From NCBI RefSeq assembly GCF_005047635.1, contig NZ_SUKC01000001.1, positions 310,001 through 374,000 on the forward strand: a stretch of 64,000 bases of DNA. The letters are read 5' to 3'. The DNA comes from Arthrobacter sp. CAU 1506 (GTDB lineage: Bacteria > Actinomycetota > Actinomycetes > Actinomycetales > Micrococcaceae). The notes beneath the pieces are model-generated. The model did no database searches. It saw only the letters and a list, made by a program, of their open reading frames with translations, and was not told where the DNA came from. Of this stretch, positions 1 through 64,000 are shown piece after piece; positions within the stretch are counted from its first letter, which is position 1; each line of letters begins with the position of its first letter. A program made the position numbers and the translations under genes.

Positions 1-119
1 AGCGGCTCTGCGCCGTGGCCGTAAATCACGGCGGGGATCTGTGCATTGCGGCGGGCGCGTCGTGCGGCACCCTTACCGAATTCGTTGCGGACTTCAGCGG
101 CGAGCTTCTGCTCGGACAT
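1..119 (-). CDS. rplY: 50S ribosomal protein L25 (general stress type), 5' part only
   Basis: This is the first 39 codons of a minus-strand gene whose 3' part lies outside the window. The N-terminus ([20 protein letters not shown], then an Arg-rich stretch and IPAVIYGHG) matches the start of bacterial L25/Ctc, which binds 5S rRNA in the large ribosomal subunit. The ATG at 119 is supported by an AAGGAG ribosome binding site about six bases upstream. In related actinobacteria rplY normally sits directly after prs and before pth. Here the exopolysaccharide locus separates it from prs, so it must have its own promoter or a long read-through. The family call is firm although the gene is truncated by the window edge. 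Confidence 0.9.
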
Positions 120-429
120 GGTGTTTCTCCTTGTGCTGGATGGTTCAGGGCGGGTGTCTAGAAACCGTCCCGCCGCACCGAATACCAGCGCAGAGAAGCG
201 AAGCTGCTAGCCACCGTCGATAACGGAGAGCCGGTTTCGCTCTCCCTCGCCTAGGCAATGGCCCTACTTTACCAGTGCTGCGGCAGCAGCGGAAAACTGC
301 GGGGTCGGCGGAACTGAGCCAGCAGCCGATCAAGCGTTAGTGGAGCCCAAGGTTATGACCCCAAGGTTTTCCCATCCGGTCGGACCTAGCCTCCTGTCAT
401 TCGAACGGGCGGGACGGAGGATCATCATC
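120..429. other. Divergent intergenic region between rplY and the EPS locus
   Basis: This 310-base gap must hold the promoters of rplY (minus) and of the first glycosyltransferase (plus). I see no convincing gene. A small inverted repeat, GGCGGG at 149-154 and CCCGCC at 169-174, lies in the rplY 5' leader. An AUG-led extension of the glycosyltransferase frame starts at 340, but the family N-terminus and a good ribosome binding site both place the start at 430. I could not identify a confident -35/-10 pair. Confidence 0.6.
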
Positions 430-1593
430 ATGGTCGGGGCATTGGTTCATGAATGGATCGCGCCGCTGGGCGGCTCCGAAAACGTCCTGGCAGCGCTGAG
501 CCGGTTGTACCCGACGGCCCACCTGCATTGCCTGTGGAACGATGCCCCCGATCGATTCCTGCCGGAGACGGTGAACGAGAGCTGGCTGGCCCGCACGCCC
601 TTGCGCAGGCACAAGCTGGCGGCGCTTCCCCTGATGCCCCTCGTCTGGCGCTACCGGCGTGCCCCCGCACGCTATTCCTGGATACTGACCAGCTCCCATC
701 TGTTCGCCCACCATGTCCAGTTCCCCCACTGCACCCGGGATACCCCCAAGCTCTCCTATGTGCATTCCCCCGCCCGCTACCTGTGGACGCCCGAATTCGA
801 CCCCCGCGGAAGCCATCCGCTGGCTCGCGCAGCCGCGGCCGCGCTCAAACCACTGGATGCCTCCCGTGCCCAAGAGAGTTCCGCGGTGGCCGCCAACAGC
901 AGCTTTGTCCGGGCACGGATCCGGCGGTACTGGGGACGAGACGCCGAGGTCATCCACCCTCCCGTCGGTGTCCACCGGATCGCTTCAGTTGGCGACTGGT
1001 CGTCGCTGTTATCGGAGCAGGAGTCCGCCGCCTTGGCGGCGCTACCGGCAGACTTTGTCCTGGGCGCTTCCCGGCTGGTCCCCTATAAGCGGTTGGACAA
1101 GGTCATCGAAACCGGCCGTCTGCTGCAGTTGCCCGTGGTCATCGCCGGGATGGGTCCGCTGGCCCAGCAACTCACGGCAGCAGGCCGATCCGCCGGCGTG
1201 CCCGTTCACTTGACCGGCAGGATTTCGGACGCTTTGCTATTCGCCCTCTACCAGCGATGCCGGCTGTTCGTCTTTCCTGCGGTTGAAGACTTCGGGATCA
1301 TGCCAGTGGAGGCGATGGCCGCCGGGGCTCCCGTGTTGGCCAATATTCTCGGCGGGGCGGCAGAAACCGTAGTCCATGGCGTCACCGGCGGCTTGGCCGA
1401 TTTCGACGACGAGGACTCACTCCGCGCGGGGATCGCCGCCGCGCTCACGTGTGGCGCCATTGCCGCCCGCCAGCGTGCGATGGACTTCGGCGAGGACATT
1501 TTCCAACAGCGGATGGGGGCTTGGGTCAGCCGCCACACCGGCGAGGCAGCCCCGTTGCTGACGGCGGCAGCTGGCCCGGGAGCCCAACGGTGA
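430..1593 (+). CDS. Glycosyltransferase family 4 (EPS locus)
   Basis: A 387-residue cytoplasmic GT4 (GT-B fold) enzyme that would transfer a sugar from a nucleotide donor onto the growing lipid-linked exopolysaccharide repeat. The N-terminus MVGALVHEWIAPLGGSENV is the usual start of this subgroup. The EX7E catalytic/donor motif is intact as E286-DFGIMPV-E294. The start was placed at the ATG at 430, preceded by CGGAGG nine bases upstream; an in-frame ATG at 340 would add 30 residues unlike the family. The stop codon overlaps the GTG of the next glycosyltransferase (GTGA), so the two are translationally coupled. The exact sugar cannot be read from sequence. Confidence 0.85.
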   Translation: MVGALVHEWIAPLGGSENVLAALSRLYPTAHLHCLWNDAPDRFLPETVNESWLARTPLRRHKLAALPLMPLVWRYRRAPARYSWILTSSHLFAHHVQFPHCTRDTPKLSYVHSPARYLWTPEFDPRGSHPLARAAAAALKPLDASRAQESSAVAANSSFVRARIRRYWGRDAEVIHPPVGVHRIASVGDWSSLLSEQESAALAALPADFVLGASRLVPYKRLDKVIETGRLLQLPVVIAGMGPLAQQLTAAGRSAGVPVHLTGRISDALLFALYQRCRLFVFPAVEDFGIMPVEAMAAGAPVLANILGGAAETVVHGVTGGLADFDDEDSLRAGIAAALTCGAIAARQRAMDFGEDIFQQRMGAWVSRHTGEAAPLLTAAAGPGAQR

Positions 1594-2546
1594 TCACCAT
1601 CGACACCCGGTTTTCGGGACACCATGGCATAGCCCGCTACGCCCGAGAGGTCACGGGCCGGCTCAGCGGGCTCGAATGGTCAGGATTGAGCAGCGGCCGC
1701 AATCCGTCGTCTCCTGCCGGGCTGCTGGACGGGTTCCGGCTGGGCCGCAGCACCCGCCTGTTCTATTCGCCCGGCTTCAACCCGCTTGCCAGCGCGGTCC
1801 CGCAGTTGCTGACCCTGCACGACTTGATCCATTTGCGGCCAGGCCTGCCCAATCGCTCCCGACGTCTGGCTTACTACGAAGCATTGATCCGTCCAGTCAT
1901 CAGGCGGCTCGGGCGGGTCCTCACGGTTTCGGAAACCTCCGCCGAAGAAATCCGCCGATGGGTCCGTGACGACACGGTCGAAGTCATCAATGCGGGAAAC
2001 GGCTGCTCCAGTGAGTTCACACCGGGTGCTGCTGCGTCCAGGCCGAGGCGACCCTACTTCCTCTATGTTGGGGCGCTTCGGCCGCACAAGAACGTTCCGA
2101 CCATGCTGACGGCACTCGCCGGGTTGCCGGAGGCAAGGTTGATCGTGGTTTCCCCCGACCACACACGCTTCAGTACAGCGCTCGCACGGCACGGACTCAG
2201 CCAACGGGCCGAAGTGCTCTCCGGGCTGGACGACCGCAGGCTGGCGTCCCTCTACCGGGGCGCGGCCACCACCGTGCTGCCCTCCACGGCGGAGGGCTTT
2301 GGGCTGCCGGCAGTGGAATCGCTGAGCTGCGGCACGCCCGTGGTCTACTGGCAGGGCTGCAAAAGCGTTCGCGAAATCTGCGCCGGCTATGGCACCGCCG
2401 TTGAATCGGCCACGGACGTCGGGCAGTGGCGCGTGGCGCTCCGCGATGCCTTGGAGCAGCCTCAGCCGGTTAGTGGCTTCGACACCGGACGCTTTTGTTG
2501 GAACAGGGTTGCTGACCGGGTAGGGGGTGTTCTGCGTGGGCTCTGA
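1590..2546 (+). CDS. Glycosyltransferase family 4 (EPS locus)
   Basis: A 318-residue GT4 enzyme, second gene of the plus-strand EPS operon. It begins with VITIDTRFSGHHGIARYARE, typical of WbpZ/mannosyltransferase-B-like GT4 proteins. It carries the EX7E motif as E235-GFGLPAV-E243, followed by a CGTPVVYW segment. The GTG start at 1590 overlaps the preceding TGA; a longer open frame upstream lies wholly inside the previous gene and is ignored. Its 3' end overlaps the following GT2 gene by about ten bases. It probably adds one residue of the EPS repeat unit; donor and acceptor are unknown. Confidence 0.85.
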   Translation: MITIDTRFSGHHGIARYAREVTGRLSGLEWSGLSSGRNPSSPAGLLDGFRLGRSTRLFYSPGFNPLASAVPQLLTLHDLIHLRPGLPNRSRRLAYYEALIRPVIRRLGRVLTVSETSAEEIRRWVRDDTVEVINAGNGCSSEFTPGAAASRPRRPYFLYVGALRPHKNVPTMLTALAGLPEARLIVVSPDHTRFSTALARHGLSQRAEVLSGLDDRRLASLYRGAATTVLPSTAEGFGLPAVESLSCGTPVVYWQGCKSVREICAGYGTAVESATDVGQWRVALRDALEQPQPVSGFDTGRFCWNRVADRVGGVLRGL

Positions 2547-3426
2547 CCTGCTCGCCGTCACCGCCGTCGTGCTCAATTGGAAGGATCCGGTGGGCACCAG
2601 CCGGTGCGTCGAATCGCTGCTGACCCCGGGAGGACCGGGCCAGGTGATCGTCGTGGACAACGAATCAAGCGGTTCGCTGCGCCAGTTTGCTGCGGCACAT
2701 ACCGGACGGGTTCAGCTGATCGAGTCCCGAAAAAACCTGGGGTTCGCCGCCGGCGTGAATTTGGGAATCAATTCCCGCAGCCCAGGCACCAGATATCTGC
2801 TGCTGATGAACAACGACGCCGAGCTGGCGCCTGGGTGCCTGGACCTCCTGATCCGCCATGCCGTCCGCCGCCCCGAGGCCGGTATCATCGCCCCGGTGAT
2901 CCGCTTCCCGGATGGCAGGCTCCAATCTGCCGGGCACCGCTTCCGGCCAACCACCGGGTCCGTGCTGCCGCTGGCGGCCGGCAGCATCGCCGACTTCGCC
3001 ACTTTCGCCTGCGTTCTGTTGCCCATCGATGTTCTCCACCGGGTAGGAACGCTCGATGAAGGCTTCTTTATGTACTGGGAAGACGTCGAATACTGCCTGC
3101 GCTGCCGCCGCTTCGGGCTGGAGACACACATTGTGCCCGACGCGACAGTGCTGCATCGGCTGTCCGCCTCGCATGGACGCGCGGGAGGATGGATTGATGC
3201 GTACTCGATGATGGGACTGGCGGTGCTGGCTCGGCGGCTTGGCGGGACGGCCTACTGTGGGCTGGCTTGGCGCGCCATGCTCCGCCTGGGTGTGCGCGTC
3301 CTGCGCGGTGAGTGGGCAGCGTCCCGCTGGGTGATGCGGGGCCTCAAGCTGGGGCTGGCAGCTGGCTCCGGCAGCGGGCATGCCGCCGTTGATGAGCTGC
3401 GTTCAGCGGTGGCGGCGCGGAGCTAA
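2536..3426 (+). CDS. Glycosyltransferase family 2, rhamnosyltransferase-like (EPS locus)
   Basis: A 296-residue GT2 (GT-A fold) enzyme of the WbbL/COG1216 type. Supporting segments are AVVLNWKDP at the N-terminus, IVVDNESSG, the metal-binding region LLLMNNDAEL, and the downstream GFFMYWEDVEYCLR block that often marks dTDP-rhamnose-type transferases. The GTG at 2536 is preferred because AGGGGG lies about eight bases upstream; a GTG at 2527 is the longer alternative. The end of the protein is hydrophobic and basic, as in membrane-associated members. Third gene of the plus-strand glycosyltransferase operon. Confidence 0.82.
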   Translation: MGSDLLAVTAVVLNWKDPVGTSRCVESLLTPGGPGQVIVVDNESSGSLRQFAAAHTGRVQLIESRKNLGFAAGVNLGINSRSPGTRYLLLMNNDAELAPGCLDLLIRHAVRRPEAGIIAPVIRFPDGRLQSAGHRFRPTTGSVLPLAAGSIADFATFACVLLPIDVLHRVGTLDEGFFMYWEDVEYCLRCRRFGLETHIVPDATVLHRLSASHGRAGGWIDAYSMMGLAVLARRLGGTAYCGLAWRAMLRLGVRVLRGEWAASRWVMRGLKLGLAAGSGSGHAAVDELRSAVAARS

Positions 3427-3445
3427 GACCAAGAAAGGGGCATTC

Positions 3446-4588
3446 GTGGGCGAGGTCGTGGTGTGGAAGAGTTGCTGGCTCCCCGGTTCGGAGACCTTCA
3501 TTCGCCACCAGATGGATGCCCTGGTCAATTGGACCCCGACGCCGCTGGGGCTTCGGCGGCAGCCAAGCCCGTTGGCCCGCGAATCCGATATCTTGCTGGG
3601 GCGCCCGGGTCTGCGTGGCGGCCTGGAAGAACGCCTTCTGACCTTCTGTGGCTGGCATCCGCGGCTCGCAGCCTACCTGAAATCCCTGCAGCCGGACCTC
3701 ATCCACATCCATTTCGCCTCCGAGGCGCGGGGCGTGGACCTGATCGCGCGGAGGCTGGGCATTCCGTATGTGGTGACCGTTCATGGCAACGACGTGACCG
3801 AGGCGCCGCGCCGGCCGGGATTCATGGGGTACCTATACCGGCGCTCGGTTGCGCGGGTGCTCCGCGGCGCCGCCCATGTCATTGCCGTTTCGGATTTCAC
3901 CAAGGCGCAAGCAGTCGCGTTGGGGGCGAGCGAACCGAATTGCAGCGTGGCGCATGTGGGTATTCCGGTGCCGGACCGGGTGGACCGCACCCCCGGGTAC
4001 GATGTTGTCTTCGTTGGCCGCCTGGTGCCGGTGAAAGGCGTGGACCATCTGCTGCGTGCGGTCGCTTCAGCAGAACGGAACGGCAACAGGAAAATCCGCG
4101 TCGGCATCGCCGGGGACGGACCAGAGCGTGACAAACTGGTCCTTCTTGCCCAACGGCTTGGTATTCAAGCGGACTTCCTGGGCATGCTGGACGGGCCTGG
4201 TATCCACACCCTGCTCGCCGGTGCGAAAGTCTTCGTTGGGCCCTCGGTGACTACTTCCACACACCAGACTGAAGGATTCGGATTGGTGTTTCTGGAAGCG
4301 GCCGCGCACGGTCTTCCGGTGGCCTCCTACCAAAGCGGAGGCATACCGGAGGCAGTCCAAGACGGAACAACCGGCCTGCTGGCACCGGAGGGCGACATGG
4401 AGCAACTCGCGGCCAACATCACCGCTCTGCTTGAAGACGCAGATTTACGGGACCGAATGGGACTGGCTGGCAGGGAGCGGGTGATCAGGGACTTCGACAT
4501 CATGAGGACGACGGCGCGTCTTGAATCGATCTATGCGTCAGCATCCGATGGAGCTCTCCCCGGTCTCGCGACGCAGCCTCCGCGGTGA
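3446..4588 (+). CDS. Glycosyltransferase family 4, colanic-acid-type (EPS locus)
   Basis: A 380-residue GT4 enzyme. The N-terminal segment WLPGSETFIRHQMDAL is characteristic of WcaL/TuaC-like glycosyltransferases. HIHFASEARGVDLIA and VVTVHGNDV follow, and the EX7E motif appears as E-GFGLVFL-E late in the protein. The GTG at 3446 is chosen because AAGAAAGGGG ends five bases upstream; an ATG at 3380 lies inside the previous gene. Its last 89 bases overlap, on the opposite strand, the 3' end of the Wzy-like gene. It most likely adds one of the repeat-unit sugars. Confidence 0.83.
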   Translation: MGEVVVWKSCWLPGSETFIRHQMDALVNWTPTPLGLRRQPSPLARESDILLGRPGLRGGLEERLLTFCGWHPRLAAYLKSLQPDLIHIHFASEARGVDLIARRLGIPYVVTVHGNDVTEAPRRPGFMGYLYRRSVARVLRGAAHVIAVSDFTKAQAVALGASEPNCSVAHVGIPVPDRVDRTPGYDVVFVGRLVPVKGVDHLLRAVASAERNGNRKIRVGIAGDGPERDKLVLLAQRLGIQADFLGMLDGPGIHTLLAGAKVFVGPSVTTSTHQTEGFGLVFLEAAAHGLPVASYQSGGIPEAVQDGTTGLLAPEGDMEQLAANITALLEDADLRDRMGLAGRERVIRDFDIMRTTARLESIYASASDGALPGLATQPPR

Positions 4589-5885
4589 CTGCGCCGACCA
4601 ATACCCACATCAGCAGAAAGCTCGCCTTTCCGAACAAGGCCGAGTTCACGAACACAGCGGCGCAGAACTCGTAGATCCAGAAAGCCAACAGCCCTGCTGC
4701 TGCGAAGTGCCCGGTTGCCTTGATCAGCCGCACCAGCGCCAAAGCCACCGCGGCCGCCAGCACAGCAAACGCGGCGAACAGCAGCAGACCCCCCTCGGCC
4801 AGTACTTGCCAGGCAGCGCCATCAAGAATCACCACCGAGCTTCGTGCGTTGATCGAATCGGCCCTCTGAGAGTGGATGCCCTCCCCCACCAGGGGACTCT
4901 GGGAAAGAATCCGCCAGGCGACATCGATGAAATCGTTGTGGATCGCCGTCGAGGCCTGCACGGAGGGGTTTCGATTGAGGAAGAGGTCCCCAATCAGGAA
5001 GGTTGAGGCGACCCGGTCAAACGCCCCCGCGGCTCCCAGTGCCAGACCGGCGAGCGCCGCCGAGGCAGGCAGCAGGCCGAAAAGCCCCCAGGCAGCTCCA
5101 CGGTTCATCCGGCGTAGCCGAACGCCCCACCGTAGCAGCGCAGGAATGAGCAGCACGGCGCAAATGGCCACGGCTCCTACGATGGCGATCCGGGAAAAGG
5201 TGGTCAGAACCGCCGCGAACAGCACGCACACGGCGGCAAGCCGTCGCCAGCTAAACCCGACAGCCAACTGGGCGGCCCACAGCGCAAGGAAAAGCACCAG
5301 CACGTTGGCGTAGACAATGGTGTTGCCGAGCAACCCGTTGGACCGGATAATATCCGTCCCCCAATAGCCAAAGAGGTCTGCGTCTGCCGGATGCAGCAGC
5401 CACACCGGCAGCACGCCGCGGAAAACGAACTGGCAGATACCGAACAACGCGCTGGCGAAGGCCGACCACATCGCCACCCGGACCAGCATCCGTCGATCGC
5501 TGCTTCGGGGCACCGCAATGGCTACCGCGACCCCCGCCACGATGTAGAGCACTTGGCTCCGCAGGTCGAGCAGCTTCGCAGGGAATGCCTCCGGCCCGTG
5601 CGGCAGCAGAGCCAAGTAGGTGGCAAGGAGGAGCCCGAATGCAGGCAGCCACGCCGGGACGACGACCCTGCCACGGCAGCGAATGGTTTCTGCCACGGCC
5701 GCCAACGCCATCATCATGACCAGTGCGTCAATGACCAGGCTGCCCGGCGCTATCCCGGCCGGTGCTGGCAACAAGTTGATGATCCCGCTCATGAACACAG
5801 CGGCAATGAGTCCGGCCGCCAACAGCGGTGCAGCAGCCGGCGCCTGCCGAACGGCTGGCCGAGCGTCCCCCACGCGCATCCCCAT
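4500..5885 (-). CDS. Wzy-like O-antigen/EPS polymerase (O-antigen ligase family membrane protein)
   Basis: A roughly 461-residue integral membrane protein with about ten or more hydrophobic helices (for example LLAAGLIAAVFMSGIINLL near the N-terminus). It has a long periplasmic-type loop in the second half, containing NDFIDVAWRILSQSPLVGEG, which resembles the conserved loop of Wzy_C/O-antigen ligase proteins. It would polymerise lipid-linked repeat units on the outer face of the membrane. I chose the ATG at 5885; a TTG at 5942 gives 19 more residues and neither has a strong ribosome binding site. The 3' end overlaps the convergent glycosyltransferase by 89 bases. The gene is divergent from the Wzz-like gene, with a 120-base shared promoter region. 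Confidence 0.8.
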   Translation of the reverse strand: MGMRVGDARPAVRQAPAAAPLLAAGLIAAVFMSGIINLLPAPAGIAPGSLVIDALVMMMALAAVAETIRCRGRVVVPAWLPAFGLLLATYLALLPHGPEAFPAKLLDLRSQVLYIVAGVAVAIAVPRSSDRRMLVRVAMWSAFASALFGICQFVFRGVLPVWLLHPADADLFGYWGTDIIRSNGLLGNTIVYANVLVLFLALWAAQLAVGFSWRRLAAVCVLFAAVLTTFSRIAIVGAVAICAVLLIPALLRWGVRLRRMNRGAAWGLFGLLPASAALAGLALGAAGAFDRVASTFLIGDLFLNRNPSVQASTAIHNDFIDVAWRILSQSPLVGEGIHSQRADSINARSSVVILDGAAWQVLAEGGLLLFAAFAVLAAAVALALVRLIKATGHFAAAGLLAFWIYEFCAAVFVNSALFGKASFLLMWVLVGAVTAEAASRDRGELHRMLTHRSIQDAPSSS

Positions 5886-6005
5886 CCGCTCAATGTAGGT
5901 GACTTTCAGGGCTTCCGACAGCCGTTCGTCAGAAAATCCCAAGGCTGGCGGGTCGTGGCTGGACTAGACTGCGAGGCATCGCGTCGACTTGGGGGAGAGA
6001 CGGAA

Positions 6006-7499
6006 ATGAACGATGCATCATCCGGTGCGAAGCGCGGTCCGGTGGAGATTCGCGACTACGGACGCCTGCTCGCAACTTACTGGATCATCGTGGTGGCCTG
6101 TCTTGCGCTTGGCTTGGGCACCGCCCTGGCATGGACTCAAGTCCAACGCCCGCTGTATGCCACGCAGGCCAGCGGATACATCGTTGTGACACCGGGACCG
6201 GACGTGGCCTCATTGCAGTCGGCGGAAAGTGTGGCACAGTCCAAAACCGCTGGCTATCTCTTCATCGCCGAATCCCTTCCCGTCGCGGAGCGCGTCCGTA
6301 CCGAACTGGGTCTATCCGTTCCGGCCGCGCAACTGCTGGAGCAAATCAGCGTCGACAATCCCACGGGAACGACGATCCTGCGCATCACGGCGGAGGCGGC
6401 CAAGGCTGAAGACGCAGTCACCCTGGCTGACGCCTGGCTTGCGGCCTTGGCGAGGCAAATCCGCCAGATTGAAGGGCACTCCGGCGGTGCCGACGAACTC
6501 ATCAGGCTGGATCCCCTCGGTACGGCGTCCCTGCCCCTTCGACCCGTGTTCCCGAATCCCGTCTTGGCGCTAGGACTCGGCGGACTGGGCGGCCTGGTCG
6601 TCGGCCTGGCCATCGCCGTCGTGCGCTCTGCGAGCGACCGCCGGGTTCGCAGCGCAGAGACAGTAGAAGCAATGTTCCAGTTGCCGGTGCTCGGCGTCCT
6701 GCCGCGGGAACGGAACCGCCGGCATGTCCGCGGGAGAACCGGCGTCGAGTTGCCGTGGCCCCGTTCCGAGGCGATGCAGGATGCTCTGCGGTCATTGTGG
6801 ACCGGCGTGCGCTTTACCGACGTCGGCAGGCCGCTGCGCTCCATCGTTATTACCAGTCCGATGCCGCGGTCGGGGCGCTCTTTCCTCACCGCGCAACTGG
6901 CCGTCACTATTGCGGCATCCGGTCAGCCGGTGATCGTGGTCGACGCCCAGTTACATGCACGCTCCATCTCCGATATTTTTGGCGTCCGAGAGGGCCCAGG
7001 CTTCGGCGAATTACTGGCCGGCACCTGCCGACCGGAGGACGTCCTGCAAACCTGGGCACGCCGCAGCAATTTGCAGGTGATCGCGGCAGGCAGCAGCATG
7101 GGCGAACCTGATGAGCTGCTCGGCACGCCCGCCGCCGGAGTCCTGCTCGCCCAGCTGGCCCAGCGAGCTATTGTGCTGGTGGACGCGCCACCGCTTCGGT
7201 CCGCGCCGGAGGTGGCGGTTCTGACCAAGATGGCCGACGGGGCGCTGGTGGTGGTTCGGGAGGATACCCAGGACGACGAACTGGGTGACGCCGTGCGCTC
7301 CCTGGCGCGGGCTGGCGCGTCCATATTGGGTGTGGTGATGAACCGCCTGCCCTCCCGCAGTGCCCGCGAGCGCCGCGATCACCGGGAACGTGCCGTTCAT
7401 GCCGCGCACCACGGGGTTCCCTCGTCGCCGCTGGTTACCGGGATAGCGGCTTCCAACCCGGCCGAAATCCATAGCCCCGCCGTGGCGCTGGAGCGTTGA
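6006..7499 (+). CDS. Wzz / BY-kinase-like chain-length protein with degenerate kinase domain
   Basis: A 497-residue fusion of a Wzz/Lpp-type chain-length domain (transmembrane helices near residues 24-43 and 183-206, extracytoplasmic part between) and a cytoplasmic CpsD/BY-kinase-like P-loop domain. It should set EPS chain length together with Wzy. Walker A is degenerate (SPMPRSGRS, 284-292, lacking the GKST core). Walker A' (VIVVD, D313) and Walker B (AIVLVDAPP, D393) are recognisable. No tyrosine occurs after residue 84, so the usual autophosphorylated C-terminal Tyr cluster is absent. The ATG at 6006 follows GGGGGAGAGACGG. It is likely structural/regulatory rather than an active tyrosine kinase. 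Confidence 0.82.
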   Translation: MNDASSGAKRGPVEIRDYGRLLATYWIIVVACLALGLGTALAWTQVQRPLYATQASGYIVVTPGPDVASLQSAESVAQSKTAGYLFIAESLPVAERVRTELGLSVPAAQLLEQISVDNPTGTTILRITAEAAKAEDAVTLADAWLAALARQIRQIEGHSGGADELIRLDPLGTASLPLRPVFPNPVLALGLGGLGGLVVGLAIAVVRSASDRRVRSAETVEAMFQLPVLGVLPRERNRRHVRGRTGVELPWPRSEAMQDALRSLWTGVRFTDVGRPLRSIVITSPMPRSGRSFLTAQLAVTIAASGQPVIVVDAQLHARSISDIFGVREGPGFGELLAGTCRPEDVLQTWARRSNLQVIAAGSSMGEPDELLGTPAAGVLLAQLAQRAIVLVDAPPLRSAPEVAVLTKMADGALVVVREDTQDDELGDAVRSLARAGASILGVVMNRLPSRSARERRDHRERAVHAAHHGVPSSPLVTGIAASNPAEIHSPAVALER

Positions 7500-7524
7500 T
7501 TCGGCTTCACCTTCGACGTTCTCC

Positions 7525-7584
7525 GCAGGCATGGGCCTGCGCATGCTTCGTCTGGTTTCTGTCCGGCTCCCCTGCAGGAGAGCC
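7525..7584. terminator. Possible bidirectional terminator between wzz-like and wzx-like genes
   Basis: In the 95-base convergent gap there are two short stems: GCAGGC (7525-7530) with GCCTGC (7535-7540) around a four-base loop, and GGCTC (7565-7569) with GAGCC (7580-7584). T-rich sequence follows the first (TTCGTCTGGTTTC). The position between two convergent stop codons fits termination, but both stems are short. Confidence 0.4.
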
Positions 7585-7594
7585 GTTGCGGTGC

Positions 7595-8935
7595 CTACGG
7601 TACCCTCGTGGTCCGATCCGCCCGGGCCCGAACCGAGAGCCGGCCGGTCGCCGTTCTCAGCCCCTGTCCCAGCGCCCAGAGGTCTGAACGGCGCGGACGC
7701 AGCAGCAGCCCCGGTGGTATGGCGAAGCAACGCCACAGCCACAAGACGTTCAGCCCGCCGGCGAGGACGTTGCCAGCCAAGGCCGCAATGGCCGCCCCCA
7801 TGGCACCCCATGGTCCGGCCAGCAACATCAGCAGCAGCACGTTGGCCAGCAAGGCGGCCCCCAAAGACCAGCTGCGCAGCCCCGGTCGGCCCCGCGCGCC
7901 AAGCCCGGCGCCGGCCACGGAACCCGGGTTGCCGAGCACCGTCCCGGCCAGCAGCACGCACAGGACCGGCACAGCCGGCAGGAAGTCAGTCCCGAAAAAC
8001 TGCGGCACAGCCCAGGCTGACAACGCGATCAGGCCGGCGGCAACCAGGACGGTGATTAAGGTGGAGATCCGTGCTGCCGCCCCCAGGCGATGCTCGTCCT
8101 GGTCAGCCGATTCAGCACTGAAAATGACGTCCTTCACCGCCGCATTGAACACCAAGGAGACCTCGGCTATCGTCGCGGCAACGGCGTAGATGCCCAGCTC
8201 CGCGACGCCCGCCAACGGGGCAAGCAGCAGTTGGTCTGCCCGCATCAACAGAATCCCGGTCAAAGCTCCTGGCCACAGAACCATTCCGTACCTGAACAGC
8301 CCGCTGTCGCTCACCGGGCCGTCCGGACGGCAGCCCGGGAGTTGCCGGACCAGGGCGGGCAGCCGGATATAGACGGCTGCACCAATGAAATAGCTCACCG
8401 CGATGGCGGCCACCGCAGACTCGGGGGTCAGACTCCCGGACAGCGCCAACAGGGCAACGGCGGCCAGCCGGACCAGGGCGGCGAGGATGCGGTCCGCGCT
8501 GATCAGCCCCCACGCTTGACAGCCGGCGGCCGCGCCCCGCAAACCCCCTACCAAAAGGGCTGGTGTCAGGGCCAGAATTGCCAGCCGGATCAGGCCGACA
8601 ACCCGATCGTCCCCTCCGGACAAGAGCGGGGCGGCCGCCATGAGCACTGCCGTGCCGACGATGCCCGCCAGCAGAAGTAATGCCCCGGAGCGGGCCAGGA
8701 GGCCTCCTACATAGTCCCGGCCCCGCGCCACAAAGTAGGTCAGTGCTTCGGGCAGTCCGAAAGCAGCGGCAATGGTGGCCACCAGCAACACGGCGTTGGC
8801 CGCTGCCAGTTCTCCACGTCCCGTGACGCCCAGGGACTGGGCCAGCAGTGGGGCGATGACCAGGCCCGCCAGCGGGGGCACCAGATTGCCGAAGGTGGTG
8901 AGCGCCACGTAACGGCCCAGGTGCGCGGATGTCAT
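7595..8935 (-). CDS. Wzx-like flippase (MOP/oligosaccharide exporter family)
   Basis: A 446-residue polytopic membrane protein with about 12-14 predicted helices spread along its length. The N-terminus MTSAHLGRYVALTTFGNLVP resembles polysaccharide flippases, which move undecaprenyl-PP-linked repeat units across the membrane. The ATG at 8935 overlaps the TGA of the upstream GT2 gene (ATGA); an upstream extension of the frame runs inside that gene and is rejected. It is the last gene of the three-gene minus-strand EPS operon. With the priming transferase, Wzy-like and Wzz-like proteins it completes a Wzx/Wzy pathway. Confidence 0.82.
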   Translation of the reverse strand: MTSAHLGRYVALTTFGNLVPPLAGLVIAPLLAQSLGVTGRGELAAANAVLLVATIAAAFGLPEALTYFVARGRDYVGGLLARSGALLLLAGIVGTAVLMAAAPLLSGGDDRVVGLIRLAILALTPALLVGGLRGAAAGCQAWGLISADRILAALVRLAAVALLALSGSLTPESAVAAIAVSYFIGAAVYIRLPALVRQLPGCRPDGPVSDSGLFRYGMVLWPGALTGILLMRADQLLLAPLAGVAELGIYAVAATIAEVSLVFNAAVKDVIFSAESADQDEHRLGAAARISTLITVLVAAGLIALSAWAVPQFFGTDFLPAVPVLCVLLAGTVLGNPGSVAGAGLGARGRPGLRSWSLGAALLANVLLLMLLAGPWGAMGAAIAALAGNVLAGGLNVLWLWRCFAIPPGLLLRPRRSDLWALGQGLRTATGRLSVRARADRTTRVP

Positions 8936-9741
8936 GGTGCCGTCCGGCCGGAACCAAAGAGCCACGGCGGCATCGCACCTGCGAGCCGGCCCCTGGCGAT
9001 CCGGTACAAATGCCGCAGTAGAGCGTACGGGTGTGCAGCCAGCAGGGGCCAATGCTTGCGGACTATACGTTCCAAGGCGGCGTAGTACGCTGGGTCGTCT
9101 TCGCTGATACTGTCCGGCTGCCGGTAGACGTTGACCAGCACCTTCGGAACCAGCACCACCTGCTGCCTCCGCTGCCGCAGCATTCCCAGCCACAGGTCCC
9201 AGTCCTGGAGCCTGCGCAACACAGGATCGAACCCGGCGCTGGCAGCCAACAGCGCCTTGTCGACCAACACCGTCTGGGTCGAGATGTGGTTTTCACGCAG
9301 CAGTTGACGACGGTGCCCCCCGGGAGGATCCACGCCGTCGGGTACCAGCCGGCAAGGCCTGCCCGGCTCGTGCACGGCCTGCCGGCAAAATACCAGCGCC
9401 GGTCCCCCAGCGGCTTGCCGCGCCGTCAGTTGCGCCTGCAACTTGCCCGGCAACCACTCGTCGTCGCTGTCTTGGAAAGCAACCAGTGTTCCTTCCGCCA
9501 ACTCGATGCCCCGGTTGCGCGCGGCGTTGGCCCCGGCGTGCGGCTGCCGGATATACCGGATCCTGGAGTCCTGTGCGGCGATTTGGCCGACCACACGGGC
9601 TGTCTCGTCCGTGGAGCCGTCATCGATCACCAGTACCTCCAGCACCGGCGGGGACTGCTCGAGGACGCTCCGCACCGCCCGCTCCACAGTGGCGGCGCGG
9701 TTGAATACCGGGATGACAACGCTGACTCCTGGCGCTGCCAT
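8932..9741 (-). CDS. Glycosyltransferase family 2 (EPS locus)
   Basis: A 269-residue GT2 enzyme with the canonical A-type start GVSVVIPVFNRAATVERAV, the nucleotide-binding VLVIDDGSTDETA, and the metal-binding LVAFQDSDDEWLPGKL with its DSDD core. The ATG at 9741 overlaps the TGA of the priming transferase by one base (TGATG); a TTG one codon earlier is possible. It is the middle gene of the minus-strand EPS operon. It probably adds the second sugar after priming or a branch residue; specificity is unknown. Confidence 0.85.
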   Translation of the reverse strand: MAAPGVSVVIPVFNRAATVERAVRSVLEQSPPVLEVLVIDDGSTDETARVVGQIAAQDSRIRYIRQPHAGANAARNRGIELAEGTLVAFQDSDDEWLPGKLQAQLTARQAAGGPALVFCRQAVHEPGRPCRLVPDGVDPPGGHRRQLLRENHISTQTVLVDKALLAASAGFDPVLRRLQDWDLWLGMLRQRRQQVVLVPKVLVNVYRQPDSISEDDPAYYAALERIVRKHWPLLAAHPYALLRHLYRIARGRLAGAMPPWLFGSGRTAP

Positions 9742-11246
9742 CAATAGGCCCCAGCTCCGCGGAGCACAGCCCGAACCGTCCGGAGGACGATGGCCACGTC
9801 ACCGGCGAGCGACCAATTCTCCGCGTAATACAGGTCCAACCGGACGCTTTCGTCCAGGTCCAGGTCACTGCGCCCGCTGACCTGCCATAGCCCGGTGATG
9901 CCGGGCTTGACCAGTAGCCGCCGACGCATGGCCGCATCGTAAAGCTCCACTTCTTCTGCCACCTGAGGGCGGGGGCCTACCAGCGACATGTCGCCGCGGA
10001 GAACGTTGATGAGCTGCGGCAGTTCGTCAATGGAGTACTTGCGGATGAAGGCCCCGACCCGGGTGACCCGGGGATCCCGCTTCGTCTTATAGAACGCCCT
10101 CATTCCGCCGCCGAGGACTTTGAGCAGTTGTTGCTCGGCATCGACGGTCATGGAGCGGAATTTGAGGATCCGGAACGCTTTGCCGCCCAGCCCGATCCGT
10201 TCTTGGACGAACAGGACCGGTCCGGGGCTGTCCAGCCTGACAGCGGCCGCCACCACCAACAGCAGCGGCAAGGCGAGCATCAGTCCAGCACCTGCCGCAA
10301 CCACGTCGAAGGCCCGCTTGAGGACGTACTTTGCACCGTCAAAATGCGGCAACTCAATCCGCATCAGGGGCAGCCCCTCGACCGGACGCCAGTTGATCCT
10401 GGGTCCGGAGATGTCCCCCACGCTGCTGGCCACCACCAAGACTGTGCCCGTCTCCCCCAGCGCCCAGCCCAGCTCGCGGAGCTCGGTCCGGTCCAACTCG
10501 GATCCCGCGATCACCACGGCATCAATCTCCAAGCGCCTGACGGCTTCATGCACATCGTCCGGGGTTGCCACGACCGGAATGGTCAAGACGCTGCCGGGCT
10601 CGTCGTCCGCCGGGCTGGTCTCGCCAACCGCGGCGCCGACGATGCGGTAGCCACAACCAGGCGTCTTGAGCATCCGGCGGCCGACAAACTCCACATCGGC
10701 GGCGGGTCCGACCAGCAGCGCCCGCTCGCACAGCGCGCCGGCGGCCCGCTTGTTCGCAAGCCAGCGCCGCCAGCAGTGTCGGGTCAGCAACAGCGCGGCT
10801 ACCCCAGTCGGAAGCGCCGTGACCAACAGGCCTCGTGCCACGTCGATTTTCAGCAGCATGGCACAGATGGCGAATAGCCCAAAGGCCGCAAACGTCGCAT
10901 TGATGACGCGCCGGTACTCATCGGTCCCTGAGCCCAGGATCGGAATCGCGCGGCTTTGGCCGACGGACATCGCTGCCAGCCAGACGGCGCACAGCGTCCC
11001 CGCGAGAAGCCAGGAGGACCCTGTCATCTGAAGCCGCTCCAGGCTCCTTCCGGCCCACAGACTCTGGGCGAAGACGACGGAACCGACGATCACGACCGTG
11101 TCCGACACCAGTAGGCCAATCGGCAGGAAACGCCTCCAGCCGCGTTGGGTTGAACGGCTGACGCGTGGGAATGAGTGCGGCTCGGAGGAGCCGCGGAACC
11201 GCCCTTTGCCTGCGTAGCCTAGCGGCATGCGACTTACCACAGTCAT
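9741..11246 (-). CDS. Exopolysaccharide priming polyprenyl-phosphate glycosylphosphotransferase
   Basis: A 501-residue WbaP/WcaJ-type membrane enzyme that starts repeat-unit synthesis by transferring a sugar-1-phosphate to undecaprenyl phosphate. The N-terminal half has about four hydrophobic helices and a Rossmann-like CoA-binding-type region. The C-terminal ~190 residues are the bacterial sugar transferase domain, with a reentrant hydrophobic helix, [20 protein letters not shown], a long basic stretch, [20 protein letters not shown] and [12 protein letters not shown]. The ATG at 11246 follows GGAGGGGG at normal spacing. First gene of the minus-strand operon, so its promoter lies in 11247-11470. 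Confidence 0.9.
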
Positions 11247-11579
11247 GCTGCGGCCCCCCTCCGGTGATGCTGACGTCCTAGGAATATCACCCGATTCTTG
11301 GGCAAACCTTGAACGTTGCAGCAGGCGGTCCGGCGCAGCGGGACTGTAGCGAACACTCGGCTGGGTATGTGCTCCGCACGGGTTGACGGGGAGGGGGGTC
11401 AGCTCCGGTTCATACGGTGGATTGACCAGCGGCGGCCACAGAACTTAGGCGTGAAACGGGGACATGGCAAAGGGGCCGACGATGGCACGGGCTGGCCCGA
11501 ATTTCTTCAGGCTTCCCATCGTCGGCCCCTCGCAGGGAGCCGTGACGGCCGAGGCAAACTCAGCCGGCAACGTCCTTTA
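11247..11579. other. Intergenic region between EPS priming gene and prs
   Basis: This 333-base gap lies downstream of prs and upstream of the minus-strand EPS operon. It contains the prs terminator-like stem-loop at 11472-11529 and presumably the EPS operon promoter in the remainder. I found no gene and no confident -35/-10 pair. It marks one edge of the EPS insertion relative to the usual prs-rplY neighbourhood; I see no direct repeats or tRNA fragment here that would mark an integration site. Confidence 0.6.
11472..11529 (-). terminator. Terminator-like stem-loop downstream of prs
   Basis: A perfect 14-bp inverted repeat (GGGGCCGACGATGG at 11472-11485 and its complement at 11516-11529) encloses a 30-base loop that holds a smaller CGGGC/GCCCG stem. 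It begins about 50 bases after the prs stop. On the minus strand it is followed by only a short TTT, so it may be a non-canonical intrinsic terminator or a processing structure. Confidence 0.6.
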
Positions 11580-12560
11580 TCAGGCCTTACCGTCGAACAA
11601 ACTGGTCACCGAGCCGTCTTCGAAGACCTCCCGGACCGCACGGGCGATCAGCGGGGCGATCGACAGCACGGTCAGTTCCTTGAAGTTCTTCTCCGGCGGG
11701 ATCGGCAAGGTGTTGGTCACCACCACTTCTCGGGCTCCGCTTTCGGAGAGCCTGCGGGCAGCCGGATCCGAGAACACTGCGTGCGTGGCCGCGATAATTA
11801 CGTCCTTGGCGCCGGCGTTCTTCAGGACCTGGACGGCACCGGAAATGGTTCCACCGGTGTCGATCATGTCATCGATCAGCACGCAGGTGCGGCCTTCAAC
11901 CAGGCCCACGACCTGCTTGGATACCGCCTGGTTGGGCACGTTGACGTCGCGGGATTTATGCACGAAGGCGAGCGGGGCACCGCCAAGGCGCTCGGCCCAC
12001 TGCTCGGCGACGCGGACGCGGCCCGTGTCCGGGGAAACCACCGTGACGTTGTCCAGATCCACCCGGGTGCGGACGTAGTCGGCAAGCAGCGGAATGGCCA
12101 TCAGGTGGTCGACCGGTCCGTTGAAGAATCCCTGGATCTGCGCGGTGTGCAGGTCTACGGAGATCAACCGGTCCGCGCCGGCAGTCTTGTACATATCCGC
12201 CACCAGGCGGGCCGAGATGGGCTCGCGGCCGCGGTGCTTCTTGTCCTGCCGGGCATACGGGTAGAACGGCGCCACGACCGTAATCCGCTTGGCCGAGGCG
12301 CGCTTGAGGGTGTCCACCATGATCAGGTGCTCCATCAGCCACTCGTTGATCGGGGCCGGGTGCGCCTGCAGGACGAAGGCGTCGGTGCCGCGGACGCTTT
12401 CCTCGAACCGCACGTAGATCTCGCCGTTCGCGAAGTCGTAGGCGGACGTCGGCAGCAGTTCGATGTCCAGTTCTTTGGCGATCTGCTGCGCCAGTTCAGG
12501 ATGTGCGCGTCCAGAAGCCAGTACCAGCCTCTTTTCGCCCTGTGCCTTGATTCCGCTCAT
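11580..12560 (-). CDS. prs: Ribose-phosphate pyrophosphokinase (PRPP synthetase)
   Basis: A full-length 326-residue class I PRPP synthetase. It makes 5-phosphoribosyl-1-pyrophosphate from ribose-5-phosphate and ATP for purine, pyrimidine, His and Trp synthesis. Clear family signatures are KRLVLASGRAHPELAQ at the N-terminus, the catalytic flexible loop YARQDKKHRGREPISA, VDLHTAQIQGFF, VVSPDTG, and the PRPP-binding loop VLIDDMIDTGGT. The ATG at 12560 overlaps the TGA of glmU (ATGA), so it is coupled to glmU in the operon order glmU-prs. Normally rplY would follow; here the EPS locus does. Confidence 0.97.
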   Translation of the reverse strand: MSGIKAQGEKRLVLASGRAHPELAQQIAKELDIELLPTSAYDFANGEIYVRFEESVRGTDAFVLQAHPAPINEWLMEHLIMVDTLKRASAKRITVVAPFYPYARQDKKHRGREPISARLVADMYKTAGADRLISVDLHTAQIQGFFNGPVDHLMAIPLLADYVRTRVDLDNVTVVSPDTGRVRVAEQWAERLGGAPLAFVHKSRDVNVPNQAVSKQVVGLVEGRTCVLIDDMIDTGGTISGAVQVLKNAGAKDVIIAATHAVFSDPAARRLSESGAREVVVTNTLPIPPEKNFKELTVLSIAPLIARAVREVFEDGSVTSLFDGKA

Positions 12561-14050
12561 GAAGGATCACTTTCTACAGTTGGAGATTGATCGGAGGAGG
12601 TTCGAGAGGCAGCCTCCGCGGAGGAGCTGCCGGGGCGGTTCTTCTGGACCCACCCTTCCAGGTTCCGCTGTGGCGCAACGTTGACGGCAAGCGCACCGGC
12701 CGGGACATCCTTGCGGATCACGGCACCGGCACCCGAATAGGCGCCGTCACCAACCTGCACGGGGGCGACGAAGACCGTGTTGGAGCCGGTGCGCACGTTG
12801 GCGCCGATGACGGTGCGGTGCTTCTTTTCGCCGTCGTAATTGGCAGTGATGTTGCCGCAGCCGATGTTCGCGTTCTCGCCGATTTCAGCATCCCCGGCGT
12901 AGCCAAGATGGGACAGTTTGGCGCCCTTGCCGATGGTCACATTCTTGGTTTCGTAGAATGCGCCGATCTTGCCCTTCTCACCCAGCACGGTTCCGGGGCG
13001 CAGGTAGGTAAAGGGGCCCACCGTGGCACCGGGTCCGATCTCTGAGTCGGAACCGTGTGTCCTGACCACGGATGCCCCCTCGCCAACCGTCACGTTCTTC
13101 AGCGTCGTGTCCGGCCCCACCACCGCGTCCGAGGCAACATGCGTTGTCCCGTGCAGTTGCGTCCCGGGCAGGAGCGTCACGTCGGTTCCGAACGTCACGG
13201 TCGAATCAATCCAGGTGGACGCGGGATCCACGATGCTGACGCCGGAGCGCATGGCAGCATCCAGAATCCGCCGATTGTGCTCCGCTCCAAGGGCGGCCAA
13301 CTGAACTCGGTCATTGGCGCCCTCCACCTGCCACCGGTCGGAGGTAACGACGGCGGCCACGCGCCCGCCGTCGGCCCGCGCCAGCGACAGCACGTCGGTG
13401 AGGTACTTCTCGCCCTGGGCGTTGTCGGTGGTGATTTGGGCCAGCGCACCGCGAAGCACCGTGGCGTCGAAGGCATAAATGCCGGAATTGACTTCGCGGA
13501 TGGCGCGCTGTTCCTCGGTCGCGTCCTTGTGCTCAACGATCCCCTGCACGCTGCCGTCGGCGGCCCGGATGATGCGGCCGTACCCGCCCGCGTCGTCGAG
13601 GACCGCGGTCAGCACGGTGACGGCGTTGCCGCTGGAGGCATGCTCGGCCACCAGGTCGTGGAGCAATTCGCTGGTCAGGAGCGGCACATCCCCGTAGGTG
13701 ACCACCACGGTTCCGTTCAGCCCTGCCGGGAGCGCCTCGAGTGCCACCTCCACGGCCCGACCGGTGCCGGGGATCTCGTCCTGATCGACAACCAGGACGT
13801 CAGGGTCATGTGCGGAAATGTGCTCAGCCACACGGTCCCGCTCATGGCGTACGACGGCGGCCAGCACCTCGGGTGCCAGACCGCGGGCTGCGGCGAGGGC
13901 GTGGCCCACCATGGAAATGCCGCCGATCTCATGCAGGATCTTCGGCTTCTTGGACTTCATCCGGGTGCCTGCCCCCGCGGCCAGAACAATGACCGCTGCC
14001 GGCGATAAAGCTGATGTGACGTTTTTTTCAGGGACGTCCTGGGGGCTCAC
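12557..14050 (-). CDS. glmU: Bifunctional GlcNAc-1-P uridyltransferase / GlcN-1-P acetyltransferase
   Basis: A 497-residue enzyme making UDP-GlcNAc for peptidoglycan and other surface polymers. The N-terminal pyrophosphorylase domain shows VIVLAAGAGTRMKSKKPK, VTYGDVPLL and the NSGIYAFD region. The C-terminal left-handed beta-helix shows hexapeptide repeats and TKNVTIGKGAKLSHLGYAGD. The GTG at 14050 (VSPQDVPEKNV) is preferred because GAGGAG lies about ten bases upstream; an ATG 24 codons earlier gives an atypical extension. The C-terminal tail is Ser/Pro-rich, as in other actinobacteria. First gene of the glmU-prs operon, next to tRNA-Gln. Confidence 0.95.
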   Translation of the reverse strand: MSPQDVPEKNVTSALSPAAVIVLAAGAGTRMKSKKPKILHEIGGISMVGHALAAARGLAPEVLAAVVRHERDRVAEHISAHDPDVLVVDQDEIPGTGRAVEVALEALPAGLNGTVVVTYGDVPLLTSELLHDLVAEHASSGNAVTVLTAVLDDAGGYGRIIRAADGSVQGIVEHKDATEEQRAIREVNSGIYAFDATVLRGALAQITTDNAQGEKYLTDVLSLARADGGRVAAVVTSDRWQVEGANDRVQLAALGAEHNRRILDAAMRSGVSIVDPASTWIDSTVTFGTDVTLLPGTQLHGTTHVASDAVVGPDTTLKNVTVGEGASVVRTHGSDSEIGPGATVGPFTYLRPGTVLGEKGKIGAFYETKNVTIGKGAKLSHLGYAGDAEIGENANIGCGNITANYDGEKKHRTVIGANVRTGSNTVFVAPVQVGDGAYSGAGAVIRKDVPAGALAVNVAPQRNLEGWVQKNRPGSSSAEAASRTSSDQSPTVESDPS

Positions 14051-14148
14051 TAAGTGGCACTCCTCGCTGCGCTGATTCCGGTGTAGCCGGAGCATTGGGG
14101 TTAACGGCATCCTACCCGCCACACCGCATCTTCACCGGCCGGTGATCG

Positions 14149-14220
14149 TTCCGCCCATAGGATTCGAACCTATACTCCGCAGCTCCAAAGGCTGGGGTGC
14201 TGCCATTACACCAGGGCGGA
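14149..14220 (-). tRNA. tRNA-Gln (anticodon TTG)
   Basis: A 72-base cloverleaf. The acceptor stem is TCCGCCC with GGGCGGA plus discriminator A. The D stem is GTGT/GCAC with a GG-containing loop, the anticodon loop is CTTTGGA, and the T arm is ATAGG-TTCGAAT-CCTAT. The anticodon stem has four pairs with a C/C mismatch at 27-43. CCA is not encoded. The glmU neighbourhood is a common place for this tRNA in Arthrobacter-like genomes. Confidence 0.95.
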
Positions 14221-14221
14221 A

Positions 14222-14252
14222 TGTGCCGCAGCAGGATTACCTGCTCGGCACA
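14222..14252. other. Strong inverted repeat abutting the tRNA-Gln 5' end
   Basis: TGTGCCG (14222-14228) pairs with CGGCACA (14246-14252), and AGCAGG (14230-14235) pairs with CCTGCT (14240-14245), with one bulged C and an ATTA loop. It is one base from the mature 5' end of the tRNA and about 190 bases after the GGDEF-EAL stop. It could be part of the tRNA 5' leader, or a terminator of upstream transcription; there is no T-run. Confidence 0.55.
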
Positions 14253-14439
14253 AGTGTCCATTTTGCCACGGTTTCCGACCCCAATGCGACTTGGCGTCCG
14301 GCTGGTGTCGTTTCGGTGAATCCGCCGGCGGCTATGGACCTGTTGCGGGAGCGTTTGCCCTCAACGTGGCCCGGGCGCCCGGTGGCCACTTACCCCGTAG
14401 CCCACTAACTCCACGGCCTACCGAACTGCGACCGGGGCG

Positions 14440-16029
14440 CTATTCGGGGAGCACCGAGGACGCCATGCCGGCGAGGTCGGTGTCTACTGCCTCGGTTGCG
14501 ACGGGGAGCCGAGCGCCGCTGCGCAGCAGATGGGCGATCCGGTCGGCTGCTACGGGTTTGCTGAAGTAGAACCCTTGGCCCCCGGTACAGCCCAGATCAC
14601 GCAACTGCTCGGCCTGTTCCCGCGTCTCGATTCCTTCGAAAATCGCATCCAAGCCCGCCGCACGGATGAGCTGCAGCACCGCCGCGATGAAATCCTGCTG
14701 CGATCCGTCGGCCGAATGCGTGGCAATGATGGAGCGGTCGACCTTGACCAGGTCCACCGGCAACTCGCGCAGGTAGCTGATCGACGAGTAGCCGGTGCCG
14801 AAGTCATCTATTTCGATGCCGATGCCGAGTTTGCGCAGGGCGAGCAACGAGTAAGTTTCCACTTCGCCGCCGGTGACCAGGCCGGTTTCGGTGATTTCCA
14901 GGACCAGCGATTCGGCGGCTATCCCGGAATCCCTCAAGACGCCACGGACGTAGTCCACCAAGTCGATCCGCTGCAGTTCGGCTACCGAGAGATTGACACG
15001 GATTTGGAACCCGGGGTCCAAGTCCAGCGCAGCGGACCACTCAGCAAACTGATGCGCAGCCGCCGACAGAGTCCAACGCCCCAGGTCAATGATCAGGCCA
15101 GTCTGCTCGGCCATCGGAATGAAGTCGCTGGGCATGATGCGGCCCCGAATCGGGTGGTTCCACCTGACCAGTGCTTCCACCCCCAGCGGGCGCCCGGTGC
15201 ACAGATCCACCACCGGCTGGTATTCCAGCTCGAATCCCCCGGTGGCTATGGCCCCGCGGAGTTCGGACGCCATCTGGTTGTGCAGCTGGCGCGCTTGCAG
15301 CATGTGGGACTGGAAGATCTTGATGCGATTCTGCGGATCCTTCTTCGCCTCATACATGGCCGTATCCGCGTCCAGTAGCAGGCTCTGCGAGCTCTGCCCG
15401 GCATCTGCCACTCGCACGCCAATACTGGCCTGCGGCCACACCGTCAGTTCGTCCAGCCGGATATCGTCGTTCAGGACGCCCAGGATCCGGTGGGCCACCT
15501 GGAGCGCGAGATCGGTGGTGGCACGCGGCAGCAGGATAGCGAATTCATCTCCGCCCAACCGCGCGACTGTGTCTACATCACGCACGATCGACCGAAGCCG
15601 GTTGCCAACCACCGTCAGCACGCGGTCGCCGGCGTCGTGTCCGAAACTGTCATTGACCTGCTTGAAGGAATCCAAATCCAGTAGCAGCAGGGCGGGAGCT
15701 CGCTGGCCGGATCGTGCGTCCTCGAGGGCGGCGGCCATCTCGTTGGCCAAAGCGGTTCGGTTGGCCAGACCGGTCAGGGCATCGGTCAGTGCCATCCGGC
15801 TCATGTCCCGATGAGCCTGCCGCAGCTCCGCGGTGCGGGTTTCAACGCGCCGTTCCAGCTCCGAGTAGCTCAGCTGCAATTCCTCAGCCAGGAGATTCAC
15901 CCCGGTGATCACCGCGTCGATCTCGTCCCGTGCCGCCGACGGTTCGACTCGTGTGGTCAGGTCCCCGCCGGCCAGGCTAACCATGCCATCGACCAGCCGC
16001 TGCAGCCGCGGGTCGGGGTTATGCGGCAT
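14440..16029 (-). CDS. HAMP-GGDEF-EAL protein (cyclic-di-GMP turnover)
   Basis: A 529-residue soluble protein. An N-terminal HAMP-like stretch (residues ~8-50, no transmembrane helix) leads into a coiled linker, a GGDEF domain and an EAL domain. The cyclase active site GGDEF (159-163) is intact, and the inhibitory I-site RDVD (R150, D153) sits five residues before it. The phosphodiesterase domain keeps EAL (285-287), EITE (378-381), DDFGTGYSS (408-416) and KVD (429-431), so both activities look possible. The ATG at 16029 overlaps the end of the 128-aa gene by 11 bases; the longer frame upstream is rejected. It probably tunes c-di-GMP, perhaps for the nearby EPS locus (inference). Confidence 0.9.
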   Translation of the reverse strand: MPHNPDPRLQRLVDGMVSLAGGDLTTRVEPSAARDEIDAVITGVNLLAEELQLSYSELERRVETRTAELRQAHRDMSRMALTDALTGLANRTALANEMAAALEDARSGQRAPALLLLDLDSFKQVNDSFGHDAGDRVLTVVGNRLRSIVRDVDTVARLGGDEFAILLPRATTDLALQVAHRILGVLNDDIRLDELTVWPQASIGVRVADAGQSSQSLLLDADTAMYEAKKDPQNRIKIFQSHMLQARQLHNQMASELRGAIATGGFELEYQPVVDLCTGRPLGVEALVRWNHPIRGRIMPSDFIPMAEQTGLIIDLGRWTLSAAAHQFAEWSAALDLDPGFQIRVNLSVAELQRIDLVDYVRGVLRDSGIAAESLVLEITETGLVTGGEVETYSLLALRKLGIGIEIDDFGTGYSSISYLRELPVDLVKVDRSIIATHSADGSQQDFIAAVLQLIRAAGLDAIFEGIETREQAEQLRDLGCTGGQGFYFSKPVAADRIAHLLRSGARLPVATEAVDTDLAGMASSVLPE

Positions 16030-16405
16030 TATCCCGTTCCAGCCACTCAAGGGCCTGCGGTTCGGAGTCAAAATAGCGAACGGGGCAGTCGGAAGGTTCA
16101 GCCCCCAGCACGAAGTTGGCAATCACCCGGTCCACGGGCGATTCACCGACCAAGGCAATCGCGGAAGCGTTCGTCTGCCGGCCAAGCATCGAACGAGCCA
16201 TGCGCGAAATCGAAGCCACGCCCTTCAACCGCATCAGCACGCGGCAGGGTCGGCCGCCGGAGAGAACCTGAAGCTGTGACGAGGTGCTGACGGCAACTTC
16301 GTCCGTGAAAGCAGCGCCCCTCGGCAGATCGACGCTGATAATTCCGTCGCCGGAACGGCTGATGTCTGCAGCAGCGGCGTCGACCGCGCCGGCTACGCGG
16401 CCCAT
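16019..16405 (-). CDS. Small SpoIIAA/STAS-like protein paired with the GGDEF-EAL gene
   Basis: A 128-residue soluble protein with alternating strands and helices (DGIISVDLPRGAAFTDEVAV, RVLMRLKGVASISRMARSML, SAIALVGESPVDRVIANFVL, and a C-terminal YFDSEPQALEWLERD). This pattern resembles SpoIIAA-like/DUF7793 STAS-fold proteins, though I cannot confirm the family without a search. It overlaps the downstream GGDEF-EAL start by 11 bases, implying coupled translation and perhaps a regulatory partnership. The start is the ATG at 16405; an AGGAGAA motif lies about 20 bases upstream, farther than ideal, and an in-frame TAA excludes a longer form. Confidence 0.7.
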   Translation of the reverse strand: MGRVAGAVDAAAADISRSGDGIISVDLPRGAAFTDEVAVSTSSQLQVLSGGRPCRVLMRLKGVASISRMARSMLGRQTNASAIALVGESPVDRVIANFVLGAEPSDCPVRYFDSEPQALEWLERDNAA

Positions 16406-16629
16406 ACGGCCGTGTTGTCGTTAGATACTTCTCCTGTAACCCTTTCGGACCAGCCATGACCTAACACGTGCATTCGCTCCCCAACGATTCGAAGGGAGCA
16501 TGCGCTCCCGTCCAACAAATCCAGAACTTACTGCTTCATTACCTACTGCCACAACGACTGTCCGTCATTTGTTCATAGCGTAAACGAACGGTGTTCACGA
16601 CACGCGCAATGACACGACGAATAATACAT
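16406..16629. other. AT-richer intergenic region between TPR gene and the GGDEF operon
   Basis: This 224-base gap is clearly lower in G+C than its surroundings and holds no credible gene. It contains a GGGAGC (16494-16499) / GCTCCC (16504-16509) inverted repeat that could end TPR-gene transcription. It should also hold the promoter of the 128-aa/GGDEF-EAL operon on the minus strand. A TTGTGG with TAAGTT 18 bases downstream (minus strand, near 16510-16550) is a possible promoter, but weakly supported. Confidence 0.45.
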
Positions 16630-17667
16630 TTACGAAGCCTGCGGGAACCCTGCGATCTCCGCCGCAACCTGGGCAGCACGGTCCTTGGCACCCGACTGGT
16701 CGAAATAGGCTCGACTTTCTTTCAAATGACGCAGCGCCGCCGAGCAATCACCTTTCACTCTGAGCGTCTTGCTGAGCAGCAAGTTGGCTTCCCCGGCGGT
16801 TTGATGAGCCATTGACGGCGACTCCTCACAGATCGGCACCAGAAGTTGGGCAGCTTCATCAATTTCGCCTCGCTGAAAGTGCCAGTGAGCCCGGTTCAAT
16901 TGGTTCATGCGGCGGACGTCATCCGTCAAGCCGATGATGGAAGCTGCCAATTCTGCACGGTCCATGCAGTCTTCCGCTTCAGTGTCGGCAATTCCAGCGG
17001 CGAATCTCATCGCTGCCGAGGCCCTATTGAACCAGGCCCAAAGCGATAGATCATTCGACGGAGACAGGTGTTCCGCCGCAAGCTGGTGGTACCTTACGCC
17101 CTCTCGCGGGTCCTGGCGAAGGAAAGCGACATTTCCAACCGCCCAGTATCCCTTTCCCGCCATTTGAGCGTCGTCCGATGCCTCCAGCAGCTTGATGAGG
17201 CACTCGCATTGCTGCCAGGCTTCATCCATTCGATCGTTTTCAGCCAAGGCTGCGACAAGAGCCGTCAGGGCGGACACTCTGATCTCACTCCGCAGTTCAG
17301 CGGACTCACTCAATGCCACAGCCGAGGTTGCGAACGTCAGCGCGTCCGACAGTTCACCTGCTCCCTGAGCGGCGACTGATTTTATCGTCAACACCCGGCT
17401 AAGTAGTTCAGGAGAGTCACCTGTCAGCGCGTGGGCTTCGAGCATCCCGGCGGTGTTAATGCATTCATAAAAGAGGCCCGCATCTCGGAAGCATTCAGCT
17501 TCCAAGAACGTCATGTGCCACCATGTCCCTTGATCGCCCTCGGCAGCAGCCTGCTCTGCGCGCTCCCTGGCGATATTGCGCGCCAATACATAGTCACGCT
17601 TGGCAAAGGCATCCCGCGCCCTCAGCTCTAGCAATATGCCATCGCCAGCACCAGCTGCTATCACCAT
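16630..17667 (-). CDS. TPR-repeat protein, candidate peptide receptor
   Basis: A 345-residue, almost entirely helical protein with tandem TPR-like helix pairs from about residue 15 to the end (for example GKGYWAVGNVAFLRQDPREG, FNRASAAMRFAAG, ANLLLSKTLRVKGDCSAALR). I see no helix-turn-helix, signal peptide or membrane segment, so it is cytoplasmic and not itself an obvious DNA binder. The ATG at 17667 follows GGGAGAGGAA. It is transcribed divergently from a 54-aa secreted prepeptide across 207 bases containing two dyads. The layout resembles TPR receptor/pheromone pairs (Rap-Phr, RRNPP) known in Firmicutes. Its G+C (about 55% in the line I counted) is lower than its neighbours. Function is inferred only from context. 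Confidence 0.72.
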   Translation of the reverse strand: MVIAAGAGDGILLELRARDAFAKRDYVLARNIARERAEQAAAEGDQGTWWHMTFLEAECFRDAGLFYECINTAGMLEAHALTGDSPELLSRVLTIKSVAAQGAGELSDALTFATSAVALSESAELRSEIRVSALTALVAALAENDRMDEAWQQCECLIKLLEASDDAQMAGKGYWAVGNVAFLRQDPREGVRYHQLAAEHLSPSNDLSLWAWFNRASAAMRFAAGIADTEAEDCMDRAELAASIIGLTDDVRRMNQLNRAHWHFQRGEIDEAAQLLVPICEESPSMAHQTAGEANLLLSKTLRVKGDCSAALRHLKESRAYFDQSGAKDRAAQVAAEIAGFPQAS

Positions 17668-17701
17668 GTGCGTTCCTCTCCCACTGTTTTGCCACCTGCG
17701 C

Positions 17702-17727
17702 AGATCAGACGACTCTCACACTGATCT
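17702..17727. promoter_or_regulatory. Dyad in the TPR/peptide divergent region
   Basis: AGATCAG (17702-17708) and its complement CTGATCT (17721-17727) form a 7-bp inverted repeat with a 12-base centre, about 35-60 bases upstream of the TPR start codon. This is the size and position of a dimeric repressor/activator site. Which protein binds it is unknown, because the adjacent TPR protein has no visible DNA-binding domain. Confidence 0.4.
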
Positions 17728-17826
17728 TATTCGCAAAGCGAGATGTCTACGGGAGCAGCGAAATGTGTCGTTTCACCTCTAGCTCCACAGCTGCCTGCTC
17801 TGTACACTTGCAATGTCGGCAGGTCC

Positions 17827-17850
17827 TGCATGGATTTGCAGATCCATGCA
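17827..17850 (+). promoter_or_regulatory. Perfect 9-bp dyad just upstream of the secreted peptide gene
   Basis: TGCATGGAT (17827-17835) and ATCCATGCA (17842-17850) are perfect inverted repeats separated by six bases, ending 24 bases before the ATG of the peptide gene. It may be an operator over the promoter/leader, or a hairpin in the 5' untranslated region close to the ribosome binding site GAGGGAG. A possible -35 (TTGCAA) lies about 15 bases upstream of the dyad, but I could not assign a firm -10. Confidence 0.5.
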
Positions 17851-17874
17851 TAACAAGTGAATGAGGGAGTCTCC

Positions 17875-18039
17875 ATGAAGAAGTTTTCCGCAACCGTTTT
17901 GGTTGCAGCCGTCCTTGCAGTGGTCGGTGCAGCCGCGCCTGCCGCAGCAGCAGATTCCTCCGATTTGTCCAACATTGTTGTGCAAAGCAAAACCTTCAAT
18001 GGTGGCCTCTCCACCAACGCAGGCAACTGGCCGCACTAA
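17875..18039 (+). CDS. 54-aa secreted prepeptide, candidate pheromone precursor
   Basis: A tiny gene with a good ribosome binding site (GAGGGAG, about seven bases before ATG). The product has a textbook Sec signal peptide: MKK, a hydrophobic core (residues ~5-20) and an Ala-rich cleavage region ending PAAAA. Predicted cleavage after A26 would leave a 28-residue peptide ending LSTNAGNWPH. It lacks cysteines and membrane segments. It is divergent from the TPR gene, and strong stem-loops lie directly after the stop. A GTG 18 bases upstream would add six residues but spoils the signal start. Small size, secretion and a TPR neighbour suggest an extracellular signalling peptide, possibly re-imported after further processing; this is inference. 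Confidence 0.75.
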   Translation: MKKFSATVLVAAVLAVVGAAAPAAAADSSDLSNIVVQSKTFNGGLSTNAGNWPH

Positions 18040-18049
18040 GTAGTTGAGC

Positions 18050-18071
18050 TGAGCGGGATGCGTTCCGCTCA
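18050..18071 (+). terminator. Short stem-loop after the peptide gene
   Basis: TGAGCGG (18050-18056) pairs with CCGCTCA (18065-18071) around an eight-base loop, 10 bases after the peptide stop codon. It precedes a larger hairpin and may form the first part of a tandem terminator or protect the 3' end of the short mRNA. Confidence 0.5.
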
Positions 18072-18077
18072 CCGGCT

Positions 18078-18117
18078 AAGGCCGTGATGCGCATCTTCGG
18101 ATGCGTGTCACGGCCTT
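18078..18117. terminator. Bidirectional terminator between peptide gene and histidine kinase
   Basis: AAGGCCGTGA (18078-18087) pairs perfectly with TCACGGCCTT (18108-18117). Inside it CGCATC-TTCG-GATGCG adds a second stem capped by a UUCG tetraloop, with a TG/TG internal mismatch. T-rich sequence follows on the plus strand (TGTGCTTT). It starts 38 bases after the peptide stop and lies six bases from the kinase stop on the minus strand, so it can end both convergent transcripts. Confidence 0.8.
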
Positions 18118-18123
18118 TGTGCT

Positions 18124-19854
18124 TTAGGAAACAGTCACAGAGTCTGTGGCTTCGGCGGCGCGGTGCTGACCGTCGTCGGCCGAAAGTGGCAGCGTGATGG
18201 TGAATGTAGTGCCCACTCCGACGGTGGACTCGACGGAAACGCTGCCGCGGTGCTGGTCCACCATTCCCTTGACGATCGCCAGGCCCAGACCGGTGCCTTG
18301 GATGGCGTGCGCGTTGGAAGCGCGGTAGAAACGGGAAAACAGCTGCGGCAGGTCCTCTTCCGGAATGCCGATCCCGCTGTCAGCGACGGTCACAATGGCG
18401 CAGGGAACACCGTCGTCGTTATCAGGGCCGGAGCCGACGGTGACCCGCACCGCCCCATCCTGCGGGGTGAACTTGACGGCGTTGGACATGATGTTGGCGA
18501 AGACCTGTTCCAGCATCTTGGCATCACCGTCTGCGGCAAGCCGGGTATCCAGTCCCTCGGCCACAAGTCTGACGTTCTTGGCCTGGGCCGCCGGCTCGAG
18601 TGCCGTGGCCACCATGCGCAGCAACTGCGGCAGGTCTACCGGTTCCGTGGTTAGTCCGCTGCTCTGGAAGTCCATGCGGGACAGCGTCAGCATGTCTTCG
18701 ATCAGCTCGCGCAGGCGGGTGGCATTGCGCCCCACGACCTTGAGCATGCGGGCGACGGACTCCGGGACTTCGCCCGCGTCTCCGTCCAGCACCAGTTCCA
18801 GGTATCCGGTGATCGAGGTCAACGGGGTCCGGAGCTCGTGGTTGACCGTGGCCACGAAGTTCGACTTGGCTTGGTCCAGTTCGCGGAGCTTTTCCACGAC
18901 TTCTTGCTGCGCCGTGATCAAGTGCCCCTGGATCAGGCCGTGGGCCAGATTCCCGGCCACATGCTGCAGCAGCGAAATTTCGGCCGGTGACCACGGCCGC
19001 GGCTGGCCGTGCCGGATCAGGCACATCAGCCCGAACGCTTTCGTCCCCTGTCCCAGCGGCGCCAACACTGACGCCTTGCCACGCGCCGTAGCAAACCATT
19101 CGGCCAGGTCGGGGTGGTCTGCAGTGTCGATCCTGCCGTCGTCCGCCGACGTGAGGACGCTGCCCTTGGTCCAGAGAGCGGAGGCCAGTTGCAGCACCTG
19201 CTCCTCGGTGCGGTGCGGCATGGCCATGGTGTCCTGCGCGGATTCGCAGGCCCACTGGGCGTCGGTGTGCGGAACCCGTTCATCGTCCAAGGTGCGGATC
19301 CAGACTTGGTCCGCTTCAAAGGCCGCGCCGATCCCACTCAGCGCAAGGGAAATCATCTCGTTCGGGTCGTTGGTGCTGCGGATGCCCTCGGATACGCGCC
19401 GGATCTGGTCTCGGAGGACAGCCACGCCGTTGCGCTCGCGCCTCCGCTGTTCCGACCTGGCGAGCGTCACGCGCACGCGGTTGCCTACGGTGGACTCCGA
19501 CAGCGGCTTGATCAGATAGTCCGAGACGCCCATTGCATAGCCGCGTTCAACCAGCGGCAGTTCGTCTTCGGTAGCCATCAGCATCACGCGCCATTGGCTG
19601 CCGGACTGGCGGTCGGACAGCCGTCGAACGGCTTCCATCCCTGCGAGTGACATGTCGCCGGCGTCCACCAGGAGGATGTCCGGTGGATTTCGCTGCAGCT
19701 CGTCCAACACCTGTGCGACGGTGGCATAGGCCGTCACGGTCATCCCGTCGGCTTCGAGGACTGCGCTCACAAACTCCCGGATGGCAGCATCGGTTGCACC
19801 GACCAGTACCGTTGGGCGAACTGCTGGCCCGAGCTCACCTGCAACGGTCCGCAC
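18124..19854 (-). CDS. Hybrid sensor histidine kinase with N-terminal degenerate receiver and GAF-like domain
   Basis: A 576-residue cytoplasmic protein. The receiver-like domain (14-130) keeps phospho-acceptor D64, T95 and K116. The usual acidic pair after the first strand is replaced by G19-A20, so phosphorylation is doubtful. A GAF-like region (~165-310) precedes HisKA with H339 (VNHELRTPLTS) and HATPase_c with N458, DSGIG (492-496) and GTGLG (520-524), all intact. There is no transmembrane helix, so the signal is internal. The GTG at 19854 follows AGGAGG at seven bases. No cognate response regulator lies next to it. It is divergent from the ABC exporter genes and convergent with the secreted peptide gene. 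Confidence 0.9.
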   Translation of the reverse strand: MRTVAGELGPAVRPTVLVGATDAAIREFVSAVLEADGMTVTAYATVAQVLDELQRNPPDILLVDAGDMSLAGMEAVRRLSDRQSGSQWRVMLMATEDELPLVERGYAMGVSDYLIKPLSESTVGNRVRVTLARSEQRRRERNGVAVLRDQIRRVSEGIRSTNDPNEMISLALSGIGAAFEADQVWIRTLDDERVPHTDAQWACESAQDTMAMPHRTEEQVLQLASALWTKGSVLTSADDGRIDTADHPDLAEWFATARGKASVLAPLGQGTKAFGLMCLIRHGQPRPWSPAEISLLQHVAGNLAHGLIQGHLITAQQEVVEKLRELDQAKSNFVATVNHELRTPLTSITGYLELVLDGDAGEVPESVARMLKVVGRNATRLRELIEDMLTLSRMDFQSSGLTTEPVDLPQLLRMVATALEPAAQAKNVRLVAEGLDTRLAADGDAKMLEQVFANIMSNAVKFTPQDGAVRVTVGSGPDNDDGVPCAIVTVADSGIGIPEEDLPQLFSRFYRASNAHAIQGTGLGLAIVKGMVDQHRGSVSVESTVGVGTTFTITLPLSADDGQHRAAEATDSVTVS

Positions 19855-19992
19855 GGCGATTCCTCCTGCGTTGAACGCGGCCCGGCGTCGTCCCGGTCCC
19901 CCTGACGTTATGAATGAAGACTAGCAGTGCACTCGGACGGTCAATGGCAGATTACGCAGGAGTTCCCAACCGCGGCGAAGACACCGGACCTC

Positions 19993-20009
19993 GGCGGAGC
20001 GACTCCGCC
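19993..20009. other. Inverted repeat in the kinase/ABC divergent promoter region
   Basis: GGCGGAG (19993-19999) and CTCCGCC (20003-20009) form a tight 7-bp stem with a three-base loop in the 265-base gap between the divergent kinase and ABC transporter genes. It could be a regulator site or an mRNA leader hairpin; there is no T-run. No firm -35/-10 pair was found in this gap. Confidence 0.35.
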
Positions 20010-20119
20010 CGGGGCCAGCTGTTCAAGGACCGTTCCTGTCCTGAATCCCTCCGCACTCCATAGACTCGCCACTCCCGTGGGCGTAGCGTTTTGGGCATGG
20101 CACCGACCGGGGAAATCCA

Positions 20120-21088
20120 GTGATCCATACCGACAAGCTCACGAAGCACTTCAAGAACAAGAAGGAAACGGTGGAGGCGGTCAAAGGCGTCGACATCGAT
20201 ATCGCACCAGGCGAACTGGTGGCCTTCCTCGGCCCCAATGGAGCCGGCAAGTCCACGACGCTTCGGATGCTGACCACGCTGCTTTCCCCGACTTCGGGCA
20301 GTGCCAGGGTGGCCGGCGTCGACGTGGTGGCAGATCCCGCTGGAGTGCGCTCCCGCATCGGCTACATCGGCCAAGGCAACGGCGGCGGCCACAGCTACCG
20401 GGTCATCGACGAGCTGATCATGCAGGGCCGCTTCTACGGCATGAACAGCGCCGATGCCCGCGCCCGGGCCCGCGAACTCTTGGTCACGATGGACCTGCAG
20501 GAACTGGAAAAGCGGACGGTCATCAAGCTCTCCGGCGGCCAGCGCCGCCGGATGGATGTGGCTCTGGGCCTGATGCACTCGCCCCAGTTGCTGTTCCTCG
20601 ACGAGCCGTCAACCGGCATGGACCCCCAGAACCGTGCGAACCTGTGGGACCACATCATGCGGTTGCGCGCGGAGCACGGAACCACCATCGTGTTGACCAC
20701 GCACTATTTGGACGAGGCGGACTCCATGTCCGAACGGGTGATCGTGATCGACCACGGCAAGATCATCGCCGACGACACAGCTGCCCGATTGAAGTCCAAT
20801 CTGGCCGGAGACCTGCTGGCGGTGGAGGTCGCTCTCGCCTCCGTCCCGGCAGCGCGCGCTGTTCTGGGCCAAGCGGCAGCGGACGGGGAATTGGAAGAGA
20901 GCAGGCACGACGGCGGTGCCAGTTTCCGTGTCCGGCTGCCCGATGGGGCGCGGCTTGCGCCCGGGCTACTCAAAGCGCTCGACGATGCCGGCGCTCCTGC
21001 GACGTCGCTAAAGCTGAACCCACCGACCCTCGACGACGTGTTTCTGGAACTGACGGGCCGCAGCCTGCGGGAAGGAGCCGAGGTCTAA
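20120..21088 (+). CDS. ABC transporter ATP-binding protein, DrrA-like
   Basis: A 322-residue ATPase of the daunorubicin-resistance (DrrA/CcmA) type, powering drug or lipid export with the adjacent ABC-2 permease. Visible motifs: Walker A GPNGAGKST, Q-loop region IGYIGQGNGGG, signature LSGGQRRR, Walker B LLFLDEPSTGMD, and H-loop VLTTHYLDEAD. The C-terminal ~90 residues are the usual regulatory extension. The GTG at 20120 follows GGGGAAA. Its TAA overlaps the ATG of the permease (TAATG). The substrate cannot be deduced. Confidence 0.93.
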   Translation: MIHTDKLTKHFKNKKETVEAVKGVDIDIAPGELVAFLGPNGAGKSTTLRMLTTLLSPTSGSARVAGVDVVADPAGVRSRIGYIGQGNGGGHSYRVIDELIMQGRFYGMNSADARARARELLVTMDLQELEKRTVIKLSGGQRRRMDVALGLMHSPQLLFLDEPSTGMDPQNRANLWDHIMRLRAEHGTTIVLTTHYLDEADSMSERVIVIDHGKIIADDTAARLKSNLAGDLLAVEVALASVPAARAVLGQAAADGELEESRHDGGASFRVRLPDGARLAPGLLKALDDAGAPATSLKLNPPTLDDVFLELTGRSLREGAEV

Positions 21089-21912
21089 TGCACGCCTCAT
21101 CGATAGATCTCGCCCACCCCGACGGTGCCGCCGTCACCAAACCGGGCCTGGGAAAAATTGTCCAGGACACCAGGTTCGTGTTTTGGCGTGAGCTGCTGCT
21201 GGTTCTGCGGGATCCGTTCTCGCTGGTCTTTTCGCTGCTGCAGCCGCTGATTTTCCTGGCACTGTTCGGTCCCCTGCTCGGCGCCGCCGTTGGCACTGAG
21301 GCTTTCGGCGGGGAGAGCTCGCTGCAGTGGTTCCTGCCCGGCGTCGTCGTGATGATCTCCCTCTTCGGCACCACCATGACCGGATCCAATTTGCAGTACG
21401 AATTAATGACCGGCTCGTACGAGCGGATTCTGGCCACGCCGTTGTCCCGGTCCTCGCTGATGATAGGGCGGGCGCTGAAGGAATGGGCGCCGCTGGTGGC
21501 ACAAGGGCTGCTCATCGCGCTGGTCTGCATCCCGTTCGGATTCGTTTTTTATCCGCTGCACGTACTTCTGGGCCTGCTCATTTTGGGAATCTTCGGGATC
21601 GGGATTGGCGCGCTCTCCTACACCCTGGCCCTCATCACCCAGGGCACCGAATGGGTGTTCTGGGGCGTGCAGCAAACCCTGCTCTTCCCGTTGATGATTC
21701 TCTCCGGCATTATGCTGCCGATCGAGGCAGGGCCTGGCTGGATGCAGGTGCTGAGCCGGTACAACCCGCTCACCTATCTGGTCAACGCCGAACGGGAACT
21801 CTTCGCCGGCAACATCGGCACGGATGTGCTCTGGGGTCTGCTGGCCGCTGTGCTGACGGCCGCCGTCGGGCTGGCGATCGGCATCCGCACCACCAAGAAA
21901 CAGACCATATGA
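21088..21912 (+). CDS. ABC-2 type permease, DrrB-like
   Basis: A 274-residue membrane protein with about six helices and the ABC-2 pattern: a cytoplasmic N-terminus, VFWRELLLVLRDPFSLVFSL leading into the first helix, MTGSNLQYELMTGSYERILATPLSR in the coupling loop, and PLMILSGIMLPIEAGPGW with YNPLTYLVNA near the end. It should dimerise and pair with the preceding DrrA-like ATPase. The ATG at 21088 overlaps the upstream stop, and its own TGA overlaps the next ATG, making a tightly coupled three-gene operon. Confidence 0.92.
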   Translation: MHASSIDLAHPDGAAVTKPGLGKIVQDTRFVFWRELLLVLRDPFSLVFSLLQPLIFLALFGPLLGAAVGTEAFGGESSLQWFLPGVVVMISLFGTTMTGSNLQYELMTGSYERILATPLSRSSLMIGRALKEWAPLVAQGLLIALVCIPFGFVFYPLHVLLGLLILGIFGIGIGALSYTLALITQGTEWVFWGVQQTLLFPLMILSGIMLPIEAGPGWMQVLSRYNPLTYLVNAERELFAGNIGTDVLWGLLAAVLTAAVGLAIGIRTTKKQTI

Positions 21913-22919
21913 AACCGCACCTGAGTGGCGAGGCCGCAGCACAGCCACCCGTCGCGCGGCAGATCAGCGCCATCCCGCCGCTGGTCCTCGCGGCCATCGC
22001 GGTGACTGTGTTGGCGTGGGCCAGCGCGTTCATCGTGATCCGCGGCGTTTTGCCGCATTTCGGACCCGGTGCGCTCAGTCTGCTGCGGCTCGCCATCGGC
22101 TCGGCCGTACTCGCCCTGCTGCTGATTGGCCGGCCTTGGGTGACGCCGAACCCCAGGGCGTGGCTGCTGATCATCGGTTGCGGACTCATGTGGTTTGGCG
22201 TCTACAACTTTGCCCTCAACACCGCCGAGCAGACGCTCGACGGCGGCACTACCGCCATGATCGTCAATTTCGCCCCCATCCTGACGGCGTTGGGCGCCGG
22301 GCTGTTCCTGCGTGAGGGCATTCCCGGCTGGCTGGCGGTCGGTGCCGGCGTTGCCTTCCTGGGCGTGGTCCTGATTGGCTTCGGCACCGGCGGCGGCGGC
22401 GCCGGAGGGACCGGACTGCTGTGGGCGCTGGCGGCGGCGTTGACCTATTCGGCCGGCGTGTTGCTGCAGAAGCCAGCGCTGGGCAGCGTTCCCCCGAGCC
22501 AAGTCACCTGGCTGGCCTGCACCGTCGGGGCGGTCTCATCGCTGCCCTTCGCCGGCGAGCTCCTGGCCGACCTGGCCAGTGCGCCGGTGGCAGCAACCAT
22601 GGGCGTGGTGTATTTGGGCGTTGTTCCCACGGCGCTGGCCTTCAGCACCTGGGGGTATGCCCTGGCGCGGATGCCGGCCGGGCAATTGAGCGTATCCTCC
22701 TACCTGGTTCCACCGGTTGCCATCCTGCTCGGATGGCTGTTCCTCGGGGAAGTTCCGACGGCGGTGGCCGTAATCGGCGGCATGGTCTGCCTGCTGGGCG
22801 TGGCCCTTTCCCGCCGTCGCGGCCGGCAGGCGGGGCAGTCAGCCGCCGACGCCCACGCTGCCGAGCGTCCGCAGCCGGCTGGCAATGCGGGAGACGTCCA
22901 CCGCGGACGGGCTGGCTGA
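21909..22919 (+). CDS. EamA/DMT-family transporter
   Basis: A 336-residue drug/metabolite transporter with two EamA repeats and about ten helices, starting at IPPLVLAAIAVTVLAWASAF. Typical markers are SAFIVIRGVLPHFGPGALSLLRL in the first repeat and a second repeat ending AVIGGMVCLLGVALSRRR. Members export amino acids, metabolites or toxic compounds. The ATG overlaps the permease TGA (ATGA), linking it to the DrrAB-like exporter, an uncommon pairing that suggests a shared efflux role. Its last 81 bases overlap the 3' end of the convergent zapE-like gene. Confidence 0.9.
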   Translation: MKPHLSGEAAAQPPVARQISAIPPLVLAAIAVTVLAWASAFIVIRGVLPHFGPGALSLLRLAIGSAVLALLLIGRPWVTPNPRAWLLIIGCGLMWFGVYNFALNTAEQTLDGGTTAMIVNFAPILTALGAGLFLREGIPGWLAVGAGVAFLGVVLIGFGTGGGGAGGTGLLWALAAALTYSAGVLLQKPALGSVPPSQVTWLACTVGAVSSLPFAGELLADLASAPVAATMGVVYLGVVPTALAFSTWGYALARMPAGQLSVSSYLVPPVAILLGWLFLGEVPTAVAVIGGMVCLLGVALSRRRGRQAGQSAADAHAAERPQPAGNAGDVHRGRAG

Positions 22920-23990
22920 CGGCCCCAGGTCCAGCGGCTCAGCGCAAATCAGCGTCAACGGCACGTCCGCGTCATAGAGGATGTCCACGATATTGCTCAA
23001 GCGCTGCCATCCATTCATGCTGATGTCTCCGCGGCGCGGCACTCCGGAAATGACCCAGTGGGCCGAGTGCGGCAGCAGGGTCAAATAGTCGGAGGCCGCC
23101 GTGGGGCCTTCGCACAGATCCTGAAAATCGAACCATGCTTCATCCGCCGTGCACCGGAGCGCGGGGAGCGGCTGGCTCCCCGGTCGCAGCTCGCGGGCCT
23201 CGGCCGCTGTCGGCCACGCAAGGCCAGCTTCGGCGATCCGCGTGTCATTGGGGCCTTCCGGGGCGAGCACCATGGCGCCGTCGCTGAACCGCTTGGGGCG
23301 GGCGCCGCCGTCGTTCTTCTGGCCGCTCGGCCGGCCGGCGGACAGCGTTCGGTAGTCCATGGGGCCGGCGATGGAGGCAACGTGCATGGTGCTGTGGATC
23401 AACGCAATCGTCGGCTCGAACAGGGAATGGAAGTTCTCGCTGGGCATCAGCCGCTCGGGCGGATAATTGGAGGTGGCCACCAGGGTGATTCCGCGGCGGT
23501 GTATCTCGCGCAGCAGCCGCGCCAGCAGTTGGCCGTCGCCTGGATCATGGACGTGGAACTCGTCCACGACCAGCAGGGAACAGTCCTTCAGCAAGGTGGC
23601 AATGGCCATGTCGACGGCGCTGGTTCCCGGCGGCCGGGCAGCCGGATCCTGCGCATCGCGCCGGTGGGCGTGCAGCTGGCGGAAGAGGTCGTGGAAGTGC
23701 CAGCGCTTTTTCTCCGGCAGATCCAGCGCTTCGAAAAACTCTCGGGCCAGCCAGCTTTTGCCCCGCCCCACCGGCCCCCACAGGTAGAGCCCGCGCCGCC
23801 TGCCCGGAAGCGCCAGTGCAGTGCCCGCCGTCAACGAGGCACCGGCATTGGCCAGCAACCGCACCGCCTCCTGCTGGTCGCCATCCAGGCGGAAGCCGGC
23901 AGCGGAAGCGGATCGCTCGAAATGGTCCAGCAGGCGTCGCCGGGTGCGCGCCTTGCTGGGCAGGCCCGCCGCAGTGTTTCCCGCGTCCAC
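22839..23990 (-). CDS. zapE: AFG1/ZapE-family ATPase
   Basis: A 383-residue AFG1-like P-loop ATPase. Homologues include E. coli ZapE, which acts at the division ring, and mitochondrial Lace1/Afg1. Walker A is GPVGRGKSW within LYLWGPVGRGKSWLAREFF, the family segment KRWHFHDLFRQLH follows, Walker B is LLVVDEFHV, and VATSNYPPERL is the sensor region. I chose the GTG at 23990 because AAGGAGG lies six bases upstream; a TTG at 24020 is a poorer alternative. It overlaps the convergent EamA gene by 81 bases. The role in actinobacteria is not settled. Confidence 0.88.
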   Translation of the reverse strand: MDAGNTAAGLPSKARTRRRLLDHFERSASAAGFRLDGDQQEAVRLLANAGASLTAGTALALPGRRRGLYLWGPVGRGKSWLAREFFEALDLPEKKRWHFHDLFRQLHAHRRDAQDPAARPPGTSAVDMAIATLLKDCSLLVVDEFHVHDPGDGQLLARLLREIHRRGITLVATSNYPPERLMPSENFHSLFEPTIALIHSTMHVASIAGPMDYRTLSAGRPSGQKNDGGARPKRFSDGAMVLAPEGPNDTRIAEAGLAWPTAAEARELRPGSQPLPALRCTADEAWFDFQDLCEGPTAASDYLTLLPHSAHWVISGVPRRGDISMNGWQRLSNIVDILYDADVPLTLICAEPLDLGPSASPSAVDVSRIASRLRTLGSVGVGG

Positions 23991-24101
23991 GCAGGCCCTC
24001 CTTCTCCCGATCCCCCGCAAGGCTGTGCTTCAGGCTGCTGTCGATTCCATGCGTCCAGCCACTCCGGCCGGGAACCAGCTTAACAGCGCAGGGTTTTAAC
24101 G

Positions 24102-24151
24102 GCGGCAGGGCGCCCCGGCTCCCTTCCGGGAAGCACAGAGCGCCCTGCTGC
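24102..24151 (-). terminator. Stem-loop downstream of the FMN reductase gene
   Basis: GCAGGGCGC (24105-24113) pairs with GCGCCCTGC (24140-24148), extendable by three more pairs (one G-T) on the outside. The loop holds a CCGG/CCGG mini-stem. It lies 40 bases after the reductase stop and is followed on the minus strand by GTTAAAACC. Probably an intrinsic terminator. Confidence 0.55.
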
Positions 24152-24190
24152 GGGGAGCGTCAGGCAGCCAGAGGCCGCCGGTTCCGCAGG

Positions 24191-24766
24191 TTAGTTGGCA
24201 GCGACAGCGGCGGCGCGGACAGACTCCATGGCCTTGGTCCACGGGACCAGCTGGTCGATCATCGGGGCCAGGGTGCCGGCGTTCTGCTCGGTCGGCTTGA
24301 AATCGGCAAAGTTCTCGAAATCGGTGAAGAGCGAGAACATGACCTGGTTGCGCACGTGGGCGATCTGCAGTTCGGACAGGATGTTGCGCAGGTGCTCGGC
24401 GGCACGGGCGCCACCCATCGAACCGTAGGAAACGATGCCGGCAGCCTTGTTGTTGAACTCGACGTTCAGGTAGGACAGGGCGTTGGTCAGGGCCGGGGTG
24501 ACGGTGTGGTTGTACTCGCCGGTGACGAAGATGAAGCCGTCGAACTCGCTGATCTTGGCCGACCAGGTCTTGGTGTGGTCGTTCTGGTAGTTCTGGTAGG
24601 CGGCCGGGTAAGCTTCGTCCAGCAGGGGCAGGTTGAAGTCGGCGATGTCGACAACCTCGAACTCGGCGTCGGTGCGGCCGGCTGCCTGGGCGAGAACCCA
24701 GTCGGCAACCTGCTTGTTGACTCGACCCGGACGGGTGCTGCCGGTGACGATAGCGATCTTGGTCAT
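24191..24766 (-). CDS. NADPH-dependent FMN reductase
   Basis: A 191-residue flavodoxin-fold oxidoreductase of the chromate/azo/quinone reductase type, which passes electrons from NAD(P)H via FMN to quinones or other electrophiles. Diagnostic segments are KIAIVTGSTRPGRVNKQVADW (phosphate loop), DFNLPLLDE, GFIFVTGEYNHTVTPALTNALSYL and YGSMGGARAAEHLRNIL. The ATG at 24766 has AAGGGG upstream; an 18-codon extension of the frame crosses the operator region and is rejected. It is divergent from a MarR gene with three operator-like repeats between them, indicating MarR-controlled induction. Confidence 0.92.
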   Translation of the reverse strand: MTKIAIVTGSTRPGRVNKQVADWVLAQAAGRTDAEFEVVDIADFNLPLLDEAYPAAYQNYQNDHTKTWSAKISEFDGFIFVTGEYNHTVTPALTNALSYLNVEFNNKAAGIVSYGSMGGARAAEHLRNILSELQIAHVRNQVMFSLFTDFENFADFKPTEQNAGTLAPMIDQLVPWTKAMESVRAAAVAAN

Positions 24767-24808
24767 GAATGAACCCCTTCGAGGTCTGGTCCCGACGTGC
24801 CGATGTTG

Positions 24809-24820
24809 TTGACACGTCAT
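24809..24820. promoter_or_regulatory. MarR operator candidate, site 1
   Basis: TTGACACGTCAT is a near-perfect 12-base dyad of the form TTGAC-NN-GTCAA (last base differs). It is the copy nearest the FMN reductase gene, about 43 bases upstream of its ATG. Confidence 0.55.
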
Positions 24821-24827
24821 GGTTTTG

Positions 24828-24839
24828 TTGACACGTCAA
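24828..24839. promoter_or_regulatory. MarR operator candidate, site 2, overlapping a -35 element
   Basis: TTGACACGTCAA is a perfect TTGAC-NN-GTCAA dyad, 19 bases from site 1. Its first six bases, TTGACA, are also a consensus -35 hexamer for the marR direction, with CAAACT (24851-24856) as a possible -10 about 17 bases later. Binding here would block the promoter. Confidence 0.6.
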
Positions 24840-24856
24840 TGATGCAGGACGCAAAC

Positions 24857-24868
24857 TTGAATTGTCAA
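24857..24868. promoter_or_regulatory. MarR operator candidate, site 3
   Basis: TTGAATTGTCAA fits the same dyad with one mismatch, 29 bases from site 2. On the minus strand it contains TTGACA, a consensus -35 for the FMN reductase direction. It lies about 24 bases before the marR GTG, near the expected transcription start. Confidence 0.55.
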
Positions 24869-24891
24869 CTAAGGGCGAGAAAGGGAACAGC

Positions 24892-25383
24892 GTGAACTCC
24901 GAAACCCGTTGGCTGGACGATCACGAGCAGGAGATCTGGCGCGCCTTCCGCGAATTGCTCTGGGGCTTCGAGTCGGCCTTGGACCGGCAGCTGCAGCGGG
25001 ACTCCGACCTCTCCGCCGTGGAGTATTCGGTCCTGGCCTCCCTGTCGGAGGCCGAGGAAGGAGTCATGCGGGCGCGGGACATCGCCCAGCAGTTGGACTG
25101 GGAGCGAAGCCGGCTGTCCCACTTGCTCAAGCGCATGGAAGCCCGCGGACTGGTGAAGCGGGTAACCTGCCCCACCGACGCCCGCGGTTTCAACGTCTCA
25201 ATGACCGAGGCCGGCTGGCATGTCATCCATCAGGCGGCGCCCGGCCACGTGACCTTTGTGCGGGAGAACGTTTTTGATCCGCTCTCGGCCGCGGAGCGCG
25301 AGGCGCTGCTCTCGGCAACCACCAAGATCCAGCAGTCCGTCCGCGACGCCGGCCTCTGGGGGAACACCGGAAAGACGTCCTGA
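24892..25383 (+). CDS. MarR-family transcriptional regulator
   Basis: A 163-residue winged-helix dimeric regulator. It shows the MarR core: LSAVEYSVLASLSEAEEGVMRARDIA, the recognition helix region LDWERSRLSHLLKRMEARGLV, and the wing KRVTCPTDARGFNVSMTEAG with the DxR motif. The single cysteine in the wing could sense oxidants or electrophiles. The GTG at 24892 follows AAGGGA at five bases; a TTG at 24862 would place the start inside operator site 3 and is rejected. It likely represses itself and the divergent FMN reductase through the three TTGAC-NN-GTCAA sites. Confidence 0.92.
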   Translation: MNSETRWLDDHEQEIWRAFRELLWGFESALDRQLQRDSDLSAVEYSVLASLSEAEEGVMRARDIAQQLDWERSRLSHLLKRMEARGLVKRVTCPTDARGFNVSMTEAGWHVIHQAAPGHVTFVRENVFDPLSAAEREALLSATTKIQQSVRDAGLWGNTGKTS

Positions 25384-25454
25384 CCGGAAACTCTCTCGGG
25401 GCGGCAGGACGCCGTGGACCTGCGTCCTGACCGGAAACTCTCCCTGGGCGGCAG
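25377..25454. repeat. Imperfect direct repeat between marR and the ABC-F gene
   Basis: Two 31-base copies begin at 25377 and 25424 (period 47). They share GTCCTGACCGGAAACTCTC exactly and end in a CGGCAG motif, differing in a few middle bases. The first copy contains the marR stop codon. The AGGACGC/GCGTCCT stem-loop lies between and partly within them. Confidence 0.75.
25406..25428. terminator. Stem-loop between convergent marR and ABC-F genes
   Basis: AGGACGC (25406-25412) pairs with GCGTCCT (25422-25428) around a nine-base loop, in the 74-base gap between convergent stop codons. It is a reasonable bidirectional terminator, without a T-run. Confidence 0.5.
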
Positions 25455-25457
25455 CGG

Positions 25458-27389
25458 TCACTCCAGGATTTCGGAGACCTCCAGCCACTCCAGTTCCAGA
25501 CCTTCCTTCTCTTCGGCGATCTCCTGCAGCTTCCGGTTCATCTCCGCCAGCCCGGAAAAATCGATGTCGGCCTTGGCGCCGGCTGCGTCCATCTGCTCCT
25601 TGAGCTTGACCTCCTGCTGACCCAGCTTGCCCAGCTGGCGTTCAATCCGGTTGAGGTCCTTCTTCGCCTGACGCTTGTCCGCTTCGGAATGCACGGTGCC
25701 GGCAGCCGTTTCGGCAGAGTCGCTGCCGCCGGACGGAACCGCCGAAGACTTGCCGGCCAGCGCCGCTTCGCGCAGCTCAAGGTACTGGTCCACTCCCCCA
25801 GGCAGCCCGCGGAGCTTGCCGTCGCCCAGCAGCGCCATTTGGTGGTCCGTCACCCGTTCCAGCAGGTACCGGTCGTGCGAGACCACCACCAGCGTGCCCG
25901 GCCATCCGTCCAGCACATCCTCCACCGCTGCCAGCGTGTCCGTATCAAGGTCGTTCGTGGGCTCGTCCAGCATCAGCACATTGGGCTCGCCGACCAACAG
26001 CCGCAGCAATTGCAGCCGCCGCCGCTCGCCGCCCGAGAGGTCCCGCACCGGAGTCCACTGCTTCTCTTTGGAGAAGCCGAGCTGTTCCACCAGTTGCCCG
26101 GCTGACACCTCGCGCCCGCCGATGTTGAAGACCTGGCGTTCGCGCTGGATCACTTCCACCACCCGCAGGTCCAAGACATCGTCGAGTTCGCGGACCTCCT
26201 GGGTCAGCATGGCGGTCTGCACCGTCTTGCCCCGCTTCACCTTGCCGGCGGTCGGCTCGATTTCTCCGTTGAGCAGCCGCAGCAGGGTGGTCTTGCCTGC
26301 GCCGTTGACGCCCACCAGGCCGAGCCGCTCGCCCGGTGCCAGCCGGAGGGTGATGTTGTCGAAGAGCGGACCGGATCCGCCGTTGAGATCTCCGCGCGCT
26401 CGTTCCTCGCTTGGTCGATCACTGGGGCGCGCTCGTTCCTCGCTTGGTCGATCACCGGGGCGCGCTCGTTCCTCGCTTGGTCGATCGCTGGGCCGGGGCG
26501 GCGGCGTGTACGTCACATGTTCAAGGTCCAGCACGTCCTTGCCCAGCCGGGCGGTGGCCATCTTGTTCAGCGCCACCGTATCCCGGGGCTCGGGCACATC
26601 GGCGATCAGTTCATTGGCGGCTTCGATCCGGAACTTCGGCTTCGCGGTCCGGGCCGGCGCCCCGCGGCGCAGCCAGGCCAGCTCCTTCTTGACCAGCTGC
26701 TGCCGTTTCCCTTCGACGACGGCGGCCATCCGGTTGCGTTCGGCACGGGCCAGAACGTAGGCGGCATATCCGCCGTCGAACGGGTCGACGACGCCGTCGT
26801 GGACTTCCCACGTGCGGGTGCACACTTCGTCCAGGAACCAGCGGTCGTGGGTGACCACCAGGAAGGCACCCTCATTCGGGCGCCACCTGGTCTTGAGGTG
26901 ACGGGCAAGCCATGCCACGCCTTCGACGTCGAGGTGGTTGGTCGGCTCGTCGAGCATGATCACGTCATGCGGCTCGATCAGCAGCTTGGCGAGGGCCACC
27001 CGGCGCCGCTGCCCGCCGGACAACGACGACACCGTGGCATGCCAGTCGACGTCGCCCACCAGCCCGTCCATAATCTCGCGGATCCGCGGGTTCGACGCCC
27101 ACTCGTGCTCGGCTGCTTCACCGACGATGGCCACGCCAACCGGCAGGTCGCCGTTAAGCACGTCCTGCTGGTCCAGATAGCCCACGTTCACGTCGCCGCG
27201 TTTGGTGACCCGGCCGTCGTCGGGCGTGCTTCGCTGCGACAGCAGCCGCATCAAGGTGGACTTGCCGTCGCCGTTGCGCCCCACCATGCCAATCCGGTCG
27301 CCTTCGTTCAAGCCGAGGGACACCGAATCCAGGATGGTGCGGGTGGCAAAGGAGACGCTGACGTTTTCTGCGCCGAGCAAGTGGACCAA
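25458..27389 (-). CDS. ABC-F family ATPase (Uup/EttA-like)
   Basis: A 643-residue soluble protein with two ABC cassettes and a C-terminal coiled coil, as in ribosome-associated ABC-F factors. Cassette 1 has Walker A GRNGDGKST, signature LSGGQRRR and VIMLDEPTNHLD. Cassette 2 has GVNGAGKTT, LSGGERRR and VLMLDEPTNDLD. The C-terminal ~70 residues form a charged coiled coil, as in Uup. In the linker before cassette 2 sits a triple 11-residue repeat (RPSDRPSEERA type) encoded by a tandem 33-bp DNA repeat. The start is a TTG at 27389 (MVHLLGAENVSV), matching the family N-terminus. It follows ispE on the same strand. Confidence 0.92.
   Translation of the reverse strand: MVHLLGAENVSVSFATRTILDSVSLGLNEGDRIGMVGRNGDGKSTLMRLLSQRSTPDDGRVTKRGDVNVGYLDQQDVLNGDLPVGVAIVGEAAEHEWASNPRIREIMDGLVGDVDWHATVSSLSGGQRRRVALAKLLIEPHDVIMLDEPTNHLDVEGVAWLARHLKTRWRPNEGAFLVVTHDRWFLDEVCTRTWEVHDGVVDPFDGGYAAYVLARAERNRMAAVVEGKRQQLVKKELAWLRRGAPARTAKPKFRIEAANELIADVPEPRDTVALNKMATARLGKDVLDLEHVTYTPPPRPSDRPSEERARPGDRPSEERARPSDRPSEERARGDLNGGSGPLFDNITLRLAPGERLGLVGVNGAGKTTLLRLLNGEIEPTAGKVKRGKTVQTAMLTQEVRELDDVLDLRVVEVIQRERQVFNIGGREVSAGQLVEQLGFSKEKQWTPVRDLSGGERRRLQLLRLLVGEPNVLMLDEPTNDLDTDTLAAVEDVLDGWPGTLVVVSHDRYLLERVTDHQMALLGDGKLRGLPGGVDQYLELREAALAGKSSAVPSGGSDSAETAAGTVHSEADKRQAKKDLNRIERQLGKLGQQEVKLKEQMDAAGAKADIDFSGLAEMNRKLQEIAEEKEGLELEWLEVSEILE
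26395..26493. repeat. Tandem 33-bp repeat (three units) inside the ABC-F gene
   Basis: Units at 26395-26427, 26428-26460 and 26461-26493 share CGCGCTCGTTCCTCGCTTGG followed by TCGATC and differ only near the end. Because 33 is a multiple of three, the repeat stays in frame and encodes R-P-[S/G]-D-R-P-S-E-E-R-A in the linker between the ABC cassettes. I did not see another copy elsewhere in the window. Confidence 0.92.
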
Positions 27390-27460
27390 GGATGCTGCTT
27401 TCTGTTGCTTTGACTGAGTGCTTCAGGCGGACCGTAGGCTGGCCTCGCGCGGCCGGGGCC

Positions 27461-28396
27461 TCAAGCCATAATGCGGGCGCCGTGTACCGGTCCGCGGACC
27501 GGCAAGGCCACCACACCGGCGACGTCCGAGAGCCGCTGTGCCAGTTCTGCCGCTTCCTGCCGTCCTGCGGTCAGGAAGGCGACGGTGGGGCCGGAACCGG
27601 AAACCAGTCCGGCCAGCGCGCCTTCGACCCGGCCCAGTTCCAGGATATCGGCAAGCTCGGGTGCCAGTTCGATGGCTGCCTCCTGCAGGTCATTGTGCAA
27701 ATAACCCGCCAGCTGGTGAACGTCGCCGGACTGCATCGCCTGCAGAATCGCCGGCTCCACCTGTTCGGGCTCGGCCGGCACTTCTCCCCGGCGGGCCCGC
27801 AGGTCGTCCGCCACGGCATAAACCTTGGGCGTCGACAGACCGAACGAGGCCGGAACCAGCACCCAGTGCATTTCGCTGCGCGCCAGCGCCGGAGTCAACC
27901 GGTCCCCCACCCCGAGTCCGACCGCAACTCCGCCGTGCAGCGCGAACGGCACGTCCGCGCCGAGTCCGCCGGCCAGCCCGATCAGTTCATCGCGCGAGTA
28001 GCCGGTGTTCCACAGCGCGCTGCAGGCCACCAGGGCGGCAGCCGCGTCGGCGGAACCGCCGCCCATCCCGCCCGCAATGGGGACCCGTTTGGTGATGTCC
28101 AGGTGAACGCCCTGCGGATGGCCGGAGGTTTCGCGGATGAGTTCCGCGGCCTGCACAGCCAGGTTGGAGGCGTCCAGCGGGATCCCGTCCAGGTCGAAGT
28201 CCAGTCCCACTCCATTGCGCACACTCACCGTGATGGCGTCGTCGTCGCGTGCCGTGGCGGTGACTTCCTCGTAGAGCGACAGCGCCAGATAAACGCTGGC
28301 CACCGAGTGGTAGCCATCCGCCCGGGGACCGCCCACCCGGAAGGAGACGTTGATCTTTCCCGGCGCCATCACGCGGACCGGACGTGTTCTGCTCAT
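27461..28396 (-). CDS. ispE: 4-diphosphocytidyl-2-C-methyl-D-erythritol kinase
   Basis: A 311-residue GHMP kinase that phosphorylates CDP-ME in the MEP isoprenoid pathway, feeding undecaprenyl phosphate and menaquinone synthesis. Evidence: VMAPGKINVSFRVGGPRADGYH at the N-terminus, the ATP-binding PIAGGMGGGSADAAAAL, and a C-terminal SGSGPTVAFLT motif. The ATG at 28396 lies 12 bases after the rsmA stop, the conserved rsmA-ispE order of actinobacteria. The ABC-F gene follows after 71 bases, probably in the same operon. Confidence 0.96.
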   Translation of the reverse strand: MSRTRPVRVMAPGKINVSFRVGGPRADGYHSVASVYLALSLYEEVTATARDDDAITVSVRNGVGLDFDLDGIPLDASNLAVQAAELIRETSGHPQGVHLDITKRVPIAGGMGGGSADAAAALVACSALWNTGYSRDELIGLAGGLGADVPFALHGGVAVGLGVGDRLTPALARSEMHWVLVPASFGLSTPKVYAVADDLRARRGEVPAEPEQVEPAILQAMQSGDVHQLAGYLHNDLQEAAIELAPELADILELGRVEGALAGLVSGSGPTVAFLTAGRQEAAELAQRLSDVAGVVALPVRGPVHGARIMA

Positions 28397-28408
28397 GCCA
28401 CCATCTTC

Positions 28409-29329
28409 CTAGCCGACAAGCGGATGGTTGAATTCCGCGATCCGGGCAAAGGCAGCAACATCCAGCACTTCCCCGCGGGCGCTGGGATCCACATTCGCCT
28501 GGCGCAACGCTTCCTCCGCCCGCGCCGCGCTCCCGGCCCACCCGGCCAGGGCCGCCCGCAGCGTCTTGCGGCGCTGCGCGAAGGCTGCATCGATGACGGC
28601 GAAGACTTCGCGGCGCGGGGCACGGGTGACCGGCGGCGCGCCGCGGGTGAATTCCACCAGGCCTGAGGCGATCTTCGGGGCCGGCCAAAACACGTTCATG
28701 CCGATCACCCCCGCCTTGCGCATGCTGCCGTACCACGCGGCCTTGACGCTGGGAACGCCGTAGATTTTGGAGCCGGGCTTGGCCGCCAGCCGGTCGGCCA
28801 CCTCGTCCTGGACCATGACCAGGCCGTGCCGCAGCGACGGGAAGTGCTCCAGCAGGTGCAGGACCACGGGCACGGCAACGTTGTAGGGCAAGTTGGCAAC
28901 CAGTGCGTCCGGCGCCTTCGGCAGTTCGGTGACCTGCAGCGCGTCAGCCAGCACCACGTCCAACCGGCCGGCAGCCTCGGGACGCCATTCGGACGCCGTC
29001 TGCTCCAGTCGGGCGGCCAGCTTGGGATCGATTTCGACGGCGACCACGTGCCCGGCTGCATCCAGCAGTCCCAGCGTGAGGGAGCCGAGGCCGGGACCAA
29101 CCTCCAGCACGGTCTCGCCGGGCTCAACGTCAGCGGTGGCCACGATCCTGCGGATGGTATTGCCGTCGATCACGAAGTTTTGACCGAGGGTCTTGGTGGG
29201 CCGAACGTCCAGTTCGGCGGCGAGCCGGCGGATGTCGGCTGCCCCGAGCAGCGGCTTGGTGGGTGCGGCCGCGGCTTCCCCGTCGTTCTGCCGGGAGCCG
29301 GTGCCGGGAGCGGAATGTGGTTCTGTCAC
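28409..29329 (-). CDS. rsmA: 16S rRNA dimethyladenosine transferase
   Basis: A 306-residue KsgA/RsmA methyltransferase, which dimethylates A1518 and A1519 of 16S rRNA during 30S maturation. Signatures: [24 protein letters not shown] motif [23 protein letters not shown], and catalytic NLPYNVAVP. The GTG at 29329 is chosen because the upstream frame (another 92 codons) runs through two strong stem-loops and looks non-coding. The N-terminal ~30 residues before the conserved region are Ala/Gly-rich, as in other Arthrobacter-like proteins. Followed by ispE. Confidence 0.95.
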
Positions 29330-29360
29330 TGTGCCATCGTATCGGTCCGGCGGCCGCTGC

Positions 29361-29379
29361 CGGGGCGGACGCCGCCCCG
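29361..29379. terminator. GC-rich hairpin upstream of rsmA
   Basis: CGGGGCGG (29361-29368) and CCGCCCCG (29372-29379) form a perfect 8-bp stem with a three-base loop in the rpfB-rsmA gap. It may add to rpfB termination or structure the rsmA leader. Confidence 0.45.
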
Positions 29380-29393
29380 CCCGCTGAATGCAC

Positions 29394-29425
29394 GTCGGGC
29401 CCGGGCAGTGATGCCCGGGCCCGAC
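29394..29425 (-). terminator. Terminator-like hairpin after rpfB
   Basis: GTCGGGCCCGGGCA (29394-29407) and its exact complement (29412-29425) enclose a GTGA loop: a perfect 14-bp GC-rich stem 25 bases after the rpfB stop. No T-run follows, as is usual for actinobacterial stem terminators. Confidence 0.75.
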
Positions 29426-29450
29426 GAGGGAGGAATAACTGGCGGGATGC

Positions 29451-30563
29451 TTAGAGCAATCCCAGCTTGGAGGCACAGGCCGGCCAGTGGCCCCATCCGC
29501 CGTTGCCGCGCAGCACTTCAGCGGTCGCGATCTGCTCCGACGGAGTGGCCATGTAGGCGTACGGGGCGTACTTGCCGCCGCCGGCGCCCAGCCATGAGCT
29601 GGCACTGAATTGCAGGCCTCCGGAGTAGCCGTTGCCCGTGTTGATGGACCAGTTGCCGCCGGACTCGCATTCTGCGAGCGCCTGCCAGGTGCCGCCCACG
29701 TTGGCGTTGTTGACCTTGGCCGGGCGCTTCTTCGTGCCGACAGTGACCTTCTGGCTGACCGGTTCGCGGGTGACCTTTTCCTTGACCAGCTTCCGGCTGG
29801 TTTCCTTGCCGTCGGTCAGAACGATCTCGTAGACCTTGACCCGTTCGCCGGCCTCGCCGGCCCGGGTGACCTTTTCCTCGTCGGCGTACATGCCGGAGTT
29901 TGTCGTCTCGTCGGTACCAAACGCGATGGACTCGGTCTCTTCGACCCGCTCGCGGTCGATCCGGGTCACCTTGACCTTGATGCCCTCCTCGACCGGCTCC
30001 TTGGCGGCAACGGAGAGCTTGTCGTCCTTGCGGACCTTGATGTCATGCTCCTGCAGCAGGTCCCCGATGGTGGTCGCGGTGGTGACTTCCTTGCGGGTCT
30101 TGCCGTCGACGGCAATCGTGACACGCTTCGGGGTCGAGATGGTGACCGCGCCCACCGAGGCCAGTTCGGCGGTCAGCGGAGCCGACAGGGCGGACTTGTC
30201 CGTCACTTCCAGCTCGTCCAGCAGTTCCCGGACCGTCGCGGCCGTCGTGTGGACCGTGGAGCTGTCGCCGTCCACGTTGACGTTCACCGGCTTGGCGGTG
30301 ACCACCTCAATGCTGGCGCCGTCGGAGATTTCCTCACCGACTGCTGGTGTGACGTCGTCGAGTTCGCCTACCTCAACTTCGGATTCGGCGAGTACATCCG
30401 CCACCGTCGAACCGAAGGTGGAGACAGTGCTGGCCTGCCCGTCTACCGTCAGCGTCACGGACTTGTTGTTGCCTACAAAAGCAACCAGCCCAAGGACCAG
30501 TGCGGTCATGACGACGACCTGGCCGGCGATTTTCACCCAGCGGTTCTTCAGCGCGTTAGTCAC
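29451..30563 (-). CDS. rpfB: Resuscitation-promoting factor, RpfB-type
   Basis: A roughly 370-residue secreted or anchored muralytic protein. It has an N-terminal hydrophobic anchor ([18 protein letters not shown]), three DUF348 repeats (each beginning like [23 protein letters not shown]), a G5 domain ([25 protein letters not shown] region), and a C-terminal lysozyme-like Rpf domain starting [18 protein letters not shown] with the catalytic Glu in AECE. It cleaves peptidoglycan to promote growth resumption. I chose the GTG at 30563 (VTNALKNRW); an ATG at 30602 gives 13 more residues. The rpfB-rsmA-ispE order is conserved in actinobacteria. Confidence 0.94.
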
Positions 30564-30893
30564 GGTTCCCGAATCTGTTGCAGTATCCGGGCACGGGGAC
30601 ATAAAGGCACACGCCAAGGGCGCGCCGATTTCCACGGCACGATGCGAGTGCAGGCAGCACCTACAACGGCTGTTTGGGCGTACGAACGGAACGTCCAACG
30701 GCAACCGCTAAAGGTGTGGCAATGTCCGGATGCCTTCCCCGACCCCGGCCATTAGCTACCTACCGTAATCGAAACGTGACATGGCGACAAGCCGGGCTAC
30801 CGGCGGGTAGTCACGGGCCGCACTGCGCAGCAGCTGACTCCGGAAGCCTCGCCTGCCTGCTTTCGGGGGCTGGCTAGGAAAAACACCTAGGTG

Positions 30894-31847
30894 TCATTCG
30901 CTGCGCCACGAGCCGTAAACGTGCTGCGTGTTCTCCGCCACTTCTGTGCATAACGTGGCCAGATCCTTGTCCAGCACCTGGGCCATCGAACGCACGGTGT
31001 AGGGCACCAGATAGCTGGCGTTGGGGCGACCGCGGTAGGGATGCGGCGTCAGGAACGGCGCATCCGTTTCGGCCAGCACCAGTTCCGGTTCGGCCGTGGC
31101 CAGCGCCTCGCGCAGACCGTCGGCATTCTTGAAGCTAACAGTGCCTGCGAAGGACATGTGCCAGCCGTTGTCATTGCAGATCCTGGCCAGCGACGCGTCC
31201 CCGGAGAAGCAATGGAACACCACCTTTTCCGGTGCGCCCTCCTCGCGCAGCACCCGGACCACGTCCTCGTGGGCGTCGCGGTCGTGGATCTGAAGGGCCA
31301 GGCCCAGTCGCTTGGCCATGTCGATGTGGCGGCGGAACGACTCGTGCTGGGCACTCCGGCCGCCGGCTCCCGTGCGGTAGTAGTCCAGGCCGGTCTCACC
31401 GATGGCCCGGATGCGCGGGTGCCTGGCTATCTCCTCAATCTCCGCCAGGGCCTGCTCCAGCGTTCCTGCTTCGGCCAGCGGCGGCGCATCATTGGGATGG
31501 ATGGCCACCGCACCCAGCAGCCTGGGCTCGGCCTGGACCGCCTGGAGCGTGAAGCGCGAGGACTCCAGATCGCAACCAACCTGGACGGCACCGGCGACGC
31601 CAACCGCCTCGGCAGCGTCCATTGCCTGCCGGACCGTGACCGACACCAGCCCGTCGCGAAAGTCCAGATGGGTGTGGTTGTCCATCACCGGCACCGGCAG
31701 CGGCTCGGGGGCCGGCGGATAGCTCAGATTACGACGACGGCCGTCGCCCTCGGTGGGGCTGCGCACGGCTGACGCCTTGGCTGCTGTGCTGTCAACTGTG
31801 TAGGCGGGGGGTGTTTCGCCGGCAATCGCGGCTGGAAAATTGGCCAT
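30894..31847 (-). CDS. tatD: TatD-family metal-dependent hydrolase
   Basis: A 317-residue TIM-barrel DNase/hydrolase. The metal-binding HTHLDF motif (in MDNHTHLDF) is preceded by an unusual ~53-residue Ala/Pro-rich extension. Downstream are IGETGLDYYR, QIHDRDAHEDV, FHCFSGD and the late ETDAPFLTPHPYRGRPN. The ATG at 31847 gives this longer form; an internal ATG at the MDNHTHLDF would give a normal-length TatD. It lies upstream of rpfB on the same strand with a 190-base gap. Confidence 0.92.
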   Translation of the reverse strand: MANFPAAIAGETPPAYTVDSTAAKASAVRSPTEGDGRRRNLSYPPAPEPLPVPVMDNHTHLDFRDGLVSVTVRQAMDAAEAVGVAGAVQVGCDLESSRFTLQAVQAEPRLLGAVAIHPNDAPPLAEAGTLEQALAEIEEIARHPRIRAIGETGLDYYRTGAGGRSAQHESFRRHIDMAKRLGLALQIHDRDAHEDVVRVLREEGAPEKVVFHCFSGDASLARICNDNGWHMSFAGTVSFKNADGLREALATAEPELVLAETDAPFLTPHPYRGRPNASYLVPYTVRSMAQVLDKDLATLCTEVAENTQHVYGSWRSE

Positions 31848-31994
31848 GATGCCAGCCTACTGAAGCTCCGGCTGCGATTGAGCGGCCGTCAGCGGCGTCT
31901 CAAACAAACGTTTCATGTGTCTACCGCATCACACAGGCAGCAAGTAGGGTTGAGACAACCGGCCCTCGGGGAAGGCATACCGGAAGGTACTTTC

Positions 31995-33050
31995 ATGGAT
32001 ACGCAGCAGGACATGGCAGAGGCCGGGACTATCCGCTCCAACAGCGCTGGGCTGGGACACAGCGCTGAGCCGGGACAAGGTGAGGGGCTCGCGCTCGCCG
32101 AGTTCCACGACGCCTGTGGTCGGATCAGGGCTGCGATCGAGACCGTCATCGACGGCAAATCGGAAGCGGCCCGGCTTGCATTGACCGTTCTGCTCGCCCA
32201 GGGGCACCTGCTCTTGGAGGACGTGCCTGGCGTCGGCAAGACCATGCTGGCGAAAACACTGGCCAAGACCATCGACTGCAGTGTGCACCGGATCCAGTTC
32301 ACCCCGGACCTGCTGCCCTCCGATGTCACCGGCGTCTCCATCTACAACCAGGACAAGCACCGGTTCGAATTCCGGCCGGGACCGGTGTTCGCCAACATCG
32401 TCATCGGCGACGAGATCAACCGTGCCTCGGCCAAGACGCAGTCGGCATTGCTCGAATGCATGGAAGAACACCAAGTCACGGTGGACGGCACCTCCTACCC
32501 GTTGGACACTCCTTTCATGGTGATCGCCACCCAGAACCCGATTGAGATGGAAGGAACCTACCCGCTGCCGGAAGCCCAACGGGACCGTTTCATGGCGCGG
32601 ATCTCCATGGGCTATCCGGACCTGCGTGCGGAAATGGACATGCTGGAGACCCACCAGTCCGTCTCACCGCTGGTAAACGTGCGTCCCGTGGTCACAGTGG
32701 ACGAGGTACGCAGCATGGTCGCAACGGTCCGCGATGTCTACGTCTCGCCCGCCGTGAAGGAATACACGGTCAACATCGGCCGGGCCACCCGGGACCATCC
32801 GCATCTGCGACTGGGGGCTAGCCCGCGGGCCATGCTGCAGTTGCTTCGTGCGGCCAAGGCGACGGCGGCACTGAACGGCCGCGACTTCGTCCTGCCCGAC
32901 GACGTAGCCAGCGTGGCCGAAGCCGTGCTGGCCCACCGGTTGATCCTCGACCGGAAAGCCGTGACGGCCGGCGAAGACGCTTCCAGCGTGGTGGCGTCCG
33001 TGGTGGCCAAGGTCCCGGTGGGCGGCGAGTCCCGCCGCGTCTCCCCCTGA
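31995..33050 (+). CDS. MoxR-family AAA+ ATPase
   Basis: A 351-residue MoxR ATPase, usually a chaperone-like factor for maturation of neighbouring DUF58/VWA proteins. Key parts: Walker A EDVPGVGKTMLAKTLAKT, PDLLPSDVTGVSIY, Walker B VIGDEINRASAKTQSALLECM, and sensor ATQNPIEMEGTYPLPEAQRDRF. The ATG at 31995 follows GGAAGG; upstream frame extension is not used. It is the first gene of a three-gene operon (moxR, DUF58, transglutaminase-like) separated by five bases from the next start. Confidence 0.94.
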   Translation: MDTQQDMAEAGTIRSNSAGLGHSAEPGQGEGLALAEFHDACGRIRAAIETVIDGKSEAARLALTVLLAQGHLLLEDVPGVGKTMLAKTLAKTIDCSVHRIQFTPDLLPSDVTGVSIYNQDKHRFEFRPGPVFANIVIGDEINRASAKTQSALLECMEEHQVTVDGTSYPLDTPFMVIATQNPIEMEGTYPLPEAQRDRFMARISMGYPDLRAEMDMLETHQSVSPLVNVRPVVTVDEVRSMVATVRDVYVSPAVKEYTVNIGRATRDHPHLRLGASPRAMLQLLRAAKATAALNGRDFVLPDDVASVAEAVLAHRLILDRKAVTAGEDASSVVASVVAKVPVGGESRRVSP

Positions 33051-33055
33051 CGGCC

Positions 33056-34429
33056 ATGGACGCGTTCGGCTGGCTGCCTACCCGGTACATCACGCTTCGC
33101 GGCTGGGGATTTGTGGCGGCCGGCACGCTGGCGCTGCTGCTGGCGCAGGTGCTGGGACGCCGCGACCTGCTGGCGCTGGGCGTGTTCCTCATCGCCCTGC
33201 CGCTGCTGGCGGCGGCGGCGATGGTGCTCCTGAAGCCCCAGTTCACCGTGGAACGGAAGTTCCGGCCCGCCGCCGTCGAAACCGGCGTCGTCGCCCAGGT
33301 CGAGTTGACGGTGCGCCGCGGCGGGGGTTCGCCCGGGCTCGTCTACATGGAGGAGCAGCTGCCGCTGCGCTTTGGCAAGCCGCCGTCGTTCCGGTTCCCG
33401 GCGCGGCACCCGTCCCGGTCCGGAGCGAGCATCTACGAATACAAGCTGCGCTCCAGCCAGCGCGGGCTGTTCGCCATCGGACCGGTCACTGCAGATTTCA
33501 CTGATCCCTTTGGATTGGCCAATCACCGGCACCATCTGGGGGAAACCAGCCCCTTGGTGGTCACCCCGGCCCCCGTGCAACTGCCTGCCACGTCGCTGAC
33601 CGGGGCACGCGGCTCCGACGGCACGGCGAGCACCCGGCGGCAAGCCAATCCCAGCGACGACGACGTCATGACCCGCGAATACCGGTACGGCGATCCGATG
33701 CGCCGGGTCCACTGGGCAGCGACCGCCCGGCAGGGCGAGCTCATGGTCCGGCAGGAAGAATCAGTGACCACCCCGCAAGCGACGATCGTGCTGGACCGGC
33801 GCGCGTCGGCCTTCGGTGCCGGCCTCCTGCCGTCGTTCGGCGATGGCGGCAGCCATCACGGCGATCTGCTGCATACCTCGCCCACCTTCGAATGGGCCGT
33901 CACCGCCGTCGCCTCGGCCGCCAACGACTTCCTCCAGCGCAATTACACTGTGCGGCTCCTCGACCCACACGCCGCGGCGGCGGTCCTGGAGTCCCCGTCG
34001 GCTCCGTCGCCCGGTCAGGAAGAATTCGACGGGCCGGCGGGCTATCAGGATCTGGCTGAAGGGCTGGCCGCGCTGGGCCTGGCCGACGACCACCGCAAGT
34101 CCGAGCGGCATCCGGCCGCGCCTGCGTTCGGGGACCGGTTGATGGACAAACTTGCGGCGCACAAATACAAGGGGCCGCTGGTCGCGATCCTGGGCCAGAT
34201 CGGCGTCGACGAAGCTCGCCTGCTGGCACCTGCTGCCGAATTCGGCTCGCATGCCTTCGCACTGATCGTCACCGAACGCCCGCAACAGGCGAGGGCCGCC
34301 ATGGACCTCCTGCGCACCGGTGGCTGGCGGACCGTGGCGGTCAGTCCCAAAGCCTCGGTGTCGGCTGCCTGGGCCCACTTCGACCTCAGCGATCGCATCG
34401 AGCCGGTGGGAACAGGAGCGGCGTCGTGA
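33056..34429 (+). CDS. DUF58 domain protein
   Basis: A 457-residue protein with two N-terminal membrane helices (GWGFVAAGTLALLLAQVL and LLALGVFLIALPLLAAAAMVLL). A beta-rich part follows, then the DUF58 signature TREYRYGDPMRRVHWAATARQGELMVRQEE, and a C-terminal VWA-like portion. DUF58 proteins occur with MoxR and transglutaminase-like partners in cell-surface or stress functions that remain poorly defined. The ATG at 33056 lies five bases after the moxR stop. Its TGA overlaps the next gene GTG by four bases. Confidence 0.9.
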   Translation: MDAFGWLPTRYITLRGWGFVAAGTLALLLAQVLGRRDLLALGVFLIALPLLAAAAMVLLKPQFTVERKFRPAAVETGVVAQVELTVRRGGGSPGLVYMEEQLPLRFGKPPSFRFPARHPSRSGASIYEYKLRSSQRGLFAIGPVTADFTDPFGLANHRHHLGETSPLVVTPAPVQLPATSLTGARGSDGTASTRRQANPSDDDVMTREYRYGDPMRRVHWAATARQGELMVRQEESVTTPQATIVLDRRASAFGAGLLPSFGDGGSHHGDLLHTSPTFEWAVTAVASAANDFLQRNYTVRLLDPHAAAAVLESPSAPSPGQEEFDGPAGYQDLAEGLAALGLADDHRKSERHPAAPAFGDRLMDKLAAHKYKGPLVAILGQIGVDEARLLAPAAEFGSHAFALIVTERPQQARAAMDLLRTGGWRTVAVSPKASVSAAWAHFDLSDRIEPVGTGAAS

Positions 34430-36810
34430 CCGTCACGCTGGACAAGCCCGCCGACCGCCTGGCGCCGGGAACATCCCGCCGCGCTGGCGGCCGGCCTCCC
34501 TCCCCCGGCCTCGCGCCGTGGCTGATGAGCGCCGCCGTCGCCGTGGCTGTGCTGCTCACCGCCGCCAACTTGCACGGAGTCCTCGAGGGCTGGAGTTGGC
34601 TGTTCCAAGTCGCCGTCACGGTTGGTGCCATCGAGGCCGCCACCGGTCTGGCACGCCGGTTGGAGTGGCCGCCGTTGACCGGGGCGCTGCTGGGGCTTGC
34701 CGCTCTGGTGATGTCGGTCAATGCCATGTTCCTGGCTCCGACCAGTTTCCTGGGCGTCATCCCCGGGCCGGACACCTTCGCGGCCCTGGATCCCCTGCTG
34801 GAGGAAGCCCGGGACACCGTGGTCTCGCAGGTGGCGCCGGTGCTGGTCAACCCGGGTGTTGCCCTGGCGGCCTGTGTGGGAGTCGGATTGATCGCCCTTT
34901 TGGTGGACACCTTGGCCGTCCCGCTGCAGATGCCGGCCATCAGCGGTCTGGGCCTGCTGGGTTTGGTCTCTGTTCCGGCAATGATCAAACCGAACAGCAT
35001 CGGCGCGGCCGGATTCTTGGCGGCCGCCGCCGGTTATCTGCTGCTGCTGGGATGCGCGCATTGGCTCGCCGCCGACGGCAGCGGCCGGGGCCGCCTGGCA
35101 TCGTCTGAGCATCTGCGCCGCGCCTCAGGCATCGCCGCGGCCGGATTGGCGGCCGCGCTGGTGCTCCCGCTGGCCATTCCGGGCTTCTCCTCCGGGTTGT
35201 TCCCGGAGGGGTCGCGGCTGAACTGGGGGGCGCCCACCGGGCTGAATCCGGTGGTCAGTCTGGGCGACAACCTCCGGCGGCCCGGGGCCTTCGGCCGGAT
35301 GACCTATGCCACCGATGCCCAAGAGCCGTTGTACCTGCGATCGGTCACGCTGGAGAACCTGACCGGTGCGCGCTGGAGCCCCAGCCCATTCGGGGGCAAC
35401 AAACGAACCGGCATCGACGAACTGGACGTACCCGGCGTGCAGAACCTGCTGGCATCCGGCGAGGTGACCACCACGCTCATCAGCACGGCGTCTTTCACCA
35501 GCCCGTGGCTGCTGGTTCCCTACGCTCCGGCGCAAGTCTCCGGTGCCCGCGGCCAATGGAGCTGGGATCCAAGCACGCTGAATATCCGCGGGGAATCGGG
35601 CACCACCACCGCCAATCAGGACTACGAAGTGCGCAGCGTCAAGCCTCGGCTGACCCGGGACATACTCCGCGCCGCCGAGCCCGCCAACAATGCTGTGGTC
35701 GACCCGGTCTTCTCCGAGCTTCCGCGCAACATGCCTGACATCATTACCGATACCGCCGCGTCGGTTCTTGACGGACTGGACAGTCCGTTCGAGCAGGCCA
35801 TGGCCATCCAGACCTACCTGCGGACCTCCGGTTTTGTGTACTCCGAACAGGCCCCCGTGGACGGCGGCTATGACCAGAGCGGATTCGACGTGGTGGCGGC
35901 CTTCTTGGAGGAGAAGTCCGGTTACTGCATCCACTACGCGGCGACCATGGCCATCATGGCCCGGATCGCCGGCATCCCCAGCCGGATGGCGGTTGGCTAT
36001 GCACCGGGTCGTCCCACCGGAACCGTGCTCACTGACGGCCCTGGTGCGGACCTGAAGGAGTACGAGATCGATTCCCGGGACGCCCACGCCTGGCCGGAGC
36101 TTTTCTTCAGCGGCGTCGGCTGGGTCTCTTTCGAGCCAACCCCGTCACGCGGCGTGTTGCCGGCGTACGCGCAGACCGAAACCACCCCCGGCTCCCCCAC
36201 GCAGCCGGAGGACGTTCTCCGGCCCACAAACCAGCCCCGGCCGGGCGCCGGCGCCGCCGGCGAGCAGGCGGAACCAAATTCGCCGGCTCCTGCCGAGGAC
36301 GACGTGCTGTCCCGACAGCTGTGGTCGGCGGCGGTTGCGGCCGTGGTGCTGGGCCTCCTGCTGACGCCGCTGCTGCTGCGCCGCCGTCGCACCAGTCGGC
36401 GCCGGGCGGCGCTGGCAGCCGGCGGAACCGGACGCAGGGCCGCCGTCGCCGCGTGGGTAGAAGCCGTGGACGTCGCAGAGGACCTCGGCTGGGCAGCGGC
36501 CGCAACGGAGACGCCGCGGGCTTTCCAACAACGTCTGGACGACGCCGGAGTGGTCACCGGTGAGTCTTCCGCCGCCTTGTCCCGGCTGCGGGCAGGCTAC
36601 GAACGGGCGGCGTATGCAGCACCGGAGACTCCGGCGCCGGACGGCCACAACGCTGCCCGCTGGGCGGACGTGGAAGCCGTCAAGGGCCGGCTCCAAGAGC
36701 GGGCCGGCTGGAAGCGGCGCTTGGCGGGGCTGTTCTGGCCCGCCTCGCTGTTCAGCCGCCGGCCGTCCGGAGCGGACGGCCGACGGGCGGATCAAGACTA
36801 CTTGGCGTAG
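34426..36810 (+). CDS. TgpA-like transglutaminase-domain membrane protein
   Basis: A 794-residue protein. An N-terminal block of about seven helices is followed by a large extracytoplasmic region with the transglutaminase core, with catalytic Cys in EKSGYCIHYAATMAIMARIAG and His in RDAHAWPELFF, then WVSFEPTPSRG. A late transmembrane helix near AAVAAVVLGLLLTPLLL precedes a DUF4129-like cytoplasmic tail. It probably acts as a surface protease or transglutaminase with the MoxR/DUF58 pair. The GTG at 34426 overlaps the DUF58 stop. Its last 13 bases overlap the convergent gabD 3' end. Confidence 0.9.
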   Translation: MTVTLDKPADRLAPGTSRRAGGRPPSPGLAPWLMSAAVAVAVLLTAANLHGVLEGWSWLFQVAVTVGAIEAATGLARRLEWPPLTGALLGLAALVMSVNAMFLAPTSFLGVIPGPDTFAALDPLLEEARDTVVSQVAPVLVNPGVALAACVGVGLIALLVDTLAVPLQMPAISGLGLLGLVSVPAMIKPNSIGAAGFLAAAAGYLLLLGCAHWLAADGSGRGRLASSEHLRRASGIAAAGLAAALVLPLAIPGFSSGLFPEGSRLNWGAPTGLNPVVSLGDNLRRPGAFGRMTYATDAQEPLYLRSVTLENLTGARWSPSPFGGNKRTGIDELDVPGVQNLLASGEVTTTLISTASFTSPWLLVPYAPAQVSGARGQWSWDPSTLNIRGESGTTTANQDYEVRSVKPRLTRDILRAAEPANNAVVDPVFSELPRNMPDIITDTAASVLDGLDSPFEQAMAIQTYLRTSGFVYSEQAPVDGGYDQSGFDVVAAFLEEKSGYCIHYAATMAIMARIAGIPSRMAVGYAPGRPTGTVLTDGPGADLKEYEIDSRDAHAWPELFFSGVGWVSFEPTPSRGVLPAYAQTETTPGSPTQPEDVLRPTNQPRPGAGAAGEQAEPNSPAPAEDDVLSRQLWSAAVAAVVLGLLLTPLLLRRRRTSRRRAALAAGGTGRRAAVAAWVEAVDVAEDLGWAAAATETPRAFQQRLDDAGVVTGESSAALSRLRAGYERAAYAAPETPAPDGHNAARWADVEAVKGRLQERAGWKRRLAGLFWPASLFSRRPSGADGRRADQDYLA

Positions 36811-38279
36811 GGGTCCGCGATCCCGATGTACTGGACGGTGGTGTACTCGTCCAGGCCTTCTGCGCCACCCTCGCGGCCCATGCCGGACTGCTTCACTCCG
36901 CCAAACGGGGCGGCCGCATTGGAGATCACGCCGGCGTTGTAGCCCACCAGGCCGAATTCGATCTGCTCGGAGACGCGGAACATGCGGTTCACGTCACGCG
37001 AGTAGATGTAGGAAGCCAGACCGTACTCACTGGCGTTGGCCAGGGCGATGGCCTGCTCCTCGGTTTCGAACGTGGTCACCGGTGCGACCGGGCCAAAGAT
37101 CTCGCTGCGGAGGATGTCGGCGTCGTTCGGAACGTTGGCCAGCACGGTCGGCTGGTAGAAGTAGCCGTCACCGTCCACCGGCGCACCGCCGGTGCTGACG
37201 GACGCTCCGGCTTCCACGGCTGCGGTCACCAAGGCGTGAACGTCGTCGCGGGCGCCGCCGTCGATCAGCGGGCCCACCGTGGTGTCGGCCTCGGTGCCGC
37301 GTCCGGTCTTGAGCGCCTTCATGGCATTGGCAAACTTGGTGGTGAATTCCTCGGCCACCGAGGCCTGGACCAGGAAGCGGTTGGCCGCGGTGCAGGCCTC
37401 GCCCATGTTGCGCATCTTGGCGGCCATGGCTCCCTCGACGGCCTTATCCAGGTCGGCGTCCTCGAACACGATGAACGGGGCGTTTCCGCCGAGCTCCATC
37501 GAGGTGCGCAGCACGTTGTTGGCGGCGTCCTTGAGCAGCTGCTTGCCCACCGGGGTGGATCCGGTGAAGGAGACCTTGCGCAGCCGCGAATCCTGCATCA
37601 GCGGACCGGAGATCCCGGACGCGCTCTTGGACGAAACCACGTTCAGCACACCGGCCGGAAGGCCCGCCTCGATCATGGTCTGGGCGAAGAGCTGGCTGGT
37701 CAGCGGGGTCAACTTGGCCGGCTTCAGCACCATGGTGCAGCCGGCGGCGATGGCGGGCCCGACCTTGCGCGTGGCCATGGCCAGCGGGAAGTTCCAGGGG
37801 GTGATCAGCAGGCAGGGACCGACCGGCTTGCGCTGGACCAGGATCTTGTTCTTGCCCTCCGGCGTGGTCAGGTAGCGGCCGTAGTCGCGGACAGCCTCTT
37901 CGGAGAACCAGCGAAGGAACTCGGCACCGTAGACGACCTCGCCGCGGGATTCGGCCAGCGGCTTGCCCATTTCCATGGTCATCAGCAGGGCGAAGTCCTC
38001 GGCCCGCTCAGTCACCAGTTCGAAACCGCGGCGCAGGATCTCGGCGCGCTCACGCGGAGCGGTGCGGGCCCAGGAGGCCTGCACCTTGTCGGCAGCGTCG
38101 AGGGCGGCGAGCGCATCCTCGCTGGTGGCAGACGCCAAGGTGGCCAGCACCTTGCCGGTGGCAGGATCCGCCACCTCGAAGGTGCCGCCGTCGGAGGCGT
38201 CGCGCCATTCGCCGTTGATCAGCAGGCCGGTAGGTACTTTGGCGAGCAGTTCTGCTTCGCGGGCTGCGGTTTCAGCCAT
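36798..38279 (-). CDS. gabD: Succinate-semialdehyde dehydrogenase (NAD(P)+)
   Basis: A 493-residue aldehyde dehydrogenase of the SSADH type, oxidising succinic semialdehyde to succinate in GABA catabolism. Motifs include ITPWNFPLAMATRKVGPAIA, the catalytic Glu region TSMELGGNAPFIVF, the nucleophile Cys in GEACTAANR, and EIFGPVAPVTTF. The substrate call rests on overall GabD-like sequence; related aldehydes cannot be excluded. The ATG at 38279 follows TTTGGAGG. In its leader, two partial direct repeats of CTGTGAAG...GGAAACC (minus strand) may be a regulator site. No gabT or permease lies adjacent. Confidence 0.88.
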   Translation of the reverse strand: MAETAAREAELLAKVPTGLLINGEWRDASDGGTFEVADPATGKVLATLASATSEDALAALDAADKVQASWARTAPRERAEILRRGFELVTERAEDFALLMTMEMGKPLAESRGEVVYGAEFLRWFSEEAVRDYGRYLTTPEGKNKILVQRKPVGPCLLITPWNFPLAMATRKVGPAIAAGCTMVLKPAKLTPLTSQLFAQTMIEAGLPAGVLNVVSSKSASGISGPLMQDSRLRKVSFTGSTPVGKQLLKDAANNVLRTSMELGGNAPFIVFEDADLDKAVEGAMAAKMRNMGEACTAANRFLVQASVAEEFTTKFANAMKALKTGRGTEADTTVGPLIDGGARDDVHALVTAAVEAGASVSTGGAPVDGDGYFYQPTVLANVPNDADILRSEIFGPVAPVTTFETEEQAIALANASEYGLASYIYSRDVNRMFRVSEQIEFGLVGYNAGVISNAAAPFGGVKQSGMGREGGAEGLDEYTTVQYIGIADPYAK

Positions 38280-38479
38280 GGCGGTGCCTCCAAATGTTCA
38301 GGATTGAGTCCGTGGGCGCAGTGCCCGGTTTCCTTCACAGTAGGTTTCCGCTTCACAGGTGTAAATGCGAGGGTGCACTACATTCCGCGGTCCCTACTGT
38401 GCAGATCGACAATATCAACGGCTGCCCCGCAGCACCTGCATCGAACCCGGGCGAGGGCGTTATGTGACGACGACGGCGG

Positions 38480-38512
38480 CCGACACCGTCCGCGCCTAGC
38501 TGACGGTGTCGG
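38480..38512 (-). terminator. rsmI terminator overlapping its stop codon
   Basis: CCGACACCGTC (38480-38490) and GACGGTGTCGG (38502-38512) form a perfect 11-bp stem. One arm lies in the last codons of rsmI, and the stop codon (38496-38498) lies in the 11-base loop. On the minus strand it is followed by GCCGCCGTCGTC without a T-run. Confidence 0.65.
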
Positions 38513-39380
38513 ATCGGGCAGCCAGGACTGCCGAGTACAGTTCCCGCTTGCTGATCCGCGCATCGGCTGCCACTGCGGCCACCGCTTCTTTAAGGCGGGC
38601 GCCTTGGGCCACCAGTGCGTTGACGTCCTGCACATGGTCTTCCGGCCGTTCGGGGGCTGCCTCCGGAGCACCGGCCACCACCACGGCAATCTCGCCGCGT
38701 ACTTCTTCTGTTTCTGCCCACTCGAGCAGTTCGCGGACCGGACCCCGCAGGACTTCTTCATGCAGCTTGGTCAGTTCCCGGCACACGGCTGCCTGCCGTT
38801 CCGGACCGAACCCGGCATCGAGCGCGCGCAGCATGGCCGCCAGCCGGTGCGGTGCTTCAAAGAACACCATGGTCCGCCGCTCACCGGCCAGCTCCGCCAG
38901 CCGCGCCGCGCGCTCCCCCTGCTTGCGGGGCAGGAATCCTTCGAAAGTGAAGCGGTCGGTGGGGAGACCGGACAGCGCCAGCGCCGTCAGCACAGCCGAG
39001 GGGCCGGGCACCGCGGTAACCAGGACTCCCGCCGCCACGGCCGCTTCGACCAAACGGAAGCCGGGGTCGGAGACGGCCGGCATGCCGGCGTCGGTCACCA
39101 TCACCAGCGTGCTGCCGGCCAGGACCAGTTCCAGCAGGTCGGCGGTGCGGCTGGCTTCATTGTGTTCGTGGTAGCTGATGATTTTGCCGCCGGCGGTGAT
39201 GCCCAGGAGCTGCAGCAGTTTATGCAGCCTGCGTGTGTCTTCCGCCGCGACCACATCGGCTGTCTGAAGCAGTTCAACCAGCCGCGGTGAGGCGTCCCTG
39301 ACATTGCCGATCGGTGTCCCCGCCAACACAATCTGCCCTGGCTGGCCCAGTGCCGGACCGCCAGCTTCCCGCTCATTCAC
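38496..39380 (-). CDS. rsmI: 16S rRNA (cytidine-2'-O-)-methyltransferase
   Basis: A 294-residue tetrapyrrole-methylase-fold enzyme that methylates the ribose of C1402 in 16S rRNA. Signatures: IVLAGTPIGNVRDASPRLVELL, VVAAEDTRRLHKLL, YHEHNE, LVMVTDAGMPAVSDPG, VTAVPGPSAVLTALALSGLP and GFLPRK. The GTG at 39380 is the best start in the frame, although the ribosome binding site is weak. It is divergent from the protein mannosyltransferase gene, the same arrangement as in mycobacteria. Its 3' end forms part of a terminator stem. Confidence 0.95.
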   Translation of the reverse strand: MNEREAGGPALGQPGQIVLAGTPIGNVRDASPRLVELLQTADVVAAEDTRRLHKLLQLLGITAGGKIISYHEHNEASRTADLLELVLAGSTLVMVTDAGMPAVSDPGFRLVEAAVAAGVLVTAVPGPSAVLTALALSGLPTDRFTFEGFLPRKQGERAARLAELAGERRTMVFFEAPHRLAAMLRALDAGFGPERQAAVCRELTKLHEEVLRGPVRELLEWAETEEVRGEIAVVVAGAPEAAPERPEDHVQDVNALVAQGARLKEAVAAVAADARISKRELYSAVLAARSDTVS

Positions 39381-39563
39381 ATGGACAACCCTACCCGCAG
39401 CCCGGCGGACGGGGATCCAGCCGCTTTCGGCGGAAGCCCATGGCCTGTTTCGCCCGCACCTTATATAGAGTCAGTATGTGCCCGACCGCAGCGAGGGCCG
39501 CCTTGGTGCGGCCGGCAACCCCTTTGGCGTCGCGGCACACCCACATACTTACCGGCCGGTAAC

Positions 39564-41207
39564 ATGATGGCCGTGACCCATAGCACGCCCGCTCCTGCTG
39601 CGGAAGCCCGCCGCGGACGCTGGCTGGAGACACCGGGCCGGGCCTTCAGCGAGGCCGTGCTGCGCCGCCGCCTGCTGGGTGTTCCGGCACAGTTCGGCAT
39701 CTGGGCCTGGCTGCTTCCCTTGCTCATCGCCGTCCTTGGCGGCGTGCTCCGCTTCTACCGCCTGGGCGAACCGGGTTCGCTGGTGTTCGACGAAACCTAC
39801 TACGTCAAGGACGCCTACTCCTACCTGCAGTCCGGCTATGAACGGGATTGGCCCGACGACGCCAACGAGTCCTTCAACGCTGGCCGTCCGGACGTCCTCC
39901 TGGACACCCCCGAGTATGTGGTGCACCCACCCGTCGGCAAATGGATGATCGCCGCCGGGATGTGGCTCTTTGGCTCGGACAATGCCTTCGGCTGGCGGTT
40001 CGGCGCCGCGCTGACGGGCACCCTGTCCATCCTGCTCATCGCCCTGATCGCGCAGGCCCTGTTCAAGTCGACGGCGCTGGGCGGGATCGCCGGCCTGCTG
40101 ACCGCCATCGACGGCCACCATTTGGTCCACTCCCGGACATCGCTGTTGGACATTTTCCTGATGTTCTGGATTGTCGCTGCGTTCGGCTGCCTGCTGCTGG
40201 ACCGCAGCGACGGACGACGCCGGCTGGCCGCGAAAATTGCCCGGCTCACCGGCTCCTCCGGGGTACCGCACCCGTCACGGCTGCTGTACGGCCCGTGGAT
40301 CCTCTGGCGGCCGTGGCGGCTTGCCGCCGCCGTCTCCCTGGGCCTGGCGGTGGGAACCAAGTGGTCCGGACTGGCCTTCGTCGCGGTGTTCGGGCTCCTG
40401 TGCGTGTTCTGGGACCTCAGCGCCCGCCGGACCGCCGGCATCAGCGAGTGGTTCTCGGCCGGTGTGCTCCGCGACGGTGTGCCGGCGTTCTTCACCATGA
40501 TTCCTGTGGCGGCCTTGACGTATCTGGCCTCCTGGACCGGCTGGCTGCGCTCCAACAACGCGTATGACCGGAACTGGGCGGCGTCGAACCCTTCCGGAAG
40601 CTGGGGCTGGTTACCGGACTGGCTGCGTTCCCTGGCCGAGTACCACCGCAGCGCCTACACCTTCCACAACGGCTTGCATTCGGAGCATCCATACGAATCC
40701 AACGCCTGGACCTGGCTGTTCATGGGCCGCCCCACCTCCTTCTACTACCAGTCCGAAGAAGCCGGCCAGGGTGCCTGCCATGCGGCCGGGGGCTGTTCCG
40801 AAGCCGTCACGGTGGTCGGGAATCCGCTGATCTGGTGGGCTGCTGCGGCCTGCCTGCTGGTGCTGCTGTTTTGTTGGGCCGGGCGCCGGGACTGGCGTGC
40901 GGGTGCCATCCTGGCGGGTGTCGCGGCCGGCTACCTGCCGTGGTTCCTCTACCCGGAACGGACTACCTTCTTCTTCTACGCCATCTCCTTCCAGCCGTTC
41001 CTGGTCTTGGCGCTGACCTACACACTGGGGCTGGCGCTGGGCCGGCCCACCGACCCGCCATGGCGCCGGCGGCAGGGCGTGCTGGTGGTCGGGCTCTTTG
41101 TGGCGGCAGCGCTCCTGGTATCGGCCTTCTTCCTGCCGGTGTGGACCGCAGAGCTGATCGATTACAACCAGTGGCGCTGGCGCATGTGGATGCCGAGCTG
41201 GATCTAA
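39564..41207 (+). CDS. pmt: Dolichyl/polyprenyl-phosphate-mannose-protein mannosyltransferase
   Basis: A 547-residue GT39 membrane enzyme with about ten helices. It transfers mannose from polyprenyl-P-mannose to Ser/Thr of exported proteins. The first extracytoplasmic loop carries the catalytic acidic pair in SLVFDETYYVKDAYSYLQ, followed by HPPVGKWMIAAGMWLFG, DGHHLVHSRTSLLDIFLMFW and YERTTFFFYAISFQPFL-like segments typical of actinobacterial Pmt. The ATG at 39564 (MMAVTHS, with a second ATG one codon later) is preferred over an upstream ATG at 39381 whose 61-residue lead is Pro/Arg-rich and unlike the family. Divergent from rsmI; an acyl-CoA ligase follows. Confidence 0.92.
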   Translation: MMAVTHSTPAPAAEARRGRWLETPGRAFSEAVLRRRLLGVPAQFGIWAWLLPLLIAVLGGVLRFYRLGEPGSLVFDETYYVKDAYSYLQSGYERDWPDDANESFNAGRPDVLLDTPEYVVHPPVGKWMIAAGMWLFGSDNAFGWRFGAALTGTLSILLIALIAQALFKSTALGGIAGLLTAIDGHHLVHSRTSLLDIFLMFWIVAAFGCLLLDRSDGRRRLAAKIARLTGSSGVPHPSRLLYGPWILWRPWRLAAAVSLGLAVGTKWSGLAFVAVFGLLCVFWDLSARRTAGISEWFSAGVLRDGVPAFFTMIPVAALTYLASWTGWLRSNNAYDRNWAASNPSGSWGWLPDWLRSLAEYHRSAYTFHNGLHSEHPYESNAWTWLFMGRPTSFYYQSEEAGQGACHAAGGCSEAVTVVGNPLIWWAAAACLLVLLFCWAGRRDWRAGAILAGVAAGYLPWFLYPERTTFFFYAISFQPFLVLALTYTLGLALGRPTDPPWRRRQGVLVVGLFVAAALLVSAFFLPVWTAELIDYNQWRWRMWMPSWI

Positions 41208-41256
41208 TGCAGGCAAGACTGCACAACTTTTACCGGAAGCAGAAAGTGGGCACGAA

Positions 41257-43068
41257 GTGCGAGAAGCGGTAACGGAACTCCTGGCGACCATGCCGGCGGG
41301 GTCGAACATCACGGACATCCTGGTGGCACAGCACCAGCGCGACCCGCAGCGGGCGCTCTACGCCGTCAAGCGCAACGGCGCGTGGTCCGATGTCTCGGCG
41401 GCGGAGCTCCTGGGCCAGGTCACGGCGCTGGCCAAGGGTCTCATGGCTTCCGGCATCGAGCCTGGCGACACCATTGCGGTGATGTCCAAGACCCGGTTTG
41501 AGTGGACGGTGGTGGATTTGGCGGGCTGGTTCGCCGGCGCCGTCGTGGTTCCCATCTATGAGACGTCCTCCCCGCTCCAAGTGCAGTGGATACTGCAGGA
41601 CTCCGCGGCGAAGATGGTGTTCGCCGAGGACGCTGCCAAGGCGGCCGTGGTAGGCCAGGCCATGTCCGGCCTGCCGGCCGAACTGTTGGTCTGGCAGCTG
41701 GACCGGAACGCCGATGGACTGGCCCAGCTGAAGGCAGCCGGAACCGACATCACCGACGAGGCCCTCGAACTGCGCCGCACCTCCCGCGGCATGGCGGACG
41801 CGGCGTCGCTGGTATACACCTCGGGCACCACCGGTCGGCCGCGCGGCTGCATTGTCAGCCACGGCAACTTCGCCGAACTGGCGGTCAACACGGTGGAGTT
41901 CCTGCCGGACATCCTGAAGCGTCCGGATGCCAAATCGCTGATGTTCCTGCCGCTGGCCCACGTCCTGGCCCGGGCGGTGCAGGTGATCTGCCTGGCCGCC
42001 GGAGTGAAGATGGGCCACACCTCCAGCATGGCCGAGTTGATCGAAGACCTGGCCAGCTACCAGCCGACGTTCCTGCTGGTGGTTCCGCGCGTCTTCGAAA
42101 AGGTCTACGCCACTGCCCGCCAGAAGGCGCACGACGGCGGCAAAGGCCGGATCTTCGACGCCGCAGCGCAGACGGCGGTCGCCTACTCGGAGGCGCGGGA
42201 CGCCCAGGCCCGCGGCGCCGGTGCCGGCCCCGGCCTGGCGTTGAAGGCCAAGCGTGCCGTGTTCGACAAGCTGGTGTACGGCAAGCTCCGGGCGGCCTTC
42301 GGCGGCCAGGTGGAGTACACCGTCTCCGGTGCATCGGCGCTAAATCCGATGCTGGCGCATTTTTTCACCGGCATCGGCGTGCCGGTGTTGGAAGGCTACG
42401 GGCTGACCGAGTCCACCGCCCCCGCGGCGGTCAACCTGCCGCGAGCCAACCGGATCGGCACCGTTGGCCTGCCGTTGCCCGGCACCACCATCAGGATCGC
42501 GGACGACGGCGAAGTCCTGATCAAGGGCATCGGCATCACTCCCGGTTACCACAACAACGAGGCAGCCAATGCCGAATCCTTCCGGGATGGCTACTTCTGC
42601 ACCGGCGACGTCGGCACACTGGACGACGACGGCTACCTCACCATCACCGGCAGGAAGAAGGATCTGCTGGTGACAGCAGGCGGCAAGAATGTGGCTCCGG
42701 GGCCGCTGGAGGACGCATTGCGCGAGCACCGGCTGGTCTCCCAGGCCGTGGTGGTCGGCGAAGGCCGTCCCTTCATCGGGGCACTGGTCTCCCTCGATGA
42801 AGAGGGACTCACCGGATGGCTGGCGGCGGCCGGCCGCAGCCCAATGGACCTCACCGCCGCGGCGGAAGATCCGGCGGTGCGGGCCGAGCTGCAGCAAGCC
42901 GTGGATCATGCCAACCGGCTGGTCTCGCGGGCGGAGCAGATCCGGAAATTCGATGTGCTGCGGCAGGACCTGACCGAGGCTTCCGGGCATCTGACGCCGT
43001 CGCTGAAGCTTAAGCGGATGACCGTGCTGGAGGATTTCGCCGGGCAGATCGACGGACTCTACAGCTAG
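41257..43068 (+). CDS. Long-chain fatty-acid-CoA ligase (AMP-binding), FadD15-like
   Basis: A 603-residue adenylate-forming enzyme activating long-chain fatty acids to acyl-CoA. Core motifs: SLVYTSGTTGRPRGCIVSH (P-loop), LPLAHVLARA, EGYGLTEST, DGYFCTGDVGTLDDDGYLTITGRKKDLLVT, and GGKNVAPGPLED with its late Lys region. It lies 49 bases after pmt. The GTG at 41257 is the first plausible start, but the ribosome binding site is weak. Specific chain length is unknown. Confidence 0.92.
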   Translation: MREAVTELLATMPAGSNITDILVAQHQRDPQRALYAVKRNGAWSDVSAAELLGQVTALAKGLMASGIEPGDTIAVMSKTRFEWTVVDLAGWFAGAVVVPIYETSSPLQVQWILQDSAAKMVFAEDAAKAAVVGQAMSGLPAELLVWQLDRNADGLAQLKAAGTDITDEALELRRTSRGMADAASLVYTSGTTGRPRGCIVSHGNFAELAVNTVEFLPDILKRPDAKSLMFLPLAHVLARAVQVICLAAGVKMGHTSSMAELIEDLASYQPTFLLVVPRVFEKVYATARQKAHDGGKGRIFDAAAQTAVAYSEARDAQARGAGAGPGLALKAKRAVFDKLVYGKLRAAFGGQVEYTVSGASALNPMLAHFFTGIGVPVLEGYGLTESTAPAAVNLPRANRIGTVGLPLPGTTIRIADDGEVLIKGIGITPGYHNNEAANAESFRDGYFCTGDVGTLDDDGYLTITGRKKDLLVTAGGKNVAPGPLEDALREHRLVSQAVVVGEGRPFIGALVSLDEEGLTGWLAAAGRSPMDLTAAAEDPAVRAELQQAVDHANRLVSRAEQIRKFDVLRQDLTEASGHLTPSLKLKRMTVLEDFAGQIDGLYS

Positions 43069-43070
43069 CC

Positions 43071-43132
43071 CCTGCCCCCGTGGCGGCCGGGCTGCCCTGG
43101 CGACGTCCGCCCTGCCCCGGTGACGGCCGGCC
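43071..43132. repeat. Imperfect direct repeat in the fadD / DUF1461 convergent gap
   Basis: Two 22-base copies start at 43071 (CCTGCCCCCGTGGCGGCCGG) and 43111 (CCTGCCCCGGTGACGGCCGG), period 40, in the 75-base gap between convergent stop codons. They differ at a few positions. The sequence is very GC-rich, so chance similarity is possible. Confidence 0.55.
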
Positions 43133-43143
43133 CGCTTGCAGCC

Positions 43144-44481
43144 TTAGGCTGTCTGGTCCTGCTCCCGGGCCAGCAGCAGTTCATGCCGGCGCCGCTGTTC
43201 TTCCGCAGCGGCCGCGCTCCGGTTCCGCCGTCCGCGTGTCGGCCAGGTCAGGGCCAGCACCAGCGAGGAGACCATCAGCACCAGCAGGGCGATGACGATT
43301 CCGGAGTCCATCCAGAACTGGGCGGGGAACAGCCGGATCAGCGTATCGTCCACATAGAAGGTCCAGGTTCCGTCAGCAAAAAAGATCCGGTGGAAGTCGG
43401 TGAAGAACTGCTGCCAATTGAGCGCCCCGAGGATGCCCAGCACCAGGATCAGGATCAACGTTGCGGCCGAACCGGCGAACAGACCGCGCCGGACACCGCC
43501 GTGGTAGCGGCGGGCAAGGTACACCACGCACACCACTGCCAGGATCAGCATCACCGCTCCGGCAATCATGGTCGCGAGGAAAACGCTTTTCACGTCAGCC
43601 ATGTGGCTGACCTCAGAGTCCAGGAAAAGGCTGCCGCCGTTCGGACCGGTGAGGTCGCCCAGGTACCGCGGGCCGGCGAAGTTCAGCAGGTAGTCCACCG
43701 CGTAGGAGCCGAACGTCATTCGGTCCTCAGTGCTGAAGCCGAAGCTGTCGGCCGGGAAGCCGGGCCGGTGGTATTCGACCCAGAGGAACAGCGGGGTGGC
43801 CACCAGCCGGATGGCCCCGATGATCAGCAGCAGCGGGAACAGCACGGCCAGCACCACCTGCAGGATGCGTCCGGCCAAGGGCTTGGCGTTCACTGCCTCC
43901 TCGCGCGCGGTAGTGCGCCGTACCACTTCCGAACGCGGCGGACGAACCGAGAGCGCGGTGGTCGCAGGATTCGCGTCGCCGCCGGCGGTCGAGTCCGCTC
44001 CGGCGGGCCGAGCCGCTGCCACAGCCGGTACCGGTCTCCGGGCAGCGGGCACTTCGCCCTCCGCGCCGGCCGGGCCGGCACTGCCGGCGTCCGGGCCGGT
44101 CATGCCTGCGTTGGCGGTGTCGGGACGGGACGGGCCTGCGCTGCCGCTCTGGCCCTCCTTGCCTGAGGCGGCAGCGGCGGGGGCAGCCGCCGGTCCGCTT
44201 CGGTCGGGGCGCCCGGCAGCAGCCGCCGTCGCAGGTTCGGCTCCGGACCTATCCGCGGCTCGGCCGTCGGGCGCGGTCCCGCGATCTTGCCCCACGGCAC
44301 TCAAATCCGGCAGCCTGCTGGGCCGGCGCATCGGAAGCGGGTTGGCTCCGTCCCGAAAACGGCCGTTGGCGGCAGGTACCGGGGGTGCGGGAGCCCGCTC
44401 TGGCTCAACACCGGCTGCCTCTACGGGCGCCGTTCGGGCTCTGCGTCCGTCTCCGCCGGGGTTCGTCTGTTCGACTGCCAC
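43144..44481 (-). CDS. DUF1461/TIGR01906-family integral membrane protein
   Basis: A 445-residue protein with a ~200-residue Ala/Pro/Gly/Asp-rich low-complexity N-terminus. The membrane domain that follows has about five helices, starting at GRILQVVLAVLFPLLLIIGAIRL. The segment YHRPGFPADSFGFSTEDRMTFGSYAVDYLLN and later DFHRIFFADGTWTFYVDDTLIRLFP match DUF1461, the family that includes the lipoprotein transacylase Lit. Whether this member has that activity is unknown. The GTG at 44481 has GAGGCGA upstream. Convergent with the acyl-CoA ligase. Confidence 0.82.
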   Translation of the reverse strand: MAVEQTNPGGDGRRARTAPVEAAGVEPERAPAPPVPAANGRFRDGANPLPMRRPSRLPDLSAVGQDRGTAPDGRAADRSGAEPATAAAAGRPDRSGPAAAPAAAASGKEGQSGSAGPSRPDTANAGMTGPDAGSAGPAGAEGEVPAARRPVPAVAAARPAGADSTAGGDANPATTALSVRPPRSEVVRRTTAREEAVNAKPLAGRILQVVLAVLFPLLLIIGAIRLVATPLFLWVEYHRPGFPADSFGFSTEDRMTFGSYAVDYLLNFAGPRYLGDLTGPNGGSLFLDSEVSHMADVKSVFLATMIAGAVMLILAVVCVVYLARRYHGGVRRGLFAGSAATLILILVLGILGALNWQQFFTDFHRIFFADGTWTFYVDDTLIRLFPAQFWMDSGIVIALLVLMVSSLVLALTWPTRGRRNRSAAAAEEQRRRHELLLAREQDQTA

Positions 44482-44582
44482 GTCCGTCGCCTCTTTCTGT
44501 ACCGCTGGCCTCTCTGGTTATGAGACTACCGCTGGCCGGCGATGCTTCGCGGTTGCCACCCCGGGCGCGGCCCGCCCGGCTT

Positions 44583-45581
44583 CTAGCCGGTGACGGCGGT
44601 CTCGCCGGCGTCGAACCGGCCCAGGTCGCCGCGCTCCCCCGCCAGGTAGGCCCGCCGGCCCAGCACCAGCGTGTAGACCCAGTAGCCCGCCAGCACCAGC
44701 GCGCCGATGCCCAGGCGCAGCCAGTCCGGTAGCGGGCTGGGCGTCACGAAGCCCTCGACCAGGCCGGAGATGAAGAGCACCAGGACGAGGCCCAGGGCAA
44801 CGGTGATCAGCGACCGGCCCTCCCGGGCCAGCGATGCGGTGCGGGTCAGCCGCCCGGGCGAGACCCAGGACCAGAAGATCCGCAGACCGGCCGCCGCGGC
44901 GATGAAGATGGCGGTCAGTTCCATCAACCCGTGGGGCAGGATGTACAGGAAGAAAACGTCCAACCGGTCGTAGGCCGCCATCATTCCACCGGCCATGCCG
45001 ACGCCCTGGGCGTTCATGAACAGGATGTACGGCACCCACAGCCCGGTGACGCCGAACGCCACTGCCTGCGCCGCGATCCAGGCGTTGTTCGTCCACACCA
45101 TTCCGGCGAACGACGCGTTGGGGTTTTCGGAGTAGTAATTGACGAAGTCTTCTTCCACGTACTTCCGGATTTCCTCGTCCGAGCCGATGGCCTTGATGAC
45201 CTCCGGGTTCCCCGCAACCCAGGAGCCGAACAGCCACGCGACCAGGATGAACACGGCGCCGATAATCACGGTCAGCCACCGCAGCCGGTAGAACGCGGCA
45301 GGCAAAGACAGCACAAAGAACTCGGCAACGTCCCGGGCAAAATTGGAGCGGGCACCGGTGAAGCGGGTCCGGGCGCGGGACAGCCGCGTGGAGAGGGCCG
45401 CCGACAGTTGGCCTTCGGCGGCCACGGAGCGGATCATCGACAGGTGGGTCGAGGTACGCCGGTAGAGCACCAGCAGTTCATCAGCCTCAGCCCCGGTGAG
45501 CCTGCGCTTGGCGCTCAGTTCGTCCAGCCGCTTCCAATCGTGCTGGTGCACAGCGGTGAAGGCATCGATATCCACACCCAT
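44583..45581 (-). CDS. Stage II sporulation protein M-like membrane protein
   Basis: A 332-residue membrane protein of the SpoIIM/DUF95 family with about five to six helices. Family segments include SNFARDVAEFFVLSLPAAFYRLRW, ASFAGMVWTNNAWIAAQAVAFGVTGLW and LPHGLMELTAIFIAAAAGLR. In non-sporulating actinobacteria it is typically found beside an RDD protein and MoxR/DUF58-type genes. Here it is divergent from the RDD gene over 106 bases. The ATG at 45581 is the first in frame. Function is unknown. Confidence 0.9.
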   Translation of the reverse strand: MGVDIDAFTAVHQHDWKRLDELSAKRRLTGAEADELLVLYRRTSTHLSMIRSVAAEGQLSAALSTRLSRARTRFTGARSNFARDVAEFFVLSLPAAFYRLRWLTVIIGAVFILVAWLFGSWVAGNPEVIKAIGSDEEIRKYVEEDFVNYYSENPNASFAGMVWTNNAWIAAQAVAFGVTGLWVPYILFMNAQGVGMAGGMMAAYDRLDVFFLYILPHGLMELTAIFIAAAAGLRIFWSWVSPGRLTRTASLAREGRSLITVALGLVLVLFISGLVEGFVTPSPLPDWLRLGIGALVLAGYWVYTLVLGRRAYLAGERGDLGRFDAGETAVTG

Positions 45582-45687
45582 AGCCTATCCGGCACCGGGC
45601 CGGGGCAACGCTCCGCAGGGCCGCCGAGCGGCGCACGGATGGATAGAGTGGAACCAGGCGGCACAGGCCGCCCGGGAAAGGGGTCCG

Positions 45688-46512
45688 ATGAGCAACGTCA
45701 TCACCGGCGAGGCCGTGGTGCTGGAGCTGCGGCCGGCGTCCTTCGGGGTCCGCGCGCTCAGCTCGATCATCGATGTACTCGCCAACGTGGCGCTGCTGAT
45801 AGCCGCCTTCGTACTGATGGCTGAAACCCTGGATGTGGGCTTCGACGCCGCGGCCGCCCGGGCGCTGGCCATCACCGTGGTGTTGTTCTTCCTGGTAGTG
45901 GTGCCCATCGCCGTCGAAACCTTGACCCGCGGGAAGTCGCTGGGCCGCTGGGTCATGGGGCTGCGCATTGTCCGTGACGACGGCGGTGCCATCCGTTTCC
46001 GGCATGCCCTCATCCGGGGGCTGTTGGCGGTGTTCGAGCTGTACTTGCTGCTCGGTTCGGTTGCGTTCATGGCCGCGCTGTTCAACGACAGGTCCAAGCG
46101 GCTGGGCGATCTCCTGGCCGGCACCTACAGTATGCGGGAGCGGGTCGGCGTGATGCCGAAGGTCCTGCCGGAGGTTCGCCCGCAGCTGGAGCCGTGGGTG
46201 AAGCTGGCCGATATGGGCAGGCTGCCGGAACCGCTGGCGCGCAGGATTGTGCAGTTCCTGTCCCAGGCGCCCAAAATGATCCCCGCCTCCCGGGCCAGGC
46301 TGGCCACCGCCCTGGCCAATGAGGCCTCCGGCTACGTCTCTCCCCCGCCGCCGGCGGGGACTCCGCCGGAAATGTACCTGCTGGCGGTCATGGCTGAACG
46401 GCGCGAACGCGACTTTTACCGGTTGGCCCGGCAGCACGAACGCGCCGTGCAGCGCGGCGCGCGGCTGCATTCGTTGCCCTTCCAGGATGAGGAGCACCGG
46501 CCGGTCCGCTGA
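45688..46512 (+). CDS. RDD-family membrane protein
   Basis: A 274-residue protein with an RDD domain in the first ~150 residues (three helices; the Arg/Asp-type motif in PASFGVRALSSIIDVLANVALL, KSLGRWVMGLRIVRDDG and LFNDRSKRLGDLLAGTYSM). A cytoplasmic C-terminal part is rich in Arg and Pro. The ATG at 45688 follows GGGAAAGGGG. It is divergent from the SpoIIM-like gene, a conserved pairing in actinobacteria. Biochemical function is unknown. Confidence 0.9.
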   Translation: MSNVITGEAVVLELRPASFGVRALSSIIDVLANVALLIAAFVLMAETLDVGFDAAAARALAITVVLFFLVVVPIAVETLTRGKSLGRWVMGLRIVRDDGGAIRFRHALIRGLLAVFELYLLLGSVAFMAALFNDRSKRLGDLLAGTYSMRERVGVMPKVLPEVRPQLEPWVKLADMGRLPEPLARRIVQFLSQAPKMIPASRARLATALANEASGYVSPPPPAGTPPEMYLLAVMAERRERDFYRLARQHERAVQRGARLHSLPFQDEEHRPVR

Positions 46513-46532
46513 GTTCGTCCGCTCAGCAGCCG

Positions 46533-47777
46533 CTAGCCCTTGTCTTGCGACGTCCAGGTCTTCCAGTCCACGTTCCAGTCGCCGAAGCCGTCCGTCGAGT
46601 CCAGGAAGGCGCCGTCGGTGTTGCGGATATCCACGATGTCCCCGGTGCGCATCGTTTCGTAGAAATACCTCGCGCCGGCCTCGGACATGCCCACGCAGCC
46701 GTGTGAAATGTTCCGCACGCCCAGCGCCGAGGGGTCCAGCGTGGTGTGGACGAATTCGCCGCTGTTGCTCAGCCGGCTGGCGTACTTGGCGTCGAACGGC
46801 TCATACCAGTCGGGGTCCCCGGGCTTGAGTCCGATGCTGCGCGGGTTGAACGGCAGCGACTTGTGCATGTCCATGATCGGGTGGATTCCCTTGCTGGACG
46901 GCCAGTTGGGGTCGCCCAGCGTGACCGGGAAGGTCTGGGCCAGCTTGCCGGCCACGTAGATCTTCATGGTCTTGGTCTTGTTGTCGACGATGGCCCGGCG
47001 GTCATCAAGGATGTTGACCGTGATCTTCTCGTCGTTCATCCCGATCATCTTGTTGCCGAACTCCACGCCGAAGAGTTTCATGTCCACGGTGACCGTGCTG
47101 TTGGGTGCCCAGTACTTGGCCGCCCGGTACCGGGCCTTGGTGTCCGAGTACCAGTAGAACTCGCCCTTTTGCCCGGCGGAGGTGGTGATCTTGATGGCCT
47201 CCTCCACCTTCTTTTTGTTCAGCACGGGTTCGCTGAAATTGAACTCCAGCGGCTGCGCAATGCCCACGCTCTGTCCGTCCAACGGGTACATCCAGCCGTC
47301 GGCCTGGTTGGGCGCCAGGACCGTGGTGAAGCTCTGCTGCTTGGCGGTCTCGTCGCCGGCGCTGTCCACCAGCGTGTAGCTGAAGTCGTAGGTGGTCAAG
47401 AAGTCCAGCCGCTCGGTGGCTTTCCACGCGCTGCCGTCCTGGGACAGTTCACCGGCAACCGGTTTACCGCCCTTCGCCGGGGCCAGCACCACGTCCTTGA
47501 TGGTGGCATTCTTGGCGGTAATCGTGGCGACGGTGGCCGGGTTGACCTCAACAGCCTTGTCCTCCGGGGAGACGCCGAAGGACATCGCCTTGGCAACCGG
47601 CTCCGAGAATCCCGGGCGCTCGGCCGGCGCGACGGCCAGCACACGGCCCAACTGGGCGGCAAAGGTGGGCGACGCCACGGTAGCTGCGGTGACGGCGGCC
47701 GCGGCAGCCACCAGCACGCCGGCGATGCACAGCAGTGCGATCTTCAGGCCCTTGCGCTTCTTTTTTTCCTCAGTCAT
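46533..47777 (-). CDS. L,D-transpeptidase (Ig-like + YkuD)
   Basis: A 414-residue envelope enzyme. An N-terminal Lys-rich segment and a transmembrane/signal helix (LKIALLCIAGVLVAAAAAV) are followed by two Ig-like/big domains and a C-terminal YkuD catalytic domain with the active-site motif H359-G-C361 (SHGCVGMS). It forms 3-3 crosslinks in peptidoglycan or attaches proteins to it, as in mycobacterial LdtMt enzymes. The ATG at 47777 is immediately followed by an A-rich stretch coding EEKKKRK. No lipobox Cys is evident. It lies downstream of ahcY on the same strand across a strong terminator. Confidence 0.93.
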   Translation of the reverse strand: MTEEKKKRKGLKIALLCIAGVLVAAAAAVTAATVASPTFAAQLGRVLAVAPAERPGFSEPVAKAMSFGVSPEDKAVEVNPATVATITAKNATIKDVVLAPAKGGKPVAGELSQDGSAWKATERLDFLTTYDFSYTLVDSAGDETAKQQSFTTVLAPNQADGWMYPLDGQSVGIAQPLEFNFSEPVLNKKKVEEAIKITTSAGQKGEFYWYSDTKARYRAAKYWAPNSTVTVDMKLFGVEFGNKMIGMNDEKITVNILDDRRAIVDNKTKTMKIYVAGKLAQTFPVTLGDPNWPSSKGIHPIMDMHKSLPFNPRSIGLKPGDPDWYEPFDAKYASRLSNSGEFVHTTLDPSALGVRNISHGCVGMSEAGARYFYETMRTGDIVDIRNTDGAFLDSTDGFGDWNVDWKTWTSQDKG

Positions 47778-47920
47778 CCCAACCCAAACTCACGAGACTC
47801 ACGGCATGGTGCTCGCCGCCCGGGCACAGCACGGCCCTGCTTCCATGGTAGGTCGCCCGGGGGCATGCGCCGGGCCACGGCGCGGCGTAGGCCGTCCAAC
47901 AATCCGGTAACCTTCCCGGG

Positions 47921-47969
47921 AACGACGACGGCGATGGGCACCGCGTGGGTGCCCATCGCCGTCGTCGTT
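47921..47969 (-). terminator. Very strong ahcY terminator hairpin
   Basis: A perfect 22-bp inverted repeat (47921-47942 with 47948-47969) around a five-base GCGTG loop, starting nine bases after the ahcY stop. It is GC-rich, begins AACGACGACGGCGATGG and is followed by CCCGGG rather than a T-run. It separates ahcY from the L,D-transpeptidase gene. Confidence 0.85.
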
Positions 47970-47978
47970 AGTCAGGAA

Positions 47979-49472
47979 TCAGTAGCGGTAGTGGTCCGGC
48001 TTGTACGGGCCGGCAACGTCCACGCCCAGGTACTCGGCCTGTTCCTTGCTCAGTTCGGTGAGTTCGACGCCGAGTGCGTCCAGGTGCAGCCGGGCAACCT
48101 TTTCGTCCAACACCTTCGGCAGCACGTAGACCTGCTTGGCGTACTCCGGCTCGCCGGTGGCCGATCCCTCGGCCGGCTTGCCGTGCTTGGTGAACAGTTC
48201 GATCTGCGCGATGGTCTGGTTGGCGAAGGAATTGCTCATCACAAACGACGGGTGGCCGGTGGCGTTGCCGAGGTTCAGCAGCCGCCCCTCGGACAGCACG
48301 ATGATGGAGCGTTCGGCCCCGGAGCCGGCGTCGAAGACCCACTCGTGGACCTGCGGCTTGATCTCCACCTTCTGCACGCCCGCTACCTGGGCCAGCCCAG
48401 CCATGTCGATTTCGTTGTCGAAGTGGCCGATATTGCCCACGATGGCCTTGTCTCGCATCTTCACCATGTCGGACGCCATGATGACGTCCTTGTTGCCGGT
48501 GGTCGTGATGAAGATGTGCCCCTCGCCCACGACCTTGTCCAAGGTGGTGACCTGGTAACCGTCCATGGCTGCCTGCAGGGCACAGATCGGATCCACCTCG
48601 GTCACCACAACCCGCGCGCCCTGGCCGCGCAGCGCCTCGGCTGCGCCCTTGCCGACGTCGCCGTAGCCGCAGACAACCGCGGTCTTGCCGCCCATCAGGA
48701 CGTCGGTGGCCCGGTTGATCCCGTCCGGCAGCGAGTGGCGGATGCCGTACTTGTTGTCGAACTTGGACTTGGTGACTGCATCATTGACGTTGATGGCCGG
48801 GAACAGCAACTGGCCCTGCTCGGCCAACTGGTACAGACGGTGCACGCCGGTGGTGGTTTCTTCGGTGACGCCGCGGATGCTGGCGGCCACCCGGGTGAAC
48901 TTCTGCGGGTCCTTGGCCAGTGAAGCGCGCAGCACATCCAGGATGATGGTGAACTCGTGCGGGTCCTCGGCGGAGGCTGACGGCACCGCACCTGCGGCTT
49001 CGAACTCCACTCCCTTGTGCAGCAGCAGCGTGGCGTCGCCGCCGTCGTCCAGGATCATGTTTGGCCCCAGCTCGGGGTTTTCGGCCGCGCCGGGCCAGGT
49101 CAGGATTTGCTCGGCCGTCCACCAGTATTCTTCGAGCGTTTCGCCCTTCCAGGCGAAGACCGGCACACCCTGCGGGTCCTCCGGCGTGCCCTTGCCCACG
49201 ACGACGGCGGCGGCGGCCTCGTCCTGGGTGGAAAAGATGTTGCAGGAAGCCCAGCGGACCTCGGCGCCGAGGGCAGTCAGGGTCTCGATCAACACCGCTG
49301 TCTGCACGGTCATGTGCAGTGACCCGGCGATCCTCGCACCGGCCAGCGGCTGGCTTGCGCCAAACTCTTCGCGCAGTGCCATCAGGCCCGGCATTTCGTG
49401 CTCCGCCAAGCGGATCTGGTGCCGGCCGGCAGCGGCCAGCGAGAGGTCTTTGACCTTGTAGTCGATCGTCAC
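47979..49472 (-). CDS. ahcY: Adenosylhomocysteinase
   Basis: A 497-residue SAH hydrolase. It splits S-adenosylhomocysteine into adenosine and homocysteine, relieving product inhibition of methyltransferases. Family motifs: [44 protein letters not shown], the NAD-binding [35 protein letters not shown] and the C-terminal DHYRY. AGGAG at 49479-49483 fits the GTG at 49472 (giving MTIDYKV as in homologues); an ATG two codons earlier is only one base from that site. It follows a Trm112-like gene closely. Confidence 0.95.
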
Positions 49473-49482
49473 AGTCATGCTC

Positions 49483-49704
49483 CTAAGCGTTGTCAGCGGG
49501 GCCGTCGGGGGTGGAATCGGAGGCGTCGGCGCCCACGGCAGCCTGCGGCAAGAGCACCGGGATGCCGTCTTCGATCGGGTAGCGCAGCCGCTCACCTGCT
49601 GCGGTGCGTCCGGTCGCTACCAGCTCGTCTCCCTCTTGAACCAGGGAAGATCCGGTCGTCGGGCAGCGCAGGACCGCCAGCAGTTCGGGTGTCAGATGTG
49701 CCAT
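49483..49704 (-). CDS. Trm112-family small protein
   Basis: A 73-residue protein resembling Trm112/Yca[27 protein letters not shown], then [16 protein letters not shown]. The bacterial members are thought to be small partners or zinc-ribbon relatives of methyltransferase activators. Only one of the usual Cys pair positions is kept (RCPTTGS). Its position directly before ahcY suggests coupling to the methylation cycle. The ATG at 49704 is clear. The C-terminal ~20 residues are Asp/Ala-rich. Confidence 0.85.
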
Positions 49705-49830
49705 GCGGATGTTGTCCTTCGGTCGATCAGCGGCTTCAGCTGTGCCGGCGTCAGGTGGACGGCGGGCGGGGCCTCGCAGCGGACAGCAGGGTGCCGGGAA
49801 TGCGGGCTGCCCGCTTCCCAGCGTATCGTT

Positions 49831-50220
49831 CTACGGTTGTCCGCGCAGAATGCGAAGGTGTCCGCGCCGGGTGCCGGCAGCACCGGCCGGCGGTTCCAGC
49901 GGTTCACGCTGCCCGCGCGGCTGCGGCAAATCATCAGAGACCTCCGGTGTGCGGGCAGCTTCGCGGACCGCGTCCGCCAAGGCCAGCAGGTCGTCAGGAT
50001 TCGGGGCCGGTGCCTGTGTGGGCAGCGCCAGCCGCATGACTTCCCAGCCGCGGGGCACCGTCAGCCGCTCAGCGTGCTCAGCGCACAGGTCGTAGCAGTG
50101 CGGCTCGGCGTAGGTGGCCAGCGGGCCCAGCACGGCGGTGGAATCTGCATACACGTACGTCAAAGTAGCGATGGCCGACCGCTGACAGGCCGAGCGTGAA
50201 CATTGACGAATGGATCCCAC
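49831..50220 (-). CDS. DUF3499 family protein
   Basis: A 129-residue actinobacterial protein. The conserved start RQCSRSACQRSAIATLTYVYADSTAVLGPL, then YAEPHCYDLCAEHAERLTVPRGWEVMRL, is the DUF3499 signature. The paired cysteines (CSRSAC, CYDLC) and His suggest a zinc site. The GTG at 50220 is followed by GSIRQCS, as in homologues. It is divergent from the zincin-like gene and upstream of the Trm112-like gene. Function is unknown; the neighbourhood (zincin-like, WhiB, mannose genes) is conserved in actinobacteria. Confidence 0.9.
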   Translation of the reverse strand: MGSIRQCSRSACQRSAIATLTYVYADSTAVLGPLATYAEPHCYDLCAEHAERLTVPRGWEVMRLALPTQAPAPNPDDLLALADAVREAARTPEVSDDLPQPRGQREPLEPPAGAAGTRRGHLRILRGQP

Positions 50221-50387
50221 GAGAAAGAATCCTACTCCGGGCGGCTCTGCTTCCGGGCCACCGGCACGGACAGGCCCGGAAAGATTAGGTCACAATCAGG
50301 CTACCCAGCCTCTTGCCGCGGCGGGCCCTCCCGGCACACCGCCGATAGGCAGTGCCGAATTCTCTCTGCCGGGCTTAAAGTCGGTAT

Positions 50388-50873
50388 ATGGAGAACGGAC
50401 CTTCACTGACGGTGTCGCTGGGTGGCGACGGCGGTGGCTGGCGCCGTCCTTTTCCCGTACGACGCCGGAACCGCCGCGGCCGCGGCCTGCGCGGCGATCT
50501 GCTGCCCGCGCATTTGCCCGGCCATCTGACCCGGCCCGAGCAGTTCGAGCAGTGGGTTTCCGAGTCTGCCGAGCGGCTGGAGTACTTCTGGGGCGAGCGG
50601 ATCGAAGCGGCCCAATTCGTGGTCGAGGACATTCCGCCGCATCTCGAGGAACTGTTGGCGCGCGGGCAAGCGGCACCGCTGGGCAGCTTCACTCCGGCCG
50701 TTCCGGGCCGGCCGGCGGTGGTGACCGTATTCCGCCATCCGGTGCAGATGGCGGCCCGGCTGCGGGCCGAACTTCCGGAGATCATCCACGACGTGGTGGT
50801 GGAGCAGACCGCGCAGTTGCTGAACATGGCTCCGGAAGCCGTCGACCCCGGCTACGGCCGGACCCGCCCCTGA
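50388..50873 (+). CDS. Zincin-like metallopeptidase-family protein (PF06262-type), motif-poor
   Basis: A 161-residue protein resembling the zincin-like PF06262 family: RLEYFWGERIEAAQFVVEDIPP, FRHPVQMAARLRAELPEIIHDVVVEQTAQLL and a C-terminal DPGYG. The HEXXH zinc motif is not present at the expected place (VVVEQTAQLL instead), as seen in other actinobacterial members next to DUF3499, so catalysis is doubtful. The ATG at 50388 has no clear ribosome binding site. It is convergent with the DUF5719 gene, whose stop lies one base away. Divergent from DUF3499 over 167 bases. Confidence 0.75.
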   Translation: MENGPSLTVSLGGDGGGWRRPFPVRRRNRRGRGLRGDLLPAHLPGHLTRPEQFEQWVSESAERLEYFWGERIEAAQFVVEDIPPHLEELLARGQAAPLGSFTPAVPGRPAVVTVFRHPVQMAARLRAELPEIIHDVVVEQTAQLLNMAPEAVDPGYGRTRP

Positions 50874-50874
50874 C

Positions 50875-52965
50875 TCAGTACCCGATATTGACCGGGACAG
50901 CGTTTTGCGCCTGCGTCCCGGCCGGCACCGGCAGGACGGCGACGTCGGCTGAACCGCCGCTGGTCAGCACCTGGGCACCGTAGACTGCTTCGCCCGACGC
51001 ACTGATCAACAAGGCCGCGGGATCGGCGTCGTTGGCCTTCGGGTTGAGCGACACGGTCGTTCCGGCCGGAACATCGACCGTCTGCTTCTTCCCCAGCCGG
51101 CCTTCCAGATCCACCGGGGTGATGTCCAGCTTTGCCGCGCCGGCCGGTGCGCTGAAGGCCATCCGGGAGTTCAGTCCTCCGGGGACGACAGCCAGGTGGT
51201 TGCTGCCCAGCCGGCCGGCGGCCGGTGCCCACCCGAAGTCCACCGGGGCCGCTTCCTCCGTGGCCCGGCTGACGCGTGCGGCGGCCGCGATGGAAACATC
51301 GGCGCTGACTTCGACGGAATAAGTGCCGTTGGGCAGCGAGTCAAGCGGAACCCGTGTGACGCTGCCGGCGGCCGCAGTGATGACGCCGCCGCCCGGGAGG
51401 CTGACCGGTCCGTCCGAGCCGATGACCCGCACTTCAAGGACGGCGTCGGTTACGCCAGGTACCGCAACTTCCAACGCCGGCGCCGCGTTCTCATAGCCGT
51501 CCTGTTCGCGGATTTTCCGCGCCAGCTTGGCGTCTTCGACGGTGATGCCGGTGACCAATTGGCGCGTGCCGGCCGGAGCCGATGCCTGCAGCAGTTCGAC
51601 GCCGCCGGGCGTCAGTTGGCGCAGGACGCTCTGTTGGATGAAGCCGGTCACCGGCCCGCCGGAGGACTGGACGCGCACGGCCAGTGATTCCTGGTTTGCG
51701 GCCAGGCCCGCCAGCACGATGGACCGGGATTCCCCCGGTGCCAGCAGCAGCCCCCGGGTACCGGCGGCCTGGATCGGCCCCTCGCCTGACATCAGTTCCA
51801 GGTTGACCGAGGACGGGGTTTCGGAGCTGTTGTGCAGCTTCAGTACCGACGTGGTGCCCACCGTGGTGGAGGCCCCGAGCAGCCAAAAATCGTTGGCCGG
51901 CGCCATGCAGTTGGCCGCGGCCAGTCCGCGCAGGTCGCCGTCGGAGGCCCGGTAGGTCATCGCGGCGCCGGCCAAGGCTGTGGTCTCCCCGACCGGATCG
52001 GCCCGCAGCACCGTGGGCGCGGACAGTTCCTGCCCGGAAACGACGGATGCGACCACCTTGGTCTCGCCGGAGGACTCTGCCGTGGGTTCGGCGATGCGCT
52101 TGAGCGGCGTGTCTTCGCCGAGTTCGGTCAGCTCGCTGCCGGGGACATTGCCGCTGAGGTCGCTGAGCACCAGGGCCCGTGCCCTGGTCTGGGCCGTGGT
52201 GGAGACCGGGCTGAATTGCGGATCGGTGGCGTCGGCGGCCGAATCCAGCAGCCGGAGCGGCTCCGGGCAGACCGCTGTGTAGTCGCCGGCCGGGACGGCG
52301 GCGGAAACGGGTGGAAGCTCGGTGGCGGCGCCCGGTGCGTCCGCGAGACTGCCGGCGGCCACCGCCGCGCCGGTCAGCAGCAGAATTCCTGCTCCGGCGA
52401 CGGCGCCGAAGGTCCGCCGGCCGCGGCTGTGCCCTGCTCCGAGTGCGGCGGTACCGCCCGACCGTGCCTGCATCTTGCCTGCGGCGGCATCGCGTGTCCG
52501 GTCACGCCGCGCGGCACGGCGGGCAGTCTTGCGGTCGATCGGCTGCACGGCTTCTGCCGGCTGAGCCGGCGCGGGTTCGGATGCTGCTGGTTGTGCGGGT
52601 CCGGATGCGGCGGCCGAAGGTTCGGCGTCGGCCTCCGCTGCCGCCGCCGGTTGAGCCGGCTCGGCCGCGTCGGTGGCCGGCTGGATTGGCCCAGCTGACG
52701 CCGGTTGGCCCGGCTCGGCAGCGGCCGTGGCCGGCTGGGTTGGCTCACCTGCAGCAGGTTGAGCGGCCTCGCCAGCAGCTGTGGCCGGCTGGGTAGGCTC
52801 AGCTGCCGCGTCGGCCGAGGACTCGGTCCCGGCGTCGGCTGGCCGGGCAGCAGCTGTGTCGTGCTGCTTGCTCACACCGTCTTCGGTGGGACCGGGAGCA
52901 GGTGCCGCCCCGGTCCCTGCTCCTGTCGCCTCCGGCCGGTCGCCGCGGCCACCCGTCTCAGTCAT
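50875..52965 (-). CDS. DUF5719 family secreted/membrane protein
   Basis: A 696-residue protein. The N-terminal ~190 residues are a low-complexity Ala/Pro/Glu/Gln region with imperfect AEPTQPATA-like repeats, followed by a basic stretch (DRKTARRAARRDRTR). A single transmembrane/signal helix (FGAVAGAGILLLTGAAVAAGSLA) leads into a large extracellular beta-rich domain. The order matches DUF5719 proteins, found next to the large GT2/membrane protein in actinobacteria. The ATG at 52965 overlaps the stop of that gene (ATGA). Function is unknown, but it likely works with the glycosyltransferase in envelope assembly. Starts farther upstream lie within the neighbour. Confidence 0.85.
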   Translation of the reverse strand: MTETGGRGDRPEATGAGTGAAPAPGPTEDGVSKQHDTAAARPADAGTESSADAAAEPTQPATAAGEAAQPAAGEPTQPATAAAEPGQPASAGPIQPATDAAEPAQPAAAAEADAEPSAAASGPAQPAASEPAPAQPAEAVQPIDRKTARRAARRDRTRDAAAGKMQARSGGTAALGAGHSRGRRTFGAVAGAGILLLTGAAVAAGSLADAPGAATELPPVSAAVPAGDYTAVCPEPLRLLDSAADATDPQFSPVSTTAQTRARALVLSDLSGNVPGSELTELGEDTPLKRIAEPTAESSGETKVVASVVSGQELSAPTVLRADPVGETTALAGAAMTYRASDGDLRGLAAANCMAPANDFWLLGASTTVGTTSVLKLHNSSETPSSVNLELMSGEGPIQAAGTRGLLLAPGESRSIVLAGLAANQESLAVRVQSSGGPVTGFIQQSVLRQLTPGGVELLQASAPAGTRQLVTGITVEDAKLARKIREQDGYENAAPALEVAVPGVTDAVLEVRVIGSDGPVSLPGGGVITAAAGSVTRVPLDSLPNGTYSVEVSADVSIAAAARVSRATEEAAPVDFGWAPAAGRLGSNHLAVVPGGLNSRMAFSAPAGAAKLDITPVDLEGRLGKKQTVDVPAGTTVSLNPKANDADPAALLISASGEAVYGAQVLTSGGSADVAVLPVPAGTQAQNAVPVNIGY

Positions 52966-55900
52966 CGTTGCTGTCCTTTTCCGGCCAACGCGGCGGTGGC
53001 ATCGTCGTCCGGGTCCTCGAAAGCTGCACGTTGCAGCTCGGCGGTGCTGGCATCGGTCCCGGTGGTCTTGATGTGGTCGATTCGGCGCGGTGTGAACCGC
53101 CGGCGCGCCGGGATCGGAATGGCCAACAGGACGGTCAGGCCGATCGCGAGCACCTGCAGGATGCCGATCCACGGCGACCACGGACTGGCATAGCCAATCT
53201 TCACGGTTCCAGCGGCAGCGGGGACCTCGAACGCCTGGGCCCAGCCGTCCTCCGATGCTTCCAGCCGCTGGCCATTCAAGGTTGCTGTCCAGCCCGGATC
53301 CTTGCGCTCGGCCAGGATCAGCCGCCGTCCGGAGTCTCCGGCGGAAATTTCAGCCTCAGCCGCGGTCCAGCCGGACGGCACCGTTTGCAGCAGGGCGCCG
53401 TTGGCATCGACCAAACGCACCCGTGCCGTCAACGCACCGGCCTCCGTCCCGTCGTCGCCCGCGGTCCCAACAACACGCCAGAGCCAGCCGGCATCGGTGC
53501 GACCCACCGAGGTCAGCCCAGGCACGGCGTCAATCCGGCCGGCCAGCAGTTCCGCCGCCGTGTCGGATTCCTGCAGCACCACAAAGTCAACGCCAAGACG
53601 CACCAGCGCAGGCCGCGGGTCCACCCCGGTACCTGCCACGATGACAGCCACCGTGCTGCGCAGTTCGGCGTCGGCCTCGTCGTCGTCACCCACGCTGGCC
53701 TCGACCAGCGGACCCTCCAAGGAGCGCGCCGCATAGCTGGTGGAGAGTTGGTCCAGGGTGGTTCCGCTGCCGTGCATCACGGCCGCAGTCACCGTGCCGC
53801 CGGTACCCGCGGTCAACACCAGCGCGCGGGCCTGCTCCGGCCCGGTTCCCCGGTCAGCCGCCGTGGCGGGAAGCGTGCGGTCGGCCCCGGGCTCGATGGA
53901 CATCTGCGTGCCGAAATCGGTCAGTGTGCGGGCCTCGGTGGAGGCTGTGTAGCCGGTGAACTGAGGCACCAGCCAGTGCGCCAGGCCCACCACCGGGCCC
54001 AGCCCCAAAAGAACGACGGCGGTTACCGCCACGGTGCGCCGCAGGCCGTTCCGCGACCGGTCCCACGAATCCATGCCCCGCTGCATCCGGTTTCCGGCGA
54101 TCAAGGCCGCGGCCAGCAGCAAGAACATCGACACCGAGACAAAGGGCCCCGTAAACGGCGTGACCACAGCTCCCGGCGCAACGGCGGTGGCGAGCAACGA
54201 CGAGCCATAGGAAGCCGCCAGCGTCAGGAACGCACCGAGCCAGAGCAAGCGCGCGCGGGCGGCTCCGTCGCCGCCGATCGCGCCGACTACCGCCAAGGCG
54301 AGCATCGGCACGGCCGCGACCAAGGCGTAGGCCAGTGCCCACGGCGCTTGCGCCAGATGTTCCAGCACAACTGCGCCGGCGAGCCCGTCGGCGGGGCCGA
54401 AGGCCAGCGGGAAACCCATCAATTGCTGCCACAGCGGGGCAGCGTTGAAGGCCAGCGGCAGGCCGGGGTCGCCCAAGAGCGACCGCGGATCGTCCAGCCC
54501 GGCAATGACCATGGGCAGGGCAAGTGCCAACGGCGGGACCAACGACCACCAGACGGTCTTGGCCCGGCGGCCCAACGACAGCACCAGGATGACAACGAAG
54601 ACAACGGCTACCGGCAACAAAGCCGGTGCCGACGCCGTGATACCGGCCAGGCAGAGCCCGCCCGCTGCCGCCGCGGTCCATGAAGGATTCCCGTTGATGC
54701 CCGGTTTATGCACGGTCTCGAGCGCCAACAGCGGCCGGTTGGCATCGACGCGCTGCACGGCCGAGCCGGTGGCCCGCAACAGGCCAAGCACGGCCCACGG
54801 GATCAGCAAATGGGCCACCAGCGCACCCAGACGTCCGGTCCCCAAAGCGACCTGGAAGACGGGAACGCTCGCCCAGAAGATGGCGGCCCAGAAGCGCAGG
54901 CCGCGCCGCTGCGTGAGGGCCCCCGCGGCGAACCAGGCCCCGGCAGCGGCCAGTGGCATGGCCAGCATGACCAGCGTCACCACCGCGGCGGAGCCGTTCC
55001 CCAGCCCCAGCAGCGCCAAGACTGCGAGCACGTAGCCGAAGGGGTCGCCGTGCCCGGGCAGCCCCGAGCCCAGCGAGATCCACCAGCTGGACGCGTTGTG
55101 CCAGATCTCGGCGACGGACGCCGATACCGGCAGCAGCCCGCCGCCGACGAGCGCCGGGGCCCCGAAAAAGTCGAACATGCCAACCACGGACACGATGGCC
55201 AGCACGACGGCGGCGACCACCAGTCCCGTGCCGACCCAGGTCCGCGCGGGCGCCGCCAGCGCAGCGAAGTCATCGGACCCGCCGGTGGGCTGGTCACCGC
55301 TGCCGGCGTCCGTGCCGGATCCGTCCCCCAGCACACCTGCGGCGAGTTCGGGGCGGAGGGACTCGGCGAGTGACCGCCGGTAGGCCCAGACCTCGCGCTG
55401 CGGCACCGTCAGCGGACGCACTATCCCCCGCGAGGTCTTCCGGGTCTTGGCTGCCTGGCGCCGGGAGGCAAAGTAGCCGACCGGACGGAAGAGGGCCACG
55501 AGCGTGGCGCCGAGCTGCCGCAAGCCGTGCATCGGGTCTTTGGCCACTACGGAGGCTAAGAAGCTGTACAGCCCGCCCAGCAGGGCGCCGATCCACAAGA
55601 ACGGCACCTTCCACCAGGCCGCATGCTTCAGCCGCAGGTGGATCTGTGCCTTGCGGGCGGCCTTGGCGGTGGTGTGGTCACTGGACCGGGTGGCGTGGCG
55701 GACCGTCGCGGTCGGCACTACCACTACGCGGTGCCCGGCCAGCCTGTTCCGCCAGCACAGGTCCAAGTCGTCGCCGGTCCCGGGCAGGGCGGAGTCGAAT
55801 CCGCCCAGCTGGTCGAACACGTCGCGGCGTACCAACATCCCGGCGGAGTTGACGGCGAAGAAGTCGCTGCGGCCGTTGTACTGGCCCTGGTCCAGCTCGT

Positions 55901-56375
55901 CCAGGTCGATCATGGTGAGCCGCTCGGCCCAGCGGCTCACGGTCAGGCCGACGTCGACCAGCCGGCGCGGGTTCTCCCAGTCCACCTGCTTGCAGCCGGC
56001 GATGGTGACGGACGGCGCCGTTTCCACGGCGAGCAGCAATTCCTCCAACGCGTCCGGAGCCGGCGCGGAATCATCGTGCAGCAGCCAGAGCCACTCCTGG
56101 GCCGCAGAATCTTCTCCGGCGTGCTTGGGCAGTTCCGCCAGCCCCACCCGAACCGCGGCACCAAAGCCTGCGCGGCCGGACGCCGACGCCACCGGGGCCC
56201 CGGCAGGCAGCTGGGTGCGCAGCAGGTCCGCGGATCCATCGGACGATCCGGTGTCGACGCCGAGATAGACGTCGACTGGCCGCGTCTGCTGAGTCAGCGC
56301 GGCCAGTGTCTGCGGTAGGTAGGAAGCGCCGTTATGGGCTACAACAACGGCGGTAACGCGAACTTGCTGCTGAAT
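52962..56375 (-). CDS. Large GT2 glycosyltransferase / polytopic membrane protein
   Basis: About 1137 residues. An N-terminal GT2 domain (RVTAVVVAHNGASYLPQTLAAL, WLWLLHDDSAPAPDALEELL, and GTGDDLDLCWRNRLAG) is followed by a long membrane domain with roughly a dozen helices and C-terminal extracytoplasmic domains ending in an anchor (ILQVLAIGLTVLLAIPI). It resembles actinobacterial cell-wall glycosyltransferases found with WhiB and DUF5719. The start is unusual: no ATG, GTG or TTG lies near the conserved N-terminus, but an ATT at 56375 overlaps the whiB TAA (TAATT), exactly where TAATG would be expected. In-frame GTG codons exist only deep inside whiB. The reaction catalysed is unknown. Confidence 0.82.
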   Translation of the reverse strand: MQQQVRVTAVVVAHNGASYLPQTLAALTQQTRPVDVYLGVDTGSSDGSADLLRTQLPAGAPVASASGRAGFGAAVRVGLAELPKHAGEDSAAQEWLWLLHDDSAPAPDALEELLLAVETAPSVTIAGCKQVDWENPRRLVDVGLTVSRWAERLTMIDLDELDQGQYNGRSDFFAVNSAGMLVRRDVFDQLGGFDSALPGTGDDLDLCWRNRLAGHRVVVVPTATVRHATRSSDHTTAKAARKAQIHLRLKHAAWWKVPFLWIGALLGGLYSFLASVVAKDPMHGLRQLGATLVALFRPVGYFASRRQAAKTRKTSRGIVRPLTVPQREVWAYRRSLAESLRPELAAGVLGDGSGTDAGSGDQPTGGSDDFAALAAPARTWVGTGLVVAAVVLAIVSVVGMFDFFGAPALVGGGLLPVSASVAEIWHNASSWWISLGSGLPGHGDPFGYVLAVLALLGLGNGSAAVVTLVMLAMPLAAAGAWFAAGALTQRRGLRFWAAIFWASVPVFQVALGTGRLGALVAHLLIPWAVLGLLRATGSAVQRVDANRPLLALETVHKPGINGNPSWTAAAAGGLCLAGITASAPALLPVAVVFVVILVLSLGRRAKTVWWSLVPPLALALPMVIAGLDDPRSLLGDPGLPLAFNAAPLWQQLMGFPLAFGPADGLAGAVVLEHLAQAPWALAYALVAAVPMLALAVVGAIGGDGAARARLLWLGAFLTLAASYGSSLLATAVAPGAVVTPFTGPFVSVSMFLLLAAALIAGNRMQRGMDSWDRSRNGLRRTVAVTAVVLLGLGPVVGLAHWLVPQFTGYTASTEARTLTDFGTQMSIEPGADRTLPATAADRGTGPEQARALVLTAGTGGTVTAAVMHGSGTTLDQLSTSYAARSLEGPLVEASVGDDDEADAELRSTVAVIVAGTGVDPRPALVRLGVDFVVLQESDTAAELLAGRIDAVPGLTSVGRTDAGWLWRVVGTAGDDGTEAGALTARVRLVDANGALLQTVPSGWTAAEAEISAGDSGRRLILAERKDPGWTATLNGQRLEASEDGWAQAFEVPAAAGTVKIGYASPWSPWIGILQVLAIGLTVLLAIPIPARRRFTPRRIDHIKTTGTDASTAELQRAAFEDPDDDATAALAGKGQQR

Positions 56376-56923
56376 TAGAGCGCTCTTTTCCGTAGCCGGC
56401 GGCGCTCGCGCTCCGACAGCCCTCCCCAGATGCCGAAACGCTCGTCGTTGGCCAACGCGTACTCCAGGCACTGCGAGCGCACTGTGCACGCCCCGCATAC
56501 CTTCTTTGCATCGCGGGTAGAGCCTCCCTTCTCAGGGAAGAACGCCTCCGGATCCGTCTGTGCGCAGAGGGCATCGGCCTGCCAGCCGAGTTCGCCCTCG
56601 TCCTCGTAGCCGGTCCCGAAACCTGGCAGTCCGATCCACAGCGGCTTTTGCTCGGGTTCGGCCTCGGCCGGTTCCCGCAGCAGGCGCGGTGCGGACAGTT
56701 CCAGCACCTCGGCTTCAGGCTCCTGGGCCAGCGCTTCGTGCGCGGCCAGGAACGCGGTGGCCGCATCCTCGAGTGTTTGTTGGCTGGATTCACGGAAGCG
56801 CTCTGCTGCCGCCGGATCAGCCGGATCCACATACCAATCTGCCGGTACGCCGCGCGACCCCTGCGATGCCGAAGCCTGTGCCTCGAGCTCTCGCCGGTGC
56901 GCAATACGTTCTGTCTGCCCCAT
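56375..56923 (-). CDS. whiB: WhiB-family Fe-S transcriptional regulator
   Basis: A 182-residue Wbl protein. Four cysteines for a [4Fe-4S] cluster are C120, C143, C146 and C152 (KVCGACTVRSQC), followed by the G[I/V]WGG turn (GIWGG, 164-168) and a basic C-terminus ERERRRLRKRAL. The long N-terminal extension (~110 residues, Glu/Ala-rich) resembles WhiB2/WhmD-type proteins linked to cell division. The ATG at 56923 follows GGGAGGG. The TAA overlaps the putative ATT of the following glycosyltransferase. An upstream ATTACAC-GG-GTGTAAT palindrome may control it. Confidence 0.93.
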   Translation of the reverse strand: MGQTERIAHRRELEAQASASQGSRGVPADWYVDPADPAAAERFRESSQQTLEDAATAFLAAHEALAQEPEAEVLELSAPRLLREPAEAEPEQKPLWIGLPGFGTGYEDEGELGWQADALCAQTDPEAFFPEKGGSTRDAKKVCGACTVRSQCLEYALANDERFGIWGGLSERERRRLRKRAL

Positions 56924-57023
56924 CAGCCCTCCCGGTGTTGCTGTACCAGCATGGTGCTAAGTTCGACTCCAGTGCTGGATCTCAGCGCCGAATACGAGAA
57001 TGCTGTTACACGTTTAATACCTA

Positions 57024-57039
57024 ATTACACGGGTGTAAT
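57024..57039. promoter_or_regulatory. 16-bp perfect palindrome upstream of whiB
   Basis: ATTACAC-GG-GTGTAAT is a perfect dyad about 100 bases upstream of the whiB ATG in the 288-base divergent region. A half-site copy TTACACG also occurs at 57006-57012, with the same orientation and 19 bases away. It lies close to an AT-rich TATTAA stretch that could be part of the whiB promoter, so it is a likely operator; the regulator is unknown. Confidence 0.55.
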
Positions 57040-57211
57040 CCGGTCCAAGTCAAGTGCCGGCGGGAATCTTAGAGACAGGCGGACCCAAAACCGGGCACGC
57101 CACGCGAAGATCTTGCCAGCGTGACGCATGCCACACCCGTTGCAGCTAACGAAACCCCGGCCGCCGCCGCATCAAGCGGCAGGTGTCCACCGTCCGCACC
57201 AAAGGAACACC

Positions 57212-57904
57212 GTGAACCCTACCGCCACCATCACCGACCTGCTTGCCCGGCTGCGCCCGGACTCCTCCCCCTGCTTGGTTTGGTACGGACCGGAGGGCGA
57301 GCGCGTTGAGTTGTCCGGCCACGTCGTGGACAACTGGGTGGCGAAGACCGCCAACCTTCTGGCCGAGGAACTGGACGCCGGCGAAGGAACCTCCGTGGGC
57401 CTTCGCATGGCTCCCCACTGGCGGTCACTGGTCTGGGTGCTGGCAGCATGGCAGGCCGGCGCTACCGTCCGGCTGGATCCGACCGGTCCCGCCCCCGACG
57501 TGCTCGTGGCAGCCGATCCCGACCAGTTGACCGGAGACAGCACGCACCAAGTGCTCGTGGCCCCGGGGGCGCTCCAGCTGCGCTGGCCCGGGGACGTGCC
57601 GGACGGCACCCTGGACTACGCGGCGGAAGTACGGTCCTACGCCGATATTTATCTGGGGGTGGATAGCTTGGCGGCCGACGGCAGGGCCTTGGAGTACGAC
57701 GGCGGAGACCTCACCTTCGCCGAGCTGCTCGGCCAGCCGTCGCCGGCTCGGAACCTGCTGGTACCGGCGCAGACAGCCTGGCCCGAAGTGTTGCGAGAGT
57801 CCCTGGCCACGTGGCAGGGCGGCGGCACCGTGGTCCTGGTGCACGCAGACGTGGAAGTGACCGAGCGCTTGTTGGACAGCGAAAGGGTCAGCGACCGGCT
57901 CTAG
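57212..57904 (+). CDS. TIGR03089 family protein (truncated AMP-binding fold)
   Basis: A 230-residue actinobacterial protein resembling the N-terminal part of adenylate-forming enzymes (TITDLLARLRPDSSPCLVWYGPEGERVELSG, NWVAKTANLL, AWQAGATVRLDPTG). It lacks the P-loop and C-terminal domain needed for adenylation, which is normal for TIGR03089. The GTG at 57212 follows AAAGGA at about five bases; the longer frame upstream reads Pro/His-rich and is not used. Divergent from whiB. Function is unknown. Confidence 0.88.
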   Translation: MNPTATITDLLARLRPDSSPCLVWYGPEGERVELSGHVVDNWVAKTANLLAEELDAGEGTSVGLRMAPHWRSLVWVLAAWQAGATVRLDPTGPAPDVLVAADPDQLTGDSTHQVLVAPGALQLRWPGDVPDGTLDYAAEVRSYADIYLGVDSLAADGRALEYDGGDLTFAELLGQPSPARNLLVPAQTAWPEVLRESLATWQGGGTVVLVHADVEVTERLLDSERVSDRL

Positions 57905-57925
57905 GGGACCGTCCGCAGCCGCCGT

Positions 57926-57994
57926 CCGGCTCCTGCCGGGTCCGGCCAGGGCACGGCCCGGGTCCCCGTCCGCCCGGCTCCTGCCGGGTCCGGC
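57926..57994. repeat. 21-bp exact direct repeat between TIGR03089 and GtrA genes
   Basis: A 21-base sequence containing CGGCTCCTGCCGGGTCC occurs exactly at 57926-57946 and 57974-57994 (period 48) in the 102-base convergent gap. Each copy contains a small CCGG/CCGG-type dyad and could act as a duplicated transcription-end element. Confidence 0.85.
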
Positions 57995-58006
57995 TCTCGT
58001 GGCCGG

Positions 58007-58573
58007 CTAACTCCTCGTGGGGTTGGCGGGGCCGTCAACCTCCGGGGTTTCCGCCGGCAGTTCGGCCGCCACATGCTGGCCACGGTTGCTCTCGAAGATC
58101 TCCCGGTCGGCGGCAAACTCCGGTTCGGCATCCAGTTCCACATTGAACACCAGGAAGCGGTAGGCAAAGAACCGCATGACAGTGGCCAGGACCGTACCGA
58201 AGATGCCGGCAAACAGCAGCATGGTTGGTTCGGTCACCTCCAGCGGGTACCGGACAATCCAGACGCAGCCGGCGGAAATGACCATGCCGATGACGTTGAT
58301 CACCACAAACAGCACAAGTTCGCGCAGCGCGTTCGCCTGGCGGCGGTGGCGGAACGTCCAGTAACGGTTCGCGACCCAGGAGAACAGCGTCGCCACGGAC
58401 GCGGAAACGAACCGCGCCTTCACCACGCTGTCGTCCATGGGACCGTTGATCAGCCACCAGTACACGCCGTTGTCCACGATGAAGGCGACCCCGCCGACCG
58501 TGCCGAACTTCGCTACTTCCCGCCAAAAGAGGGAAACCAGGCCGCTGATGCGCTCGGAAATAGTTCGATTCAT
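58007..58573 (-). CDS. GtrA-family membrane protein
   Basis: A 188-residue protein with four helices typical of GtrA: FGTVGGVAFIVDNGVYWWLI, FVSASVATLFSWVANRYWTF, LVLFVVINVIGMVISAGCVW and ILFAGIFGTVLATVMRFFAYRFLVF-like segments. GtrA proteins are thought to flip lipid-linked sugars for cell-wall or glycan decoration. The ATG at 58573 (MNRTISERISG) fits homologue starts; upstream starts at 58642 to 58627 would add an Arg-rich lead. The C-terminal tail is acidic. Convergent with the TIGR03089 gene. Confidence 0.88.
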   Translation of the reverse strand: MNRTISERISGLVSLFWREVAKFGTVGGVAFIVDNGVYWWLINGPMDDSVVKARFVSASVATLFSWVANRYWTFRHRRQANALRELVLFVVINVIGMVISAGCVWIVRYPLEVTEPTMLLFAGIFGTVLATVMRFFAYRFLVFNVELDAEPEFAADREIFESNRGQHVAAELPAETPEVDGPANPTRS

Positions 58574-58710
58574 GATCGAAGGAAGAGCCCTTTCGTTCTG
58601 ACGCCGGAATCGCGCCGGCCAACGCATCATTGTATTGCCCAAAACTGGACGTTACCTAGGACATCCCGGCGCGGGGGATGCGCAATGCAGTTCTGCCAGA
58701 GTCGGTTCGG

Positions 58711-58716
58711 TAACCT
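58711..58716 (+). promoter_or_regulatory. -10 element TAACCT of a likely leaderless purK transcript
   Basis: TAACCT ends six bases before the purK GTG at 58723, the spacing at which actinobacterial leaderless genes start transcription on the first base of the start codon. No Shine-Dalgarno sequence is present before this GTG. A -35 hexamer is weak. Confidence 0.55.
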
Positions 58717-58722
58717 GACAAG

Positions 58723-59895
58723 GTGAGTTTTCCAGTAATCGGTGTTGTAGGCGGCGGCCAATTGGCCCGAATGATGGCCCCCTGTGCGGTGGAGCTCGGC
58801 TTTGAACTGCGTGTTCTGGCCGAGGCCGACGATGTCTCGGCGGTCTCCGCCGTCGCCAAGGCACCGGTCGGCGACTACCGCGATCTGCAGGCCCTGCGCT
58901 ACTTCGCCCACGGCCTGGACGTCCTGACGTTTGACCACGAGCATGTTCCCAGCGAACATCTTCAGGCCCTGATTGCGGACGGCGTGAATGTCCAGCCGCA
59001 TCCGGACGCCCTGATCCACGCGCAGGACAAGCTGGTCATGCGCGAGGTGGTGGAGAAGCTGGGGCTGCCGAACCCTGCTTGGGGGTCCGTCTCCACGGTC
59101 GACGAGCTCGTGGCCTTCGGTGAGCAGACCGGCTGGCCGGTGGTACTCAAGACGCCGCGGGGAGGTTACGACGGCAAGGGCGTACGGATGATCCACGATG
59201 CTTCCGCGGCGGCCGACGCCTCCGACTGGTTCACCGGCGGTGCGCTGCTGGTCGAAGAGAAGGTCGACTTCAGCCGCGAGCTCTCGGCCCTGGTAGCCAG
59301 GACGCCGTCCGGCGAAGCCCGGGCCTGGCCGGTTGTCCACACCATTCAGGTGGACGGGGTCTGCGACGAGGTGATTGCACCCGCGCAGGACCTGCCCGCC
59401 GACGTCGCCGAAGCCGCCCAGCAGGCCGCACTGCAGCTCGCCGACGAACTCGGCGTGACCGGTGTGATGGCCGCAGAATTGTTCGCCACGCCCGGCCGTG
59501 GCCCCGGGTTCGTGATCAACGAGCTGGCCATGCGCCCCCACAACACCGGGCATTGGACCCAGGACGGCTCCGTCACCAGCCAGTTCGAGCAGCACCTGCG
59601 GGCGGTCCTGGACCTTCCGCTGGGCGATACCTCGGCACTCGGCGGCGTCGTCGTGATGAAGAACTATCTGGGCGGCGCAAATACAGACTTGTTCTCGGCC
59701 TACCCGCGTGCGCTGGCGGCCGAGCCCGCCGTCAAGGTCCATGGCTACGGCAAGTCGGTCCGCCCGGGCCGCAAGATAGGCCATGTGAACGTGGTGGGCC
59801 AGGACGCATCCCAGGTGGATGACCTGCGCCGCCGCGCGGACCGTGTTGCCTCGATCATCCGTGACGGTGTGGATCCTCAGGAAGGCAAGCCATGA
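58723..59895 (+). CDS. purK: 5-(carboxyamino)imidazole ribonucleotide synthase
   Basis: A 390-residue ATP-grasp enzyme of de novo purine synthesis, converting AIR, bicarbonate and ATP to N5-CAIR. Evidence: [67 protein letters not shown], and [17 protein letters not shown] with ATP/metal ligands. The GTG at 58723 lacks a ribosome binding site but is preceded by a -10-like TAACCT, suggesting leaderless translation. It is followed by purE with an ATGA overlap. Confidence 0.96.
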
Positions 59896-60419
59896 GCCAA
59901 AAGCCGATAGTCGGCGTCGTGATGGGTTCGGATTCCGACTGGCCCGTGATGGAAGCCGCCGCGCAGGCGCTGGAAGAATTCGGCATCCCGTACGAGGCAG
60001 ACGTTGTCTCCGCGCACCGCATGCCGGAGGACATGATCAGCTACGGCCGGGAGGCGCATACCCGCGGACTGCGCATCATCATCGCCGGCGCCGGCGGTGC
60101 CGCGCATCTGCCCGGCATGCTCGCCTCGGTGACTCCGCTCCCGGTGATTGGTGTGCCGGTGCCGTTGAAGTACTTGGACGGCATGGACTCGCTGCTCTCC
60201 ATCGTGCAGATGCCCGCCGGGGTTCCGGTGGCAACCGTGTCCGTCGGCGGAGCCCGCAATGCCGGGCTGCTGGCGGTGCGCATGCTGGCTGCCGGCGGCG
60301 ATGGGCTGGCCGAGCGGTTGCAGCCGGCCCTGCTGGAGTTCGCCTCAGGCCTGCGCCAGGCCGCCTATGACAAGGGAGCCGCCCTGCGCGAACGTGTCGC
60401 CGGCTCCGGCGAGGCCTAA
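59892..60419 (+). CDS. purE: N5-carboxyaminoimidazole ribonucleotide mutase
   Basis: A 175-residue class I PurE that rearranges N5-CAIR to CAIR, the step after PurK. Signatures: [77 protein letters not shown] and [12 protein letters not shown]. The ATG overlaps the purK TGA (ATGA), so the two are translationally coupled. Next comes the LCP gene after three bases, likely in the same operon, a purK-purE-LCP order seen in related actinobacteria. Confidence 0.97.
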
Positions 60420-60422
60420 CCA

Positions 60423-62030
60423 GTGAGCCCCCAGCCGGCCACGCGGCCGTCCGGCGCGTCGGCCCGCGGAATAACGGATCCGGTCCGCTATCCGCAGCAC
60501 GCCTCGGCGCCCATGCGGACCAAGCGCGCGTTCGTCCTGCTGCTGCTGACCCTGGTCATCCCGGGCAGTGCGCAATTGGTGGCCGGGGACCGTGCGCTGG
60601 GCCGGCGAGCACTGGCCGTCACGCTCCTGGTCTGGGCTGCCATTCTGGCAACCGGCATGATCGCCCTGCTGAACTGGACGCTGCTGGTGAACCTGGCCAC
60701 CGGCCGCTGGACGTCGCTGATCCTGATCCTTGTGCTGGCCGCGCTGGCACTGTTCTGGGCCTTCCTGTTCCTGAACACGCTGCGCATCATCCGGCCCAAC
60801 CTGTTGGCTCCCGGAGCCCGGCCCGCGGTGGCGGTGGCACTGGCCATCCTGATGGTGGTCACCAGCGGCAGCCTGGGCTACGCCGCGTATCTCCTCAACG
60901 TGAGCCGCAATGCCTTCGGCACCATCTTCGAAACCCGCCCGGCGTTCGACCCGGTCGACGGCCGCTACAACTTCTTGCTGATGGGCGGCGACGCCGGCGC
61001 GGGACGGGTCGGGCTGCGTCCGGACAGCATCCAGGTGGTCAGCGTGAACGCGGAGACCGGCCACACCGTCATGTTCGGCATTCCGCGAAACTTCCAAAAC
61101 GCTCCGTTCCCGGCCGACTCTCCCATGCACGAGGTCTATCCGGAAGGCTTCGACTGCGGCGACGAGTGCATCATCAACGCCCTGTACGTGGACGTGGAGC
61201 AAAACCATGCCGACCGTTACCCGGACGCCAAGAACCCGGGGGCGGAAGCCATGAAGGACGCCGTCAGCGGCATCCTGGGCATCGACATCCAGGCGTACGC
61301 GCTGGTGGACATGGGCGGCTTCGAGGCGCTCGTGGACGCGATGGGCGGCATCACCGTGGACGCCGGCGGCTGGGTGCCGATCTCCAACAAGACCATTCCC
61401 GGAACCAACCAGCATTACCCGCCCAAGGGCTGGATTGCCCCGGGCGTCCAGGAACTCGACGGCTTCCACGCCCTCTGGTACGCCCGTTCCCGCGAATTCG
61501 CCACCGACTACGACCGCGTCCAGCGCCAGCAGTGCGTCATGTCTGCGATGGTCAACCAGTTGGACCCGGCTACCGTGCTGACCCGCTTCCAACAGCTGGC
61601 CGAAGCCGGCGAGCAGGTGGTGGAAACGGACATCCCCAGTTCCCAGCTGGGCAGTTTCGTCTCGCTGGCGCTGAAGGCCAAAGACCAGAAGACGGAGCGG
61701 CTGACTATTGGACCGCCGGACTTCGGAACCGCGGCGGACAACTTCGTCACGTACCCGGACTTCTCCCAGATCCACCCGCGGGTTCAGGAATTGTTCACCC
61801 AGGAACAGGAGACTGAAAAGAAGACCTCCAAGAACGACGACGGCCGCTCCGGCGGCGGGTCCAACGGCGGCGCCAAGCAGCCGAAGAAGTCCACACCGAA
61901 ACCGGCGGATACCCCGGCCCAGGCGGAGCCGCAGATCACTGAGGAATACCTCCAGCAGCTGGCCGAGATTGGCGATACCGCTACGATCGGATCCCTGCTG
62001 GCCGACAACGGCAAATGCTCGCTCCCCTGA
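60423..62030 (+). CDS. LCP (LytR-CpsA-Psr) family protein
   Basis: A 535-residue membrane-anchored phosphotransferase-type protein. After a short cytoplasmic lead there are about four helices, and then the LCP domain: NFLLMGGDAGAGRVGLRPDSIQVVSVNAETGHTVMFGIPRNF, MGGITVDAGG, and FHALWYARSREFATDYDRVQRQQCVM with the Arg pyrophosphate-binding region. LCP enzymes attach lipid-linked glycopolymers to peptidoglycan. The C-terminal ~85 residues are a Lys/Gly/Pro-rich tail. The GTG at 60423 lies three bases after purE. It is a candidate ligase for the EPS or other wall glycopolymers (inference). Confidence 0.92.
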   Translation: MSPQPATRPSGASARGITDPVRYPQHASAPMRTKRAFVLLLLTLVIPGSAQLVAGDRALGRRALAVTLLVWAAILATGMIALLNWTLLVNLATGRWTSLILILVLAALALFWAFLFLNTLRIIRPNLLAPGARPAVAVALAILMVVTSGSLGYAAYLLNVSRNAFGTIFETRPAFDPVDGRYNFLLMGGDAGAGRVGLRPDSIQVVSVNAETGHTVMFGIPRNFQNAPFPADSPMHEVYPEGFDCGDECIINALYVDVEQNHADRYPDAKNPGAEAMKDAVSGILGIDIQAYALVDMGGFEALVDAMGGITVDAGGWVPISNKTIPGTNQHYPPKGWIAPGVQELDGFHALWYARSREFATDYDRVQRQQCVMSAMVNQLDPATVLTRFQQLAEAGEQVVETDIPSSQLGSFVSLALKAKDQKTERLTIGPPDFGTAADNFVTYPDFSQIHPRVQELFTQEQETEKKTSKNDDGRSGGGSNGGAKQPKKSTPKPADTPAQAEPQITEEYLQQLAEIGDTATIGSLLADNGKCSLP

Positions 62031-62146
62031 TCCGGCTTTCCGGCGAGGCCGGGTCGTGCCGGCTGGGATGACTTCCCACTGACGGGCCGCGCCTGGTCGT
62101 TCCGGCAGGATCGAATTTCACCCAAGGACGAGAAAGAGGCTTCAAG

Positions 62147-63424
62147 ATGTACCGGTTGACCAATGTACTGCGACCCTACGCGTGGGGTTCGACGACGGCG
62201 ATCGCCGAGCTGTTCGGCCGGGAACCCTCCGGCGGGCCGGAAGCAGAACTCTGGATCGGCGCGCATCCGGACTCCCCCTCCACGGTTCAGCTGGCCGACG
62301 GGGACCAACCGCTGGACGAATTCATCAAGGAGAATCCGGGCGCCACCCTTGGCGAACCGGTGCTGGGCCTGTTCGGCGCCACCCTGCCCTTCCTGACCAA
62401 GGTCCTCGCCGCCGATTCCGCCCTCTCGCTTCAGGTCCACCCCACGCTGGAGCAGGCAAAGTCCGGATTCGCGGCGGAAAACTCCGCCGGCATCTCCTTC
62501 AACGACCCGCAGCGCAGCTACCGCGATGACAACCACAAGCCGGAGATGATCTTTGCGCTCAGCGACTTCCAGGCGCTGTGCGGTTTCCGTTCCCCGCGCG
62601 ACGCCGCCCGGCTGCTGGCCGGCCTGCGGCCCAAGCTCGTTGAGTCCGGCGCCGGCCTTGAACTCCTGGACGAGGTGCTGCAGCTGCTGGAGGCCGGCGA
62701 CGAAGAATCGGCCCTGCGAGGCGCTTTCGTCGCCCTGCTCGACGGCGGGGACCGCTCCGCCGCTTTGGCCACCGACACGGCCCGCGTCCTGGCGGCTGAA
62801 CCCGCCGGAAGCCTGGGCAACGAATACGCAGCGGCCGCCCGTCTGGCAGAACTCTACCCAGGCGATCCTGGCGCCTTGATCTCGCTACTGCTGAACCTCG
62901 TCACCCTCTCCCCCGGCCAGGCGCTGTGCTTGCCGGCCGGCAACATCCACGCCTACCTGCAGGGCCTTGGCGTCGAGGTCATGGCGACCTCGGACAACGT
63001 GCTGCGCGGCGGCCTCACGCCCAAGTACATCAACGTGCCGGAGCTGGTGAAGATCACCGATTTCCGCCCGATCACGCCTCCGTTCGTGGAACGCACCACC
63101 ACCGACGCGGGCCAGGAACTGTACTGCCCGCCGTTTGCCGAGTTCCAGCTCCAGCGCATTGAATTGTCCGACGGCGGCAACCCGGTGCCGCTGGCGCAGC
63201 ATGGTCCCACCATCGTGCTGGCGGTCTCCGGGAGCGTGCTGCTGGACTCGCCGAAATCCGACCTGACGATCAGCCGCGGCGAGGCCGCCTTCATTCCGGC
63301 TGCCGAACAGCCAGTGAACGTCCATCCGGCGGCCGGAACCGGTGCCGGCGCCGTGTTGTTTGCGGTCACCACGTCCGGCAGCACTCATGAATTCGACGAA
63401 CAACGAACGGGAGCAACACTTTGA
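62147..63424 (+). CDS. manA: Mannose-6-phosphate isomerase, class I
   Basis: A 425-residue zinc-dependent phosphomannose isomerase interconverting fructose-6-P and mannose-6-P, entry to GDP-mannose and polyprenyl-P-mannose. Motifs: TNVLRPYAWGSTTAIAELFG, the zinc ligands in SLQVHPTLEQA and HKPEMIFAL, PLFL-type segment, and LPAGNIHAYLQGLGVEVMATSDNVLRGGLTPKY. The ATG at 62147 follows GAAAGAGG. The stop overlaps the TTG of the next gene (TTGA). It would feed mannose into Pmt and possibly the EPS locus. Confidence 0.95.
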   Translation: MYRLTNVLRPYAWGSTTAIAELFGREPSGGPEAELWIGAHPDSPSTVQLADGDQPLDEFIKENPGATLGEPVLGLFGATLPFLTKVLAADSALSLQVHPTLEQAKSGFAAENSAGISFNDPQRSYRDDNHKPEMIFALSDFQALCGFRSPRDAARLLAGLRPKLVESGAGLELLDEVLQLLEAGDEESALRGAFVALLDGGDRSAALATDTARVLAAEPAGSLGNEYAAAARLAELYPGDPGALISLLLNLVTLSPGQALCLPAGNIHAYLQGLGVEVMATSDNVLRGGLTPKYINVPELVKITDFRPITPPFVERTTTDAGQELYCPPFAEFQLQRIELSDGGNPVPLAQHGPTIVLAVSGSVLLDSPKSDLTISRGEAAFIPAAEQPVNVHPAAGTGAGAVLFAVTTSGSTHEFDEQRTGATL

Positions 63425-64000
63425 CCGCTTCGATCCTGCAGTCCGAACCGTGGGCCCGCTTCCAACGGAGCCTGGGCAAAGAGGTTTTTGAGCGCAGCGG
63501 AGACGGCTGGACCTTCCTGGCCATTACGGAAAAGACGCCGCTGGGCCGGTTCCTGTATGTCCCGTACGGCCCCGCGGCTGCAGACCACGCCGCACTGGTC
63601 CGCGCGCTGGCGGCCTTGCGTTCGCTGGCTGGCGAACAGCGCGCCCACTACGTGCGGATCGAACCCGTCGGCACGGACCTCGGCCAGCGGCCGCAGGCTG
63701 CGCTGCAATCCCTGGGCCTGGTCAAGGCCCCGGTGGACGTCCAGCCGAAACTGACCTGGATGCTGGATCTCAGCCAGCCGGAAGAGGACTTGCTGGCCGG
63801 CATGCGCAGCACCAGCCGAAACCTCTACCGAAACATCCACAAGAAGGGCGTCACCTTCGACGTCTCGACCGATCCCAAAGACATCGGCATTCTGCTGGGG
63901 TTCCTGCACGATGTCTCCGAGCGCGCCGATTTCAAGGCCCAGTCGGACGACTACTTGCGGCAGGCTGCCCGGAACCTGGTGCCGGCCGGCGCGGCCAAAA
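63421..64000 (+). CDS. FemX/FemAB-like peptidoglycan aminoacyltransferase, 5' part only
   Basis: The first 193 codons of a gene that runs off the window. The N-terminus MTASILQSEPWARFQRSLGK, YVPYGPAA, IRIEPVG-type segment, PKLTWMLDLSQPEEDLLAGM and MRSTSRNLYRNIHKKGV match the first GNAT-like half of FemX/lipid II:glycine transferases that build peptidoglycan interpeptide bridges. The start is a TTG overlapping the manA stop (TTGA), indicating coupled translation. The second half and thus the exact subfamily are not visible. Confidence 0.88.
   Translation, partial: MTASILQSEPWARFQRSLGKEVFERSGDGWTFLAITEKTPLGRFLYVPYGPAAADHAALVRALAALRSLAGEQRAHYVRIEPVGTDLGQRPQAALQSLGLVKAPVDVQPKLTWMLDLSQPEEDLLAGMRSTSRNLYRNIHKKGVTFDVSTDPKDIGILLGFLHDVSERADFKAQSDDYLRQAARNLVPAGAAK

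Follow-up and report, generated by a model that had tools for sequence, protein, structure and literature searches.

A TPR protein and a divergently encoded small secreted Trp-Pro peptide of Arthrobacter as a candidate pheromone-receptor pair beside a c-di-GMP enzyme gene

We analyzed positions 310001-374000 of a contig of Arthrobacter sp. CAU 1506, a stretch of 64,000 nt (the window), in which two divergent genes are found with 207 nt between their start codons. The reverse strand encodes an HTH-less TPR protein of 345 aa (16630-17667, -), considered a receptor candidate from its open reading frame, a domain search, a structural model and its conservation. On the forward strand lies a putative pheromone precursor gene of 54 aa (MKKFSATVLVAAVLAVVGAAAPAAAADSSDLSNIVVQSKTFNGGLSTNAGNWPH; 17875-18039, +), an open reading frame like the precursors beside 78 of 82 HTH-less receptors, with the frames of the relatives under purifying selection. 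It is preceded by the ribosome-binding site GAGGGAG (17863-17869, +), 5 nt before the ATG. Residues 1-26 (17875-17952, +) were classified by inspection as a Sec-type signal peptide; the lysine-plus-hydrophobic start and the inferred cleavage between AAA and D after residue 26 were both judged by eye, and similar leaders occur in relatives. If cleaved at this site, the predicted mature part comprises 28 aa and ends in LSTNAGNWPH, the C-terminal GNWPH (18022-18036, +) being the conserved pheromone core according to motif comparison. Two consecutive terminator-like hairpins follow 3' of the precursor gene (~18041-18078 and ~18079-18116, together 18041-18116, +), and for this double hairpin we calculated -51.7 kcal/mol with a z value of -6.0. 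A simple terminator scan picks the second hairpin (18-pair stem), although its 3 sites per 2.5 kb are about as many as in shuffled sequences (2.6). An earlier sequence-only reading had described the all-helical TPR protein without HTH, the divergent gene with ribosome-binding site and leader, and the terminators behind it, and all of these features were recovered here.

Between the receptor gene and a c-di-GMP enzyme gene on the same strand we found a gene for a DUF7793/SpoIIAA-like protein of 128 aa (16019-16405, -; Pfam). The enzyme itself has a HAMP-GGDEF-EAL architecture (14440-16029, -; Pfam), and its likely start, the ATG at 16029, overlaps the DUF7793 stop by 11 nt, while the listed ORF begins further upstream at a TTG (16122). 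A tRNA gene adjoins the GGDEF-EAL gene (14149-14220, -), and beyond the precursor gene a receiver-GAF-histidine kinase is encoded (Pfam). The whole genome (4.24 Mb) contains one such receptor, a second match reaching an E value of 0.05 only.

An AlphaFold2 model of the window receptor, built from two sequences, showed a mean pLDDT of 90.8 and a pTM of 0.78. Helical hairpins extend throughout and form a TPR superhelix with TPR helices from residue 6, and neither an HTH nor a Rap-type N-terminal three-helix bundle is present in the model. Pfam TPR models match the protein below cut-off only. The best structural matches were LGN TPR domains (Z ~26), and among RRNPPA structures Rap with CSF (4gyo, Z 21.4), NprR (5dbk, Z 20.8), RapF (4i9c, Z 19.9) and a phage Rap (8rsv, Z 19.7) were matched. 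As LGN scores above Rap (Z ~26 versus ~21) the fold is not diagnostic of pheromone receptors; the model is compatible with a peptide-binding superhelix and does not single out a family. No match above cut-off to known RRNPPA receptors was obtained in Pfam or NCBIfam, no RRNPPA chain appeared among the profile matches, and the Phr-leader model NCBIfam TIGR04429 matched the peptide with an E value of 0.17 only. In TPR proteins the A helices line the groove. We observed that the A helices are more conserved than the B helices (mean entropy 1.35 versus 1.91, P = 2.5e-5), and W175, N179, W210, F213, N214, R221 and W262 are kept in both HTH-bearing and HTH-less receptors. By the alignment end points (model 3-327, chain 40-366) N179 falls near chain residue 216-218 of phage phi105 Rap. 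Asn220 is given as the pheromone anchor in Rap in the part of PMC11343458 available to us, so that the invariant N179 may lie close to this anchor, without residue-level proof.

Next, we investigated the pairing of receptor and peptide across relatives. From the fetched loci we obtained 114 distinct receptor cores, 84 of them HTH-less and 30 with an XRE-type HTH recognized by motif. Cores with an alignment score below 200, with fewer than 200 aligned residues or nearly identical to one already taken were dropped before counting; this filter also removed locus L081, although it has the peptide (GGLWPY twice). As pairing we counted a divergent ORF whose start is Sec-like and which contains Trp-Pro beyond residue 18. 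Of the 82 HTH-less cores with 1 kb or more of upstream sequence, 78 had such an ORF, and these span 8 genera (g1, g9, g18, g22, g25, g28, g31 and g32). As controls we used other genes in the fetched regions as well as the opposite strand: 11 of 245 other genes of the same stretches met the criterion, and two of these hits are one genuine peptide, that of L081, encountered from two genes. Fisher's test gives P ~1e-57 under the assumption of independent genomes, a value that calls for caution given the relatedness of these genomes. The four HTH-less receptors without a peptide by these criteria are L137, L059, L117 and L010; L117 is remote with unsure HTH status, and the first receptor of L010 lies near a contig end. 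At L059, where no peptide was found, the receptor homologue contains an internal TAG, perhaps a decayed pair. For the HTH-bearing cores we found a divergent Sec-type Trp-Pro precursor in 21 of 30 and none in the remaining 9. Within the genus the receptor occurs in 3 of 10 genomes and a clear peptide match in those same three (E at most 1.3e-6); in the other seven no peptide match below E 0.06 was obtained and the pair is absent. Across the family, which is inferred to be Micrococcaceae because the relative L005 is Arthrobacter sp. APC 3897, a receptor of either form (HTH-bearing or HTH-less) is matched in 221 of 395 genomes and in 17 of 32 genera. From the comparison with control genes, the co-occurrence in the genus and the coding test described below, it is confirmed that the pair of TPR gene and small ORF is real and beyond chance.

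The core motif of the precursors is (G/N/D)-X-Trp-Pro-X, often C-terminal and present in one to five copies. Trp-Pro occurs in all 78 HTH-less precursors by definition, being part of the search criterion, yet the flanking residues are restricted as well. In the 119 copies of these precursors the position two before Trp is G in 92, N in 20, D in 6 and S in 1; the residue directly before Trp is mostly W or N, and Pro is mostly followed by N, D, H, Y or F. The precursor ends in WP or WPx in 64 of 78 cases. Two to five Trp-Pro copies were observed in 29 of 78 HTH-less precursors and in 20 of 20 HTH precursors tallied, here mostly as GNWPD; L148, whose precursor starts with TTG, is part of the 21 of 30 pairing count and absent from the motif tallies. 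Pooling all 98 precursors gives 232 Trp residues beyond position 24, of which 178 are followed by Pro and 49 by another Trp. The HTH-TPR regulators at L148, L044, L041, L096 and L102 are accompanied by precursors that contain Trp-Pro four to six times in tandem.

For evaluation of the coding potential we compared 41 disjoint pairs of precursors picked by receptor identity alone and obtained a pS of 0.425 and a pN of 0.127 (pN/pS 0.30; 0.35 after leaving out the Trp-Pro region). In 19 pairs of equal length the ratio was 0.17 in frame versus 1.98 and 2.50 in the shifted frames. An earlier test with 20 pairs of at least 70% peptide identity had given 0.12, which is biased low because choosing pairs by peptide identity lowers pN. 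An RBS-like 4-mer precedes 96 of 98 precursors, compared to 487 of 1960 (25%) random upstream positions. The precursor frames thus evolve as coding sequence under purifying selection, and translation is supported by this and by the ribosome-binding sites, without direct measurement. The sequence-only reading had taken the locus for an actinobacterial counterpart of TPR receptor/secreted pheromone pairs, an idea that would fall if homologues lacked a neighbouring small secreted peptide, if its tail were not conserved or if the small ORF were not translated. It is supported by our data and has survived those of these tests that could be run.

We further asked how peptide and receptor vary together. 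In a tree of 106 rows, 27 HTH and 79 HTH-less receptors are split by one branch (96/87). The window receptor groups with two relatives from the genus (100/99) on a long branch (0.88) and has substitutions at several positions conserved elsewhere. The peptide 5-mers, mapped as labels on this tree, require 45 changes versus 76.9 in shuffles. Peptide type may therefore follow receptor lineage, as judged from the label test, which shows clustering only and which near-copies also help to pass. Five loci (L066, L067, L068, L149 and L151) contain two adjacent receptors, both with visible peptides; the cores are GNWP(D/G) in one lineage and D(D/N)WP(H/N) in the other. With their different cores these double loci form a natural specificity test. 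L010 and L150 also hold two receptors each, but one of them is located at a contig end and has no visible peptide.

To describe the gene neighbourhood we considered the HTH-less receptors whose stretch spans 8 kb or more and searched up to 8.5 kb in both directions (score at least 300); some loci hold two receptors and are counted twice. Of 58 HTH-less receptors, 56 had a GGDEF-EAL gene on their own strand, 48 times downstream and 8 times upstream. Our first tally, restricted to the downstream side, had given 43 of 57, and the upstream position was then seen in one lineage. The two misses are L133 and L120; in their relatives L076 and L065 the gene lies farther out than those two stretches extend. 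Near the HTH-bearing receptors in long loci no GGDEF-EAL gene was observed (0 of 4). Homologues of the other neighbours are found less often within the same distance: DUF7793 in 43, GT2 in 17, GH18 in 16 and the kinase in 17 of 58 cases. In 22 neighbourhoods the GGDEF-EAL family is present in 20 (all except the two HTH loci), the next family besides the receptor in 8, and one gene cluster of the hybrid kinase in 4. The genome of the window encodes four EAL proteins in 4.24 Mb, from which we infer that chance proximity of one would amount to about 2 percent. All of 40 GGDEF-EAL ORFs contain intact motifs; since the ORFs were preselected for EAL and a GGDEF-like motif, this check cannot measure loss. 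Both the c-di-GMP gene and the hybrid kinase had been suggested as downstream targets of the receptor. The linkage in 56 of 58 cases strengthens the former guess, whereas the kinase is far less constant. All 10 genomes of the genus encode DUF7793 proteins, the closest matches being found in the three receptor-bearing genomes, and this protein is a possible partner. L066 and similar loci include a GH18-CBM5/12 protein and a GT2 synthase, the latter resembling cellulose and PNAG synthases below cut-off.

Taken together, the TPR protein and the small ORF very probably form a pheromone-receptor pair, with binding, processing and uptake being inferred in the absence of data. According to the proposed mechanism, the 54-aa precursor would be translated and exported by the Sec route, the export being inferred from the leader, and proteolysis would free a short peptide with a G-N-W-P-H core. 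An oligopeptide permease would take up this peptide, which would then occupy the concave groove of the TPR receptor, the product of the divergent gene; uptake and groove binding are inferred from the pairing, the fold, the conservation pattern and the RRNPPA precedent. The receptor, having no DNA-binding domain, would act through contact with another protein, for which the co-encoded DUF7793 protein and/or HAMP-GGDEF-EAL enzyme are the most likely candidates, and population density would in this way set c-di-GMP, a step deduced from the conserved linkage. Within the same pheromone family, the HTH-bearing relatives may be the form that acts as a transcription factor. In some related genera a matrix polysaccharide is a likely output, as inferred from the GT2 and GH18-CBM genes in their loci. 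We consider it probable that the locus as a whole is a peptide-pheromone system whose receptor acts on the c-di-GMP enzyme and/or the DUF7793 partner, and, with less confidence, likely that c-di-GMP is the output of the pair, for which the target is inferred from linkage.

It is possible, though rather unlikely, that the peptide is a pheromone for the receptor while the output is not the c-di-GMP enzyme, with GGDEF-EAL being separately regulated or under a route of the hybrid kinase type. The 224 nt between the receptor and DUF7793 genes of the window leave room for a separate promoter, the enzyme gene is upstream rather than downstream for 8 of 56 receptors, and the HTH-bearing relatives in long loci lack it; however, the gene accompanies nearly all HTH-less receptors and is on the same strand in 56 of 56 cases, while most other neighbours change. 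An improbable alternative is an effector function of the secreted small protein, as a bacteriocin-like, surface-active or matrix peptide, with the TPR protein conferring immunity to it or serving as its chaperone or regulator. Bacteriocin loci, too, pair short secreted peptides with a cytoplasmic protein, as is generally known, and the matrix-type neighbours in some genera would fit a surface role. However, the short core is conserved while the linkers vary, and it occurs in up to five repeats, which is the pattern of a processed signal; the association with HTH-TPR regulators extends beyond the family, and no dedicated peptide exporter or modification enzyme was found among the Pfam-identified neighbours of the few annotated loci. 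That a small ORF beside an ordinary TPR protein was merely over-read by chance can practically be discounted: short ORFs with a hydrophobic start are common in GC-rich DNA and the control genes did yield some with Trp-Pro, but the pairing of 78/82 versus 11/245, the coding-type evolution and the RBS-like 4-mer in 96/98 versus 25% speak against it.

In a search with HTH-type receptors, 46 of 394 genomes of the class gave matches, and four of these belong to the family of the window. Outside the family, 12 of 36 HTH-TPR loci have a divergent Sec-type Trp-Pro precursor versus 1 of 36 on the opposite strand, and by the same test the other 24 have none. In total 43 loci were looked at and seven were dropped as their HTH was not recognized by motif, including L162, which has a divergent precursor ending in LDWPWI. 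L103 and L105 occur both here and in the pairing count above, one paired locus (L103) being shared. All receptors examined for peptides outside the family carry an HTH. The cores found outside the family are DISWP x3 (L169), DIEWP x2 (L161), DIGWP x2 (L164), xWPxMCC (L172, L176, L177 and L179-L181), LNWPKCC (L163), WQWPI (L188) and GGSWPT x3 (L103; same order as the window). Whether Actinomycetes have their own class-wide Trp-Pro pheromone family is in our view evenly balanced. Such a family would comprise single or tandem Sec precursors divergent from TPR receptors, with HTH forms as transcription factors outside the window's family and one HTH-less lineage in it connected through protein contact to the GGDEF-EAL enzyme encoded alongside, and in some genera also to the synthesis of exopolysaccharide.

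Some further peptides were observed. L173 and L178 have divergent secreted peptides upstream of an HTH-TPR gene that end in GWVYPG and GPWGYPI, possibly a drifted core, and were left out of the counts. Secreted peptides with a terminal Cys-Cys also lie next to HTH-TPR genes; those with WPxMCC and NWPKCC, at the loci named above, are divergent, and VWCC and LTCC peptides at L175 and L182 are convergent and lie downstream of the HTH-TPR gene. At L005 (Arthrobacter sp. APC 3897; 5631-5690, -), L042, L097 and L082, a short divergent leaderless ORF lies upstream of an HTH-bearing receptor and ends in VGNWPD, VGDWPD or RVNWPF. Tandem copies, HTH-bearing relatives and the wider spread had not been expected from the sequence-only reading.

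Among known systems, Rap-Phr (RRNPPA, Bacillota) is similar in combining an HTH-less cytoplasmic TPR protein with an adjacent small exported precursor. The target of Rap is a response regulator, in Bacillus Spo0F or ComA. At our loci a kinase with a receiver domain is close by in a minority only, and the GGDEF-EAL enzyme is the constant neighbour. Tandem pheromone copies also occur in Phr, as stated in the accessible sections of PMC11343458, and the excerpt of PMC9765709 at hand describes the HTH-less Rap as derived and related to the HTH-bearing NprR; the HTH-less group here has HTH-bearing relatives as well. Unlike in Rap, for which these two sources, as far as available, give an N-terminal three-helix bundle as a feature, no such bundle is present in the window model, and no sequence homology was detected. 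The window system further differs in its Trp-Pro core, linked GGDEF-EAL gene, divergent gene order and Actinomycetes host. Since it has neither an HTH nor a three-helix bundle, the window receptor may work like Rap but is not classed as Rap. The HTH-bearing relatives are comparable to NprR-NprX and PlcR-PapR (RRNPPA), which consist of an HTH-TPR regulator and an adjacent exported propeptide; in contrast, the window receptor has no HTH, and the precursors are of the Trp-Pro type, divergent and often multi-copy. Of the RRNPPA features, the C-terminal TPR or TPR-like receptor domain (AlphaFold2 model, TPR superhelix matches) and the adjacent small exported propeptide gene (window and 78/82, export from the leader only) are present, whereas the N-terminal HTH or three-helix bundle is absent from the window receptor, the HTH occurring in the sister group only. 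AimR-AimP of phage arbitrium also has an exported peptide and, according to the available text of PMC9765709, an HTH-bearing TPR-like receptor, but our loci come from bacterial genome assemblies. A mobile origin was considered, and no relatives were found in viral contigs (pattern-based) or in plasmids or phages (tblastn with the window protein); for this reason an arbitrium-like role was dropped. The leaderless ORFs ending in NWPD, DWPD and NWPF resemble leaderless communication peptides with RopB-type receptors, as far as these are covered in the part of PMC10518010 available, while the window peptide has a leader.

Intracellular peptide-receptor quorum sensing is placed in Bacillota, with small molecules as the usual actinobacterial signals, in the accessible parts of PMC10075063 and PMC13220807, and RRNPP_detector covers Firmicutes according to the former. 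One review, of which a portion was available (PMC4748050), also mentions cyclic or modified peptides in Actinobacteria and lists TPR among the domains predicted by bioinformatic evidence for quorum sensing in several actinobacterial genera; a comparable pair of receptor and peptide is absent from that portion. In the open-licence literature we found no such actinobacterial system, but priority is not proven because most subscription papers and all bioRxiv preprints were outside the scope of our search. BldK of Streptomyces takes up a 655-Da peptide, as reported in the available part of PMC9640686. The Trp-Pro family may bear on this peptide, although no match is shown: the few cores calculated by hand (~586-658 Da) gave no mass match. 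The locus points to an undescribed cell-to-cell signalling family outside Firmicutes, and a pheromone feeding directly into c-di-GMP would be an unusual arrangement. As the pheromone core is readable from genomes, it provides short, synthesizable peptides to test in many species.
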